Below, one piece after another: positions 1 through 64,000 of a stretch of 64,000 bases of DNA. The translations under genes were made by a program, and so were the position numbers. Numbering within the stretch: the first letter of the stretch is position 1; each line of letters starts with the position of its first letter. The DNA lies in assembly GCA_905116865.2 (NCBI GenBank), contig CAJHNH020006556.1, positions 613,904 through 677,903 of the forward strand. The letters run 5' to 3'. The notes under the pieces were generated by a model. That model was not told the DNA's origin and ran no database searches. It worked only from the letters and a program-made list of their open reading frames with translations. The DNA is from Candidula unifasciata. Lineage: Eukaryota; Mollusca; Gastropoda; Stylommatophora; Geomitridae.

Positions 1-204
1 AAATTTGTGTAAGTATGTTTTGTCATTTGCTGCTTTCAGTGCTTCATATTTGTTTCTCAAAAGACGGTTTCGGGCATCTCAAATGACTCCTTTCTGTTTT
101 GAGGCTTCCATTTACTTTTCGTTTAATGTTTGTACGCTTTTTTTTTTTTTTTTTTCTGAAAATTTTCTCAATGAGAGACAGAAGTACACATTAGACAACA
201 CAAA

Positions 205-490
205 CATCAAAAGCCTTAGTTAGTCTATCAGGAATCATATTTGGAACTTCCCAATGACGACATAGCCTCGCTGCAAGAACTTGTGTACTTTGAGTGCATG
301 ACTAATTCAATCATCGGCGACAGGGTTGCCCACTGGCTTACTGGGGGACGACTTCGTCGCCGTTCAGACAGTATTTGGGTCTGTCGCATCAACACTGCAG
401 GTTTCCTTTTCATTCTTCTTGGTGGCGTACAATGCTAAGCCATTTTATATGGCGCACATTACCTAGTCATAATTATAACCTAAAGCTCTC
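205..490 (-). pseudogene. Frameshifted relic of the 13-residue-repeat gene
   Basis: Read on the minus strand this matches the 5' end of the gene at 32483-33364. Both copies share a start region of the form PP-(K/R)-x-(M/L)-KRxPxVLM. After an apparent indel the match continues in another frame: ATKSSPSKPVGNPVADD here against ATKSSTGQPMGDSFADE there. That frame then hits a TGA. Beyond the stop, ISHALK here matches VTHAMK there. The 13-residue repeats are not present. The upstream flank (about 424-520) is nearly identical to 33400-33500, closer than the coding part. I infer a truncated, frameshifted duplicate. Confidence 0.6.
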
Positions 491-520
491 CCTTCTGGGA
501 TGATGGTTGAACGTGACGAG

Positions 521-1289
521 TTTTTTTACCACCACTATCTCGATCCTGAACTGATAAGATAACGAGACTATAGGGGTGGTACTACAGCTTTCTACAGCCA
601 AACATGTTTCCCACTTGTTTATAAATGTGCCTAGTAAGCTATTATAGATTTATTATTTACAGAAATCGTTCAGTTTTTAAATTTTATTAAAAAATAGTAA
701 GTCAGCTGTTTCGTCCATTTAACTGGGTTATCACCAGGCAGTAAATCAATAAATAACCAGGCAATAATGTATAGGTTACATAATCTATTAAGTAGTGTCC
801 TGGCTTCTTAAGTAAAGCAAAAGACAAAGCAATGAAGACGCAGAAAAAGACAAAGAAAAGTCGACGAAGAAGAAGAAGGAGAAGCAGACCAAAAAACAAA
901 TGTGGACGAAGAAGAAGACGAAGTAGAAAGATATGAAGAAAAAAGCAAAGGAGAGAGGACGAAGATGAAGTCAAAGAAGAAAAAGGAAAAGACGTCGAAA
1001 AAGCGCAACGACATGTGACTCAAATTTGCATATTTAACCAGCACAAACAAGCACACTGACTTCTTCTGACTTCTGGTTTTCTGTTCTTACATTATGAATG
1101 CAGTTTTTGTAGAAACTTTGTATTGTACTGATCAGGGGTGGTGAAAAGTTGTGATGCTTGTCCCTGCCAAGAAGTCCCAGGGTTTGCTCCAGGAACCTTA
1201 TCAAATGCTTTATCTAGATCCAGGAAACATAAGTGCATCTCACTCTTATATTCTAGGACTTTTCACTCATCTGTGTGAGTGTGAAGATC
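521..1289. other. No gene recognised; purine-rich GAA/AAG tract
   Basis: No supported gene is visible. About 815-1010 is strongly purine-biased (AAGAAG, GAAGACG runs) and gives low-complexity frames on the minus strand that I do not regard as genes. The tract resembles a decayed GAA microsatellite like those attached to retroelement ends elsewhere in the window. Confidence 0.5.
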
Positions 1290-1600
1290 AGGTCTTGAGT
1301 ACACGTTTTACAGCTCTGACTTTTTTGTATGCACACTGTTTTTCCTTGCCTCTCAAGCAGACGCACTCCGACTTCGAAGAAAGCCCGGAATTAGTCGACT
1401 CTTACGACATGCTTTTGGGTAGACAGTGGGTCTGTTCTTGTTTTCCTCACACTGTTTTTCCTTGCCTCTCAAGCAGACGCACTCCGACTTCGAAGAAAGC
1501 CCGGAATTAGTCGACTCTTACGACATGCTTTTGGGTAGACAGTTGGTCTGTTCTTGTTTTCCTCACAATGGGGCCCCAGAACCCACACGGTGAGGTGATG
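1290..1600 (-). mobile_element. SINE-like family A copy with internal duplication
   Basis: This is one copy of the commonest interspersed repeat in the window, marked on the plus strand by CTCTCAAGCAGACGCACTCC and TTAGTCGACTCTTACGACAT, and by an end containing CAATGGGGCCCC. Other copies are at 16625, 36260, 40690, 42895, 48325, 54545, 55855 and 62440. This copy holds a direct tandem duplication of 116 bp (1332-1447 repeated from 1448). It has no coding capacity. Confidence 0.7.
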
Positions 1601-1837
1601 GACTGTAGTATTATGATAGCAACTAACCCTGTTTTCCGGTGTGATTTTTTTTACCAGTACGTGTAATCAGTGTTAAGATTATTATAGAGCTCTGGAACGA
1701 ATTACAATTAATTACATTATTTTTAATCGGAAAAATAGTTTCAGGATACTAATTATTTACCACACGAGCTTATGCATGGAACGGATTAAATTCTTATCCT
1801 GGGGTTCCAATGTCTTCCAATAATAGTTACTAATTAA

Positions 1838-2030
1838 GTCGCCCCTGTGGCTCAGTAATTTAGCTGTTTGCCTCATACTCTAAAGATCGTGAGATTGTTT
1901 CACCGAATGCGCTGTTCTGTTCACCAGTTCAGTTTTTAGAGAGCTCTGTCATGATCTTCACTTAAACCAAAGGGTTGGTGCTTTATATAACGCTCTCGAC
2001 AGAAAATTCCTCATTCTTTAGAAAGAGATT
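1838..2030 (+). mobile_element. tRNA-headed SINE-like repeat
   Basis: The start GCCCCTGTGGCTCAGTAATT resembles the 5' arm and A box of a tRNA, and GATCGTGAGATTGTTTCACC about 45 bp on sits where a B box would be. A non-tRNA body follows. It is not a functional tRNA gene because no clover-leaf acceptor pairing is apparent. It ends about 150 bp before the acceptor of the methionine-rich exon. Confidence 0.5.
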
Positions 2031-2160
2031 GTGCCATATTATGGTTAAATGCACTTAGGTAAAAATCACCAAAAATTGTATTTATGTAAATTTGGCGTAG
2101 ATTCAAAGATTTTTACATTGACATGATTCTGTCCTCACATCCACAGAAATGGCAGCACGA

Positions 2161-2187
2161 TTTCTTTTTTTGGGCTGTACTTCCCAG
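2161..2187 (+). other. Splice acceptor of the methionine-rich exon
   Basis: A T-rich tract (from 2161) leads to CTGTACTTCCCAG, with the AG at 2186-2187. The open frame runs through this point, so the exon would begin at 2188 in phase 1: its first two bases, GA, complete a codon from an upstream exon. This explains why no ATG lies near the 5' end of the frame. It is seen by eye and not supported by transcript data. Confidence 0.55.
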
Positions 2188-5100
2188 GACAACCTGGCAA
2201 CCCAGGAGGAGAAGAGAAGTTGAAACAGAATACACTAAACAACTTGCAGCAAGCAGTTAATCAAGGACAAATATCGAATTTAAAGGTCGAAAAAACGACT
2301 CTTTGCGACCAAAATGACGATGGGACGTGTAGAAATGATACACCTTCATCATCAACATTACGACCTTCCACCATGAGTAATATCATGATGGAGATAACTC
2401 AGATGTCATCAATGCCACAGAACATGGTGTCATCCAACATGATGAGTTCAATGTCAGGAAGTATGATGATGCCTACAATGTCAGGAAGTATGGTGATGCC
2501 TTCAATGTCAGGAAGTATGATGATATCATCTGACATGATGCCTTCAATGTCAGGAAGTATTATGATGCCTTCAATGTCAGACAGTATGATGATGTCATCT
2601 GCCATGATGCCCTCAATTTCAGGAAGTATGATGATGCCTTCAATGTCAGGAAGTATGATGATGCCTTCAATGTCAGGAAGTATGATGATGCCTTCTGCCA
2701 TGATGCCTTCAATGTCAGGAAGTATGATGATGCCTTCGATGTCAGGAAGTATGATGATGCCTTCAATGTCTGGAAGTATGATGATGTCGTCTGACATGAT
2801 GCCTTCAATGTCAGGAAGTATGATGATGCCATCTGCCAGGATGCCTTCAATGACAGGAAGTATGATGATGCCTTCAATGTCAGGAAGTATGATGATGCCT
2901 TCAATGACAGGAAGTATGATGATGCCTTCAATGACAGGAAGTATGATGATGCCTTCAATGACAGGAAGTATGATGATGCCTTCAATGTCAGGAAGTATAA
3001 TGATGCCTTCAATGTCTGGAAGTATGATGATGTCGTCTGACATGATGCCTTCAATGTCAGGAAGTATGATGATGTCATCTGACATGATGCCTTCAATGAC
3101 AGGAAGTACGATCATGCCTTCAATGTCAGGAAGTATGATGATGCCTTCAATGACAGGAAGTATGATGATGCCTTCAATGACAGGAAGTATGATGATGCCT
3201 TCAATGACAGGAAGTATGATGATGCCTCCAATGACAGGAAGTATGATGATGCCTTCAATGTCAGGAAGTATGATGATGCCTTTAATGTCAGGAAGTATGA
3301 TGATGTCGTCTGACATGATGCTTTCAATGACAGGAAGTATGATGATGCCTTCAATGTCAGGAAGTATGATGATGTCGTCTGATATGATGCTTTCAATGTC
3401 AGGAAGTATGATGATGCCTTCAATATCAGGAAGTATGATGATGTCGTCTGACATGATGCCTTCAATGTCAGGAAGTATGATGATGTCGTCTGACATGATG
3501 CCTTCAATGACTGGAAGTATGATGATGCCTTCAATGTCAGGAAGTATGATGATGTCGTCTGACATGATGCCTTCAATGACAGGAAGTATGATGATGCCTT
3601 TAATGTCAGGAAGTATGATGATGCTTTCAATGTCAGGAAGTATGATGATGCCTTCAATGTCTGGAAGTATGATGATGCCTTCAATGACAGGAAGTATGAT
3701 GATGTCATCTGACATGATGCCCTCAATTTCAGGAAGTATGATGATGCCTTCAATGTCAGGAAGTATGATGATGCCTTCAATGTCAGGAAGTATGATGATG
3801 CCTTTAATGTCAGGAAGTATGATGATGTCGTCTGACATGATGCTTTCAATGACAGGAAGTATGATGATGCCTTCAATGTCAGGAAGTATGATGATGTCGT
3901 CTGATATGATGCTTTCAATGTCAGGAAGTATGATGATGCCTTCAATATCAGGAAGTATGATGATGTCGTCTGACATGATGCCTTCAATGTCAGGAAGTAT
4001 GATGATGTCGTCTGACATGATGCCTTCAATGACTGGAAGTATGATGATGCCTTCAATGTCAGGAAGTATGATGATGTCGTCTGACATGATGCCTTCAATG
4101 ACAGGAAGTATGATGATGCCTTTAATGTCAGGAAGTATGATGATGCCTTCAATGTCAGGAAGTATGATGATGCCTTCAATGTCTGGAAGTATGATGATGC
4201 CTTCAATGACAGGAAGTATGATGATGTCATCTGACATGATGCCCTCAATTTCAGGAAGTATGATGATGCCTTCAATGTCAGGAAGTATGATGATGCCTTC
4301 AATGTCAGGAAGCATGATGATGCCTTCAATGACAAGAAGTATGATGATGTCGTCTGACATGATGCCTTCAATGACAGGAAGTATGATGATGCCTTCAATG
4401 TCAGGAAGTAAGATGATGCCTTCAATGTCTGGAAGTATGATGATGCCTTCAATGTCAGGAAGTATGATGATGCCTTCAATGACAAGAAGTATGATGATGT
4501 CGTCTGACATGATGCCTTCAATGACAGGAAGTATGATGATGCCTTCAATGTCAGGAAGTATGATGATGCCCTCAATGTCAGGAAGTATGATGATGCCTTC
4601 AATGTCTGGAGGTATAATGATGTCGCCTGACATGATGCCTTCAATGTCAGGAAGTATGATGATGCGATCTGCCATGATGCCTTCAATGACAGGAAGTATG
4701 ATGATGCCTTCAATGTCAGGAAGTATGATGATGCCTTCAATGACAGGAAGTATGATGATGCCTTTAATGACAGGAAGTATGATGATGCCTTCAATGACAG
4801 GAAGTATGATGATGCCTTCAATGACAGGAAGTATGATGATGCCTTCTATGTCAGGAAGTATAATGATGCCTTCAATGTCTGGAAGTATGATGATGCCTTC
4901 AATGTCAGGAAGCATGATGATGCCTTCAATGACAGGAAGTATGATGATGTCGTCTGACATGATGCCTTCAATGTCAGGAAGTATGATGATGCCTTCAATG
5001 ACAGGAAGTGTGATGATGTCGTCTGACATGATGCCTTCAATGTCTGGAAGTATGATGATGTCGTCTGGCATGATGCCTTCAATGTCTGGAAGTATGATGA

Positions 5101-8100
5101 TGCCTTCAATGTCACGAAGTATGATGATGTCGTCTGACATGATGCCTTCAGTGACAGGAAGTATGATGATGCCTTTAATGTCAGGAAGTATGATGATGCC
5201 TTCAATGTCAGGAAGTATGATGATGCCTTCAATGTCAGGAAGTATGATGATGCCTTCAATGACAAGAAGTATGATGATGTCGTCTGACATGATGCCTTCA
5301 ATGTCAGGAAGTATGATGATGCCTTCAATGTCTGGAAGTAGGATGATGCCTTCAATGTCAGGAAGTATGATGATGCCTTCAATGACAAGAAGTATGATGA
5401 TGTCGTCTGACATGATGCCTTCAATGACAGGAAGTATGATGATGCCTTCAATGTCAGGAAGTATTATGATGCCTTCAATGTCAGAAAGTATGATGATGCC
5501 TTCAATGTCTGGAAGTATGATGTTGTCGTCTGACATGATGCTTTCAATGTCAGGAAGTATGATGATGCCATCTGCCATGATGCCTTCAATGTCAGGAAGT
5601 ATGATGATGCCTTCAATGTCAGGAAGTATGATGATGCCTCCAATGTCTGGAAGTATGATGATGTCGTCTGACATGATGCTTTCAATGTCAGGAAGTATGA
5701 TGATGCCATTTGCCATGATGCCTTCATTGACAGGAAGTATGATGATGCCTTCAATGTCAGGAAGTATGATGATGCCTTCAATGACAGGAAGTATGATGAT
5801 GCCTTCAATGACAGGAAGTATGATGATGCCTTCAATGACAGGAAGTATGATGATGCCTTCAATGACAGGAAGTATGATGATGCCTTCAATGTCAGGAAGT
5901 ATAATGATGCCTTCAATGTCTGGAAGTATGATGATGTCGTCTGACATGATGCCTTCAATGTCAGGAAGTATGATGATGTCATCTGACATGATGCCTTCAA
6001 TGACAGGAAGTACGATCATGCCTTCAATGTCAGGAAGTATGATGATGCCTTCAATGACAGGAAGTATGATGATGCCTTCAATGACAGGAAGTATGATGAT
6101 GCCTTCAATGACAGGAAGTATGATGATGCCTTCAATGACAGGAAGTATGATGATGCCTTTAATGTCAGGAAGTATGATGATGCCTTTAATGTCAGAAAGT
6201 ATGATGATGTCGTCTGACATGATGCTTTCAATGACAGGAAGTATGATGATGCCTTCAATGTCAGGAAGTATGATGATGTCTTCAATATCAGGAAGTATGA
6301 TGATGCCTTCAATGTCAGGAAGTATGATGATGCCTTCAATGTCAGGAAGTATGATAATGCCTTTAATGTCAGGAAGTATGATGATGTCGTCTGACATGAT
6401 GCCTTCAATGTCAGGAAGTATGATGATGTCGTCTGACATGATGCCTTCAATGACAGGAAGTATGATGATGCCTTCAATGTCAGGAAGAATGATGATGTCG
6501 TCTGACATGATGCCTTCAATGACAGGAAGTATGATGATGCCTTTAATGTCAGGAAGTATGATGATGCCTTCAATGTCAGGAAGTATGATGATGCCTTCAA
6601 TGTCTGGAAGTATGATGATGCCTTCAATGACAGGAAGCATGATGATGCCTTCACTGTCTGGAAGTATGATGATGCCTTCAATGACAGGAAGTATGATGAT
6701 GTCATCTGACATGATGCCCTCAATTTCAGGAAGTATGATGATGCCTTCAATGTCAGGAAGTATGATGATGCCTTCAATGTCAGGAAGCATGATGATGCCT
6801 TCAATGACAAGAAGTATGATGATGTCGTCTGACATGATGCCTTCAATGACAGGAAGTATGATGATGCCTTCAATGTCAGGAAGTAAGATGATGCCTTCAA
6901 TGTCTGGAAGTTTGATGATGCCTTCAATGTCAGGAAGTATGATGATGCCTTCAATGACAAGAAGTATGATGATGTCGTCTGACATTATGCCTTCAATGAC
7001 AGGAAGTATGATGATGCCTTCAATGTCAGGAAGTATGATGATGCCCTCAATGTCAGGAAGTATGATGATGCCTTCAATGTCTGGAGGTATAATGATGTCG
7101 TCTGACATGATGCCTTCAATGTCAGGAAGTATGATGATGCCATCTGCCATGATGCCTTCAATGACAAGAAGTATGATGATGCCTTCAATGTCAGGAAGTA
7201 TGATGATGCCTTCAATGACAGAAAGTATGATGATGCCTTCAATGACAGGAAGTATGATGATGCCTTCAATGACAGGAAGTATGATGATGCTTTCAATGAC
7301 AGGAAGTATGATGATGCCTTCAATGTCAGGAAGTATAATGATGCCTTTAATGTCTGGAAGTATGATGATGCCTTCAATATCAGGAAGCATGATGATGCCT
7401 TCAATGACAGGAAGTATGATGATGTCGTCTGACATGATGCCTTCAATGTCAGGAAGTATGATGATGCATTCAATGACAGGAAGTGTGATGATGTCGTCTG
7501 ACATGATGCCTTTAATGTCAGGAAGTATGATGATGTCGTCTGACATGATGCCTTCAATGACAGAAAGTATGATGATGCCTTCAATGTCAGGAAGTATGAT
7601 GATGTCGTCTGACATGATGCCTTCAATGACAGGAAGTATGATGATGCCTTCAATGTCAGGAAGTATGATGATGCCTTCAATGTCAGGAAGTATGATGATG
7701 ACTTCAATATCAGGAAGTATGATGATGCCTTCAATGTCAGGAAGTATGATGATGTCGTCTGACATGATGCCTTCAATGTCAGGAAGTATGATGATGCCAT
7801 CTGAAATGACGCCTTTAATGTCTGGAAGTATGATGATGTCGTCTGACATGATGCCTTCAATGACAGGAAGTATGATGATGCCTTCAATGTCACGAAGTAT
7901 GATGATGTCGTCTGACATGATGCCTTCAATGACAGGAAGTATGATGATGCCTTTAATGTCAGGAAGTATGATGATGCCTTCAATGTCAGGAAGTGTGATG
8001 ATGCCTTCAATGTCAGGAAGTATGATCATGCCTTCAATGACAAAAAGTATGATGATGTCGTCTGACATGGTGCCTTCAATGACAGGAAGTATGATGATGC

Positions 8101-11100
8101 CTTTAATGTCAGGAAGTATGATGATGTCGTCTGACATGATGCCTTCAATGTCAGGAAGTATGATGATGTCGTCTGACATGATGCCTTCAATGACAGGAAG
8201 TATGATTATGCCTTCAATAACAGGAAGTTTGATGATGCCTTCAATGTCAGGAAGTATGATGATGCCTTCAATGTCAGGAAGTATGCTGATGCCTTCAATG
8301 ACAGGAAGTATGATGATGCCTTTAATGTCAGGAAGTATGATGATGCCTTCAATGTCAGGAAGTGTGATGATGCCTTCAATGTCAGGAAGTATGATCATGC
8401 CTTCAATGACAAGAAGTATGATGATGTCGTCTGACATGGTGCCTTCAATGACAGGAAGTATGATGATGCCTTCAATGTCAGGAAGTATGATGATGTCGTC
8501 TGACATGATGCCTTCAATGACAGGAAGTATGATTATGCCTTCAATGACAGAAAGTTTGATGATGCCTTCAATGTCAGGAAGTATGATGATGCCTTCAATG
8601 TCAGGAAGTATGCTGATGCCTTCAATGACAGGAAGTTTGATGATGCCTTCAATGACAGGAAATATGATGATGCCTTCAATGTCAGGAAGTGTGATGATGC
8701 CTTCAATGTCAGGAAGTATTATGATGCCTTCAATGACAGGAAGTATGACGATGCCTTCAATGGCAGGAAGTATGATGATGCCTTTAATGTCAGGAAGCAT
8801 GATGATGTCATCTGACATGATGCCATCAATGACAGGAAGTATGATGATGCCTTCAATGTCAGGAAGTATGATGATGTCTTCTGACATGATGCCTTCAATA
8901 ACAGGAAGTATGATGATGCCTTCAATGACAGGAAGTATGATGATGCCTTCAATGACAGGAAGTATGATGATGCCTTCAATGACAGGAAGTATGATGATGC
9001 CTTCAATGTCAGGAAGTATGATGATGTCGTCTGACATGATGCCTTCAATGACAGGAAGTATGATGATGCCTTCAATGTCAGGAAGTATGATGATGTCGTC
9101 TGACATGATGCCTTCAATGACAGGAAGTATGATGATGCCTTCAATGTCAGGAAGTATGATGATGTCGTCTGACATGATGCCTTCAATGACAGGAAGTATG
9201 ATGATGCCTTCAATGTCAGGAAGTATGATGATGTCGTCTGACATGATGCCTTCAATGACAGGGAGTATGATGATGCCTTTAATGTCAGGAAGTATGATGA
9301 TGCCTTCAATGTCAGGAAGTATGATGATGCCTTCAATGTCTGGAAGTATGATGATGCCTTCAATGACAGGAAGCATGATGATGCTTTCACTGTCAGGAAG
9401 TATGATGATGCCTTCAATGACAGGAAGTATGATGATGTCATCTGACATGATGCCCTCAATTTCAGGAAGTATGATGATGCCTTCAATGTCAGGAAGTATG
9501 ATGATGCCTTTAATGTCTGGAAGTATGATGATGCCTTCAATGTCAGGAAGCATGATGATGCCTTCAATGACAAGAAGTATGATGATGTCGTCTGACATTA
9601 TGCCTTCAATGACAGGAAGTATGATGATGCCTTCAATGTCAGGAAGTATGATGATGCCTTCAATGTCAGGAAGTATGATGATGCCTTCAATGTCTGGAGG
9701 TATAATGATGTCGTCTGACATGATGCCTTCAATGACAGGAAGTATGCTGATGCCTTCAATGACAGGAAGTATGATGATGCCTTCAATGACAGGAAGTATG
9801 ATGATGCCTTCAATGACAGGAAGTATGATGATGCCTTCAATGACAGGAAGTATGATGATGCCTTCAATGTCAGGAAGTATAATGATGCCTTCAATGTCTG
9901 GAAGTATGATGATGCCTTCAATGTCAGGAAGCATGATGATGCCTTCAATGACAGGAAGTATGATGATGTCGTCTGACATGATGCCTTTAATGTCAGGAAG
10001 TATGATGATGCCTTTAATGACAGGAAGTGTGATGATGTCGTCTGACATGATGCCTTCAATATCTGGAAGTATGATGATGTCGTCTGACATGATGCCTTCA
10101 ATGTCTGGAAGTATGATGATGCCTTTAATGACAGGAAGTATGATGATGTCGTCTGACATGATGCCTTCAATGACAGGTAGTATGATGATGCCTTCAATGT
10201 CAGGAAGTATGATGATGTCGTCTGACATGATGCCTTCAATGACAGGAAGTATGATTATGCCTTCAATGTCAGGAAGTATGATGATGCCTTCAATGTCAGG
10301 AAGTATGATGATGCCTTCAATGTCAGGAAGTATGATGATGCCTTCAATGTCAGGAAGTATGATGATGTCGTCTGACATGATGCCTTCAATGTCAGGAAGT
10401 ATGATGATGCCATCTGACATGACGCCTTTAATGTCTGGAAGTATGATGATGTCGTCTGACATGATGCCTTCAATGACAGGAAGTATGATGATGCTTTTAA
10501 TGTCACGAAGTGTGATGATGTCGTCTGACATGATGCCTTCAATGACAGGAAGTATGATGATGCCTTTAATGTCAGGAAGTATGATGATGCCTTCAATGTC
10601 AGGAAGTATGATGATGCCTTCAGTGTCAGGAAGTATGATGATGCCTTCAATGACAAGAAGTATGATGATGTCGTCTGACATGATGCCTTCAATGACAGGA
10701 AGTATGATGATGCCTTCAATGTCAGGAAGTATGATGATGTCGTCTGACATGATGCCTTCAATGACAGAAAGTATGATGATGCCTTCAATGACAGGAAGTA
10801 TTATGATGCCTTCAATGTCAGGAAGTATGATGATGCCTTCAATGACAGGAAGTTTGATGATGCCTTCAATGACAGGAAGTATAATGATGCCTTCAATGTC
10901 AGGAAGTATTATGATGCCTTCAATGACAGGAAGTATGATGATGCCTTCAATGGCAGGAAGTATGATGATGCCTTCAATGTCAGGAAGCATGATGATGTCA
11001 TCTGACATGATGCCTTCAATGACAGGAAGTACGATGATGTCGTCTGACATGATGCCTTCAATGACAGGAAGTATGATGATGCCTTTAATGTCAGGAAGTA

Positions 11101-12143
11101 TGATGATGTCTTCTGACATGATGCCTTCAATGACAGGAAGTATGATGATGCCTTCAATGTCAGGAAGTATGATGATGTCGTCTGACATGATGCCTTCAAT
11201 GACAGGAAGTATGATGATGCCTTCAATGTCAGGAAGTATGATGATGTCGTCTGACATGATGCCTTTAATGACAGGAAGTATGATGATGCCTTCAATGTCA
11301 GGAAGTATGATGATGTCATCTGACTTGATGCCTTCAATGACAGGAAGTATGATGATGCCTTCAATGTCAGGAAGTATGATGATGTCGTCTGACATGATGC
11401 CTTCAATGACAGGAAGTATGATGATGTCGTCTGACATGATGCCTTCAATGACAGGAAGTATGATGATGCCTTCAATGTCAGGAAGTATGATGATTTCGTC
11501 TGACATGATGCCTTCAATGACAGGAAGTATGATGATGCCTTCAATGTCAAGAAGTATGATGATGTCGTCTGACATGATGCCTTCAATGACAGGAAGTATG
11601 ATAATGCCTTCAATGTCAGTAAGTATGATAATGCCTTCAATGTCAGGAAGTATGATGATGTCGTCTGACATGATGCCTTCAATGACAGGAAGTATGATGA
11701 TGTCGTCTGACATGATGCCTTCAATGACAGGAAGTATGATAATGCCTTCAATGTCAGGAAGTATGATGATGTCGTCTGACATGATGCCTTCAATGTCAGG
11801 AAGTATGATGATGTCGTCTGACATGATGCCTTCAATGTCTGGAAGTATGAGGATGTCATCTGACATGATGCCTTCAATGTCAGGAAGTATGATGATGTCG
11901 TCTGACATGATGCCTTCAATGTCAGGAAGTATGATGATGTCATCTGACATGATGCCTTCAATAACAGGAAGTACGATGATGTCATCTGCCATGATGCCTT
12001 CAATGTCAGGAAGTATGATGATGTCATCTGCCATGATGCCTTTAATGTCGGGAAGTATGTTGATGCCCTCAGTATCAGGAAGTATGATGGTGTCATCCAA
12101 CATGATGTCTTCTGCCTCACAGAGTATGATGCCATCTGTCTAG
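2188..12143 (+). CDS. Giant methionine-rich tandem-repeat protein, terminal exon
   Basis: I do not recognise this gene. An unbroken frame of about 3,300 codons ends at TAG (12141-12143). The first in-frame ATG is at 2373; the nominal start at 2220 is a TTG, so an upstream exon spliced at 2187 probably supplies the start. The first ~80 residues are unique: a Pro/Gly stretch (QPGNPGG), a segment NTLNNLQQAVNQGQISNLKV that vaguely recalls the C-terminal end of SEA domains, then a Cys pair (LCDQNDDGTC). After that come about 3,200 residues of MMMPSMSGS and MMMSSDMMPSMTGS units with S/T, P/L, M/I and D/A/E swaps. Composition is roughly 43% Met, the rest Ser, Gly, Pro, Thr, Asp, with almost no aromatic, Cys or Lys residues. 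The C-terminus is SASQSMMPSV. No membrane segment is visible; a secretion signal would sit on an unseen exon. Dense MxxM/MMM motifs suggest Cu(I)/Ag(I) binding or a flexible structural or extracellular material; both are inference. An expanded array kept open without function is the alternative. Confidence 0.7.
2430..12060 (+). repeat. Coding minisatellite, 27-bp and 42-bp units with higher-order repeats
   Basis: The array alternates a 27-bp unit (ATGATGATG CCTTCAATG TCAGGAAGT) with a 42-bp unit that inserts TCGTCTGACATGATG. All units are multiples of 3. Rare variants reveal nested duplications: GCTTTCAATGACAGG at 3321 and 3843 (522 bp apart) and again at 6225; ACGATCATGCC at 3108 and 6012 (2,904 bp, the same offset as 3321 to 6225); GACATGGTGCC about 369 bp apart (near 8066 and 8435). 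TCACTGTC near 6651 and 9387 and GACGCCTTTAATG near 7808 and 10421 give offsets of about 2.74 and 2.61 kb. I saw no in-frame stop in any unit. Confidence 0.9.
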
Positions 12144-12150
12144 ATAACCT

Positions 12151-12157
12151 GAGGTAG
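12151..12157 (+). other. Donor-like site just after the stop codon
   Basis: GAG|GTAGGT eight bases past the TAG at 12141-12143 resembles a 5' splice site. It could mark an intron in the 3' untranslated region, or be chance. No matching acceptor was identified with confidence downstream. Confidence 0.25.
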
Positions 12158-12360
12158 GTTCTTCTATGTGTTCGTGTGTGCGCTGTAAAGATTTTGGATA
12201 TGGGTTTGGTAGTATTTACGGTGGATGGGTGGAAGGGGTGTTAATTTTACTTTGGTACCTATGTCGACCCAGCCTGAAATAGTTACATAGCAGTGTCCTG
12301 AAAATTCCGGGTTGTCTGTGTTTTACTGAATAGATTCCGCCATTAGTGCTGATCAGCCTT

Positions 12361-12705
12361 TTAAACATAAGCCTATCATCTCATCTCGTCATCTCATGCC
12401 ATCGCATCTCATCTCATTTTCTCTTCTCCTTTTATCTCATGCCATCGCACCTTACCGTTTTTATCTCATCCTGTCATTATCTCATGCCATTGCATATCAT
12501 TATCTCATCTGATGTCATCATCTCACCTCACAGTCTCATCTTCTGTCATCATCTCATCTCATCATCTCATCTCGTCATCTCATCTCCTACCATCATCTCA
12601 TCTCATCTTCTCATCTCATCATCCCATCTCCGTTCATCGTCTCATCTCATCGTCTCATCTCCTTTCATCGTCTCATCTCTTCTCATCATCTCATCTTGAT
12701 CATAT
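12361..12705 (+). repeat. CATCT-rich degenerate repeat
   Basis: Irregular repetition of CATCT, TCATCTCATC and related 5-10 bp words runs about 345 bp. It gives Ser/His/Ile-rich frames that I treat as artefacts. It lies in the putative 3' untranslated or flanking region of the methionine-rich gene. Confidence 0.8.
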
Positions 12706-12851
12706 TACTGTTTGCAATGTCGAGGTGAAGTATACTTTACAGAAAAGTGTCTTCTTGTGTGCCTCGTAAATAGGGATTTCGCGGACTCGGTTATTCTCTC
12801 TGTCCATGGTTGGCATGGTCGGCCGCTGCTAGGCTGACGGACGAATTTGTA

Positions 12852-12857
12852 AATAAA
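12852..12857 (+). terminator. Candidate poly(A) signal of the methionine-rich gene
   Basis: AATAAA at 12852-12857 is followed by a TG/T-rich stretch (GCTTGCTGATG, ACTGTTTG). It is about 710 bp beyond the stop codon. It is the first canonical hexamer I noticed downstream on the plus strand; use is inferred. Confidence 0.4.
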
Positions 12858-13169
12858 TGCTTGCTGATGTAAACTGTTTGACTAAAGCCATATTCCCGAT
12901 TCTTCACTGTCATGAAATAAGAGTCTGGACGTACTGACTTGACAATAGACTGAGATTAAACTCCACTGAATACAGATGATGAAGAAGGGAGTTGCGTGAT
13001 GGTGGCCGCTGAAACATATTCTGGGAAAGGGGGTGGGTGGGGGGGGGGGGATTGAGGGAGATGCGTGGCTCAAGAGGCCTCACAAACTTGTTCAAGTGCA
13101 TTGAGATTGTGATGATGCTGGTGATGATGTTGATGATAATAATATATGCAAAGTAAAGGACCCTTTTCC

Positions 13170-13365
13170 ACAGCATTGATATAAATTAGTCGACTCACAC
13201 AGGCCGCCTCTACTTCCCAGGACTCTACCTGGTACCCATTTAAGGTAGCGTCTACCTAGAAGCCAATGTCATTTTTTTTAAAATAGTCCAGCTCCGTCAG
13301 TACCCGAATCCACAACCTTCTGATCCGCAGGCAAGCGTCTAGTCGCTAAACTACGGCGGTTTCCT
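13170..13365 (-). mobile_element. tRNA-headed SINE, family B
   Basis: On the plus strand the copy runs from CTACTTCCCAGGACTC through CTGGTACCCATTTAAGG to GATCCGCAGGCAAGCG, which is the reversed tRNA-like head. Relatives are at 19735-19990, 35865-35975, 39050-39310 and 40460-40640. The head sits at the right end, so the element is on the minus strand. Confidence 0.7.
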
Positions 13366-13549
13366 ATGGTATATGTACTGGATGAAAACTAAATATAATA
13401 TTTGAAATATCCTTTAGTGAAAATTAAATAAATAATTCAAAAGGTAACTTCTATGGGTGGGTATGGGAAAACCACTTAGACTCATGTCATGTTTTGTAAA
13501 TGTTTGTTCAGACCAATTTTGACGATGCCCCTCCACCACAATTTTTTTT

Positions 13550-13612
13550 TTAAATTGTGTGCGTGCGTGCGTTTGTGTGTCTGATGTGTGTGTGCGTGCG
13601 TGCGTGTGTGTG
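13550..13612 (+). repeat. TG/CG-type simple repeat
   Basis: Runs of GTGCGTGCGTGCG and TGTGTG alternate here. A purine-pyrimidine alternating tract of this kind is common in intergenic DNA. No gene is implied. Confidence 0.8.
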
Positions 13613-13843
13613 TGGTTGGGAAAGGGAGAAGCTTCGCGATTCATAAGCTCCCAAGTCCTTTCGCCCCCTGCTCAGAGTGAGGGAATGTGTTCAAATCTTA
13701 ATCAGCAGAGATTTGTAGAATAAACATGTGTGTTTCTGTAGGTCGGAGCAGCCTAAAAGATCTACCAGGAAATGCCCTGAAAAGTACAAACTTCTTCGTT
13801 AATTTTCCTGTTGTGCACTTAAATGTCACACAGAGCTCGCAGT

Positions 13844-14050
13844 CTATTCTATTCTATCATGTGCAATAAAGTCAATATCATGGTTGGAATTTAGTCCAGC
13901 AGCTTTGGTCTCTCTCATCAACGTTCGTCTAAGGGTTTCTCTTGGCCCTCCCCTCCTCTTTAATCTATTTATTTCCCATTTAAATGCCTGTTTGGTGGTT
14001 CTTGTCAGGATGTGTCCAGTGTAACGCCATCTTCTCTGCTTCATAACTGT
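13844..14050 (-). mobile_element. LINE 3'-end fragment
   Basis: The minus-strand frame reads RRWRYTGHILTR, then GGPRETLRRTLMRETKAAGL. This is the basic C-terminal tail seen in many non-LTR retrotransposon ORF2 proteins (a W-x-GH-x-R motif followed by GRPxxTWRR). It carries no reverse transcriptase core and is a 5'-truncated remnant. Confidence 0.6.
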
Positions 14051-14289
14051 TGATACTGGTGGCTCCCAGGCATTTCTCTTTTTTCTTCACTCCTTTTGAA
14101 TTCATCTCATTTTATTTTCAGCATTTTTCTTAGACAATTGTTTTCGAATGCGTCTAACTTTCGTTCCTCATCCTTAACTTTCACTTGCTTTTGTTGAAAC
14201 TGAAATAACGTTAGCGCTGAAAATACGTAACTTGGTTTTTAAAACTATACAATTTAGAGTTCAGTATTTTGTTCTAGTCATTAAAAGCG

Positions 14290-14545
14290 AATAGTACCAA
14301 CTACCATGGTTTGGGCATATTGAGAGAATGTCAGATGACAACGAGGTAAAAACTGTATACACAAGGGAGCTGAATGGTCGTAGACCACGAGGCAGACCAA
14401 GAAGACGATGGAGAGATAATGTCTAGACAGACCTGCAAACACTTAGTGTCACCAACTGGAAAGAGAAGACCAACGAGAGAGACGAATGGAAGCGTGTGAT
14501 ATCTGCACCAGGGAACCTCAAAGGCTCGGAACACTGAAGAAGAAG
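14290..14545 (+). mobile_element. LINE 3'-end fragment with GAA tail
   Basis: The plus strand encodes WFGHIERMSDDNEV, then GRRPRGRPRRRWRDNV and an in-frame TAG, then TDLQTLSVTNWKEKTNERD. The coding part ends just before GAAGAAGAAG, a simple-repeat tail. The same family is present at 42400-42650 inside the second TIR element. Confidence 0.7.
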
Positions 14546-14549
14546 AATT

Positions 14550-15160
14550 ACAAACTACCAAAGCGATATTGAGATACCCCAGATTGTAGTGATCAGTATG
14601 TCCAGTTATGGCGTAAATAGGGGATCGATGCAATCATGTTGAAGACATGCATGCTGTATGTATGCTAGTGGTTCCTCAATGGTCGACCCGGTCGCCGATG
14701 GTTAAATTCTCGTGCAGACTTCGCTGAATATATGCTTTAGGAAACTTTCAAGCTATATAGTAACTGCGCCCAGCTTAACATTGGACAAATCTTCTGTTAA
14801 GATGCTTGAATCACATGGGTGACCCTTGCTATTTCGGTATACTAAATGTAGCTTTTGTTTTCGTCACGTACTCTTGTAGACAGGAGAATGTGTGGAAGTA
14901 AGATAGCCCCAGAATTTGTCGTAATTCGATTTTGTATTTTTCAACATTATTTTTATTGAAACGGGTTTACACAATTGTACATGACATACACACATTCAGT
15001 CTATGTACGTATAATTATTGTACACATTGTGGGTGGGAGGGTGGCTGGGGTGGGGGGGGGGGGGGAATAACTTATGTACTATACTTCATCAGCTCCGTGA
15101 ACTTTTTGGCCCCACCAATGTAGTTAGCTTTCTTTATTGACAGATTACATTTATTTATTA
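14550..15160. other. No gene recognised
   Basis: I see no coding segment, repeat family or RNA in this stretch apart from a poly-G run near 15045-15065. Confidence 0.4.
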
Positions 15161-15162
15161 TG

Positions 15163-15779
15163 ATCGTCAATGTGGATAGTCGTCAATGTGGATAGTCGTC
15201 AATGTGGATAGTCGTCAATGTGGATAGTCGTCAATGTGGATAGTCGTCAATGTGGATAGTCGTCAATGTGGATAGTCGTCAATGTGGATAGTCGTCAATG
15301 TGGATAGTCGTCAATGTGGATAGTCGTCAATGTGGATAGTCGTCAATGTGGATAGATCGTCAATGTGGATAGTCGTCAATGTGGATAGTCGTCAATGTGG
15401 ATAGTCGTCAATGTGGATAGTCGTCAATGTGGATAGTCGTCAATGTGGATAGTCGTCAATGTGGATAGTCGTCAATGTGGATAGTCGTCAATGTGGATAG
15501 TCGTCAATGTGGATAGTCGTCAATGTGGATAGTCGTCAATGTGGATAGTCGTCAATGTGGATAGTCGTCAATGTGGATAGTCGTCAATGTGGATAGTCGT
15601 CAATGTGGATAGTCGTCAATGTGGATAGTCGTCAATGTGGATAGTCGTCAATGTGGATAGTCGTCAATGTGGATAGTCGTCAATGTGGATAGTCGTCAAT
15701 GTGGATAGTCGTCAATGTGGATAGTCGTCAATGTGGATAGTCGTCAATGTGGATAGTCGTCAATGTGGATAGTCGTCAA
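15163..15779 (+). repeat. 16-bp satellite array, about 38 copies
   Basis: The unit GTCGTCAATGTGGATA is repeated head to tail with almost no variation. The one irregularity noticed is an extra base near 15352 (GATAGATCGTC). There are no spacers, so it is not a CRISPR. 16 bp is not a multiple of 3, so it is not a coding repeat. Confidence 0.95.
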
Positions 15780-16209
15780 GTCGCGTCAGTGGTAAGCAGA
15801 AGAGTGGGTGTATTCGGTAACCATGGTGACTCTCTTTCTTTGACCACTTTCAGCTAGGTCTAACCATGGTGACGATGATGCTTGAACTATGTACTGCACG
15901 CTTTAAAACTGAGCTCTCATTGGAGGAAATCTGTTTCGAATCAGATGTAGAGAAAGACGAAGAAGAAGGAGGATGGGGAGGAGGACGAATAGTAGCAGCA
16001 GCAGGAGAAAGATGAAGAAGAAAATTAGGATAATGAAAGCGAGTAAAAGGATTTAAATGAGCTTGACAAAGGCGACATACAATGACAGGAGGAGTGAAAA
16101 ACAAAAATATAACCTTTATTTAAAAATCCAATGCATTTATTTGTTTAACTTTCCAGATTCCAACAGAAATCCTAATCGATTGTTTCTGGACAGAAGCCGC
16201 CGCCGCCGC

Positions 16210-16305
16210 TTCTGCTGCTGCTGCTGTTGCTGCTGCTGCTGTTGCTGCTGCTGTTGCTGCTGCTGCTGTTGCTGCTGCTGTTGCTGAGTTGCTGCTGCTG
16301 CTCAA
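16210..16305 (+). repeat. CTG/TTG trinucleotide repeat
   Basis: CTGCTGCTGTTGCTGCTG-type repeats run for roughly 90 bp. The translated poly-Cys and poly-Ala frames are artefacts of this tract. Confidence 0.9.
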
Positions 16306-16624
16306 AATCCATGTACACGATGTTTTGATTTGTATCTTATTAGAACCGGCACATGATGTTAGATCCTGCCCCAGCCCGCCCAGTTATGTCACTAGAAACC
16401 TTTTGGATGTGATTCTACGCTCATGTAGTCTCTATGAATTAATCCAGTAACATAAAGTGTATTGATCGGCACTTATAGAAAGAAGTAGAAAGATAGAAGA
16501 ACACACTAGACAACATAAAAATCGAAAGCTATAGTTACCGTGCCGGTTTATTTATTATGTAGTCTCTGCATGATCTCTCACTGGGATATCGTGCTATCCC
16601 TCTCTTTGCCTGTTCTATTGTATA

Positions 16625-16960
16625 TTTTCTTCTTCTTCCTTTTAGCACTCACTCGCTCTTACTATACACTGGTTGTAAATTCAAGTACAAAGCTCTGGTT
16701 GTTCGTTCGCATCTGGACTATGGTCTTGTTCCAGAACTTGAGCTTTGTGTGCACATCCGTTTTACAGATCAGGCTGGGGTTTTTTTTTTTTTTTTTTTTT
16801 TTTGGTATGCAGGCTGTTGGTTCCTCACCTCTCAGATGCATCCTGACTTGGAAAGCAACATCCCGAATTAGTCACCTATTAGAACAAGCTTATTAGGGAA
16901 GCTGTGGATCAACTATGTTTTCTTTCCCTAAATTGGGATCCCTGAACACAAACAGGAAGA
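16625..16960 (-). mobile_element. SINE-like family A copy
   Basis: Shares GTTGTTCGTTCGCATCTGGA, the CTCTCAGATGCATCCTGACT core and the AATTAGTCACCTATTAGAAC segment with other family A copies. TTCTTCTTCTTCC at the left is the reversed GAA tail, so the element is on the minus strand. An internal T-run sits near 16780-16803. Confidence 0.65.
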
Positions 16961-16969
16961 TTATTTTAT

Positions 16970-17815
16970 TGACATTGAATGTTGAAATTATGGCACCTAT
17001 TTCACTGTATTTTGTACCTTAATGATCAGTAATTGCTGGTAGCAAATAATGATTTATCAGAATATGTAAAGTGACAGCAAATATGTTTGAGTAATATAAA
17101 GTTGTAAGCTTTTTAAAAGAATCATCACAGGGTTGCGATAAAACCTTTTTTTTTTTTTTTAAATAAGTTTCACCGATGTTTTAGATTACAGTTTAATTAC
17201 CAATTTCAAAAAATTATTTACCGACCTCTACAGTCCAACTGCATTAGCCAAGCATCCTTTAGTCTCCAGGCTGGGTCCTTACCAGCCGGAGACTGTAAGT
17301 TACACCTGGCGGGTATCACCGTTACAGGAGCCATAATTATGTCTTCTTTAGATGTTGAACCGGGTATCTGTGAGGCCTTGTTTGGTCTGCCATTCAGATT
17401 GGGATTGTTTAATCTGAGCATGGTGTAGTTAATCTCGAGGTATCAGCCTGGAGGGGACAAACAGATCGATTGATCTCCAGGGTCAGTTACCTTCCGCCAA
17501 GACGCAAAAAGGAGAATATGGAGTATATCGTGTCAGTGAGAAAACTGAAGTGGAAGAGAGCCGGGTTAGGGGGGGGGGGGAGGTAAAAGGAGAAAACTGA
17601 AATACATCGTGACGGTAGGAAATTTGGAGGGAAGGAGACGGAGAGGGAGACCGACAGAAAAGATACTTGCCAGATTATCATCATCGCATGGAGGATCATC
17701 TGTGTCAGAGTAGACTGAAAGTACACGAAACGGAAGGTTGTGGATATCACGGCTACCATGGTTACACGGCATAGACTTTAAGAAGAAGACGTAAAAGTGG
17801 ATTTACAGACAGTAA
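16970..17815. other. No gene recognised; possible old repeat
   Basis: No coding region is supported. About 17225-17290 shares CTGCATTAGCCAAG-like sequence with about 44005-44045, which suggests an unidentified interspersed repeat. The frames seen on either strand are short and featureless. Confidence 0.35.
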
Positions 17816-17818
17816 ATA

Positions 17819-17819
<1 letters not shown>

Positions 17820-17907
<88 letters not shown>
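17820..17907 (+). repeat. (AC)n(AT)n microsatellite
   Basis: A compound dinucleotide tract: CA repeats for about 45 bp pass directly into TA repeats for about 42 bp. Confidence 0.95.
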
Positions 17908-17909
<2 letters not shown>

Positions 17910-18549
17910 GTTGAAAAAATGGCCCCAGCTGCAGTCTATTATTTATCGTAAGGATTAGTAATTAGTAGCAGTGGGAAACACATATCAAACTATCTAAAAT
18001 GGTAATAAATATTCTTGTTTAGTATTAAATAGTTCAATGCCAAATGTTACCAGATATAAACTTGTTAAGCAGTTTTACTTCAGCAATATTTCAGAATACT
18101 TTTAACGGATGTTGAAGTCAATGTTCTAAACATTTTTCCGTTACAAATTTCATATTAATTGACCGTATTTATAAAAGACACTGAAATCATTCCACGATTT
18201 GTTTTCTGGAGACGATTTGTGTGAATTCCCTTATAAACAGTTGTGTATGGTTGGGAAAGTATGTGGCAGTAATGTATTATTTAGTGGATGTGTATGTATA
18301 TGATAATTGTATGTAACCGTATATATTTAAACAAAATCGTAATAATTTTTTTGTTCTGAAATAACTATACATTCTGCTCACTATGCATAATCCGCAAGCA
18401 ATGTATACACTTACACACTGTAGCAAACGGAAAACCATTATAAAAGTAAAAATGCTTTTAAAAAAAAATTCAAACATTATTCCTCCACCCTCCCCCCCCC
18501 CCCTTTCCTCAACCACCACGACCACCGTAAAATATGTTTATGAGGCCTC

Positions 18550-18850
18550 AAGAGGCCTGAGGCCTAAAGTCCTGGTTCAAGCGCTGTAAATGAGCCCTGG
18601 CTACGCCTGACTGGACATCCATCAGATCGCAAGCCATTAGCACAGAATCACCCAGTCTGTGGGCCCATTCGTTTCCCAACACGTTGATATACTTTAGGAA
18701 AAAAATGGGAGGGTGTGGAAGGATACAAGAATTTGTTCTGTGTATATTTATCACAATATGCATCAAGGCCTGATATGCTATTTCATTATGACATAACGGG
18801 GATGTCCTAACTCTTTGTATCAAGTAGGTATTCACGGGCCTTGGAAACTA
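18550..18850 (-). mobile_element. Decayed RNase H segment of a LINE
   Basis: On the minus strand the frame contains LGNEWAHRLGDSVLMACDLM, resembling the GNExADxLAxxAL end of retrotransposon RNase H domains, with the catalytic Asp replaced by His. No more of the domain is readable. Confidence 0.4.
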
Positions 18851-18889
18851 CTACTGTGAGAACCACCACATGGCAGAGGTCTGATCTAC

Positions 18890-19100
18890 AAACTATTAGA
18901 AGGTAGTAGTACATTTTACCCCACTAGGATATATTACAAGCGATAAACACCCGATGACACAAAGTGCCACATGCGGATTAGGATCAACGTGGAGAGGTCC
19001 CAGAAACCGCGTTCAGCCATTAGACCATATTTATGGCCAGGCTATATTGCTGCCCCTGGCAAAAGCCAGAGTAGGGCTTGAAAAAACGAAAAATGTCATC
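18890..19100 (+). mobile_element. Interspersed repeat, family C
   Basis: Contains ACACCCGATGACACAAAGTG, GGAGAGGTCCCAGAAACC and CCCCTGGCAAAAGCCAGAGT. The same repeat is at 22320-22500 (opposite strand) and at 49807-50032, where flanking duplications show it as an insertion. No coding potential is seen. Confidence 0.7.
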
Positions 19101-19452
19101 CTAAAAAGGACGGGAAGTGTTATTAGCTACTAATTTTGGAAGGTCAGACAACTTTCAGATAGACAGAAATATGCATAGGAAGATAACATGGACAGAAAAT
19201 GTTTATTTGTATGTGTGAAATGTGGACAACAAAATTTTCATTTGAGAAATTTACTCCAAATTATTAGATAAGGTTAGAAATATGCGCGTGTTTACATTCC
19301 TACATGGTATTTATCGTGAAGACATACATGTGATCCTCTGATTATCCTTCACAATCATTGGTTAATCATAGGTTTTTCATTTTTCGAGTTTTTCATCGAA
19401 AATAGAATACTTTTAATTTGCGAGAGCTAGAAAAAGATAGCTGAAGTGTGTT

Positions 19453-19501
<49 letters not shown>

Positions 19502-19730
19502 ATTATATAGAAATAGAATAATATTCATCTGAAAATATTGTCTGAAGAAGAGACATGTTCAGTTGAGAACTTATATGGTGCTAAGGAGAAAGAGGCGATT
19601 CTGTTAGTAGGTCAAATTTTTTTTTTTTTAGAAAGGGAGAAAACTCAGTTTGCATTCTTAAAACTATCAATTAGGATTATGTCCCATAGATTATGAATTC
19701 CTAAAAGATCAATTTTTAAAAAGTAAACAG
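19100..19730. other. No gene; long poly-T
   Basis: Nothing is recognised except a poly-T run of about 45 bases near 19453-19497 and a short one near 19619. Confidence 0.5.
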
Positions 19731-19734
19731 TAAG

Positions 19735-19990
19735 GTACTCTTTTCCACGCTTTTGAGCGTAATGGGAATATTGGGCTAGGTCTATATTTATAGGTCAAAC
19801 AGCACTTGGTGTCTGATGTAATAAACATCACGCCGGTCGCCTTGACTTCATCGGACTTGATCTGGTACCCATTTAAGGCAGGGCCGACCTGGAAGATAAG
19901 ATCGATTTTTTTCAAGTCCGGCTTTATCAGGACTTGTACCCACGACCTGTGGGTCCGCAGGCGAGCGTTTAGCCGCCACACCACGGTGGA
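19735..19990 (-). mobile_element. tRNA-headed SINE, family B
   Basis: Matches 39050-39310 in the reverse sense: CGCTTTTGAGCGTAATGG at the left, CTGGTACCCATTTAAGGCAG in the middle, and GGGTCCGCAGGCGAGCG with CCACACCACGG at the right, which is the reversed tRNA-like head. Confidence 0.75.
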
Positions 19991-20403
19991 TTACAAATCT
20001 AGGATTAATTACAGCATTTGCCAATTTATATTAGTCTTCTGTCCTTGATTCCCCCCCCCCCCCCCCATGAACCAATTGGAATCTGTTGATATTACTGTAT
20101 AATTCATGGTCTCAAATTTTTAATTTATATTATTTATTATTATTATGAAATATTCTGTTGACTGTTAAAAGGTGATACACGAAATTCTGCTTTTACGGTG
20201 TCGGCTAATTTATACATTTATGCAAACTGTCCTTTGTGTGACTGTCTGTGTGAGTGTGTGTGCGGGTGGGTGGGTTGGCGGTTGCCTGTGCGGGTGGGTG
20301 TGTGTGTACGCGCGCGGGTGGATGGGTGTGTGTGTGGGTGTGTGTAGGGGGGGGGGGGTAGGGGTGTATATGTGTGTGTTTTCCAAGCTCTTAAAGCTGT
20401 TTT

Positions 20404-20927
20404 TTACTGTCCAGTGTTGCCACTTTTCTTTGACAAAAAAACATCAAAAAGAGAGTCAAAAAATATCTAAAACCATCTAAATTAGCGTGGAAAACATCTA
20501 GAAAAAACATCCTAATGGAAAGAGTCACAAATTACAAAGCAATTGATATGACTTGTCCTAAAGAATCGTGTCCTCATCTTTACTGAAGTCTGCCTTACAA
20601 GATCCACAGGATAAACTTGAAGCTGAAGCTTCAGATCCAAAATGACTCTAGTATGCTTTAGCTGTTCCAATTTCTTTTAATACCCAATCAGGGAGCTGAT
20701 AAGTGGAACAGCCTTTTCCTACTCTTACAAGGCCGAATTTTATTGTCAAGATAGCATTTAAGAGGCAAAATTGCATCCTGTTTCTTAGGTTAGATTTGAT
20801 AAATTCACTCCAAATGAAAAACATAGAAAGACATCTACCATCTAAACGTCAAAAACGCCATCTAAAAGCAAGGGAAAACATCTAAATCTGGATGGAAAAC
20901 ATCCAAAGTGGCAACACTGGTACTGTC
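20404..20927. mobile_element. 508-bp hAT-like non-autonomous element with TSD
   Basis: The element spans 20412-20919. It begins CAGTGTTGCCACTT and ends AAGTGGCAACACTG, a terminal inverted repeat. Flanking octamers are TTACTGTC (20404-20411) and GTACTGTC (20920-20927), 7 of 8 identical. An 8-bp duplication is typical of hAT transposons. Its ends match the larger element at 50815-51745 in inverted orientation. No transposase is encoded. Confidence 0.8.
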
Positions 20928-20929
20928 CC

Positions 20930-21745
20930 GTGCACATACTTGATCACATGTTGTTTTGACGCTGTGGGGCTGCCATAATGTAACTGTTTTAGGGTTGAAT
21001 TAAACGGGGTTTCTGGTGTATCTACCTGTTTGATTTTCAATCGCGGGGTGGTAATCTCACGGACAGCAATCGAGAAGGCAACAATGACCTCCACAACTAT
21101 CCGTGTCAACGTCATCTTTTTTCACTTAGCACTAAAGGAATTGCTCACTGAGGTGGTTCTGTTAACATCAAGATAAATATCTAACGTAATCACAAATTAT
21201 CATTCGATTTACACCAAAACTATCTGATGTAGGCATTGCACTATGTAGAGTTATCTAGTTATTGTCTACTTTGATTTTTGTACATTGATGGTTTTCTTTC
21301 ATTTATAGGGGAAAATAGAACAATTTTATCTGCACAAACTGTAATGTAAAAGTAAAGAAGAATGTTCCATTAAAACCACAGTTTTTAGTGTCGTAATATT
21401 GGTTTTCAGTTGATGTCATGTCTGTCAAACTATACATGTTTATCCACATTAATCAGTATTTTTTAAATAATATTTACGAAGAAAAAATCTGGCATTCGAT
21501 GATTTTCGCAAGGGTAAATTACTACCCGCTCGTATTGACACGTTGATTGGTTAATTTACTTTATGAGGTTCATTACATTTGGTCAAAGGATGCAAAGTTG
21601 TACATTTGGACAGTTGGTTTTTAAGGAATTTGTGAATTCACTACAATGAAGTATCGTCATTTCCATATGCAGGCTTCTTTTCGTTATGACCACAAAAATA
21701 TTTGAACGTAACTGCCAACAAATAATGTCTGTATTTCTTAGATTT
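20930..21745. other. No gene recognised
   Basis: AT-rich sequence with short unconvincing frames and no repeat family I recognise. Confidence 0.4.
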
Positions 21746-21749
21746 CTTA

Positions 21750-21753
21750 GACA

Positions 21754-21808
<55 letters not shown>
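21750..21808 (+). repeat. (AC)n microsatellite
   Basis: About 29 CA repeats with one interruption. A Cys/Val frame on the minus strand is an artefact of it. Confidence 0.95.
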
Positions 21809-21811
<3 letters not shown>

Positions 21812-22319
21812 CTGAAGTAGAAAACAAAAGCATTCAGGCAGCGATGACGTATAAGATAAAGTTACTATGTTCGTTGATAAGAGAGACTAGAAGTTCTGGA
21901 TTATCTATACGATATAGAAAACAAAATGAACAATCGAATGATCGACTGTGAGCCCCATGTGATATTTATCGACTCAACATTATATTATGACAGTTTTAAC
22001 CCAATTTGATCCATTTTCACTGCATTTGTTACTTAAATCGTTGTCTCCCTTGTACAATTTCTCAAATTTACAAAGAATGTGCCTTGTTTATTCAGACAAT
22101 CAAAATTCTGTTTTTGATACAAATTTACGAATTTTGGTTTTCTTGTTTCTATTTCTGATGTACATATTTTTTTTTTTTTTTTTACAACCGTTAACAGGGC
22201 ATTCCACCATTAACAAAATGGTTCATCGGCAATAATGCTCGTTTCGAACTCGATAAGGGAGAATTAAAATTCAATCAAAGTAAAAATATATCTTTTGCTG
22301 TCAAATGATTGTGGGTGCA

Positions 22320-22500
22320 ATTGTTCGTTAGTTGAAGCCTTACTCTGGCTCTTGCTAGGGACCGCAATATAGCCCGGCCATGAATATGGTTTAATGTCTG
22401 AACGCGATTTCTGGGACCTCTCCACGAGTGATCCTCATTCACATGGTGGCACTTTGTTTATCGCTTGCGGGATGTCCTGGTGGGGTAAAAGAAGATGGAT
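22320..22500 (-). mobile_element. Interspersed repeat, family C
   Basis: Reverse complement of the 18890 and 49807 copies: TTACTCTGGCTCTTGCTAGG, GGGACCTCTCCACGAGTGAT, then GATGTCCTGGTGGGGTAAAA. Confidence 0.7.
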
Positions 22501-22509
22501 AGATAGAAT

Positions 22510-23440
22510 TTGGATCCTAGAGGTGTGGATGTCCGGAAACAACAATATGACTTATTTTATGGAAACAGATTTTGAAGAGTTGGGGATTGAAAATGAAAGT
22601 TGCTTAACAAAATCGTGTTTTTTTTTTTAAAGCTAAAAGTAAAATTATTTTTAAAATACATGTAACTGCTAACTCAGCCATACTACAGGGAAGTGTCAGA
22701 GTGTTTGAATGCAACTAGTAGTCAGGAGGCACAGGCGATACGAATATAAGAACAGCATCAACAGTTGTTCATCAGTCGCTGGGGGTGTACAAACTGACAA
22801 CGTTGGAGATTCCGGCAACTTACTGACCTTCATAACGGAGACAACTGGGGCGAGACTGAGACATTCGAATCCCAGAATCATGAGATAGGGCACATCGTAT
22901 TTATTTATATGTTCACCTCTCACTTTTAGAGAAAACGCTCCTATTTTCTGTCTATTCAACTGGGCTATATGGAATAGCTTTAAAGTTGATCGTGATCTAG
23001 TTACCAAATACGTTTACTAAGCCAGCCATGGATAATCTCTCCACAATGCACCACACCAGCTCCCATCATGAGATTTGACCACATGTTGCTTTGTAACCCC
23101 AGGGGTGCTCTGATTTTACCGTGTCATACAGTTGAAAGGCGTTTCTAGGATATGCTATTGTTTGATACTGATCCGGAGCAGGGTCGTCTTAACGCGTGGA
23201 TTTGTTGGGCGCTTGTCCGGAGCCCCTCTATGAGCACAGGGGCCATATGCTAATATGTACATGTCAAGTGACTTACCATTAAAAACAAAACAGAATAATT
23301 TTTGTGGTTATCGTATGTGCCTTGACACACTGGTTTGCCAAGAGACTTATAATGCTGTTAAGACGGCTCTATCCTAGGCTGTTGATCCTGGAGTGGACAC
23401 GTCACCACCACCACCACTCCAGAGCTGTCATATTCATTCT
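22510..23440. other. No gene recognised
   Basis: A minus-strand frame of about 100 codons (22696-23007) has no recognisable motif or splice context. I leave it uncalled. Confidence 0.35.
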
Positions 23441-23444
23441 TCAA

Positions 23445-23590
23445 AGTTTTAAGTTTGAACGTCGGATCAACATCATGGCACACGGGTAGTAACCCATAAG
23501 TGTTCCGTTCTTCTTCTAACCCAAGTCTGAGTCCGAAGAAGCTCAGCACAGTGCACATGCTCTGTAGCGCCGGCGATTATCCTGAATTCT
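23445..23590 (-). repeat. Interspersed repeat, family D
   Basis: Shares ATCATGGCACACGGGTAGTA, AACCCATAAGTG and GAGTCCGAAGAAGCTCAGCA with 30800-30945, which lies in the opposite orientation. Function and ends are unknown. Confidence 0.65.
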
Positions 23591-23924
23591 TCAAAGTTGC
23601 GGTACTTATTATCTTTGCATGTTATTTTTGATGTGATAATATTGTTGGCAGTTTTCTCTACCCTTTCCCGCGAACACTACCAGAGCGTCGAGAAAGTGCC
23701 CAAATTATATGTCTTTTTTTGTAACCTAAATTGTTAAATACTTTATCTTGAAAGTCAATTCTGTCATACGGCTGGTTGAGATCAAACGTCAAATTAAACA
23801 ACTTTTTACATTTTTCTTCTTGACTTGTTTGTCCACCTTATTGCAAATGCTTTGTTGTCTCCATTATCGGTTCGGTTATTATACGAAAATGTGGCTATAT
23901 TAGTTTTATTTTTCTAAGTCATCA

Positions 23925-24385
23925 ATCAATCAATCAGGTGTCGTCTCCACAATGAAGGTTGGCTGCAATGGATCTCCAACAAGTCCTGTCTCTTGCCCTT
24001 GATGTACACTCACTCATACTGCTGTTCGTCCATCTCTTGATGTTATCCTTCCACTTGTAACGCTGTCTGCCTATTGCTCGCCTACCTTGAATTGTTTCTA
24101 GGATGATCTTTACAAAACTGTTATGTCTTTTAATGTGGCTAAAATATTTCACTTGTCTCTTTTTTATTTCACCTAGCAACTCTCTTTTCATTCCCAATTT
24201 CCTCAGTACCTCTGTATTTGATAGCTTTTGTTTCCATGAAATACGACCTAATCTTCTGTATATCCACATCTCCAAAGAATTGATACGATTTTCCAGTTGT
24301 TTGTTCATTGTCCATGTCTCTGTGCCATACAGTAAGGTTGAGAATACATAACATTTGACAATTCTCATTTTTAATGTATTGCTTA
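23925..24385 (-). mobile_element. LINE ORF2 C-terminal fragment
   Basis: A 144-codon frame reads LLYGTETWTMNKQLENRI, ISWKQKLSNTEVLRKLG, VKYFSHIKRHNS, then a basic tail. The LYGxETW motif followed by a helix-rich segment and a G-H-x-x-R tract is characteristic of the region after the reverse transcriptase core in non-LTR elements. The left boundary carries an ATCAATCAATCAATCAG tail. No catalytic domain remains. Confidence 0.75.
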
Positions 24386-24429
24386 TTTCTCTTGATCTAA
24401 GTCATAGACTCATCTTTATCATCATGTAG

Positions 24430-24790
24430 CTCTCACACTTGAAATGAGATGTCTGAGAAGGGCTGTAGGAGTGACCATAAGAGATAAGATCAGGAATGAG
24501 ATCATAAGAGAACAAGTCAGCACAGAACCAATTCTGGATTACATACAAAGACAGCAAGTGAAATGGTTTGCCCACTTAGAGAGAATGCCTTGTGACACCA
24601 TACCATACAAAGCATACATGGAAAGAGAAGAAGGACGTAGAGCACGGGGTAGACCAAGAACAAGATGGAAGGATAACATCAGAGAAACTCTACAACAGCA
24701 CGATGTGCCTATGGTCGAGGCAGTCAAAAGAGCTAGAAACAGAACCTTATATCTCCCTCGACACCCACAGCGGTAAAAGAGGAAGTGAAG
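24430..24790 (+). mobile_element. LINE ORF2 C-terminal fragment
   Basis: The plus strand encodes EMRCLRRAVGVTIRDKIRNE, VKWFAHLERMPCDTIPYKAY and GRRARGRPRTRWKDNIRETL. It lies head to head with the minus-strand fragment at 23925-24385 and belongs to a different copy. It is 5'-truncated. Confidence 0.75.
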
Positions 24791-24959
24791 AATCAGAAGC
24801 TCTCACATGCTCTCAAACTTCCAAATGCCGCGACCCTTTAATATAGTTCCCCTGTGTTGCGTTGACCCCCCAACCATACAATTATTTTCGTTGCTTCTTC
24901 ATAACTTCAATGAATATTTGTTTTCCGATGGTCTTTGGCCACCAAAAGAAAAAGAGATT

Positions 24960-25133
24960 CGCGACCCACAGGCTGAGAACCGCTGATGTAGCTGGTCCTT
25001 CACAGAACGTCACTCCCATCAGGGTCTGCTTGAAAGAAACTTGGTCTCTCGCCAGCTCTCCCACCTCGTCTATTTCATATTCAATGAGTCACTTATATCC
25101 TGTGCCCATCTTCGTGTTGGTCAGTGTTGGTAC
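24960..25133 (-). mobile_element. LINE 3' fragment, left half, split by a TIR element
   Basis: Matches about 44990-45120: shared CACTTATATCCTGTGCCCAT and TTGGTCTCTCGCC-type sequence. It continues at 26784-26890 (GGTACCATGCTT, then GATATGACCAACATATTTCA), matching 45120-45195. The 1.65 kb between the halves is an inserted element. Confidence 0.75.
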
Positions 25134-25358
25134 TAGGGCTGTACCGAATATTCGCTTCGTATTCGCTTCGGGGCCTAATGGTGTACCCAATAACTATTCG
25201 GTATTCGGCCGAATAGTTGCGGTCGTGTCGAATACGAATAGTGGTTACCTCACAACCGTTTCTGGACTGGTGGAAAAAAAATATCAAGACTTCCCACCTT
25301 GGTTTATACTGTGAAGCGTTATCTTTGTGCACCACCTACGAGCGTACCAAGTGCCCCC

Positions 25359-25643
25359 TTATTTCCATCTTGCATGTGTTGCGAGTAGTGTTGTCGGCTT
25401 GATTTCTTTGAGTGGAGTGTCCTCTTCGTTGATTCTTTGAAGTAACGGGAGTTCGTCATCATTTATGGGTGTCGTATCTGTTCTTTCGTCGTCTCGTGGA
25501 AACGGCAGCGGCTGAATGTTTAGATCGACGTTCGGTTTCTTGATTGTCTTTGTTGTTTGATCTACTGGCGTTGGCCGCCCGGTGTCTGGTTTCGTGAGCT
25601 CGCGGGGGGGGGGGGGGGGCTGGGCGACTTGTAAGGACGGCAT
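25359..25643 (-). CDS. Unidentified open segment inside TIR element 1
   Basis: The 94-codon frame includes a Pro-run, then KPNVDLNIQPLPFPRDDERT and an acidic Leu-rich part (DDELPLLQRINEEDTP). Composition looks protein-like rather than simple-repeat, but no family is recognised. It could be part of a transposase, captured host sequence, or chance. The overlapping frame at 25459-25812 is Lys- and Arg-rich, partly from a poly-T tract. Confidence 0.25.
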   Translation of the reverse strand: MPSLQVAQPPPPPRELTKPDTGRPTPVDQTTKTIKKPNVDLNIQPLPFPRDDERTDTTPINDDELPLLQRINEEDTPLKEIKPTTLLATHARWK

Positions 25644-25808
25644 TGTTTTCTTCGTCGGCGTTTTTTTTTTTTTTTTTTTTATGTTTCGCCTTGCGGGTTT
25701 TCATTTTGACTCTCTGTATTTGTCGTATTTTCCTGTTTAGTACAGCTGGAAATACCTTCAGTGAGACAAAAATCTGGCCTAATGCTGACAACATAGAACG
25801 AAGGTTTT

Positions 25809-25909
25809 TCATGGAGGTGTGTCAGCACACGAACTAATACGTGCTGCAGGAGATCGCAGATTGTGGCGAGGCATAATAGCCCATGCCAGCCGGCAAAGCA
25901 CATGATGAT
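25809..25909 (+). mobile_element. LINE 3' tail inside TIR element 1
   Basis: GTGCTGCAGGAGATCGCAGA and CCCATGCCAGCCGGCAAAG match the 3' end of the LINE on the minus strand at 46165-46300. It ends in an ATGATGATG tail that continues beyond the inserted LTR at 26684. This is a very short 5'-truncated insertion. Confidence 0.7.
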
Positions 25910-26683
25910 TGTCACAGACCTCTGGGTGACCTTGCTGGTCCGTGGCTCGTAACTGGGCCTATGACAGACAGACTAACCTTTAACACACACTGAACCCGAA
26001 CGCACACAGAGCACACACGACAATCTTTATTGGAAGTACAGGTAATACATAGACAGTTGACTTCCCGCTGTGTGGCCACCTATTGCCTGGACCCTCTGGC
26101 CGAACGGGCTTTACAATCGCCTCGTCCCCCAGTACGTGCTACAGGCAATCTCCTGGTGTACAAACCACAGCCCGGCGAGATACGTTCTTTTCTATCGCCA
26201 CGCTGACCCAATCAAACTGTCACAGCCTCTGTCTAGCACAGGGTCAGAGTGCCAAGGTTAGCCACTCTCTCACAGCACATGTACATAAATACTCTACACA
26301 AGAACTATCCTATCCTAACAGAACACTGTACATAAACTATCCAGTCACTAACAGAAATATCCTAACTCTAATACTATAACTGTCTTGCTAAACGTCCTCT
26401 CTTCCTGACCGACGCACACCGAATGTCCAATTCTCTCTTCCTCGTGTCTCTTGATCCCGTTCACCAGCTCAGTCCCAAAAGCCGTAATCGTGTTGCGGAT
26501 TTGTCCACAACACGGTTCACTCTTTCTTGCTTTATCCTGAGCGCTGGTTTCGCTGTGCAATCACAGAACGGACTTGCCCAGTCACGGCCCTGACCTTTGT
26601 GTCAACCCTGGGGTGTCACCTCAACACGCACACCTTACGGTGTGGTACATTCCGCCACTGACTGTACTCACAGGGTTGTGACA
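25910..26683 (-). mobile_element. Solo LTR, 774 bp, 5-bp TSD
   Basis: Begins TGTCACAG and ends TTGTGACA, the TG...CA form of LTRs. It is flanked by ATGAT at 25905-25909 and ATGAT at 26684-26688, a 5-bp duplication as made by many Gypsy-type elements. On the minus strand, AATAAAGATTG near 26020-26030 is a candidate poly(A) signal, which suggests the orientation. No gag or pol is present, so this is the product of LTR-LTR recombination. Because the TSD falls in an ATG microsatellite it is weaker evidence than usual. Confidence 0.7.
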
Positions 26684-26783
26684 ATGATGATGATTCACTA
26701 TTCGTATTCGTATTCGGCCGAATAGTTGGTCCAGCTATTCGCATTCGGTCGAATAGTGAAAATCACTATTCGGTACAGCCCTA

Positions 26784-26890
26784 TTTGGTACCATGCTTAA
26801 TTTTTTTTTTTTTTTTTTTTTTTTTTTGTGCAATCCGCTATGGCTATTGATATGACCAACATATTTCAACTTCTAAGTTAGAGACTATAG
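26784..26890 (-). mobile_element. LINE 3' fragment, right half
   Basis: Continuation of 24960-25133 beyond the TIR element; GATATGACCAACATATTTCA corresponds to about 45178-45195. An internal T-run has expanded relative to the 45-kb copy. Confidence 0.7.
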
Positions 26891-27449
26891 TGATTCAATG
26901 TGACTGAAACCTGTATGGGGAGTTTTGAAGAAGAATAGAACATATTTTAGGAATTCTGTTTATTTTACAGCGGTAAAACATTGTTTTGAATTTAAAGGGA
27001 ATCCAGTGATGAGGAAAATACGCTGGCTCTGAATACAACGAATACACAATGAAAAAAAACATTATGATGTTATAAATGGAATGTCCTTGTATTGAAATCC
27101 CCAGAGCAAAAGAAAATAGAGATAGACCAAATCAATAAATAAAGAAGAGATGGGTCAAAATGATACAGCTGAGAAAAGTTAATCTGAATGCAATGGAAAA
27201 TTATAGCCTGACTAAATTATATCTGGTTGATAGCACATGCTTTATTTGGGACAAAGGGCAGGCTAGAAAGAAGACGAAGAAGAAGGGAAAGGTTACATAA
27301 AAAGGATTTTTAAAATTTTAAGAGAATGTGAAGGATGAAGATAATGACAAAAATGAAAAAAAAATATGAAGTAGTGATTTGAAAGAGGAATTATAGTAAC
27401 ACAGCCGAATTACTAATTTGTCAAACAACTATATACTTATATCTTCTTT

Positions 27450-27695
27450 GTTTTGCTGTTGACAGAAAACGCATTCACACGTGATTTTTACTATTGCCGA
27501 TCTGCTGCTTTTCTGCCTATGGTATTCGATGTCATTTTACATTCCTTGATCTCCCTTTTTATTGTCCTTCTCCAGGTTTCCTTGGGTCGACGTGTCCTTC
27601 TTTCAATTTGCCCTCCACACATTGCCAACGTGTCAGGGGACATTCTATCCAAACCTTTGTTTTCCTCCTCAGTTCTTCATTTGTGATCTCGTCGG
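27450..27695 (-). mobile_element. LINE 3'-end fragment
   Basis: On the minus strand: MCGGQIERRTRRPKETWRRT, then IKREIKECKMTSNTIGRKAA. This is the basic C-terminal tail of a LINE ORF2 of the same general type as 13844-14050. No core domain remains. Confidence 0.6.
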
Positions 27696-27834
27696 GTCGA
27701 AATAATCACCTGATTATTCTTAGATTTTTATTTTAAAGAGTCTCTAGTTTGTATGTAATTCCTTCTGTCATTTTTTTAACATAGATTGTTTGTTGTTTGT
27801 TTTAGTATCCAGAAGCCATGAGTTGTTAACCCTT

Positions 27835-28015
27835 ACGCTCGGTATTATGGATATCGCAACCTTTCGGCCTTGATTCCATTTTAAATACCGTAAATCTGGG
27901 AGAAATGTGGCTTTTCTGCCCACCCCCGGGAGCGAACCCGGACCACAAGCAGTTCGTCACCCGCTCACCGCGAAATCCGGTTTAGCCAACTACGCTAGAG
28001 AGACGGGCTTTTAAC
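27835..28015 (-). mobile_element. tRNA-headed SINE with clear A and B boxes
   Basis: On the minus strand, TAGCGTAGTTGGCTAAACCGG fits an A box and CCGGGTTCGCTCCCGGG a B box, spaced as in a pol III internal promoter. The body that follows ends near ACGCTCGGTATTATGG on the plus strand. It is not a canonical tRNA gene: no acceptor stem is apparent. Confidence 0.6.
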
Positions 28016-28229
28016 ATAGATAGATTGGAGTGCCCTGGATACATTAGTTATATAAATCCTACCAGACAAAGAAGACCTGGGCAATGTCTGCTGGTGAAGA
28101 ACTGGATGAAGCATGTGATTCTTGAGCTGTTTTAGTGGAGTCATAGTACACTAAGTAGAGGGTTGGTGTATGCAGACAGATATTGGGGGCACAACCTGAA
28201 ATTTAGTAAATATTTACGTTGCTGATGAC

Positions 28230-28510
28230 ACTCTTGTCAAAAAAGATGTCTGAGACCCGCTCAAAGAGTTGGAGGAAATCCCTGATAATAGGCTTCTAAT
28301 GTGTGGGGATTTCAGTGCGCGAGAAAGAGCATGAGACAGTACTTGGGAAACACACATGGAAATGCCATAGCAGAGGCTATGGTAGATGCAGATGTAGTCT
28401 GTAGAGACTACGTACGGTAGGCTAGCTAGAATGGCAACGAGACCTGACGATGCAGAGATATTTCGGATATTCCGAATTCCTGGTACCAGTAATATATCTG
28501 GAAGGCTTCC
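28230..28510 (+). mobile_element. LINE endonuclease-domain fragment
   Basis: With frame changes the plus strand reads LLMCGDFSARE, NAIAEAMVDAD and MATRPDDAEIFRI. A CGDFNA-type motif is typical of the apurinic endonuclease domain near the LINE ORF2 N-terminus. It is interrupted and non-functional. Confidence 0.45.
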
Positions 28511-28519
28511 TAAGCTTGG

Positions 28520-30540
28520 GTAATGATTATATATATGTCTCTATAAAGTTAGCCGCTGTTGCAGGGAGGAAAGATTCAGCTGGGTGACAACACAGAACTA
28601 GGCCGTTCTTGGTGACCAGACACTCAAACCCCTAAAATCAAACCTTTCCCTTTGCAGGCTAAAAGTTTGTGCCCTACCTGACCCACACCATTTTAAAGAT
28701 ATTAAACCCAGCAAGTTAATTATTCTCTAACGAGCCAACAGAGTTTGTGTCAATTAGCGGACATATTTAACTGGGTCACACTTCAGCCAGCTAGTCGCTG
28801 TGACGTCAGAGGTTATTTTTAACACAACAACACAGGGTGTGCAGTGGGCAGATTGTGAAGGTATAAAATATGCATGTAAGAACGAGATAGAATGTATGTC
28901 TGCGGGTGTAGATGGGAGGTGGAGAGAGGATGATCTATGTGTAGTAGTGTCTATCTATCTCCACTATGGACCTTGTCTCCTATCTCTTGTACTGACTACA
29001 GACAAAGATAAATGAAGGGGGAATTGTCTCTTGCTCCTGAGAGTTGTCCTCTGAGTGACTGAGAAGGGTAGAGGGAAATAAATTGAGCTTGATGTGTGAC
29101 TCTTAATATGAATACTAATTCTGAGTTCCTTCATGACAGGATGATACCTCCCTGGAAGTCAGGCAAACGATTCACAGTCCAGCCAACTACCATCCACCAA
29201 AAATCCTACCTATTGTCACCATAACTTTAACTTGACAGGAGTTTGTGTGAGTTCCAGTGGCTGAGAGACAGTTGTTGCAGGCCATCCGTGTCATCACTCC
29301 AAGGAATCCTTCTTAAAGAGCTTTGTTGGGCTCCTGCACAATTCCTTTGTTCTCATATATGAAGAGTTTCAGTGTTTACCAGATCAACCAGAGGAAAAGC
29401 AGTCTTTTGAGTCAACCTGTTCAGATCACCATGGACTGAGGGGGGGGAGGGGGGGAGGGGGGGTCAGTGACCTACCAAGCGGATAAGTAGCATCTGAGAT
29501 GACATACCACATGCTCTATTTAAAGGTCTACCCAAAGGTCTACCCAAAGGAACCATGATGAACACTGGACCTCTCTAGAACATCTTTGGCTGTTTCAACA
29601 TCATATTATAAACATTAGTTCCCGAACTCCAGTCACCGGGAACCATCTCTGGTTGTCTTGATATATATATGTATTGCAATTATTACATCCATTCAGAAAT
29701 TTTCATATCTGACTTGGGTGTCTCTGTTTCACTATTCTAACTGGCTAACTTTTATGTTTGTGTGATTAGTAAGTGTAATCTGTGTTAACATGGCTGTGAT
29801 AGTATACTATCATAGCCTGGGTGCTATCTTTTTATAGTAGTGGGGGTGTCCAGCCAAGTTGCCCCTAGGATTTTTAGATATTCTATAGTGTTAGAACTTG
29901 AGCTGCCCTACTCCTGAAATAAGTTGAGCGTATATTTGCCACGGGATATCCCTTAGACCAATACGAGCCGACGCCTCAACATTATTTTATTTCAGAGTGC
30001 TGTTGGTTCTTACGGAGAAATCCTTAAATCAGGCACGCGATACGAGCGGTATGTGACAATCGATTTAGCCACAGAGCCGACCTGCTGTAAAATAGTAACC
30101 CTAAAATGTTACTCTTGTATAATCGGAATTGCATTTTCAAACTAAGTCCCTTCGACTTCCTTAAATGTGAAACATGGCAAATATTTGATTTACTTTGTTT
30201 ATTCCTAATGCTGTATCCTTTTGAGAATCCCCAACCGGAACATCTTTACTTCAGAGGTATATAACTCTTCAACTTCTTCTATTGCTTCATCGTTTAAGAT
30301 AATAGGATTTTCTGTTTTCTGATTATTTCTCATTGCTTCCAAATACTCTCGTTGTCAGATCAAAATTTCAAACTATTTTGATTTCGCTTTTCTTTTTATG
30401 CCCCCCCCCCCACCCCCCCCCCCCCCTCTTTTTCCCCACAATGTCGCCTAATGCTTAGTCTGTTCTAATTCTAGATTCTTTGCATATTAAAAAACAAAAC
30501 AAACAACAACAAAAAACATGATTGGCGGGAAGGGGGTGTA
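28520..30540. other. Two kilobases without a recognised gene
   Basis: I find no convincing coding segment. Local features are a short duplication (GGTCTACCCAAA twice near 29524-29548), a poly-G patch near 29440-29462 and a poly-C patch near 30400-30426. Small exons cannot be excluded by eye. Confidence 0.35.
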
Positions 30541-30544
30541 CTGC

Positions 30545-30790
30545 AAATAAGCATCATTGGGGCTGCCTGGTCTCGCAGCATGGTGTCAGCCTCGAGTGCT
30601 AGAGGTTCCGGGCTCAATCCCTGGTAAAAGCTGGGATTTTTTTCTCGGGCACTTGGACTTCTAGTTATTCTCCCTGGTCTCTGGGTAGTGAGATTGGACG
30701 CCCGTGTGCATTGTTGCGCACGTAAAAAATCCCTTGGCAGTGGGAAATCGAAAAGAGTAGCCTGGGCAAACATTTGGATTTAAAAATCTA
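30545..30790 (+). mobile_element. tRNA-headed SINE-like repeat
   Basis: GGGGCTGCCTGGTCTCGCAG resembles an A-box head and GAGGTTCCGGGCTCAATCCC a B box. A body rich in TTGTTGCGCACGTAAAAAAT follows, unlike the other SINE families in the window. No coding potential. Confidence 0.5.
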
Positions 30791-30799
30791 CCCAAAGTT

Positions 30800-30945
30800 T
30801 TTCAGGATCCTCGCCGGTGTTACAGAGCTTGCGCACTGTGCTGAGCTTCTTCGGACTCGGACTTGAGTTAAAAGAAAGAGCGGAGCACTTATGGGTTACT
30901 ACCCGTGTGCCATGATGTTGATCTTTTGTTCAAACCTCATGACTG
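30800..30945 (+). repeat. Interspersed repeat, family D
   Basis: Inverted counterpart of 23445-23590; shares GTGCTGAGCTTCTTCGGACT and TACCCGTGTGCCATGATGTT. Confidence 0.65.
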
Positions 30946-31376
30946 TGTGTGTATAATAAATGTTGTTCAACTCATCATACACAAAACACTTATTACTTTA
31001 AGCTAATATTTTATTATAAAGAGGTTTATATAACCACACTAAGTACAGCAAATCAAACTAACAGTTGTAAATGGGAGGTATTTTGTTGACAAATGGATAA
31101 GACAAAGATTGGATGTGAAAAACATATCATGTAAAAGCAAACTCATAATGAGTTCTTGGGTACTAGATGAGTTATAGAGTAGAAGTTCGACTTAAGTGCG
31201 CTGTTTTTTTTTTTTTTTTCGTATATAGTTCTTTCTTTTGCAGCAGAACGGCTGTTTGTAGAAGAGAGCGTTGCGCAGCCGTAGTCCCAGGGACGCCGGC
31301 AGATTTATCGGAAACAGCTAAACTAGCAAAACGAAGAATAAAGTTATAAATCGATTCCAAAATCTTTAGAACTGCT

Positions 31377-31590
31377 TGTTCTTCTTCTTCTTCTTCTTCT
31401 TCTTCTTCTTCTTCTTCTTCTTCTTCTTCTTCTTCTTCTTCTTCTTCTTCTTCTTCTTCTTCTTCTTCTTCTTCTTCTTCTTTTTCTTCTTCTTCTTCTT
31501 CTTCTTCTTCTTCATCTTCATCTTCTTCATCTTCTTCTTCTTCATCTTCTTCTTCTTGTTCTTCTTTTTCTTCTTCACCATCATCTTCTT
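31377..31590 (-). repeat. (TTC)n / (GAA)n tract
   Basis: About 210 bp of nearly pure CTT on the plus strand, with CATCTT interruptions toward the right end. It abuts the conserved coding-like segment at 31592-31735: on the minus strand GAACACAGAAGAAGAAG runs directly into the repeat. Poly-Phe and poly-Lys frames here are artefacts. Confidence 0.95.
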
Positions 31591-31591
31591 C

Positions 31592-31735
31592 TTCTGTGTT
31601 CGTCAGAAGATGTAGATGCGTTGTGTCCGTTTACAGCATAGCTGCGATATTTGCGCTTTTCAGCTGACACATCCGACTTATGCAAGCATCTGTTGTCCGG
31701 GCTAGCTTTTCTGGATGTTCACAGCTTGAGGCAAA
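31592..31735 (-). pseudogene. Diverged copy of the 51826-52022 exon
   Basis: On the minus strand it encodes KSDVSAEKRKYRSYAVNG then HNASTSSDEHR, aligning without gaps to KSDISTERRKYRSHAVNG then QNAVTSSDEHR at 51893-51985. Differences are conservative amino-acid changes, which suggests past coding constraint. After the EHR codons it passes into the (GAA)n tract instead of the sequence seen at 51986-52022. It may be a decayed gene copy or a piece of an unrecognised mobile element. Confidence 0.5.
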
Positions 31736-31924
31736 CGTCTTACCCCTTTACACCCCTACCCCGATTTACACTGTTAACCTCACAGCAATACTATATTGCC
31801 CCTCCCCCCCCCCCCTTTTTTGAACCCCCTAACATGTTTGCGTGTTTTAATAAAGGCATTGTCTTTATTAAGAGTCTTGTAGAATGACAAGACAAGAGCT
31901 AACAGAAGCCAGCTTCAGACCTCA

Positions 31925-32295
31925 AAAATGATGAATCTGAGAAAGGTGATCCAAGTGACCAGAAAGGACAGAGTTTGCAATCAGACAATACGTCAAGATC
32001 TTAAAACCCTGCTCTTACAAACTCGAGTTCATCAGTCACAGTTAAGATTGTTTGGACATGTATGCAGAATGGGAGAGAGAATCGGACACCACGACAGGCG
32101 TAGGAGGCCAAAAACCAGGGAACCAGACCACCAGGGCGGCCCAGGGTTCGCTGGAAAGACAACATCTGACAGTCCCTGGCTGACAGAGGATTTGAACTCA
32201 ACAAATCTAAAACAAAAACTGCTGACAGAGAAGTCTGATGATCTCTGGCAAACCTCTACGCCTAAATATAGAAGAGGAGCGACTAAGTAAGTATT
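31925..32295 (+). mobile_element. LINE ORF2 C-terminal fragment
   Basis: The frame reads RLFGHVCRMGERIGHHDRRR and ends WQTSTPKYRRGATK. It matches 56160-56400 on the minus strand (FGHVCRMGTNRPPW, WQTSTPQGRSK). The middle is frameshifted between copies. This is the extreme 3' coding end of a LINE. Confidence 0.75.
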
Positions 32296-32482
32296 GTCTT
32301 TAAATAAAAGAGAAAGCATGGTACCAGGAAAGAGGGGCAGGGGCCGACTAGTGTCCCTTTTACCCTTCCACCCATATCTTTTGAAGTCTGCCTCTTGCCT
32401 TGTAGCCGGTTGTTGTCGTGTAGTACGCTCTAGATGCTGGCTGTGATCCATTCTGACCAGATGACAGGTGCCTGTAACGACA

Positions 32483-33364
32483 TTAAACGTCGAGAAGGGC
32501 TCCGTTAACCACCTCTATAATCAGATAATGAATCAATGCCTCGTTTAAAACCTCCAACACCAGACCGTTCGCTCTTGTGCTTAGTAGAATATTTACGAAA
32601 ACAGGGTCGACAGGACAAGCGATCGATTTATTGTGTAAGTACACGCAGAGAGCGTTATCAATGGTTTCCTGAACAAGAACCCAAGCACGTAATCGGTTCA
32701 TCACATCCGTCACGAGAAGTTGTGCACATGATTTGCTTACCAAATCCGCCGCCATAAGTTGTGCACATGATTTGCTGACCACATCAGCCACCAGAAGTTG
32801 TGCACACGATTTGCTTACCAAATCCGCCGCCATAAGTTGCGCACATGATTTGCTGACCACATCAGCCACCAGAAGTTGTGCACTTGATTTGCTTATCACA
32901 TCCGTCACCAGAAGTTGTGCACACGATTTGCTTACCACATCAGCCACCAGAAGTTGAGCACATGATTTCCTTACCACATCCGCCACTATAATCTGTGCAC
33001 GTGATTTGTCCATTACGTCTGTCACCAGAAGTTGAGCACATGATTTCCTCACCACATCCGCTACTATAAGTTCTGCACACGATTTGCTAACCTCTTCCGT
33101 CACTAAAATGTGGGCACATGTTTTGTCCATTACATTCGTCATCAGAGCACTGGCATGTAATGCGTCAATGATATTCGTCACGATAAGTTGTTCAAACGAT
33201 GTATCCATCACTTCTGCAGCTATTAACTGCACCAGCGATTTCTTCATCGCATGTGTGACCAATCTTCGAGCAGTCGTTTCATCGGCGAATGAGTCGCCCA
33301 TTGGCTGGCCGGTAGAAGACTTTGTCGCCGGTGGGGACATTATATGGATCTCCTTTAATAGCAT
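32483..33364 (-). CDS. Unknown protein of tandem 13-residue helical repeats
   Basis: I do not recognise this gene. The ATG at 33364-33362 opens a 293-residue frame ending in TAA (32485-32483); the frame stays open about 45 bases further upstream, so an upstream exon is possible. Residues ~1-40 are unique (KSSTGQPMGDSFADE). From about residue 40, roughly 15 contiguous 13-residue units follow, consensus SKSCAQLLVADVV, for example RKSCAQLLVADVV and SKSCAQLMAADLV. Later units are degenerate (NEALIHYLIIEVV). Small or charged positions alternate with a hydrophobic LLVxxVV patch, as expected for amphipathic helices, and several units carry one Cys. Central units repeat at DNA level with 39/78-bp periods. 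The spacing loosely recalls amphipathic PKA-anchoring helices, but that is speculation. No signal peptide or membrane segment is evident. A broken relative lies at about 205-490. Confidence 0.6.
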   Translation of the reverse strand: MLLKEIHIMSPPATKSSTGQPMGDSFADETTARRLVTHAMKKSLVQLIAAEVMDTSFEQLIVTNIIDALHASALMTNVMDKTCAHILVTEEVSKSCAELIVADVVRKSCAQLLVTDVMDKSRAQIIVADVVRKSCAQLLVADVVSKSCAQLLVTDVISKSSAQLLVADVVSKSCAQLMAADLVSKSCAQLLVADVVSKSCAQLMAADLVSKSCAQLLVTDVMNRLRAWVLVQETIDNALCVYLHNKSIACPVDPVFVNILLSTRANGLVLEVLNEALIHYLIIEVVNGALLDV

Positions 33365-33371
33365 CAACACC

Positions 33372-33505
33372 TCTGGAGTCCTTTTCAGGGCTTTTGGTGG
33401 CCTGCAATGCTAAGCCATTCTGTATGGCGCACATAACTTAGTCATAATTATAACCTAAAGCTCACCCTTCAGGGATACTGGTTGAACGTGACGTTTTTGT
33501 TTTTC
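33372..33505 (-). promoter_or_regulatory. Conserved upstream flank of the 13-mer gene
   Basis: About 110 bp (33400-33505) is nearly identical to 424-525 upstream of the relic copy: shared ATGGCGCACAT, TAGTCATAATTATAACCTAA and GGTTGAACGTGACG. It may be promoter, 5' untranslated sequence or intron end. Here CATTGCAG|GCCACC reads as a possible acceptor on the minus strand; the relic has CATTGTACGCCACC and lacks it. The role is inferred. Confidence 0.35.
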
Positions 33506-33839
33506 AGCAAAGCATCGGATCGAAGCATTCGTTTGGCTGGTCCAACTGTTAGAAAAAGACATCTCAAATAAATCTACGATTGCTGTTTCATGGCTTTGTT
33601 TGTGCTGAACCTTTTATCTCTTTTCTTGGTTAAAACGTTCGAATTATGAATGAGCACACATTTATTCTAACAGCGGCAAACTGATGGCACAGCACTTGCA
33701 AGCGTTACAAATGGTAAAATCGTGCATCTTTCCAGTGACAAATTAGGTATGTGAGTCGTGGACTCATACTTAATCCCCAGAGAAAAAAAAATCGGAGCTT
33801 TAGAATTAAAATATTATGGGAAAATTCGTTAAAATTCCA

Positions 33840-34135
33840 TGAACCAAGAAAAGGTGAAAATACAGACATACTGTGAGCATAGAGGAGAACTAATTCATCA
33901 ACAGTTCCTGTCCCGAAAGCTTTGATATGTCGGCCATGTTGAACGCCCATATGGCCTTGTGATAATAGCGATTGGGGGTGGGGGAGGGGGGGTACAGATT
34001 GTGGAAAACAAGGCAGAGACAGACCACCGTAAAGGTGAATACAAGTTATTGAAGATGCATTAGCTATGAAAGCACATAGGGCTGGGGAATTCGCAAGAGA
34101 CAGAGGCTTTCAGGTGCGTGGTGATGAAAACGACG
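33840..34135 (+). mobile_element. LINE 3'-end fragment
   Basis: The plus strand encodes ELIHQQFLSRKL, a stop, YVGHVERPYGL, and further on IQVIEDALAMKAHRAGEFAR. This is the degraded tail of a LINE ORF2. A G-rich patch near 33975-33992 interrupts it. Confidence 0.5.
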
Positions 34136-34139
34136 TTCA

Positions 34140-34965
34140 AAAAGACTTGCAGTTTAATGTCGTGTTTTTATAATGTGTTCCTATAAACAACTAGTTGACT
34201 GATACTAAATATTGCAACGGGTTGGTTATGAAACCCTGTAATCTTGGATGTATATGATGCCATAGAAGGCTGTGAGCAGACGTGCTAAGCTACACCACAC
34301 GATTTGGACTCCAAGAGAAAAACTCGGCGCCCCGTAATTGGGGCTAGGAACTATCAAAGACTTTCGTCTCCCTCCAGTACTACTTTTTAAATGTATTCTT
34401 GGCTATTATGTTTTGCATTTTTGTGATATAGTCAGAACGGCGAAACATTGCGCTTTTAGCAGGTCACATGAGGAAGATTATCATCACATTTAAATAGATT
34501 AGAGAGAGGGGGAGGGAAAGAGCAGGGCTGAAATAACTAATCTTGAAACGAAAAGGCTGTAAAAATCCTGAATCCCCAGTTCTTGTAGGAGTTATCTTTC
34601 ATCCTTATTACAAATGTGTCATTAATAAGACAGTGAAATTTTCAGACTTGTCAAATTCACAAACTATCAATTATATATATCTATATATATATATATAATA
34701 AATGTACAGTTTGTTTTAGAGGACCCACAGTTTGATATTAACCAGCATATGCAAAAAAATGTATATCTTAAGTCAAAGATATAGATAAAGGCAACGGCAA
34801 ATTTAATATTTTAGTTCAATATAAACTGCTCAAAGAAAAAATACTGTAACATTTGCTAAATTCAATGTATGACATTTACCATTACTGTTACATTTAAAAC
34901 GATTTGTTAAATCAAATTCCGAGAGATCCATGAGCGCTTTAAAAGAATTGATAGTTGTTGAATAT
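34140..34965. other. No gene recognised
   Basis: AT-rich sequence with a short TA repeat near 34671-34698. No coding region or repeat family is recognised. Confidence 0.4.
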
Positions 34966-34969
34966 CTAT

Positions 34970-35055
34970 AACCGCCCTGGGTTGGTTCCAGGGCTTCATT
35001 CCCGGTTGGGGTAAGAGAAGACCACCTGCAAGCATGAAGTGAAAGTCGACTAATT
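34970..35055 (+). mobile_element. SINE-like family A fragment
   Basis: GGGTTGGTTCCAGGGCTTCA, GAAGACCACCTGCAAGCATG and GTCGACTAATT correspond to the 5' part of family A as seen at 48355-48445. Confidence 0.5.
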
Positions 35056-35080
35056 AAAAGTTTACTGAAATCGGATTGCA

Positions 35081-35530
35081 GATATCGCGACCTAGCTGTA
35101 AACCCTAAAACAACGTGTCAGTTACTCTTTAAGGGGCAAGCGCAGAAAAAGAAGAAATATCTGTACCCCTCTTAATAGTCTTTTCTGCCACAGAAGAGTT
35201 ACTAATATTTACCGAAAGGTCACTGGAAAATGTATAAAACAATGCTTGCTGAAATTGCTGAACCACAGGCTCCTGCGGTCTCTAAGTAGGCAGTGTCTGA
35301 ACCTTGTCAAGCCTGATATCGCAACCAAGCCATAAACCTCACCTGAACGTACCAATCACTCTTTGAAGGGCGAACGAGGAGGAGAAGAAGAAAAAGAAAT
35401 ATATGTGTCCCTCATAATCGTATCTTATGGCACAGAAGAGCTACTGAAATTTACAGAAAGGTCACTGGGTCAACGACAAATGTCTCTAACGATGCTTGTT
35501 TAAGATGTTGAACCACACCCTCCTGCAGAG
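35081..35530. repeat. Diverged tandem duplication, ~236-bp period
   Basis: 35081-35290 and 35317-35530 align: GATATCGC(G/A)ACC, ACTCTTT(A/G)A(G/A)GGGC, CACAGAAGAG(T/C)TACT, GAAAGGTCACTGG, and TGAACCACA with CTCCTGC. On the minus strand both copies can be read LQE(P/G)VVQ(Q/H)(F/L)(Q/K)QA. The second copy then hits stops, so any coding role is uncertain. A minus-strand frame at 35533-35760 adjoins it. Confidence 0.6.
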
Positions 35531-35864
35531 TTTTAGACTGTGGTTGAACTTGGAGAAGCATGGTCGTCCAGCCAGTCAACAAGGCACTTAACGGCGAATC
35601 TCTGCATGCGGACTGCAAAATAACAGCTAGCATCTTCTAAGATATCAACGGTTCTGCTGGGTTTTGTTTGACAAGCCGGCCATGAACGTCCTTCTTCGTT
35701 AAATACATCAATGGAAAGAGGCGACAGATTGCTCTGAATCTCCAAAGTGCAGTAGAGCAAGGCGTGTTGTGTGAAGACTGCTCATCTGAGAATAAAGAAA
35801 AGAACCGTCTCATCTCACTGGCGCATCAGACGAATGGTCCTAGTCCTATAATTTCAAAGGTCAA

Positions 35865-35975
35865 TCTTCACGGGGATGTGGCTAGTATCTCGCCGGCTGT
35901 CCTTACTTCCCACGACATTTCCTGATACCAATTTCAGCAGGGAGGGCCTGACAACTCTGGGTCTAACTAACCTAG
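35865..35975 (-). mobile_element. Partial family B SINE
   Basis: TGTCCTTACTTCCCACGACA then TTTCCTGATACCAATTTCAG correspond to the middle of the family B repeat at 13205-13255. The tRNA-like head is missing. Confidence 0.45.
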
Positions 35976-36259
35976 GCCTCCACATGGGAGAATATTCCCC
36001 CACCCCCCTTTTTCACCCCACCCACTCTACCCCCCCCCCCCCTTTTCCAGCTTTAATCCTCTACAATAATTTTCCAAGGGCAGGAAAGGAACTAAAGTCT
36101 CGTTTATTAGCGTAGTAATAATAATGTTAACAATATTAATTATAATAATGACAATTACTAAATTTTTTTACACAATTAAACACGGCCTAATCCTCCCCAC
36201 CCCCTTTTTTCCGTAGAAATTATTGGCGGGGATCTCAAGGGATTAAACTTTGTCTTTTT

Positions 36260-36545
36260 CGCGTTCACTGGCTGTAAACTCTGGCGGAAAATTCTGATTG
36301 TTCGTCCACCTCTTTACTTTAGTCTTTTTCCAAAATCTGAGTGTGACATCCGTGTCACATATCCATCGTATTTGTATGCAGCCTGTTGGTCCCTTGTCTC
36401 TCAGGCAGAGGCACTCCGATTTCGGCAGCCCGGGGGGGGGGGGTCGGCTCTTACAACATGCTTGTTGGGGAGGCCGTGGGTCTGTTTCTTTTTCCCCCCT
36501 ACAATGGGGTCCCGATCCCACACGGGGAAGCTTTGTTTGAGTGTC
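36260..36545 (-). mobile_element. SINE-like family A copy
   Basis: Contains TGATTGTTCGTCCACCTCTT, CTCTCAGGCAGAGGCACTCC, GGCTCTTACAACATGC and CTACAATGGGGTCCC. A poly-G run near 36430-36441 has replaced part of the core. Confidence 0.7.
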
Positions 36546-36712
36546 CAATAATTATAATTATGATCATTATTGTGTACTGGATTATGAACACTATATAATA
36601 TTAAATTATGTGAAATTATAAACAAATGCATAGAAAGAAAAGGCTCCTTTATTGGGGTGGGTGAGTCTCAGGGCTGCTCCTTAAAAGGTCAAAAAACCAA
36701 TCAACTAACCAA

Positions 36713-37185
36713 TCAACTAATGAGAAACAGACACTGAAAGCATGCTAAGAAAGGTGAATACGGGGATGTTTTGAGCAGAATGGCAAGCTTCACTAGAAAA
36801 GTCACTGGTAGTGAGCATACGTTGGATCTTTTCTCAAGACTATGCTTGTGTAGTGGGTAATGAACAGGCAGACAGATGGCTGAATCTGCACCACTTGGTG
36901 GTGAATTGATAAATGACAAGGCAGGTGTGCTCAAGGCCCTTAGGGAACAAGCAACGGAATCAGTTGAGAAAGAAGATTATTATAGCTTGGAGAGAATTAG
37001 GCACCTGGGTGTAACCAGAGGGTCTGGCTGGCTCACTATACTCAGAGAAAAAACAGACATTTAACCAGATTGTGACCGGTACCATCAGTACTGGAACTCA
37101 GAACTATCAGCGCTGGCTGCTAAATATGAGGACGGAGCATGCATGGGAATGCCCCGAGTGCTGTGATGTCAATTCTGGACTTAAC
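36713..37185 (+). mobile_element. LINE RNase H and C-terminal fragment (Jockey-like)
   Basis: The plus strand contains a degraded VVGNEQADRxAESAPLGG, the last catalytic Asp region of an RNase H domain, across a frameshift near 36875. GVLKALREQATESVEKED, RIRHLGVTRGSGWLTILR and a C-terminal MHGNAPSAVM-type tail follow. Related copies are at 44750-44955 and 53870-54125 (minus) and 49350-50260 (plus). Confidence 0.65.
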
Positions 37186-37439
37186 TAATGAGACAGCCAT
37201 CACCAGTCTGCCACAGCATTTGTATAACAACCTTTACCTTCGTGCTGCAGTTCATGCGCCAGAAGACACTACTGTGGATCCTATTTGGAGAAGAAGTTTG
37301 AGAACGACGCCAACGAAAGCCGCCCACATCCTCTGTTGCAGCTTAGGCATTTCGCCACTGAAGAAGCATCATGAGCTTAAACTTCGCCACACGTCGCGGC
37401 CTAATTTATCTGAAATGCGGTTATTAAACAGTCAGATAG

Positions 37440-37715
37440 ATTGTAGGAGCGACACCTTGTACTAAATTCATCGAAAAACAGCACATCAAGTGGTTTAGCC
37501 ATCTCGCCAGAATGCAGCAACATCAAAAACTAGCACGGGCACTACATCTAAGAAGATCAGCTACAACATCAAGAGGACGGTCATGAAAACATGGATCGAC
37601 AACATTACAGACACTTTACGCCTTCACGGCATGACAAAAGCCACTGCCAGCCGGTGAGCACTGGATGCCAAATCGTCCTCCGCACGTCAGAAGTGGTTTA
37701 TGATGATGACGAGGA
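37440..37715 (+). mobile_element. LINE 3' fragment with GAT tail
   Basis: Encodes IKWFSHLARMQQHQKLARAL, then (across a frameshift) KTWIDNITDTLRLHGMTKAT and QKWF. It ends in GATGATGACG, a GAT-type tail like those at 38890-38911 and 46165-46176. Confidence 0.6.
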
Positions 37716-37719
37716 ACTC

Positions 37720-38285
37720 ACACATGCATGTATGTATATTCGCATGTATAAGCGTCAACAGGTAACGATTACACACTGGGAAGGGTATGCTATTTGCCTC
37801 CTCCTTGCTTCCCTGTTGAGAATATGCATGCGCAGCTAACATTGCCATACTACTAGTAACTGGTAGCTTTCACACGTTACAGGTTTTGCACTAGTTGCAT
37901 AAGTATACAGCAAGCTTTCTTTTTCATTATGTTCAAGTCGTAAACCGAGTTGTGTCAAGGGACTGAACTGTCAACACCGTTTTATCTAAAATTCTCAAAT
38001 TACGGTTCCTGCATTCCACAGCTATTTATTTCTCCCACACCAGGATTTCTTCTCATTCCACCGGCAAGTCATCAACATGGCTGCTTCTAGATACTCAGAT
38101 GATTTTTGTGTATTCGTGAGGTTTTGTTAATTTTTGTATATGCTAATGAAGGCTCTATTACCGCAACGTTCACGTTTTATTTGTGTTTGTTATATTGTGA
38201 AGCTCGCTGAGCTACTTTTCGTTCAGTTTATGTCTTTCCATTGAAATAACGGTGAAAACGGGACGTATGGTCGCCCTAAATTAAT
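37720..38285. other. No gene recognised
   Basis: No repeat family, RNA gene or coding segment is supported in this stretch. Confidence 0.4.
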
Positions 38286-38289
38286 GCCA

Positions 38290-38915
38290 GCATAAACGCA
38301 ACAGTGTATATGTGCAACAACCAAACACTTGAAAATGTAGAACTTTTCAAAATCTTGGTAGTGTGGTGTCCCTACTGGGAGGGACAGGGGAAGCATACAG
38401 TCACACCTGAACAACGAGCTGCTTTTGGAAGGATGAGTCAAATCTGTAAATCCAACAGCTACTGCAGAGGAACGAAACTTCGACTCTACAAGAGCATTAT
38501 TTTGCCAGTTCTTCTTTATTGAGCAGAATGCCGGAGAATGACCAAAAAGGATGCACACAAGCTATTCACCTTCCACTACACACGTCTACGTAGAATTCTC
38601 AAAATTTTCTGGCCAGATACAATCTCAAACTCTAAACTACTTCAAGCCACAAACCAAGAAACTCTAGACAGTATGATAACTAAAAGAAGATGGAAATGGC
38701 TTGACCACGTTATGAAAATGAATCCAGATATACCTGCTAAAACAGCTCTCACATATATACCAGAAACGAACAATGGAGAGTGCCCTGAATGCGGCATCTC
38801 TGACATGGAAAACTGCACTGAACATTGCACTGGACAGGAAAACATGGGGCAGTTCTCTCTGAAGCCTCATGTGCCAATAAGCATAAAGAGAATTGATGAT
38901 GATGATGATGATATG
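38290..38915 (+). mobile_element. LINE ORF2 C-terminal region with one nonsense codon
   Basis: Two in-register pieces are separated by a TGA at about 38520: KSIILPVLLY, stop, AECRRMTKKDAHKLFTFHY. LRRILKIFWPDTISN, KRRWKWLDHVMKMNPD and NGECPECGISDMENC follow. The LLYGxExW motif is broken exactly at the stop. A GATGATGATGATGAT tail marks the 3' end at 38893-38911. Confidence 0.75.
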
Positions 38916-39049
38916 TGCAATATGTAAGGCGAGCACAAGTACTCACATACGGCCAGTGTACTGCGGGCAATGACTGCAAGTATGATCATACAGACGAGTC
39001 CTGAAAGTCATCAATTAACTTTCTGAGTAAGTGTTTATGTTACAGTGAG

Positions 39050-39310
39050 CGGCGACGTGGGAATCGCCGTGGTGTAGCGGCTAGGTGCTCGCCTGCAGAT
39101 CTGAAAGTCGTGGGTTCAGGTCCTGACGGGAACTGGGCTTTCTTCAAAAATGACCTTGGTTCCCAGGTCGACCCAGCCTTGAGTAAGCACCAGATGCAGT
39201 CCTGGGAAGTAAAGGCGACCGGTGCTATGTTGACCACACCACCCACCAAGTGCCGATTGGTCCATAAAATGTATGTCTAGCCCTATATGCCCAATACGCC
39301 TGAAGGCGTG
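39050..39310 (+). mobile_element. tRNA-headed SINE, family B, best copy
   Basis: CCGTGGTGTAGCGGCTAGGT resembles an A-box head and CGTGGGTTCAGGTCCTGACG a B box about 40 bp later. The body TTCCCAGGTCGACCCAGCC, CCTGGGAAGTAAAGGCGACC and GAAGGCGTGGAAAAGGGTCC is shared with 13170, 19735 and 40460. Confidence 0.75.
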
Positions 39311-39314
39311 GAAA

Positions 39315-39955
39315 AGGGTCCTTTACATATTGAGTGGCGACTTGTGTTTTCACGTGTATTGTTATACTATCTATTACAGAGGGAAGAAACACCGAAACAT
39401 TTTGCAGCTGGGAGTGGGCAAGGGAGCTGGAAGGTTCTTTATTAATATCCTGGTAATCTGGTAATCCTAGTTTCAGCTTCATAGCAAACGGGTCACGCCA
39501 TAGTTGCTCCGCTCCTGTGCCAACGAAAAACACACGTAGCTCACAGTGTCACGCCATGCACTCAACTCAGAAGCTGGGCGACGAAACTATATCCTTCCAG
39601 TCTACAAATGGAGCAAAAATGCAACGGCCACCGCCTGGCAGAAGAAACAAAAAACATTTGCCACAGCTAAAAAAAAAAGTGGCCGTGTCTAGCGTCCATT
39701 TTCACCTGAAGCATTTTGTGAGGGTTAATAAATGGTCACCCCAGCAGCACCCTCACTATTAGCTGGGGAAGGGACTTAGGACATTACATCCATCAGCAGG
39801 CGTCGCCCCTACAACGACCTGACTGTCTTCGTTAACGACTGTTCACCCAACAGTCATGGTTTTCTTTGGCACGAAGGAGACACCTTGAACTTGGGTTTCG
39901 GAATGCCGACTTCCTACAAGATGTTATTTTATGTTTTGTAATCACAATCGACGTC
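39315..39955. other. No gene recognised
   Basis: Short frames only. Nothing matches a repeat or gene I know. Confidence 0.35.
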
Positions 39956-39959
39956 ACTG

Positions 39960-40290
39960 CACATTGTTCATACCCATGCGTGCGCAGTCTTCCGAAGCAG
40001 CAGCCACTCCAAAGTACTTCTACTAATTGTCCCCGTGAGAAGCTGGTTATAGTGTCTCCTTTCTCGGCCTCGAAGACGGCAAAGAAGTGCTTCACCATGC
40101 TTAACTCCTATGTCACGCAATCGTGTTAGTGTGAGGGATTCTTCATTATCCACTAGCCCAGTCCGTACAGCGTTGACGATATATGCTCTGTCCATGCTTT
40201 TTCCCGCAATCATTAGTGCAGTGTTTGCCAGCTGGTCCGCTCGCTTATTTCCCTTTATGCCCGCATGACCCGGTGTATAGATCCACCTCT
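39960..40290 (-). mobile_element. LINE RNase H C-terminal fragment
   Basis: On the minus strand: GHKGNKRADQLANTALMIAG, matching the GIxGNExADxLA signature of retrotransposon RNase H. LTRLRDIGVKHGEALLCRLR follows. The 5' part of the domain is absent or scrambled. Confidence 0.6.
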
Positions 40291-40459
40291 GGACTATCAG
40301 ACCCTGTTCGAGAACCTGTTATTTTTTAGTATTTCAATTACATGACAGAGGTTTCTTCTCTCCTAGGCTTCTGTTCTGCAATGGGTTAAAAAAAAAACTT
40401 TCCAATTCTTTGCTATCGCTTGTAGTTGTGTCCACGCCTTGTCCATGCTGGGAAGGTTC

Positions 40460-40640
40460 GATTGTTTAGAGGCTACACGTTGGCCTACCGCCGCAAAGGT
40501 CTTTGGTTCGAATTTGCAGCGAGTGGAAATTTTTCTCTAAGGACCTGGGTCCCTTGGTTGACCCAGGTTAAAATGAGGACCAGCTAACGTTCTTGGAAGT
40601 AAAGGTGGCCGGCGCAGTGTTTACCACATCACCTAACTGG
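40460..40640 (+). mobile_element. tRNA-headed SINE, family B, diverged
   Basis: GTCTTTGGTTCGAATTTGCA is B-box-like. CCCTTGGTTGACCCAGG, TTCTTGGAAGTAAAGGTGGC and TTACCACATCACC align with the body of 39050-39310. Confidence 0.6.
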
Positions 40641-40689
40641 TCTAGCATCACATACCTGATTCACCACTGGCGAGAAAAGATCTTCACGT

Positions 40690-40945
40690 TACTTACCTTC
40701 TTGTATGGGTTCTGGTACCCAGTGTAGACCCACTGCCCCCTGGGTAGCATGTCGTAGGCGTGTTACTTTCGAAGTCGGAGTGCATCTGCCTAAGAGGCGA
40801 GAAACCAACAGTCTGCATACAATAATGCCAGATCTGAATAACGGATGTGCGTGCAAAATTCAGGTCCAGGAACAAAGCTGGAGTGCAGAGATGGGCGGGA
40901 AAACAACAGGACTTGCCAAGAGAGTTTACAACCGGTTAATGCAAA
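40690..40945 (+). mobile_element. SINE-like family A copy
   Basis: TAGACCCACTGCCCCCTGGG, AGCATGTCGTAGGCG, CGAAGTCGGAGTGCATCTGC and TTCAGGTCCAGGAACAAAGC are the forward-strand core of family A. Confidence 0.75.
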
Positions 40946-40949
40946 AACA

Positions 40950-41600
40950 ACAAACAAACAACTGTACTTACCGACAATGTAAATAAAATGCAGAAATAAT
41001 TCAATCCTGGAAACGGCAGGTAACTCTGCTTCAGTAGAAAGTCTAGTAGAGGGTATGTTTTCTCGGTTGTCTGCCCTTCGTAGCTTATTGATATCCGTCA
41101 TTACATTTTAATGCAGCCACTGTCCGATGAGAAGTGTCATTATTGTACATTATAAATGTAATTTTTGCATCCGAAGATTGACAAAAAAAGGCAAATGTCT
41201 GGGTTAAATGTATGCATAAATATGGTTAAGATTTCATTTGTAGGCATAGGAGGGTACATATCACGAACATCACCGCATCACGCAGGGCGCGAGATTTCGT
41301 GCCAGCTCCCATTCATGCCGTGGCCTGTTTCACTGGCTGTCCTCTGTTCTAGGGATGTTATTTCCAGCACTGTGAACATTATATAATCCAGGTTGCAAGC
41401 GGTCAGCACGTTCTATTTTCCGCTTGTGAGCGGCCCGGTGAGATGCGGTGATATTTGTGATATGTACTGTACCCGCATTGTTTATTCTTTTTTTTTTTTC
41501 GGTTCCATTTTTGCGATTTGTACTCAACCCTAGTGATAATTTCGAAGCATATTTAACGTTTAATCTATGTTAATATATTCGTAATTCACATTAGCGCTTC
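40950..41600. other. No gene recognised
   Basis: No supported feature. Frames here are short and lack motifs. Confidence 0.35.
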
Positions 41601-41608
41601 GAGGTATG

Positions 41609-42837
41609 GTAGTTAGTAGGGCTGTACCGAATACTCGCTTCGGGGCCGAATAGTGGACCTATTGACTATTCGGTATTCGGCCGAATAGTTGTGGTCAGGC
41701 CGAATACAAATAGTAGTTACCTTACATCCGCTTCTGCATACACTGCCCTAATACTGACAACATGGAACGATTGGTTTTGTTGAAAGCTAATGCAGTTTTC
41801 CTGCATTAACTAAGCTGTCAGTTACAATTTCCAAGTTTAGTTACGTGTTATTATAATACTTGGGATTCTTTCATTCCTAGTTATTAGTTACCACAGACTG
41901 ACTGAAAGATGCAAAACATAAAATGTTTTTAAATGTTTACTAGTATGTACGAATACTAACTAGACATGGAAAGAATATAAATTCCGGCCACATCCAAGTC
42001 GATAATATGAAAATCAAACGAACGGAAACATAAAAGTACTTGGGTGAAAACTTCAACTGCTCCAACATACTGAGAGAAGAAATACAATCTAGAATACAAT
42101 CTAGAAATAATGTATAATATGCCTTTCAACATCTGCTAAAGTCAAAGTGTCTGTCTCGCAACACCAAAATAAAAATATATAAAACGTACATAAGACTTGT
42201 CGTGTTATATGGCTCTGACATTCTTTCAATATGCTGAAGCAAAAATAAAAGAAATGAGGCCTTATTACAGGTTTTCGAAAACATTCTTACGATAAATCTT
42301 TGGACCCATCAAAGATTCTAACAGCGGGGAATGGAGAGTGAGAAGCAACAACGTAACACATAATCTGTTTAAATCACCATTGATCACTGGCATCATGAGA
42401 GCTAACAGACTAAATTGGCTGGGGCATATTGAAAGAATGTCAGATGACAGAGAAGTAAAACTGTATAACCTGAGAGAGGAATGGGCGTAGACCACAAGGC
42501 AGACAAAAAAAAAGTTCGAGAGATAATGTCCAGCCAGACCTGCAAACAGCTAGTGTCACAAAATGGGAAGACAAGGCCAGCCAGAGAGATAAATGGAGAC
42601 GAGCGATATCTGCAGCAGTAAACCACAAGGGCTCAGAATGCTAAAGAAGATGATATAATTATGTGCTACTTTATGTGAAGTAAAAGTTCAGCGTACATTT
42701 GACATTATGAAGTTTTTTTTCAATATATTTTATACTCTATACACTATTCGTATTCGTATTCGGCCGAATAGTTGGTCCCGCTATTCGTATTCGGCCGAAT
42801 AGTAAAAATCACTAATTGGTACAGCCCTAGTAGTTAG
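41609..42837. mobile_element. TIR element 2 (hAT-like, perfect 8-bp TSD)
   Basis: The element is 41617-42829: starts TAGGGCTGTACCGAATACTC, ends ATTGGTACAGCCCTA. It is flanked by GTAGTTAG on both sides (41609-41616 and 42830-42837). Subterminal TATTCGGCCGAATA palindromes match element 1. The interior shares CTGACAACATGGAACGA with element 1 but otherwise carries a LINE fragment. No transposase is readable, so it is non-autonomous or decayed. Confidence 0.85.
42000..42650 (+). mobile_element. LINE 3' region inside TIR element 2
   Basis: With several frame breaks the plus strand encodes YLGENFNCSNILREEIQSRI, TYIRLVVLYGSDILS, LGHIERMSDDREVKLYN and a basic tail. This is the post-RT region of the LINE family also seen at 14290-14545. 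It ends near AAGAAGATGATAT. Confidence 0.65.
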
Positions 42838-42894
42838 TACCTTTGTTTGCCAAGATACCAGTATGGGCTTAATACACAACAGAAGCGTAAACAT

Positions 42895-43170
42895 TTTTTT
42901 TTTAAAGCTTTAATCTGGGTCTTTTTCTTCTTTGCATTCACCATCTGCAGACTCCCGCGGAAAGTTCAGGTGAGTGTTGAGTGTACATCCGTTTCACACA
43001 TCTGGTGTATTTGTATGCAGACGCTTGGTTCTTTGCCTCTCAGGCAGATTACTCCAACTTCAAAGGAAACCCAAATAAGTTGTTGACTGCGACATGCTTG
43101 CTTTTTTTTTTTTTTTACAATGAAGCTTTGGAACCAATCGTGTCGGTAGGGTAAACAGTGCGTTTGTCTG
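42895..43170 (-). mobile_element. SINE-like family A copy
   Basis: Contains GCATTCACCATCTGCAGACT, TTGTATGCAGACGCTTGGTT, CTTTGCCTCTCAGGCAGATT and ACAATGAAGCTTTGG at the 5' end (right side). Part of the core is replaced by a T-run. Confidence 0.65.
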
Positions 43171-43174
43171 CCAA

Positions 43175-44245
43175 GACACTCCAATCCTGGCCCAAATGAA
43201 GGAAGCGATTTTTTTTTTTTACCTTTAAGCTCCACGCCGGCTGTTGTCGGTGGAGAAGGGGGGGGGGGGGGTAAATATAACCTACGGGCTCAAGGGGTTT
43301 CCGGGATTTAGCCTAATCCCAGCTGTCGCACTTTATGTTTTCGAGTGTTTATCGCTCGTCGTGCGGTCCTAGTGGGGTTGGACGTCAACGAGTCACGATA
43401 CTGGTCTAGGTTCAGTGCACAGTAAAAGCCTAAACCCTTTTTGGTTAGGTTCACGTTAATCTCCGCAAACGAACTAGGTCACTTTTCATTCACAAGTTTG
43501 TTGGGCTGGTCGATTTTCCTGAAGCTTACCGGTGTGTAACGCAATGTTGTTTGCTTTCTGCGTTGTCTTGCATTTACGTTGTCATTCTGAGAAAGAGCAT
43601 CCATGTGACATAGGTTGCAGCACTGTCTAGGGGGTCTTGTGTAAGGCCTAGTTTCTCCTTGTTTTTGAGTGTTGAAAGCTCTGGAGTGCTCAAATAAACA
43701 ACATGTGATATCAACGGCTTTGCAGAACCTCCCCCTCCCCCCGTAACCTTTTGCCAAGGTGACAGGTTCAGGAATTACCAATCAAAAGGGAGCTAATGTG
43801 TATATAAGCGGGGCGTGGGGAGACAAACGTTACTTTAACACGTTTTTTTTTAAACAAGACCTAATTAGGGTCTTACCTAGGTCTCCCCACATGACAGCCC
43901 ATGTTGGAGCACTAGGCGCTCATAGGTAGGACGGTTTGGTATAGGATGGAGATTTTTTTTTTCTGTCGGAGGCAAAAGTATGAATCTTAATCTGTACATT
44001 TTGTATCGACTGCACTAGCCAAGTGGCCTTATATTCTTAGGCTCAAGACCCCCCCCCCCCCCACTCCCCAACCATGTTTCCCTGTCCTACACCGCCTAAA
44101 AGTGGTAAATTCAGAGAGTAAGAAGTCTTCAGACGTAATAATCAACATCAAATTACCGCGGTCATACCACAGATGCTTCTCTTCAGGGCATCTTCAGCAG
44201 GAATCGCAAAGTTAAAATTCCACTGCTGCCAGTAGCAGTCTGATT
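43175..44245. other. No gene recognised; fragments of old repeats
   Basis: About 43325-43395 (GAGTGTTTATCGCTCGTCGT, TCCTAGTGGGGTTGGACG) weakly resembles one end of family C. The remainder, including the minus-strand frame at 43479-43781, shows no recognisable motif. Confidence 0.35.
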
Positions 44246-44249
44246 TTAT

Positions 44250-44440
44250 GTTCGTCATGGGACATAATTCGATTGCAAAGACCGTACTTCAAGAAATATT
44301 GGAGAAATATTGGAAGTTAGTCGAAGAAAGAGAAGGGCAAAGAAGAATCTTGAATGACAACATCAAGAAATGGGCAGGACTAAATTATCATACATTTATT
44401 CATGAAGTGGAAAACAGAGAAAGATGTCGGTTTTTTGTGT
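44250..44440 (+). mobile_element. LINE 3'-end fragment
   Basis: The frame HNSIAKTVLQEILEKYWKLV, RRILNDNIKKWAGL, ENRERCRF matches in pattern HNSFVKIILETIQG, KDNIKRWTN, ARDRTCWR at 23934-24200 on the other strand. Same LINE family, different copy. Confidence 0.55.
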
Positions 44441-44749
44441 GTGTGCTAGTGCTTCCATCGATACACCCCCCCCCCCCCCCACGACCCTAACAGGTCAAGG
44501 GTTATGTTTAGGATAAAAAGGTAAAGGTACAGTCGAGAGATGTGAACCAGCTTCATTGCACACGGTTATAAACCATAAGTGCTCTGCCACCAGTACGGAC
44601 AGCTGGTAAGAAACTGTCCGCCTGTGCCGCCGACTGCACGCAACTTCGTAGCTACAGCGACGTTCCTCAATTTACCCCACAGTGTTAACTCTGGTAACCA
44701 TTACCTAGGGGCTGGATGTACCCCGAAAACCGCCCGGTTTCGAACACCG

Positions 44750-44955
44750 GTAATGTTAGGGTATGTTATGTTATGTCCGTCTAGCCTTTGCTTTGAGTGT
44801 CGGTCAGATTCCCCTAGTCAGTCTCCTCTGCACCATTCTCTTCAGACCAGGATGATATATGTATGCCTCCACACTGTCCACTCGCTCTCAAAGAGTCATG
44901 AAAACATCTAGTGTGCCACGCCAAAAATCTACCACCAAGTGGTGCAGAATCAGCA
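44750..44955 (-). mobile_element. Jockey-like LINE fragment (RNase H end)
   Basis: ACCACCAAGTGGTGCAGAAT on the plus strand is the reverse of the ATTCTGCACCACTTGGTGGT-type stretch at 36885-36905. CCGTCTAGCCTTTGCTTTGA parallels CCGTCCTGCCTTTCCTCTGA at 53979. It is too broken to translate. Confidence 0.55.
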
Positions 44956-44957
44956 AG

Positions 44958-45735
44958 TCATCATCATCATGTAGCAGGTCCTTTGCAGCAGAACCTCACT
45001 CTCGTCACAGCTTGCCTGCAAGAAACTCGGTCTCTCGCCCGTTTCTTCCGCCTCATGAACTTTCATACTCAAGGAGTCACTTATATCCTGTGCCCATCTT
45101 CGTATCGGTCGGCCCCTGCATCTCCTTCCTGGTACCATGCTTTCTGTTATATTTTTCCCAATCCGTCGTGGCGCTTGATATGACCAAAATATTTCAGCTT
45201 CCGAGATAGGATGCTGTTTATTAGCCAATCTTCCTTGATGTTCAGATCTTTCAAGATGTCAGTATTTCTCCTCTTCTTTGTCCAAGATATTTTGAGACAC
45301 TTTCTATAGCATTTCAGCTCAAAAGCCCCTATTCTCTTTCTTAAAGACTAGGAGATAGTCCACGACTCACATCCGTATGTAGCGACAGGGAGGATGCATG
45401 CTCTCAAAATTCTAATTTTGATCTCCTTGCTGGTGCTTAACCATAGACTTTTAAGGCTGTTCAATCTTTGCATTTTTATTGCCATCCTCCTTTTAATTGC
45501 TGTCGAACAGCCTCCGTTGTTGTTTATTAAAGAGCTTAGATTTTCAAAGTTTGTGTCATTTTCAGTTTCTATATATCATTTGTAGTTATTTTTGGGTGAT
45601 AGCCACTTTTATCTGTGGACATTATTTTCGTTTTCTTTATATTCAAGAATAGATTTTGATCTTCACTGAGCTTTTGGACAGACAATATTAAATTTTCAAT
45701 TCTCTTTGTGCTGTTGGAAGAATCAGCAAGTATGT
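44958..45735 (-). mobile_element. LINE 3' region, RT end to ATG tail
   Basis: On the minus strand, from right to left: LADSSNSTKRIENLILSVQK, LFLNIKKTKIM (the segment just after the RT active site), then, after stops, AEIFWSYQAPRRIG and PGRRCRGRPIRRWAQDISDS, ending in a CATCATCAT tail at 44960-44971. The split copy at 24960-26890 is a relative of this 3' part. Confidence 0.75.
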
Positions 45736-45739
45736 CTGT

Positions 45740-46160
45740 TTATTTCCCAACACACCGGCAGGGGCAAAATATACAGAAAACTTACATACTCCTCCTTCGG
45801 AAAGCGTCACATGACTTGGCATTTAGACAGTTTTTAAATGAATAGCCATTTCTTATACAGGTTTAAAGTGGCCGACAAGTCGCCATTGTTTGCACCAGTT
45901 CTGATGGTACAATATGGCTTGGGTGTTCTCGGTTGTGGAGAGTTCCGTTCGGTTGTGGTGTGCTTTGGAATTGTCTCTTGTTCTTCTTCTTTTGTCAATA
46001 TCTGCTTATTCCGCTAGGCGTCACAGTTCAAAGGAGGAGCAGGAGTGTATATTGAGCATCCAAATAATACCAGATCTACAGCCAAAATACCTACAGGAAA
46101 GCACTGTCACAACAATGATGCAGAAGTTTAAGCCGTCAAAATAGCAGCAGGGAAACTTTT
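45740..46160. other. No gene recognised
   Basis: A short plus-strand frame at 45914-46144 begins with a hydrophobic, signal-like stretch (ALELSLVLLLLSISAYSA) but has no other support. I leave it uncalled. Confidence 0.35.
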
Positions 46161-46164
46161 AAAT

Positions 46165-46860
46165 CATCATCATCATCAGATGTCTTGCCGACTGGCGTGG
46201 GCGATCATGCCTCTCCATAATCTGCGATCTCCTGCAGCATGTATCAGTTCGTGTGCCGATACACCTCCATGCCATGCAACAAGGCGGTCAAACATCTTCT
46301 CTCGTTGTCTTCCTCTATCCCTCCTTCCACAGATCTTTCCAGTGGTCACAACATGTTCTATTTTCCCTCTTCTCATAACATGGCCGAAAAATGATGACTG
46401 TCTCCTTTTGATGTCTGTGATAAATTGTCTTCGGGCTCCCGCCTCTTTCAAAACCTCTTGGTTGCTCTTTTTGGCTGCCCAAGGTATTCTAAGCATTCTT
46501 CTGTAAAACTACATCTCTGAGGCCTCTAAAAATTGTTTAGCCTGCCTACCGATTGTCCAGGATTCACAGCCATATGTTGAAACTTGATGTATGTATCAAG
46601 CAAGAATTCTTTTTCTAACTCTCAATGACAAGGATATATTGCACAAGATGTTTTTCATTTTATAAAATGCAGTTTTTGCCTGTCAAATTCTGTTTCTTAT
46701 TTCAGTTATGCATCTTCCATCTGATGTTATCCATGTGCCCAGATACTTAAATTTCTGTACTAAAATAACACCATTGACTTTTATTACACATTTAGGAATA
46801 ATTTGTTTCTTTGATACAGCCATTAAATTTAACTTTTAAATATATGTCACATTTCACAAC
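46165..46860 (-). mobile_element. LINE 3' region with GAT tail
   Basis: The minus frame LRIPWAAKKSNQEVLKEAGA, SSFFGHVMRRGKIEHVVTTG, HELIHAAGDRRLWRGMIAHA is the ORF2 C-terminus. Upstream sequence to 46860 continues the element in broken frames. The tail is ATCATCATCATC at 46165-46176. The same family gives the tail at 25809-25909 and the copy at 52436-53305. Confidence 0.75.
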
Positions 46861-46984
46861 CCGTGGTATTTCTAAGATGCAAGAGCGATGTTTTAGGCAC
46901 TCCAATCTGGGAAACTACCTGGTATACGAACACTATTCTCCATACTATGCAGCCGGTGTAAGGTAACTATGCAATAGATACCAT

Positions 46985-47467
46985 CCGCTGTGGAGTTCCT
47001 GGAAATGAAAGAGCTGATAAACTAGCCAAGGAAGGTGCCAGTGAAGAACAACCTGACTTACCAGTCTCTTATCAGCAAAAGAAGAGAATAATTAAATCAA
47101 TCAGAAAGCCACCAAAACCGGCAGAAGACGATTACCATTTTATGGACAGACCAGAGCAAGTTATTGTTTTACGCCTTAGAACAGGACACAGTTGACTTTG
47201 CAGCCACATGTACACACAATTTAAAATCGGCGAGTCAGCCATGTGCACATGTGGATTGGCACCTGAGACAACAGATCATGTGCTCAAAGACTGTCCCAAA
47301 TATAACACATCAAGGCAAACTTTTGGCCAAGAGAAACATCGGTGCAAGTCAAACTTTACGGGTCGCTGAGTGAATTACACAAGACAGTGAAGTTCATACT
47401 AGAGACAACATTGCAGATATAGATCATCTATTTCAAACGAACGAAAGAAGAAGAAGAAGAAGAAGTC
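46985..47467 (+). mobile_element. LINE RNase H end with GAA tail
   Basis: With frameshifts the plus strand reads GVPGNERADKLAKEGASEEQ, VIVLRLRTGH, then CTCGLAPETTDHVLKDCPKY, a Cys/His motif after RNase H. It ends in (GAA)n at about 47446-47467. The domain order and tail match the longer element at 58355-61123 (LRTGHCG, CDCGAERQTPEHILQYCP). Confidence 0.75.
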
Positions 47468-47499
47468 ACAGTTCATCCGACGATCAGGGCGCGCTACTC

Positions 47500-48320
47500 G
47501 GACGCATGAATGCCTCGATATTATGCAGTCTCAAGGTGTCAGTGACTCCTTCAGTTCATTGTCTTCTCGGTCGTCCCCTGCGTCTTGGTGTTTCGATTCT
47601 CATGTTGTGCGCTCTTGTCGCTGGTATCGGTTTTTTTTTTTTTTTTATTCTCATTAGATAGCCAAACCATTACATTATTTGTTTCTCAATAAATTTGAGG
47701 ATGGGTGTTGTTCCAACATTTCTTGTGATCATGTCGTTTCTCACTTGATCTCTTCTGGTTTTATTCACAGCTATTCTCAAACATCTCATCTCACAGGTGG
47801 TTAGTTATCTTTTATGTTCTTTTGTCAAGGTCCAAGTCTGACATTGGTAACCTAAAGTCGGTATAAATAGTGTATTTATAAGTTGTCTTTTTGTCTCTAT
47901 TGGGATAGCTGGGGGTCTTAAAATTGGAGCAAGTTGGTACGTGAAATTGTTGGCTTGTTGGATTCTCGTTTCTATCTCTCTGTCTATTTTACCATTGTGT
48001 GTAAAGATTCTTCCCAAGTATTTAAATTCTTGAACTTGGTTTCAGACTTTGATCTTTGATCTTCATGTCGATGGTCTATTGCTCTCTACTTATTTTCATG
48101 ACCTCTGATTTTCCCATATTGATCTTCATGTGATGTTTAAGGCAACTGTCGTGTAGTTGATTCATGTGGTCCTGCAGCTGTTTACTTTCAGTGTGGAATA
48201 TGCACTGAACGTCGGCAAAGAGCAGCTCATTGAAGTCCTCCTGTTTATCGACATCTGGTGGTGTTTTTTCTATTTTAAAAATATTGTCCACGAATATTAT
48301 AAAAAGTAAAGATGAAAGAT
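47500..48320 (-). mobile_element. LINE reverse transcriptase, 3' part, split by SINE
   Basis: On the minus strand: LSSLLFIIFVDNIFKIEK, FNELLFADVQCIFHTESKQL (degenerate F-A-D-V in place of the Y/F-A-D-D active site), HHMKINMGKSEVMKI, GRIFTHNGKIDREIETRI, LGYQCQTWTLTKEHK, CEMRCLRIAVNKTRRDQVRN. The 5' part lies at 48870-49290 beyond a SINE and a (GAA)n tract. Confidence 0.75.
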
Positions 48321-48324
48321 CACA

Positions 48325-48620
48325 ACTCCCCTTCTCCCCCCCCCCTCCCCTCCCCGTGTTGGTTCCGGGGCCCCATTGTGGGGGAAACAAGAATAGACCC
48401 ACTGCCTCCCCAAAAGCATGTCGTAAGAGTCGACTAAAAGGGGAGCTTCCTATGAAGTCGGAGTGCATCTGCCAGAGAGGCAAAGAACCAAAAGTCTGTA
48501 TAAGAATAAGATCTGTAAAACTGATGCACACGCAACACTCAGGTTCTGGAACAGGACTGCAATTCAGTAGGGGACGAGCAACCAGAACTTTCCGCTAGAG
48601 TGTACAGCTGGTGAACGCGA
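48325..48620 (+). mobile_element. SINE-like family A, full-length-looking copy
   Basis: Runs from CCCGTGTTGGTTCCGGGGCC through AAGCATGTCGTAAGAGTCGA, GAAGTCGGAGTGCATCTGCC and CAGGTTCTGGAACAGGACTG to GTACAGCTGGTGAACGCGAA, directly followed by the (GAA)n tract. It gives the forward orientation of the family and shows that GAA is its 3' tail. It interrupts a minus-strand LINE. Confidence 0.8.
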
Positions 48621-48808
48621 AGAAGAAGAAGAAGAAGAAGAAGAAGAAGAAGAAGAAGAAGAAGAAGAAGAAGAAGAAGAAGAAGAAGAAGAAGAAGAAG
48701 AAGAAGAAGAAGAAGAAGAAGAAGAAGAAGAAGAAGAAGAAGAAGAAGAAGAAGAAGAAGAAGAAGAAGAAGAAGAAGAAGAAGAAGAAGAAGAAGAAGA
48801 AGAAGAAA
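48619..48808 (+). repeat. (GAA)n expansion at a SINE tail
   Basis: About 63 uninterrupted GAA units. They start exactly at the 3' end of the family A SINE (tails are only a few units long at 55727 and 58355), so the tract most likely expanded from the SINE tail. Confidence 0.95.
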
Positions 48809-48869
48809 TATCACACCCACGCCTTATTCCTGGTGCTACTGGGAACCAGTCTGTGAGGCTATGGTTCTT

Positions 48870-49290
48870 ATGGCGCTTTCATTTTTTTTTTTTTTTCTAT
48901 AAATAGCTCTTACACAATCTAGGATTGTTCCATTTATACCATAGTTTTTAAGGACGTCCATAGTAAATCTCTGTTCACTCTGTCAAAAGCCTTTTCTTGA
49001 TCTATAAAAGCGATGGTCATTTGGTCTCTGTGTTCTATTGTTTTTTCGCTAATTTGCCTTAGGGCAAAAAAAAGCGTCGGTACAACCTCTTCCTTTTCTG
49101 AATCCGACCTGTGCTGAGCCCAAAATCGGTTCTACAACAGATCTAATTAGTTGTTCCAGAATCTTGGCAAACATTTTACCTATATGGCTTAAAAGGAAGA
49201 TGCCTCAATAAGTGTTACAATCCTGCTTTTTCCCTTTTCTTTTCCACATTGTTACTATAATGGCTCTTTGCCAGTCTAACACTGGGATAG
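48870..49290 (-). mobile_element. LINE reverse transcriptase, 5' part
   Basis: On the minus strand: GIFLLSHIGKMFAKILEQLI, QVGFRKGRGCTDAFFALRQI, MTIAFIDQEKAFDRVNRDLL. These are the N-terminal RT motifs, including the FIDxEKAFDRV block with the first catalytic Asp. It continues at 47500-48320 after the SINE insertion; a short stretch between the halves is missing. Confidence 0.8.
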
Positions 49291-49349
49291 GAGTGCATAG
49301 AGTGGCCAGCAGTTGCTACGGAGGTGGAAGTCCAACAGTTGATTCACTA

Positions 49350-49796
49350 AAACTCTCACCCAGATGATCTGATTATCTATATAGATGGTTCGGTGTTGGG
49401 AGGAAAGATAAGTGCCTGGGGGTTCGTAGCAAAAGCCAGTGGGAAATCTTTAGTGCAGGACAACCTAGCATACAATACCACCACGTTTAGCATGAGAATG
49501 GAGGTCGAGGAGGTAACTGCAGCTCTCAAGTGACTAGAGAACAAGATGCATACACATGTCGTAATTGTAACAGACTCTGAAAGCATGCCGAGAAATATGA
49601 AAACAGGTATGCTTCGAATAGAGTGGCAAGCTTCACTGGGAAGGTCTCGGGTAGTGAGCATACTTTGGATCTTTTCTCCAATCTATGATGGGGTTGTGGG
49701 GAATGAACAAGCAGACAGATTGTCTGGATCTGCACCACTGGGCGTGAATTGATACAGGACAAATCAGATGTGCTCAGGGTCCTATGGGAACAATCA
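49350..49796 (+). mobile_element. RNase H domain of a Jockey-like LINE, acidic residues retained
   Basis: The plus strand reads LIIYIDGSVLGGKISAWGFV, MRMEVEEVTAALK, a TGA, then VVIVTDSESMPRNM and VVGNEQADRLSGSAPLG. The four acidic positions of RNase H (Asp in IDGS, Glu in MEVEE, Asp in TDSES, Asp in EQADRL) are all present; one nonsense codon near 49531 breaks the frame. It continues at 50033 after a family C insertion. Confidence 0.75.
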
Positions 49797-50047
49797 ACGT
49801 AGTCAGACTGACTGACTGACTTTCTACCCCACCAGGACATCACACAAGCGACAAACACCCGATGACACAAAGTGCCACCATGCGGATGAGGATCACCGTG
49901 GAGAGGTCCCAGAAACCACGTTCAGACAATTGGCCATATTGATGGCCTGCCTATATTGCGGCCCCTGGCAAAAGCCAGAGTAGGGCTTCCAATAACAAAA
50001 AAATTACGTCCTAAGAAGGACGTAAGGAGTATAATCTACGTAGTCAG
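49792..50047 (-). mobile_element. Family C repeat with target duplication
   Basis: The repeat 49807-50032 is flanked by AATC(A)ACGTAGTCAG at 49792-49806 and AATC(T)ACGTAGTCAG at 50033-50047: 15 bp with one mismatch. The left end carries ACTGACTGACTGAC, which would be a 3' tail if the element is on the minus strand. It lacks coding capacity and interrupts the RNase H LINE. Confidence 0.8.
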
Positions 50048-50260
50048 AAGCGAAACAAGATTTTTATAGCCTGGAGAGAGAATGAGGCACATGGGTGTAA
50101 CCAGGATTTCTGGCCGGCTCACTACACTCAGAGGAAAGGCAAAACGGACATATAACGAGATTACGACCGGTACCTGAAGATGAGGACGCAGCACGCATGG
50201 GAATGCCCCGAATGCTTTTATGTCAATTCATGACTCAACTCAGCTCATCTGCCTTAGCAC
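50048..50260 (+). mobile_element. Continuation of the interrupted Jockey-like LINE
   Basis: GAGAATGAGGCACATGGGTG, GGCTCACTACACTCAGAGGA and GCATGGGAATGCCCCGAATG match 36990-37165 of the related copy. It is frame-broken. Confidence 0.7.
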
Positions 50261-50264
50261 CCCA

Positions 50265-50805
50265 AGGTAAAAAGGTGAAGGCGATAGCGCTCATTATGAG
50301 AAGGCTGCTTTGTGTCTATGAGGCTCCAATATCCCCCCCCCCCCCCCCAATTGTGTCTACAGATTTATATTCGGTCTGATTTCAGCCACCCCCCTCCTCC
50401 TCAATTAGATAAGGCAGTTGTGGGGCGGTAGCTTCGTTGGTAAGAATTCAGGGTTGGTGGAACGGCCCAGGGGGCGGTAAGAGCTTCGGGTGCAGTTATG
50501 ACCAATTACTAAACATACGGCTGCGGTAGAGACAAGTAGAGGATGAGTCAATTATCCTTGGCGACGCCGGGCGGTCAAATCTACTGTGCTATAAAAGAAA
50601 AAAGGTGATCGAACAGCATCGCACCACACTGTAAATGTTCACTAATATAATCCTTGACTCTAAAGCTTTTTTTTCTCTCTAAAAATTTACTATTTTATTC
50701 ATTATTAACAAATTTCATATGGAAAAGTTAAAATATTTATAGTTACAAGTTGAAAAAGAATCCGTTTTCTTTAATTTATTTTTGAACATGTTCAGTTGTT
50801 GACTG
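50265..50805. other. No gene; possible decayed SINE
   Basis: About 50415-50600 (GTGGGGCGGTAGCTTCGTTG) is faintly tRNA-head-like. The rest is AT-rich with no feature. A poly-C run is near 50333-50348. Confidence 0.3.
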
Positions 50806-50814
50806 TAATCGTGG

Positions 50815-51745
50815 CAGTGTTGCCACTTTGGATGTTTTAAATCCAAAACTAAATGTTTTTTCTTGCATCTAGATGGTATTCTTGACGTCTAGATGGTAGA
50901 TGTAATTCTAGAAGTTTTTTTATTTGGAGTTGAATATTTTAAAGATTTTTCTTTTCTTTTAATGTCAGTTTAATAATTACTGGATGAAATATGTATTGCA
51001 CATTGTTTGTTTTGGTCTGAGCACGTACATTGTGGTAGCTGCGATTACTTAAACTTTGAACTCACTGGGGTCAACGCTCAACAATCTGGCAGCCCCAATA
51101 CTGATCAAGAGCGCGCGTAAATCATACTAACTTTGTTTGAACTGTATCCTCACTGTGTTGTTAATTATAGCTGTGATGCTGACTGTGTTGTTCTTTTTAA
51201 AGTGTTTTTTTTTTTTTTTAAATAATTGCTCACCTTCATATATGTTTGCCTCTTTGAAAAACTATTCAATATGCCAAAAGTAAAGCAGTATGAGCAACAA
51301 TTTTTGAAGGAGTGGCTACATGATGACACAATCAAAGACTAGGTGATGGCAGTTCCTGGGGATACGACGAAGTCTCGTTGTGAGTACTACAAGCGTGAAA
51401 TTAAAGCGAAAATACAAGGTTTAAAGAGTCATGCAGAGACTTAAAAGCATAAAACTGTGGTTCCAGGGACTGTCAACATAAAACGAAGAAACAACTTGAG
51501 AACACGCTGTCAAGATCTAGATGTATTGAAAAGTATTTCACTCTTTTCTGTGGATCTTGTGAGGCAGACTTCGGTAAAGATGCGGACATGATTCTATAGG
51601 GTAAGTCGGATCAATTGCTATGCAATTTCTTTCTTTCTTTCTATTCGGATGTTTTTTCTGAATGTTTTTCACGCTAATTTAGATGTTTTTAGATATTTTT
51701 TGACTCCGTTTTTGATGTTTTTGTCAAAGAAAAGTGGCAACACTG
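50815..51745 (+). mobile_element. hAT-like transposon relic
   Basis: Starts CAGTGTTGCCACTTTGGATG and ends AAAAGTGGCAACACTG, the same terminal inverted repeat as the 508-bp element at 20412. The flanking octamers (AATCGTGG and GGCGCCTC) do not match, so the duplication has decayed or the insertion was rearranged. It encloses a broken transposase N-terminus at 51271-51590. Confidence 0.75.
51271..51590 (+). pseudogene. hAT-type transposase N-terminus with BED-like finger
   Basis: From ATG at 51271 the frame reads MPKVKQYEQQFLKEWLHDDT, a TAG at 51340-51342, then VMAVPGDTTKSRCEYYKREI, KAKIQGLKSHAET, another stop, and KHKTVVPGT. The pattern KEW...D...W..PVPGD...C.YC...L.AK...LK.HA.T.KH is the BED-type zinc-finger start of some hAT transposases. 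Here the second Cys is Tyr and two nonsense codons occur. No catalytic domain follows; the copy is dead. Confidence 0.65.
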
Positions 51746-51825
51746 GGCGCCTCCTGTTCCGGTTTGGCCAGAACTCAGAAATACAACTTGATAGTTTTCA
51801 CTGAAGACAAGAGAGATTGAAGAAT

Positions 51826-52022
51826 ATGTCATATAATTCTAATAATAGCATAAAACTAATCGGGAAGGCTAACCCGGTCAACAACTGCCCGCAGAAGTCG
51901 GATATATCGACCGAAAGGCGCAAATATCGCAGTCATGCTGTAAACGGACAGAACGCAGTTACATCTTCGGATGAACACAGAAGTCTTCTGAGAAGAAGAT
52001 ATAATTTTACTGAACAAGATCG
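51826..52022 (+). CDS. Candidate first coding exon, unknown protein
   Basis: The ATG at 51826-51828 opens about 65 codons: MSYNSNNSIKLIGKANPV, NNCPQKSDISTERRKYRS, HAVNGQNAVTSSDEHRSL, LRRRYNFTEQD, ending at a donor-like CG|GTAAGA (GT at 52023-52024). The product is basic, Ser/Asn-rich and likely disordered, with no recognised domain. A diverged copy at 31592-31735 (minus) keeps KSD-S-E-RKYRS-AVNG-NA-TSSDEHR with conservative changes, which argues that this was coding. It starts about 80 bp after a hAT relic. It may be a host gene or part of an unrecognised mobile element. Confidence 0.45.
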
Positions 52023-52024
52023 GT

Positions 52025-52430
52025 AAGAAACTTCAGATTTAAGTTGTAGTAACATTTTACATAATAATTATGTAATATGTGTTGATAGGGATGATAGTGA
52101 AATTGTATATATTTGGGTTTTTACTTACGAAAGGGAAAATCTCAACTCAAACTGCACCTCCAAGTGGTGGAGGGTGGGAAACACATCATGGTGTGGCTAA
52201 CGCAGATATGGGGGACTGAGTATCCACCGGAATAAGTGGATCACTCCGCAGCTGGGCAGAGTAGGACACCCACCTGTCCTGACAGTCTAAAATTACTGTC
52301 TAAAGTGCAGGTTAAAATACCCCATGTGGATGTGGAAGGCAACGGGAAACCACCACGTTATTTTCCCAAGAAAACTCATGAAAAAACAGAGTGAAAACAG
52401 TTTAAATAGGGATGTGTCTCATCCCCAGAC
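52025..52430. other. Intergenic or intronic, unassigned
   Basis: About 52145-52400 has a moderately GC-rich block (CCTCCAAGTGGTGGAGGGTG, GGCAACGGGAAACCACCACG) unlike the surrounding AT-rich DNA. It directly precedes the LINE at 52436 and could be a LINE 5' segment or a separate repeat; I cannot decide. Confidence 0.3.
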
Positions 52431-52435
52431 CTTTT

Positions 52436-53305
52436 CTCTCTATATAGTGAAATAATTTTGAGGAAAATTAAAGATAATGCTGGGGTAAGAGTTGGAGGAT
52501 ACAATATAAACAGTTTGCGTTATGCAGACCATACAGTTTTGATAGCTAAAAATGCAACTGATTTACAACTGCTGGATATTGTGGAGATGAAGAGTGCTAA
52601 GGATTGTAATTAAATATATTTTTAAAAATTGAAGTTATAAAAAAAAAGAAGATAACTCCATGTTGTGATATCTCAATTAAAAGAAAAAGACTTAACCAAG
52701 TCAATAAATTCAAATATCTGGGAACAATCATATATTCAGATGGAAAATTTGTGACAGAGTTAAAAGCAGAATAGGTCAAGCTAAAGCTGCATTTCAGAAA
52801 ATCAAAAATATCTTATGCAATAAATTGCTCTCATTTAATGTCAGAAAGAGGGTGCTAACATTTTACATAGAACCTGTTCTGTTGTATGGCAGCAAATCTT
52901 ATAATGTCAATGAACAAATTAGGAAGAATTTGGAAGCAACAGAGATGTGGTTTCTGAGACGAATGTTATGGATACCTTGGACGGCCTGAGTAACTAACAA
53001 CGATTGTTTGAAAGTAGATCTCTATATAGAACAATAAGAAAGAGACAAACACTGTTCTTTGGCCACATAATGAGAAGAGAGACATTGGAGAACATAGTGA
53101 CAACTGGAAAGATAAGTGGAATAGGGGGTAGAGGCAGACCAAGAAAGAATATGATGGATGGGCTGAAACAATGGCATGGGGGGATGATGGATGGGCTGAA
53201 ACAATGGCATGGGGGGATATCATCAAGAAAGCTGTTCCAGGCAACCAGGGTTCGTGATCTGTGTAGATGCATGAGCGCCTACGCCAGTTGGCAGGGCACA
53301 TAATG
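52436..53305 (+). mobile_element. LINE RT 3' half, degenerate
   Basis: The plus strand encodes PDLFSLYSEIILRKIKDNAG, NSLRYADHTVLIAKNATDLQ (active-site YADD changed to YADH), NKFKYLGTIIYSDGKFV, then across frameshifts LFFGHIMRRETLENIVTTGK and LFQATRVRDLCRCMSAYASW. A 32-bp tandem duplication (GATGGATGGGCTGAAACAAT...) lies at about 53152-53216. Same family as 46165-46860. Confidence 0.8.
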
Positions 53306-53309
53306 GTGA

Positions 53310-53865
53310 TGACTTATGAAACCATCACAGCTGGATAGACATTACCAAAAAAAATCCAATCCAACCATGTCTTAAGTGAAACCTCCTATAAGTGGAGATA
53401 GTAACGTTTTAGTGGCGGATACCACCATAGACACATTATATTATAATTTATAGTGTCAGATGACAGATGGATTCAGAGTTACGTCCCAGTTGAATGAAAG
53501 GTCAAAATGACATTTTATGGCAGTAACTATTTTTTTTAATTTGTTGGTTTTTAAAATCAGAAATATAATTTAATTTAATTACTTGTGTTTGCACTTCCCC
53601 CTGGATGGTGCAACATGACTTAGCATGATTGCACCACAACATTATAAAATAAAAATCATTGTTGTAGTTGAGTTGGTCATTGAGTAATAGCACAGGTTTT
53701 TCCCAGTTCTTGGTTATAGTTGCATGAATCTATTTTAAGAATGTTACCCTATATTATATAATACAGGTGCATGATCTTGATAAATTTAATTATCAGTCAT
53801 GCACATTTAAAAAATGTTTTCCTGGACATAGGTTTATTTAAAGAACTTATTTATTGAGTTGAGTC
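53310..53865. other. No gene recognised
   Basis: AT-rich sequence without supported features. Confidence 0.4.
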
Positions 53866-53869
53866 AAGA

Positions 53870-54125
53870 ATTGGCTTCACAACACTCAGGGCATTCCCAT
53901 GCTCGCTTCTTCCTCATCTTCAGCAGCCAGTGCAGAGTTCCAATACTAATGCTACTGGTGTAATCTAGTTATATGTCCGTCCTGCCTTTCCTCTGAGTGT
54001 AGTGAGCCGACCAGACTCTCTACTTACACCCAGGTGCATCATTCTCTGTGGGCTTTAATAATCTTATTTCTCTTCCAACTTCACTACATTTCCTGGAGGG
54101 CCTTGATCACATCTGCCTTGTCATG
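53870..54125 (-). mobile_element. Jockey-like LINE 3' fragment
   Basis: On the minus strand it parallels 36960-37165: GAGCATGGGAATGCCCTGAG with CTGCTGAAGATGAGGAAG, and GGTGTAAGTAGAGAGTCTGG. It is broken in all frames. Confidence 0.6.
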
Positions 54126-54129
54126 TAAA

Positions 54130-54540
54130 TTCTTAAAATTTTTTTTTAAATACAATCATCTGTGAAACAGTTTTACAGTGATTCAGGTCACAGGGACGAG
54201 GGACAGTTAAGGCCCTTGTGATGTATATATGGAGATACTGTACTTCACCTCGGAGCCACCCGACTCTGGGTTGGTTTTACTACTTTTACAGAACCTTTTG
54301 CTAGATTTATACTCCTGCCACACCTCCCTGTCAGGTGCTAGAAATATTGTCTCCTTTGAGCATTAACAGAGCTGGCAGGGGATCTCCGATTTGGTGCCCC
54401 CCCCCCCCCCCCATTCTCGAGATGCAATGCCCAGAAATCAACTGGCTCTCATCCGCCCACCCCCAATTCATGGGCAATAACATACACCAAAACTTATTTA
54501 GAAAATAAGTGATGCCCGCTGGTCAAATACAAATGAAATT
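54130..54540. other. No gene recognised
   Basis: No coding segment or repeat family is recognised; a poly-C run is near 54398-54412. Confidence 0.35.
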
Positions 54541-54544
54541 GACA

Positions 54545-54860
54545 GCTCCCGGTTTTAAGCTGCAGTGGAAAATTCTGGTTGTTAATAAACGTCTGGACTT
54601 TATACATATGCCAGAATTTGAGTTTTGCCTGCACATCAGTTTCACAGATTTTCGCTTTTTTTATATGCAGACTTGGTTCCTCTCCTCTGTTGCAGATGGA
54701 CCCTGACGTTAAAGGAAACACCCTACTTATTGACTTTTGTGGTTTGCTTATTATAGGGCTGGAAGGGGGGGGGGGGGGGGGCAACTGGGTCTAAATTTTC
54801 TTTTCCTTTACAATGGGGCCATAAGAACCCACATGTGGATTATATGGAACAGAGAAAACT
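54545..54860 (-). mobile_element. SINE-like family A copy
   Basis: GGAAAATTCTGGTTGTTAAT, GCCAGAATTTGAGTTTTGCC, TATGCAGACTTGGTTCCTCT and TTACAATGGGGCCATAAGAA follow the family A order in reverse. A poly-G run near 54764-54781 interrupts it. Confidence 0.65.
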
Positions 54861-54882
54861 ACCCATGTTGTTTCATCCACAG

Positions 54883-54946
54883 AGACAGGTCTCAAACCAA
54901 GGGGCCCTCAGAAGATTATATCCCTTTGGCTGACGGTATCATTGAG
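54883..54946 (+). CDS. Candidate internal exon, 64 bp
   Basis: A pyrimidine-rich stretch ending TTTCATCCACAG (AG at 54881-54882) precedes, and a perfect donor GAG|GTGAGT (GT at 54947-54948) follows. In the open frame the exon encodes DRSQTKGPSEDYIPLADGII-type sequence. Composition looks protein-like, but the exon is short and isolated between a SINE and a LINE, and no partner exon was identified. Confidence 0.35.
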
Positions 54947-55009
54947 GTGAGTTGTCTCCGTGTTCCTGCATACAACTTATTATTGGTTATGGTTTTTATG
55001 CCTATAATT

Positions 55010-55490
55010 TGTTGCAGTATAATTGTATGTAATTACAAAGGTCAGATTTTTAAGAGCATGCATCTTTCCCATTGCAACATACGCCTGTGAGACCTGGACA
55101 CTTACTAAACAAGCGGAACAGCGCATAAATGCATTTGAATATAAATGTTACAGACAGGTTCTAAGAATATCTTGGGTAAAGAAAAGAACAAATGCATCCA
55201 TACTTCAAGAGCTGAATATTGAAGAGGGTTGGCTAGTAAAGACAATAAAACAAAGAAAATTGAAATATTTTGGTCACTTGAAACGTCATGGAAGTCTAGA
55301 GAGAACAATAATGGAGGGGTATATGCCTGGGAAGAGAGGAAGAGGAAGGCCAAGGAGAAGATGGGTGCAGGATGTGGCAGATGATCTCCAGATGGGTGTA
55401 TCAGACGCAGGACATCTTGCTCAGGATAGGAAGGTTTTCCGGAGGGTTGTTATGGCAGCGAGGTTCCGCGAGGGACATGCTACTGAATGA
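55010..55490 (+). mobile_element. LINE ORF2 C-terminus, intact 155-codon frame
   Basis: The frame reads RACIFPIATYACETWTLTKQ, EQRINAFEYKCYRQVLRISW, LKYFGHLKRHGSLERTIMEG, GRGRPRRRWVQDVADDLQMG and ends GHATE. It is the least damaged LINE tail in the window, so possibly a younger copy, but it is 5'-truncated with no RT core. No simple tail follows. Confidence 0.8.
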
Positions 55491-55634
55491 ATTAATGAAT
55501 AATTGTATGTAAGCCACATTGATTGTTTTAATTAAACATTATGGAGGAGTTTAGAATAGTAACTAACTAGTTCAGAAGCATTTAACTGTGCACGTCAGTC
55601 AGAATGAGGGAACAAACTTTATTTCCAAATGTTA

Positions 55635-55745
55635 GACGGTTGTACACGCAAAACTCAGGTCCAGGTAAAAGCCAAAAGTCCAAGCAGACGATTAACTGGG
55701 ACCTTCCGCCGGAATTCACAGCCGGTGAACGAAGAAGAAGAAGAC
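55635..55745 (+). mobile_element. SINE-like family A, 3' half with GAA tail
   Basis: ACACGCAAAACTCAGGTCCA, GGGACCTTCCGCCGGAATTC and CAGCCGGTGAACGAAGAAGA match the 3' end at 48530-48625. The GAA tail here is only four units. Confidence 0.7.
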
Positions 55746-55854
55746 GATCAAGCGTGTCTTAAATGTGCCCCTTTCAGACATTTATCTTTGACTCATCAGT
55801 TGTATTTTATACATCAAGAATATGTTTGTATATGAAAATTTATACTGTCATCTT

Positions 55855-56080
55855 CGCGTACACCAGTTGTAAACTCCTGTAGTGGAAAGTTTTGGTTGTT
55901 CGTCAACTTCTTGGCTCCTAGTCCTGTTCCAGAACCTGAGTGCTGCGTGTACATTTATTTTACGAATCTGATTCATCTATGTGCAGACTGTTGGTTCTTT
56001 GCCTCACAAGCAGATGCATTCTGACTTCAAAAAAAGCTTCTTTTTAGTTGACATGCTTTCTGCACAGTGGATCTCCCTTA
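55855..56080 (-). mobile_element. SINE-like family A copy
   Basis: Contains GTGGAAAGTTTTGGTTGTTC, TGTTCCAGAACCTGAGTGCT, TGCAGACTGTTGGTTCTTTG and CTCACAAGCAGATGCATTCT in the reversed family order. It faces the forward half-copy at 55635-55745. Confidence 0.7.
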
Positions 56081-56159
56081 TCCACATAGAGGAAATTCAT
56101 AGTATGATTGTATAGGAGAAATACAAAAGCATGGATGGCAAATGCATACCTTCAAATAT

Positions 56160-56400
56160 TTACTTACTTCTACCTTGGGGTGTAGAGGTTTGCCAGAGAG
56201 GTCGCCAGACGTCTCTATCAGCAGTTTTCTTTCTAGCTTTGTTCCATTCCAGTCCTCTGTCAGTTAGGGACTGTCGGATGTTGTCTTCCCAGCGCACCCT
56301 TGGTCGTCCTGGAGGTCTGGTTCCCTGGTTTTTAGCCTCCCATGCCTGCCATGGTGGCCGATTTGTTCCCATTCTGCATACATGTCCAAACCATCGTAAC
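56160..56400 (-). mobile_element. LINE 3'-end fragment
   Basis: On the minus strand: WFGHVCRMGTNRPPWQAWEA, GRPRVRWEDNIRQSLTDRGL, DRDVWRPLWQTSTPQGRSK. The frame is intact in this piece. It is upstream-truncated at a 22-bp minisatellite. Relative at 31925-32295. Confidence 0.75.
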
Positions 56401-56401
56401 C

Positions 56402-56585
56402 CCAGGTGCCATTGACTGTAACTCCAGCTGCCATTGACTGTAACTCCAGCTGCCATTGACTGTAACTCCAGCTGCCATTGACTGTAACTCCAGCTGCCAT
56501 TGACTGTAACTCCAGCTGCCATTGACTGTAACTCCAGCTGCCATTGACTGTAACTCCAGCTGCCATTAACTGTAACCCCAGCTGC
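56402..56585 (+). repeat. 22-bp minisatellite, about 8 copies
   Basis: Unit CTGCCATTGACTGTAACTCC plus AG, nearly invariant. It begins inside the LINE at 56160-56400, since the first unit merges with its CCAGGTGCCATTGACTG. 22 is not divisible by 3, so the apparent minus-strand repeat peptide cycles through frames. Confidence 0.95.
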
Positions 56586-56999
56586 CTAATATACTTTTGG
56601 TTTTGTCAGAAACTGATTCCCTCTCCCCACCGAGACAGTGCAGAGTTTCATTTTGTTTATATTTGTCATTTACAATTTACAAAACAACTATGATGGACAT
56701 TGAAATATATTAACTGTAACTGTAATGCTTTGTAATATAAAATCTGCCTGAGTCTGAAACAGTTAATGATTCTTTCCTGTAAACATAACATGCTTTTATC
56801 CCATTTGAGGTTTAGGGGGGCATGTTTTTGGGAGGGGAAAGAACAGACGCTGCCCTTGAACAAACATGTTACAAAATCTTATACATTAAGGGTTTATTGG
56901 AATCCAGTGTTTTGGACTGAAAGGTGCAGATTTTGCAGCTAGCCACCCTGTTAAGTGTGTGAAGAAATTGTTTATATTTGAATATACCGTCTACAGAAC

Positions 57000-57340
57000 A
57001 ACACTATTCGTTATGATTGTATTCAAAGCTATCTGTGATACAGTAGATCAGTCTTGATCCTACATTCACCGGAAACTTTTCTCTACACAAAGCATGTTCA
57101 ATGCTAAAGCCTTTGTAGAAGTGTAGCTAATGATGAGGCCTGCAGAATGACTGTCATGTTGGGATCAGTGAAACATTCAAACTTTTTACCATGTGGGTAG
57201 AGAAAGCAGACCTGGATATTAGGACATTTCCATGACTATTCTTCACTGCTTCCCTCAATAATTGCCATTATATGCATTGATTCTGGTCAGTCCACCATAG
57301 TAAGTTCATCTCTTGCTTAGAAGTTAAAAGTTAGTTGTGT
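57000..57340. repeat. Segmental duplicate of 61480-62115
   Basis: Shares GTAGCTAATGATGAGGCCT, GGTAGAGAAAGCA with TATTAGGACATT, ATAATTGCCATTATA and TAGTAAGTTCATCTC with the right-hand region, in the same order but with a large internal length difference. Coding content is not recognised. Confidence 0.7.
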
Positions 57341-57344
57341 ATCC

Positions 57345-57875
57345 TTTACAGGATGTTGCAGAACCTTTCATCTGTTGTGAATGCTAGATCTGGTGTGCAC
57401 CACCGTCTAGAGTATGTGAGTCATCGGGGTGATTGAGAAGGGTGAGACAGTTTGTGATTAGCCACTTCTAAAGACACTAAACAGTCATAACCCCAGCTCT
57501 GTAAGTGACCTTTCAAAGCTCCTATAATTAGCAGTTTGCTCTCATGAACCTTTTCAACTCCCAAGTTTGGTAGGGAGGGTGGGTATCGAGTAAATGTTGT
57601 AGGCTGACAAAGTTTTGTTATTTAGTTACAGCTGGATAGCAGTGAATTCAATATTCAGCTGGTTGGATCTATGTAATTCAACAGCTAGTATTGAATTACG
57701 AACCAGTGTGGCAACCCCACCATTATGTCTAGTTTCTCTATCCTGGGGAAATATTTCATATCCTCTAATATGGAAGTAGTTGATACAGAGTAAATATCTC
57801 CTATCTTCTTAGCCAGATAGGACAACTTTACGCAATTATTTTAGAAGAAAAAAAAAATAATATGCAGAGAGCAAC
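57345..57875. other. No gene recognised
   Basis: No supported gene or repeat. Confidence 0.35.
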
Positions 57876-57879
57876 CATC

Positions 57880-58354
57880 CATAAAGAATTTACGGTTTGC
57901 CTTCAGAGAAGGAAAGGGGTGCACCAATGCTGTTTTCTCATTGAGATACAAGAGTGGGAAAACTAGAGCATAGCAACCAACTTAAATATGCTTACATTGA
58001 TCAAGAAAAATCCTTTGATTAGTTAAACCAAGAAAAGCTATGGTCAAAGCTAAAGGATTATGGTGTCAACGAACAATTGCTGGACAACATCAGAGCTATG
58101 TATTACACACAAAAATGTGCCTTAAGAATAATTATAGGCATGACAAACTGGTTTCGAGTTTCATATTGGGTAAGACAAGGGTGTAAACTATCACAACTCT
58201 TGTTCATCATCTATATGGGTTTGATGGTTAAAGAAGCAGGAGGATTTAAATCAGCTCTTTGCTGATGATCATCTCACCAAATTAACAACCTTAACCCTTT
58301 TTGCAAGACATATTATATAAATAAATACTTTTTAAAAAATGCACTGACCATACC
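57880..58354 (+). mobile_element. Older LINE RT fragment, left half
   Basis: In broken frames: an FIDxEKAFDxV-like YIDQEKSFD, LLDNIRAMYYTQKCALRI, and RVSYWVRQGCKLSQLLFIIY, which matches the GVRQGCxLSPLLF block of RT domains. It is split by the younger LINE at 58355-61123 and resumes at 61136. Confidence 0.7.
58343..58354 (+). other. Target-site duplication, left copy
   Basis: ACTGACCATACC at 58343-58354 recurs at 61124-61135, exactly bracketing the minus-strand LINE. Confidence 0.85.
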
Positions 58355-61123
58355 TTCTTCTTCTTCTTCTTCTGCGTTCGATATCAGTCATGCTAAACAT
58401 TGAGTCCTGTCTGGGTCACAAATAGGATTGTGCGTTTAAGATCGCCACCTGTCCCCCATAGCTTCTCTTGCAATGTGGCTCCTTTGGGCCAGATCCACAG
58501 TCTTTGCTGGGAGAGGTTAGGGCAGTACTGTAGTATGTGCTCTGGGGTTTGTCTTTCTGCTCCACAATCACAGGCAGCAGATTCTTTTATGCCTATCCTG
58601 TACAAGTGTGCTCGAAGACCACAGTGTCCAGTCCGAAGTCTAAAAATTGATGTTTGTTCTTTCCTATTGAGTTTGTTTATGCTGTCACTCTCTGGTCTGT
58701 AATCACCATTCTGCCTTCTCCACTCCCGCTTGAAAGACTGCTTTAGCGCTGTTTTGGTTTCCTTGTAGCTGTGTGGTGGATGAGGTTGTGGAAGATTACT
58801 CCCAGCTTTTGCCAACTCATCTGCTCTCTCATTTCCTTGAATACCACAGTGGGCTGGTATCCACTGCAAGACCAGTTCTGCTTCCTTGGAGAGTAAGCCA
58901 ATGTTGGTCCTTAGATCAGCAATTAGTTTGTCTTGTTTTTTGCTGGATAGTGCTTGGAGAACAGACAATGAGTCACTAAGTATAACAATTTGGTGCCCTC
59001 TGTGTTCTTGAGTGACGAGATGTTGGACTGCAGAGAGGAGGGCAGTTGCCTCAGCTCTGAAGTTAGTGCAGATGTCACCTGCTGGTAGAGAGAGTTTCTG
59101 CTCTACTGCAAGGGGGTTTAATGTAAATTCCACAACCCCCTTTTCTGACTGCATCTGTAGCAGAGCCGTCGGTGAAAACCTGAGTCCAAGTGGTGTTTGG
59201 ATACTTCTCATCAAGCATAGCAAGAGCCAGAGTTATCTGTTGTGTCTCTGTCTGGGCATCTTTTGAAGTGATTCCTGGTACCTTTAGGACTACATTTGCT
59301 TTCTCTGGCTTGCTTGTCCATGGTTCTGGCCTAAGTTTTTCGCACAGTGCAACATCTCATTCAAGCAGATCTTGGTGCTGTCTGTACAGTTCTCTAGCAA
59401 GGTGGTTGGGGCTCTGACGCTTCAGTCTTATTTTTGTTCTCTCTTGAAATTTAAAATGCAGTGGGTGACTTTGAAGTCTTTTTAATTTCTCATACTGTAA
59501 AAGAGTTTTGTATTGTCTTCTGAGTTCGAGTGGTTCAGTATCTGCTAACTTTTCTATTTCTCTGATGGGGGGTGGTTTTCATGGCTCTGAGAACAATCCT
59601 TAATCCCATATTCTGAACCTTGTCCAGTTTTCCCATTGTTGTCTTGGCTGCTGCAGCCCATGCAGTGGAGGCATATTCCATGACTGGCCTGACTGCTCCA
59701 GTATATACTTGTTTTAGGATTCTAGAGTTAGCGCCCCATGTGGTACCCGCTAATTTTTTCATAACTGCAAGCTTCTTCAATGCTTTTCCCTGTACTGCTT
59801 CTACATTGACTTCCAAGTTAGTCGCAAATCAAGTGTAACACCCAGAAAGATAGGAGTGTCAGTCTGTGGAATGAGCTGGTTTTTAATCCAAATTTCGATT
59901 TTTTCTTTTTTTGGGGAGAGAGAGAAAAGTGATGCTGTGCTTTTGGATTTATTTAGCTTTAGACCCCACTTTTCGGTCCAGGCTTCTACATTTTCCACAG
60001 TTTTTTGTAACAGATATGAGGCTGTGGTAGTGTATTCAGAGGCTGTCCAAACTGCAAAGTCATCGGCATGTAGGGTATTAGAAACGTGCTGGTGGCAGGT
60101 TGCTGTGATATCATTAATGTAAACCACGAACAGAGTTGGTGATATAGCACTGCCCTGGGGAACTCCTTCTCTTAGTTTTGCCAGTTTGCCGATGTGTCCA
60201 TCAATTCTGAATCTGGCTCTGCGTTGGAAAAGAAAGTCTTTGATCCACTTGTACATGTTGTGCACAACTCCTGCCTGTAGCAGTTTTAGTTGTAGGCCTT
60301 CTTTCCAAACTGTATCAAAAGCACGAGAGAGGTCAAAAAAGACAGCAAGAACTTTCTTTTTTTCCTGGAAGGCATTCTCAATTTCCTGTGCCAGATATGT
60401 CAACTGGTCCTCTGTATTTCTGTGCTGTCTGTATCCTGTCTGGGTGGTGGTGATTACTGAGTTTGTCTCCAGGAACCATATTAGTCTTTTATTTACTAAT
60501 GTCTCCATCAATTTTCCTACACAACTAAGAAGGCTAATAGGTCTGTAGCTTTTTGGGTCTCTTCTGTCTCCACCCTTTTTAAGGATAGGCTGGATGAGGG
60601 CTTCCTACCAGGCTGACGGTACTACCCCTTTTTGCCAGCTCTGGTTGTAGATGCAGAGGAGAAACTTCTTGGCAGCAGGTCCAAGATGAGAGAGAAATTC
60701 GTTTGTAATGCTGTCAGCCCCTGGAGCTTTCTTCATTTTCAACTCTCCAATTCCAACTTCCAGCTCTTGCATAGTAAACTTTTCTGACATGCAGGCTTTT
60801 GTTTTTGTGCTAGAGTCTGCTAGAAGAGTCTTGGTCTGGTTTCGTACTTCTTTTATTCTTTGCATGGGAATATGAACCGCAGTTTCCTTCTGGTGTGTTT
60901 CAGCTAGCACATCTGCTGCTACCTTGCCAGTAAACGATCCATCGTTTGTTTGGAGTACAACTCTGGCTTTTTCCATCTTGTCTCTATTCAAGCTTTTTGT
61001 GATATTCCACAGACGTGAAGTGTCCTTCTCGAGGTTAAATGACGCTGTCTTTTTGTGCCAGCTTTCCCTCATCTGATTATTTCTCTCTCTGACGAAGGCT
61101 GCTTTTGCTCTGTTATGAAGTTT
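58355..61123 (-). pseudogene. 5'-truncated LINE ORF2: RT and RNase H
   Basis: A 2.77-kb minus-strand insertion. In order: a linker (NNQMRESWHKKTASF), the RT start MKKAPGADSITNEFL, an in-frame TAG at 60602-60604, YRPISLLSCVGKLMETLVN, VFFDLSRAFDTVW, GVPQGSAISPTLFVVYIND, LHADDFAVW (His before ADD in place of the usual Tyr/Phe), a frameshift near 59810, the connecting region (VRPVMEYASTAWAAA), a frameshift in a C-run near 59562, a TGA near 59360, VFTDGSAT starting RNase H, a frameshift near 59140, NFRAEATALLSAV, SDSLSVLQAL, PAHCGIQGNERADELAK and a Cys/His tail (CDCGAERQTPEHILQYCP). The 3' end has a GAA tail. It is non-functional. Confidence 0.85.
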
Positions 61124-61135
61124 ACTGACCATACC

Positions 61136-61475
61136 AACTTTGTGCTGTCAGTGTCCCACATGAACAGTCCTAGAGAAACATAAATGCAAAATTTAAATGA
61201 TTTCATAGATAATCAAATAATCAAATGGTTTGGTCATCTTGTTAGAATGGAATAAATCTGCGGGCAGCTAGAGCATGCTTATATGAGAACAGCAGGCTAC
61301 AAGGCAACAGGTCGACCAAGCAAGACTGGAGTTAAAGAGATGCTATGGATACACAGTATGACATTTACGCAACTAGCAAAAGCCAGGAAACAACATCTAA
61401 CTCCTCTGACACTTCGCGATATAAACAGTAGGACAAATGGAGAAGAAGTAGACCTCGTTTGTATTTAACTGTACC
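61136..61475 (+). mobile_element. Older LINE fragment, right half
   Basis: After the insertion the plus strand resumes with IIKWFGHLVRME, EHAYMRTAGYKATGRPSKTG, the ORF2 C-terminal tail of the fragment that starts at 57880. Considerable sequence between the RT block and this tail has been lost. Confidence 0.65.
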
Positions 61476-61479
61476 ATAA

Positions 61480-62115
61480 ACAGAGCAACACTGTGATCTA
61501 TATTATGTTAAAAGCTATCTGTCTTACAACTGATCAGTCTTGATCTTATAGTCATTGAATACCTTCACAGAGCAACTTTGATAAAGCCTTTGGTGATCTT
61601 GATGGGAACACTGGAGTGGCACTTATAAGAGGTATATACGCTTACGGTTTTGAGAAGCCATCAGCTGTTCAGCAGAAGGCTGTTTCAAGCTCAGTCTGGA
61701 AGCGGAAGAGAAGCACGACTTGAGTAACAGTACTGAACTGGTTCTGCAGGTGAGCTTTGTTTTTTCACTTCCTTTTTCTAGTGATATATGAGCTGCATTT
61801 TCTCGCGGCTGCATTTTAATGATAGACAAACTTGTGTCCTTCTCTGGACACACATACGAGATGGTAGTTGTAGGAGCGTAGCTAATGATGAGGCCTCCAA
61901 AAGGACTGTCATTTTGGGACCAGGGACAAATACATACACACTTTCTGCCATATAGAGTAGAGAAAGCAAAACTGGTCATTAGGACATTCCCAAGAATATT
62001 CTAAAATCATCACACTGAGCAAACATATCAGTGCTGCTTCCTTCAATAATTGTCATTAGAGGCATATATTCTGATCACTCTACAGTAGTAAGTTCATCTC
62101 CTGGTTAGAAGAACT
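61480..62115. repeat. Segmental duplicate of 57000-57340
   Basis: Longer version of the left-hand copy. It follows the right half of the split LINE, as the left copy precedes the left half, so the pair may belong to a larger repeat. Confidence 0.7.
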
Positions 62116-62119
62116 ACAC

Positions 62120-62435
62120 TTAAATCCCAAACCAAACATCATTGCCTCTTTGTCTTCAACAAGCAATTAGAGTATTATAAATTTACCACATGGAGATCAC
62201 ATATGCAGGTTAATGTTTACATACCAGGTCTGGACCAATTTTATTTGTGGGGATTTAAGCTGGCACAGCGAACACTGAAATAGGACACACTTAAAAGACA
62301 TAGGAAGCAGGGACATCTGGGGGAAAAAAATTGCAGTTTAAAAAAGGTGTTGAATGGAATAGACTGTAAGTCCTGTATTACGTAATGCACATAATGATTG
62401 TTTATCGAAAACATTATTTCTGATTGTTTCTACTT
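62120..62435. other. No gene recognised
   Basis: Nothing supported here. Confidence 0.35.
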
Positions 62436-62439
62436 CATG

Positions 62440-62560
62440 TTAATCGATGGAAAGTTCTGATTGTTCACCCACCTCGTTTCACAACTTAAGTTTTATGTTC
62501 GCATTCGATATACAGATCTGGTTTATTTGTATGCTGACTGTTGTTTCCTTGCTGTGATTT
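62440..62560 (-). mobile_element. SINE-like family A fragment
   Basis: GGAAAGTTCTGATTGTTCAC and TTTGTATGCTGACTGTTGTT are the family A 3' region reversed. It stops before the central core. Confidence 0.55.
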
Positions 62561-62564
62561 ATAC

Positions 62565-63200
62565 TATAATTGTTCATTTTGCAAAATATTTAGTTATAGA
62601 TTTTGTCCAGCAAGTAAAGGCTATGATATCTGAAAGGCTTTGTTTTGATATCTGTTATATTTGCATGTAACTTTTCAGTCCACACCCTTGGTGTTTATTG
62701 CTACAGACATCGTCCAGCTCCACTCATCTTCGTGGGTGGCCTTCTCTTTCCTGTAGATGACTTTCGAGTGTTAATGGTCTGCCTGTATATAGTATTTTCA
62801 GTACTGGTCTACTTTCATTTACCTTTACCTCTTGCATATGCAGTTTTTGTCTCTCTGTCTACCAATCTCTTTATAAATGTCCCAGCCATTGCAATCTGTA
62901 AGCCCTCATGACGCAAGAGATTTGTGGTGATTTAACCAGATTATGAATTTTTTTTTATATTTAACCCTCAAAGTTTCCTCTTACAGATCCAAAAGGTGGT
63001 CCTTGCACTTTGAAATATTGGTCTAAACATATCTGAGTTCCGGGATATGTGTGCCTCCAGTTGTAAGTAGTTCAAAGCTACCACAGGCCCACTAATTTCA
63101 TATAGTATTGTCAGCATTTCTGTTGAAAGGAAGGTCTAACAAATACCCTGTATTTAATCTTCATCCTCTATTTGCCCCAGCCATATGTTGAGTCAGTGCC
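62565..63200. other. No gene recognised
   Basis: An 88-codon plus frame at 62645-62911 has hydrophobic stretches but no start context or motif. I leave it uncalled. Confidence 0.3.
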
Positions 63201-63211
63201 TCTGAGACTCC

Positions 63212-63212
<1 letters not shown>

Positions 63213-63242
<30 letters not shown>
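63213..63242 (+). repeat. Poly-C run
   Basis: About 30 consecutive C bases. Runs of this length are often mis-sized in assemblies. Confidence 0.95.
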
Positions 63243-63245
<3 letters not shown>

Positions 63246-63314
63246 TCCTCTGTAATGGTAACCTTAGGTTGTAATAATTTATGGAAAAACTCACCAATTG
63301 GGGCCCAAACACGA

Positions 63315-63725
63315 TGTGATTGGCTGTTCATTCATCCTTTCTAACCTTCCACACGCCCGACTGTCATTCAAAGGGGTGTCAGGGTGTTTATATGGTTGCG
63401 GGCGATGAGGAGGGTACTATTGCTTGTTTGGAGCAACACAGTGTTTTTTTGGGTAACCGCAAAATGTTACAAGGCCTAAAAACCACATGGCGTAGAATGT
63501 ACTTTCTCATGGTGCCTAGGCTGAGGCTGTCTCCTGGGGGAGGGGGGTTGGAGTTAGGGTCAGTTGTAGATGGTATGGGGTCGTTAAAGGTGGCAGTTGC
63601 ATCCTGTAGTATGCAATGCTGGATATCTCCGGTGATATTGTAGAAGACTATGCAACCTGACACCCCTGTCAGAGAAAATCGCGCATGTGAAAGGTTTAGG
63701 GGGCATCAATGAACAGCCAATCACA
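63315..63725. mobile_element. Fold-back element with ~80-bp inverted arms
   Basis: The left arm starts TGTGATTGGCTGTTCATTCA (63315) and includes GGGGTGTCAGG. The right arm is its imperfect complement, ending CATCAATGAACAGCCAATCACA (63704-63725) and including CCTGACACCCCTGTC (63656-63670). Arms are roughly 75-85 bp and the loop about 250 bp, with no recognised protein. No clear flanking duplication is seen, so it may be a MITE-like element or a simple inverted duplication. Confidence 0.6.
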
Positions 63726-63729
63726 GTGT

Positions 63730-64000
63730 CCCTGGGCTCAGAAATGTTAATTGTACCCAGTCTGTGTTTTTCCAAACATTGCCTCGAAAATTCCAGGTAC
63801 TCATTTTCTTGTAGCACCGACGCAAGAAAAACCTTTAAGGAGCTAAGCCCCATGGCACATTTTCTAGGTGCCCAGTGCCTTGCATGTTTGGGAGGCAGAT
63901 TAGTGCAGGAAGATTTGCTCAAGCTGGAGCTTTTTTGTCCTATATGGAAATGTATTGCATAATATCAGATAATCTAGTGTGTCCTGTTGAAGGTCCAATA
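63730..64000. other. No gene recognised
   Basis: Open frames exist on both strands but show no motif. The window ends here. Confidence 0.3.

Follow-up and report, generated by a model that had tools for sequence, protein, structure and literature searches.

Does a 9.7-kb tandem repeat array in the stylommatophoran gastropod Candidula unifasciata encode a giant methionine-rich protein, or is it DNA that merely happens to lack stop codons? We addressed this question in a 64,000-nucleotide stretch of contig CAJHNH020006556.1 (hereafter the window). The array (2439..12140, plus strand) was segmented into 304 units, namely 206 nine-residue units of MMMPSMSGS (27 bp) and 98 fourteen-residue units of MMMSSDMMPSMSGS (42 bp), with 8 residues at the two array ends left unassigned. 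It lies in a plus-strand frame that is open from stop to stop over 3,338 codons (2127-12143), which confirms the stop-free frame of about 10 kb described in an earlier note on this DNA; the roughly 3,300 residues given there likewise agree with the product predicted from position 2190 (3,317 residues, 352 kDa, pI 4.05). The methionine content, put at about 43%, was slightly overestimated: we counted 1,331 methionines in the 3,234 residues of the repeat part (41.2%, besides 29% serine; 35-45 methionines per 100 residues along the array) and 1,337 of 3,317 in the whole chain (40.3%). As judged from the sequence, a coding, extremely methionine-rich repeat protein is the better-supported reading.

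In our gene model the repeat protein is predicted to be encoded in a single exon, the last of its gene. The putative start of this exon is an acceptor-like site, recognised by its sequence context: an AG (2186..2187, plus strand, phase 1) preceded by a pyrimidine-rich tract, reading tttctttttttgggctgtacttcccag and then GACAACC, with 2188, the start given in the earlier note, as the first base past the site. From there an 83-codon non-repeat N-terminal segment (QPGNPGGEEKLKQNTLNNLQQAVNQGQISNLKVEKTTLCDQNDDGTCRND...; 2188..2438, plus strand) runs in a frame continuous with the array and grades into degenerate Met/Ser-rich sequence. Flanking DNA is open this far at 432 of 19,733 positions (2.2%). 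The protein had been thought to have unique segments at both termini; the N-terminal one was found, but a unique C-terminal domain is absent, as the frame stops at a TAG codon (12141..12143, plus strand) five codons past the last degenerate unit. The first AATAAA hexamer downstream of this stop (12852..12857, plus strand) is a possible polyadenylation signal by its match to the consensus. No signal peptide or upstream exon was visible in the 2.1 kb upstream within the window; exons encoding a signal peptide would lie outside the window and be spliced onto the repeat exon.

The many substitutions between units that had been reported were readily found. In all, the units depart from their consensus by 288 nucleotide changes, which an approximate clustering, applied with flank identity cut-offs of both 95% and 97%, grouped into 168 or 213 events. 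The array also contains long internal repeats. The top-scoring one pairs 4086..5323 with 6561-7798 on the plus strand (length 1,238 bp, 97.5% identity, offset 2,475 bp), and others occur at offsets that include 522, 2,613 and 2,904 bp. The array would appear to have grown by duplication of units as well as of kilobase blocks.

The length of the open frame was rejected as proof of coding. The antisense frame is stop-free as well, over 3,246 codons (2399-12139), and 99.5% of random 27-bp units in a simulation were open in some frame and 96% in at least two; openness is therefore weak evidence. Both observations suit a non-coding minisatellite, with a unit that is free of stops by chance and methionines that stem from an ATG-triplet core and have no biological role. 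The chance that a random unit combines a stop-free frame with at least four methionines in nine codons is about 5e-5 over six frames, which would not be negligible given the very many minisatellites in a genome. Several other minisatellites in the window are free of indels, among them a 39-bp array with 77% matches; freedom from indels is not peculiar to the methionine-rich array.

Better evidence of coding than openness is provided by the frame-preserving units, the deficit of stops, an invariant methionine and the open 83-codon extension. None of the 304 units is out of frame. When the 213 events were placed at random, 4.0 stops were expected in the sense frame and none was seen (P = 0.012). 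The looser count splits 18 multi-change codons into single changes, and the six-frame simulation was confined to the 97% cut-off; it places every event a single time, whereas its observed counts include all copies. Stricter counting, which drops multi-change codons and two units at each array end and compares one copy per event on both sides in three frames, gave no stops where 2.3-2.7 would be expected (P = 0.062 and 0.05). With one copy per event, the simulation did fairly well for a control frame whose consensus lacks stops, predicting 9.7 and 13.1 stops where 9 and 10 were seen; for this frame the six-frame simulation predicted 15.8, and 16 were seen. In the +2 frame, whose consensus has stops, 90 were seen against 98.5 predicted, and all 500 simulations gave at least 91, so the fit of the simulation does not extend to all frames. 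By the stricter count the shortage of stops is borderline; overall, the test for fewer stops and frameshifts revealed zero frame breaks and a stop-deficit P-value spanning 0.012-0.062.

Unit-to-unit dN/dS had been proposed as a check, with a value near 1 as one of three conditions that would jointly refute the coding reading. The two cut-offs first gave 0.64 and 0.51, and estimates without the corrections described next were 0.51-0.57, with intervals below 1. Two features had lowered the first estimates, namely a codon that contains a CpG (TCG to TCA) and, at the serine of SGS/TGS, a founder polymorphism; when the CpG codon and this S/T founder site were left out, dN/dS was 0.77-1.21. Strict counting without the CpG codon, or without both, gave 0.72-1.32 with intervals that include 1. 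We therefore dropped dN/dS as proof of coding. These corrected values come close to the level named as refuting, in contrast to the uncorrected ones; they are in line with a minisatellite, and because of them most array residues look nearly unconstrained.

One methionine site stands apart. The methionine preceding proline in the nine-residue unit had 0 events in 206 units, against 34-39 events at the 618 other methionines of this unit (Fisher P 6e-5 and 1e-5 for a site chosen after inspection of 10 methionine sites; overall heterogeneity P 0.0012 and 0.0001). A minisatellite without coding function has to be reconciled with this invariant site, with zero frame-breaking indels across 304 units, with zero stops where 2.3-4.0 were predicted, and with an open non-repeat extension that adjoins an acceptor-like site. 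We consider it unlikely, though a serious competitor.

Homology searches returned little for the predicted protein. Three proteins (the N-terminal segment, this segment with the array start, and the ORF of the 39-bp repeat) gave nothing above the Pfam cut-off; at E up to 10, the sole row for the N-terminal segment was SNAPC5 (E 0.18, below cut-off). A PDB search gave no match. In a protein search with a 459-residue query, one weak match, P0001, was obtained among the best 7,993 candidates by shared words that were scored, and this was rejected as a relative because the match is compositional, to a PSMSGA stretch. No relative emerged from the 1,819 candidates for residues 1-900 of the predicted chain or from the 17 candidates for the N-terminal segment. 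Single-sequence AlphaFold2 modelling of 2190-2789 gave a mean pLDDT of 49, with a lone helix spanning residues 5-24 (block means of 59, 85 and 76) and nothing structured from residue 84 on; the low pLDDT is weak evidence, in agreement with a chain that may be disordered. Elsewhere in the window, nine of the 257 ORFs listed for 12100-64000 were scanned with Pfam, and only a reverse transcriptase and an RNase H, both retrotransposon matches, passed the cut-off; Nexin_C and CDC45 rows fell below it.

If the array is translated, the composition of the product bears on its role. Mucin PTS domains consist of tandem units bearing Ser, Thr and Pro, often within one large exon, and contain at least 40% Ser+Thr. 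An O-glycosylated, mucin-like secreted protein, in which methionine replaces some of the proline and threonine and a SEA-like module lies just upstream, could account for the Ser+Thr+Pro content of about 42%, and the N-terminal helix followed by GQISNLKVEKTTL is reminiscent of the end of a SEA domain. However, Ser+Thr ranged from 25 to 37 per 100 residues and reached 40 in none of 3,218 windows along the chain, methionine being the main residue. Moreover, neither Pfam nor PDB matched the N-terminal segment to a SEA or other domain, where the window could hold only a SEA domain's end. A mucin-like protein seems improbable to us.

A store of methionine or sulfur, or an oxidant sink, for instance in eggs or secretions, has a still slimmer prospect. 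Sulfur makes up 12.2% of the predicted mass, and methionine sulfoxide formation can be reversed by methionine sulfoxide reductases. Yet the regular units with their Pro/Ser/Gly spacers look like those of a material, beyond what mere composition would ask for, and the segments scanned with Pfam contained no domain of a storage protein.

Binding of Cu(I) or Ag(I), or metal buffering, through clusters of MxxM and MMM had also been suggested. The chain contains 240 MPSM motifs, which are of the MxxM type, and 251 MMM runs, and Ctr1-type transporters are known to bind Cu(I) through MxxM motifs. In the 27-bp unit, however, the second methionine of MPSM varies (8-9 events, n = 206 units) and the first never does (0 events), so the pair is not preserved together; in the 42-bp unit, the first had 2 events and the second 9-10 (n = 98 units). 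There are, furthermore, two cysteines in the chain and one histidine codon in the array, and no transporter or copper-protein domain was found by Pfam in the segments scanned. The suggestion thus gained no specific support, and we regard a metal-binding role as very unlikely. Finally, the Ile/Asp/Pro/Glu-rich product of the antisense strand (first ATG at 12103) is almost certainly no protein at all: its Ile-rich, stop-free frame (2399..12139, minus strand) barely exceeds the array, ending at most 40 bases from it at both ends, it has wobble positions in common with the sense frame, its zero stops are unsurprising given 1.1-1.4 predicted (P(0) 0.23-0.31), and we judge it a mirror of the repeat.

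We tentatively propose instead that the array forms the terminal exon of a gene whose giant product, predicted to be disordered, is probably a secreted matrix protein that would cohere through its methionine side chains. Among the roles that had been put forward, a secretory or structural one is the most plausible, by analogy with insoluble, methionine-rich proteins from the shell and ligament of Pinctada; the Cu(I) and abductin parts of the earlier proposal were not retained. Abductin, the elastomer of the scallop hinge, is a methionine-containing repetitive extracellular polymer dominated by glycine, whereas glycine makes up 8.8% of the repeat protein and GG occurs 3 times.

Reflectins are reportedly the methionine-rich repeat proteins of cephalopods described by Weiss in 2005. 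They are self-assembling, with methionine-rich repeated motifs of the form [M/F]D(X)5MD(X)5MD and abundant Trp, Tyr and Arg (PMC9779258). This motif, and even the dipeptide MD, occurs 0 times in the repeat protein, and its entire chain has one aromatic residue. The methionine-rich domains of yeast ataxin-2, said to have been studied by Kato in 2019, and of TDP-43 are intracellular and much shorter than the repeat protein. These redox-switch low-complexity domains condense and respond to oxidation, and in a survey of the human proteome the top methionine content was 13.8% (PMC9312190). The repeat protein would resemble them in being a methionine-rich disordered chain, its own disorder being predicted.

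Closer parallels are offered by mollusc shells. In the nacre, prism and ligament of Pinctada, a methionine-rich region is present in most of the insoluble proteins identified (PMC7591529); in that study, knockdown of NU-5 disturbed the nacre tablets, a recombinant Met/Glu-rich part of NU-5 aggregated, and the calcium response of NU-5 was ascribed to its glutamic acid. In the repeat protein, by contrast, Glu is scarce (11 residues). Other methionine-rich shell proteins are GMP (18% Met) and MRP of Lottia and ML5A7, ML6A10 and ML8B1 (7-11% Met) of Haliotis (PMC7591529, PMC4094399, PMC2989941), and MRNP34 is, by its name, a methionine-rich matrix protein of the pearl oyster (PMC4660305). Like the pearl oyster proteins NU-5 and LMP and the Lottia and Haliotis proteins, the repeat protein has a methionine-rich low-complexity region, here with 41% methionine over 3,234 residues; NU-5 further contains repeats and stretches rich in Ser and in Glu, and disorder is predicted for the Lottia proteins. 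Within these descriptions, methionine amounts to 7-18% in the shell proteins, and the largest mass is about 180 kDa (NU-5), versus at least 352 kDa predicted here. Our general protein searches brought up no relative. In the open-access literature searched, as far as its text was accessible, no protein with a comparable unit or methionine content was found. The insoluble methionine-rich scaffold proteins of pearl oyster shell and ligament are the nearest working analogy, the repeat protein being far more extreme and any part it might play in shell or mantle an assumption.

Its translation, secretion and function are what we infer, and cohesion might arise as follows. Each nine-residue unit would join a flexible Pro/Ser/Gly linker to four long, unbranched, polarisable methionine side chains, and about 300 such stickers per 350-kDa chain could drive chain-chain cohesion (coacervation or gelation) without aromatics. 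Acidic SSD units could contribute calcium affinity. Since sulfoxide formation raises the polarity of methionine, its oxidation could tune or set the material. More speculatively, and with considerable doubt, the protein might represent a new type of structural biopolymer: a secreted 'thioether polymer' of giant size with 12% sulfur by mass, in which some 1,300 methionines would be cohesive instead of glycine, aromatics or cysteine and sulfoxide formation would set stiffness or solubility after secretion.

If made, the protein would be nearly invisible to standard trypsin-based proteomics. In silico digestion with trypsin yielded 28 peptides, of which 12 had 7-50 residues and covered 334 of the 3,317 residues, and with Asp-N 72 of 91 peptides fell in this range, covering 2,004 residues. 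As trypsin gives few usable peptides, proteins of this kind may have been missed. The protein would carry about three times the methionine fraction of the most methionine-rich human protein, across some 3,300 residues, and, with aromatics and cysteines nearly absent, it would allow the effects of methionine by itself on cohesion, metal affinity and redox switching to be tested cleanly in a natural disordered polymer.

The sense frame, which is the plus-strand frame through the Met-rich tandem array, runs for 3,338 codons without a stop (stop to stop, 2127-12143), as the earlier note had described. A pyrimidine-rich stretch followed by AG at 2186-2187 (+) is a plausible splice acceptor that would start the exon at 2188 in phase 1, the very start that had been proposed. 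With a first full codon at 2190, the predicted chain has 3,317 residues (352 kDa, pI 4.05), and sulfur makes up 12.2% of its mass. Within the array (2439-12140), Met accounts for 1,331 of 3,234 residues (41.2%; 35-45 per 100 residues throughout), alongside Ser (29%), Pro (9%) and Gly (9%). Segmentation resolved the array into two unit types, MMMPSMSGS (206 times) and MMMSSDMMPSMSGS (98 times), with only 8 residues left over at the two ends and no out-of-frame unit among the 304. Long internal repeats, for example 4086-5323 and 6561-7798 (97.5% identical), suggest that the array also grew by kilobase-sized copies. The repeat is real, and the array is probably coding.

The chief rival to this reading is a minisatellite open by chance, and the open sense frame by itself is no more than chance would give. 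Openness alone says little because the antisense frame (2399-12139, minus strand) is also open, for 3,246 codons, and because 96% of random 27-bp units with the array's base composition are open in at least two of the six frames. We therefore counted substitution events, i.e. differences from the unit consensus, merged where the flanks suggest joint copying (168 or 213 at two cut-offs), and ran a stop simulation in which an equal number and the same kinds of change were placed randomly on matching bases. With 213 events, 4.0 stops were expected in the sense frame and none was seen (P = 0.012); without edge units and multi-change codons, 2.3 and 2.7 were expected, again with none seen (P = 0.062 and 0.05). 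The control was a different minus-strand frame whose consensus has no stop; it roughly matched the prediction, both when each event was counted once (9.7 and 13.1 stops predicted, 9 and 10 seen) and in the real sequence (15.8 predicted, 16 seen). The fit was imperfect, since the +2 frame, with stops present in the consensus, carried 90 stops, below all 500 runs (at least 91). For the antisense frame 1.1-1.4 stops were predicted (P of none 0.23-0.31), and its openness is uninformative; the openness of both strands is partly explained by their common wobble positions.

Further observations were counted for coding. No frame-breaking insertion or deletion was found among the 304 units; at the usual indel-to-substitution ratios of neutral DNA, the 129-213 substitution events across our counts would be accompanied by several small indels. 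On this expectation the window's other arrays disagree: a CATCT-type array has indels, and the 16-, 22- and 39-bp arrays have none. The sense frame also continues upstream of the array through 83 non-repeat codons (2188-2438), a length to which 2.2% of flanking positions are open, which bears out the claim of a unique N-terminal segment. For this segment nothing passed Pfam's cut-off, the PDB gave no match, and a protein search gave no homologue. AlphaFold2 predicted one helix with moderate confidence, and the segment's end, a helix and then GQISNLKVEKTTL, may resemble the end of a SEA domain. As the window holds only 2.1 kb upstream of the frame, the gene start, including any signal peptide, lies outside it. 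A 116-bp tandem duplication (1332-1567, 99% matches) is found just upstream of the frame, and the first AATAAA 3' of the stop is at 12852.

At the level of single residues the evidence is divided. Counted for coding, all 206 copies of the 9-residue unit carry ATG at the Met that precedes Pro, and no event falls there; the unit's other three Mets together have 34-39 events in 618 (Fisher P = 6e-5 and 1e-5). This site was singled out post hoc from 10 Met sites, which differ overall (heterogeneity P = 0.0012 and 0.0001), and it is not strictly invariant across unit types, since the corresponding Met of the 14-residue unit shows 2 events in 98. The dN/dS comparison between units that had been suggested as a check was counted against coding: uncorrected it gave 0.51-0.57, without the CpG codon 0.72-0.83, and without both this codon and the S/T founder site 1.17-1.32, and the corrected intervals include 1. 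Most array residues therefore look nearly free to change, which is common in low-complexity repeat proteins and also in non-coding DNA.

Elsewhere in the window, a second repeat-protein-like frame of 308 codons (32483-33409, minus strand) carries SKSCAQLLVADVV units and has no Pfam family above cut-off. Its 39-bp (13-codon) array (32702-33125, 77% matches, no indels) is stop-free in one minus-strand frame, with 2-16 stops in the remaining five. A likely retrotransposon occupies 58396-61147 (-), judging from matches to reverse transcriptase (RVT_1, 59804-60604, E 3.3e-39) and RNase H (58396-59232, E 2.8e-11). Several satellites are present, among them the 16-bp minisatellite TCGTCAATGTGGATAG (15164-15779, 38 copies, 99% matches). 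There are also long tracts of the trinucleotides GAA (48619-48807, 63 copies, 100% matches) and CTT (31375-31595, 73.7 copies, 90% matches).

For the predicted chain, transcription and every later step, function included, are inferred. Most likely, by analogy, the product would be a secreted, disordered, self-cohering matrix polymer, in which Met clusters alternate with Pro/Ser/Gly linkers. Because the chain has one aromatic residue and two cysteines, Met contacts would have to supply most of the cohesion. The chain would owe its acidity to the SSD units, which could also bind calcium, and Met oxidation would change its solubility. Abductin, recognised by its Gly composition and invoked in the earlier note, is ruled out at 8.8% Gly; reflectin is ruled out by absence of its motif, and in composition the chain falls short of a mucin, recognised by Ser+Thr content, with a maximum of 37 per 100 residues.

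In trypsin-based proteomes the chain would be hard to detect: 12 of 28 predicted peptides have 7-50 residues, covering 334 of 3,317 residues, so absence there is weak counter-evidence. The closest documented parallel is a set of insoluble, Met-rich proteins from the nacre, prism and ligament of Pinctada. In one report, knockdown of the shell protein NU-5 disturbed nacre, and its recombinant Met/Glu-rich part aggregated (PMC7591529). The calcium response of NU-5 was ascribed there to glutamic acid, whereas Glu is scarce in the predicted chain. Poly-Met domains stabilise calcium carbonate precipitation in vitro, according to work cited in a Haliotis paper (PMC2989941). Among the accounts consulted, Met-rich shell proteins with a stated figure have 7-18% Met, and the highest human content is 13.8%. 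Within the literature searched, a Met-rich low-complexity repeat protein is thus known in kind and new in degree.
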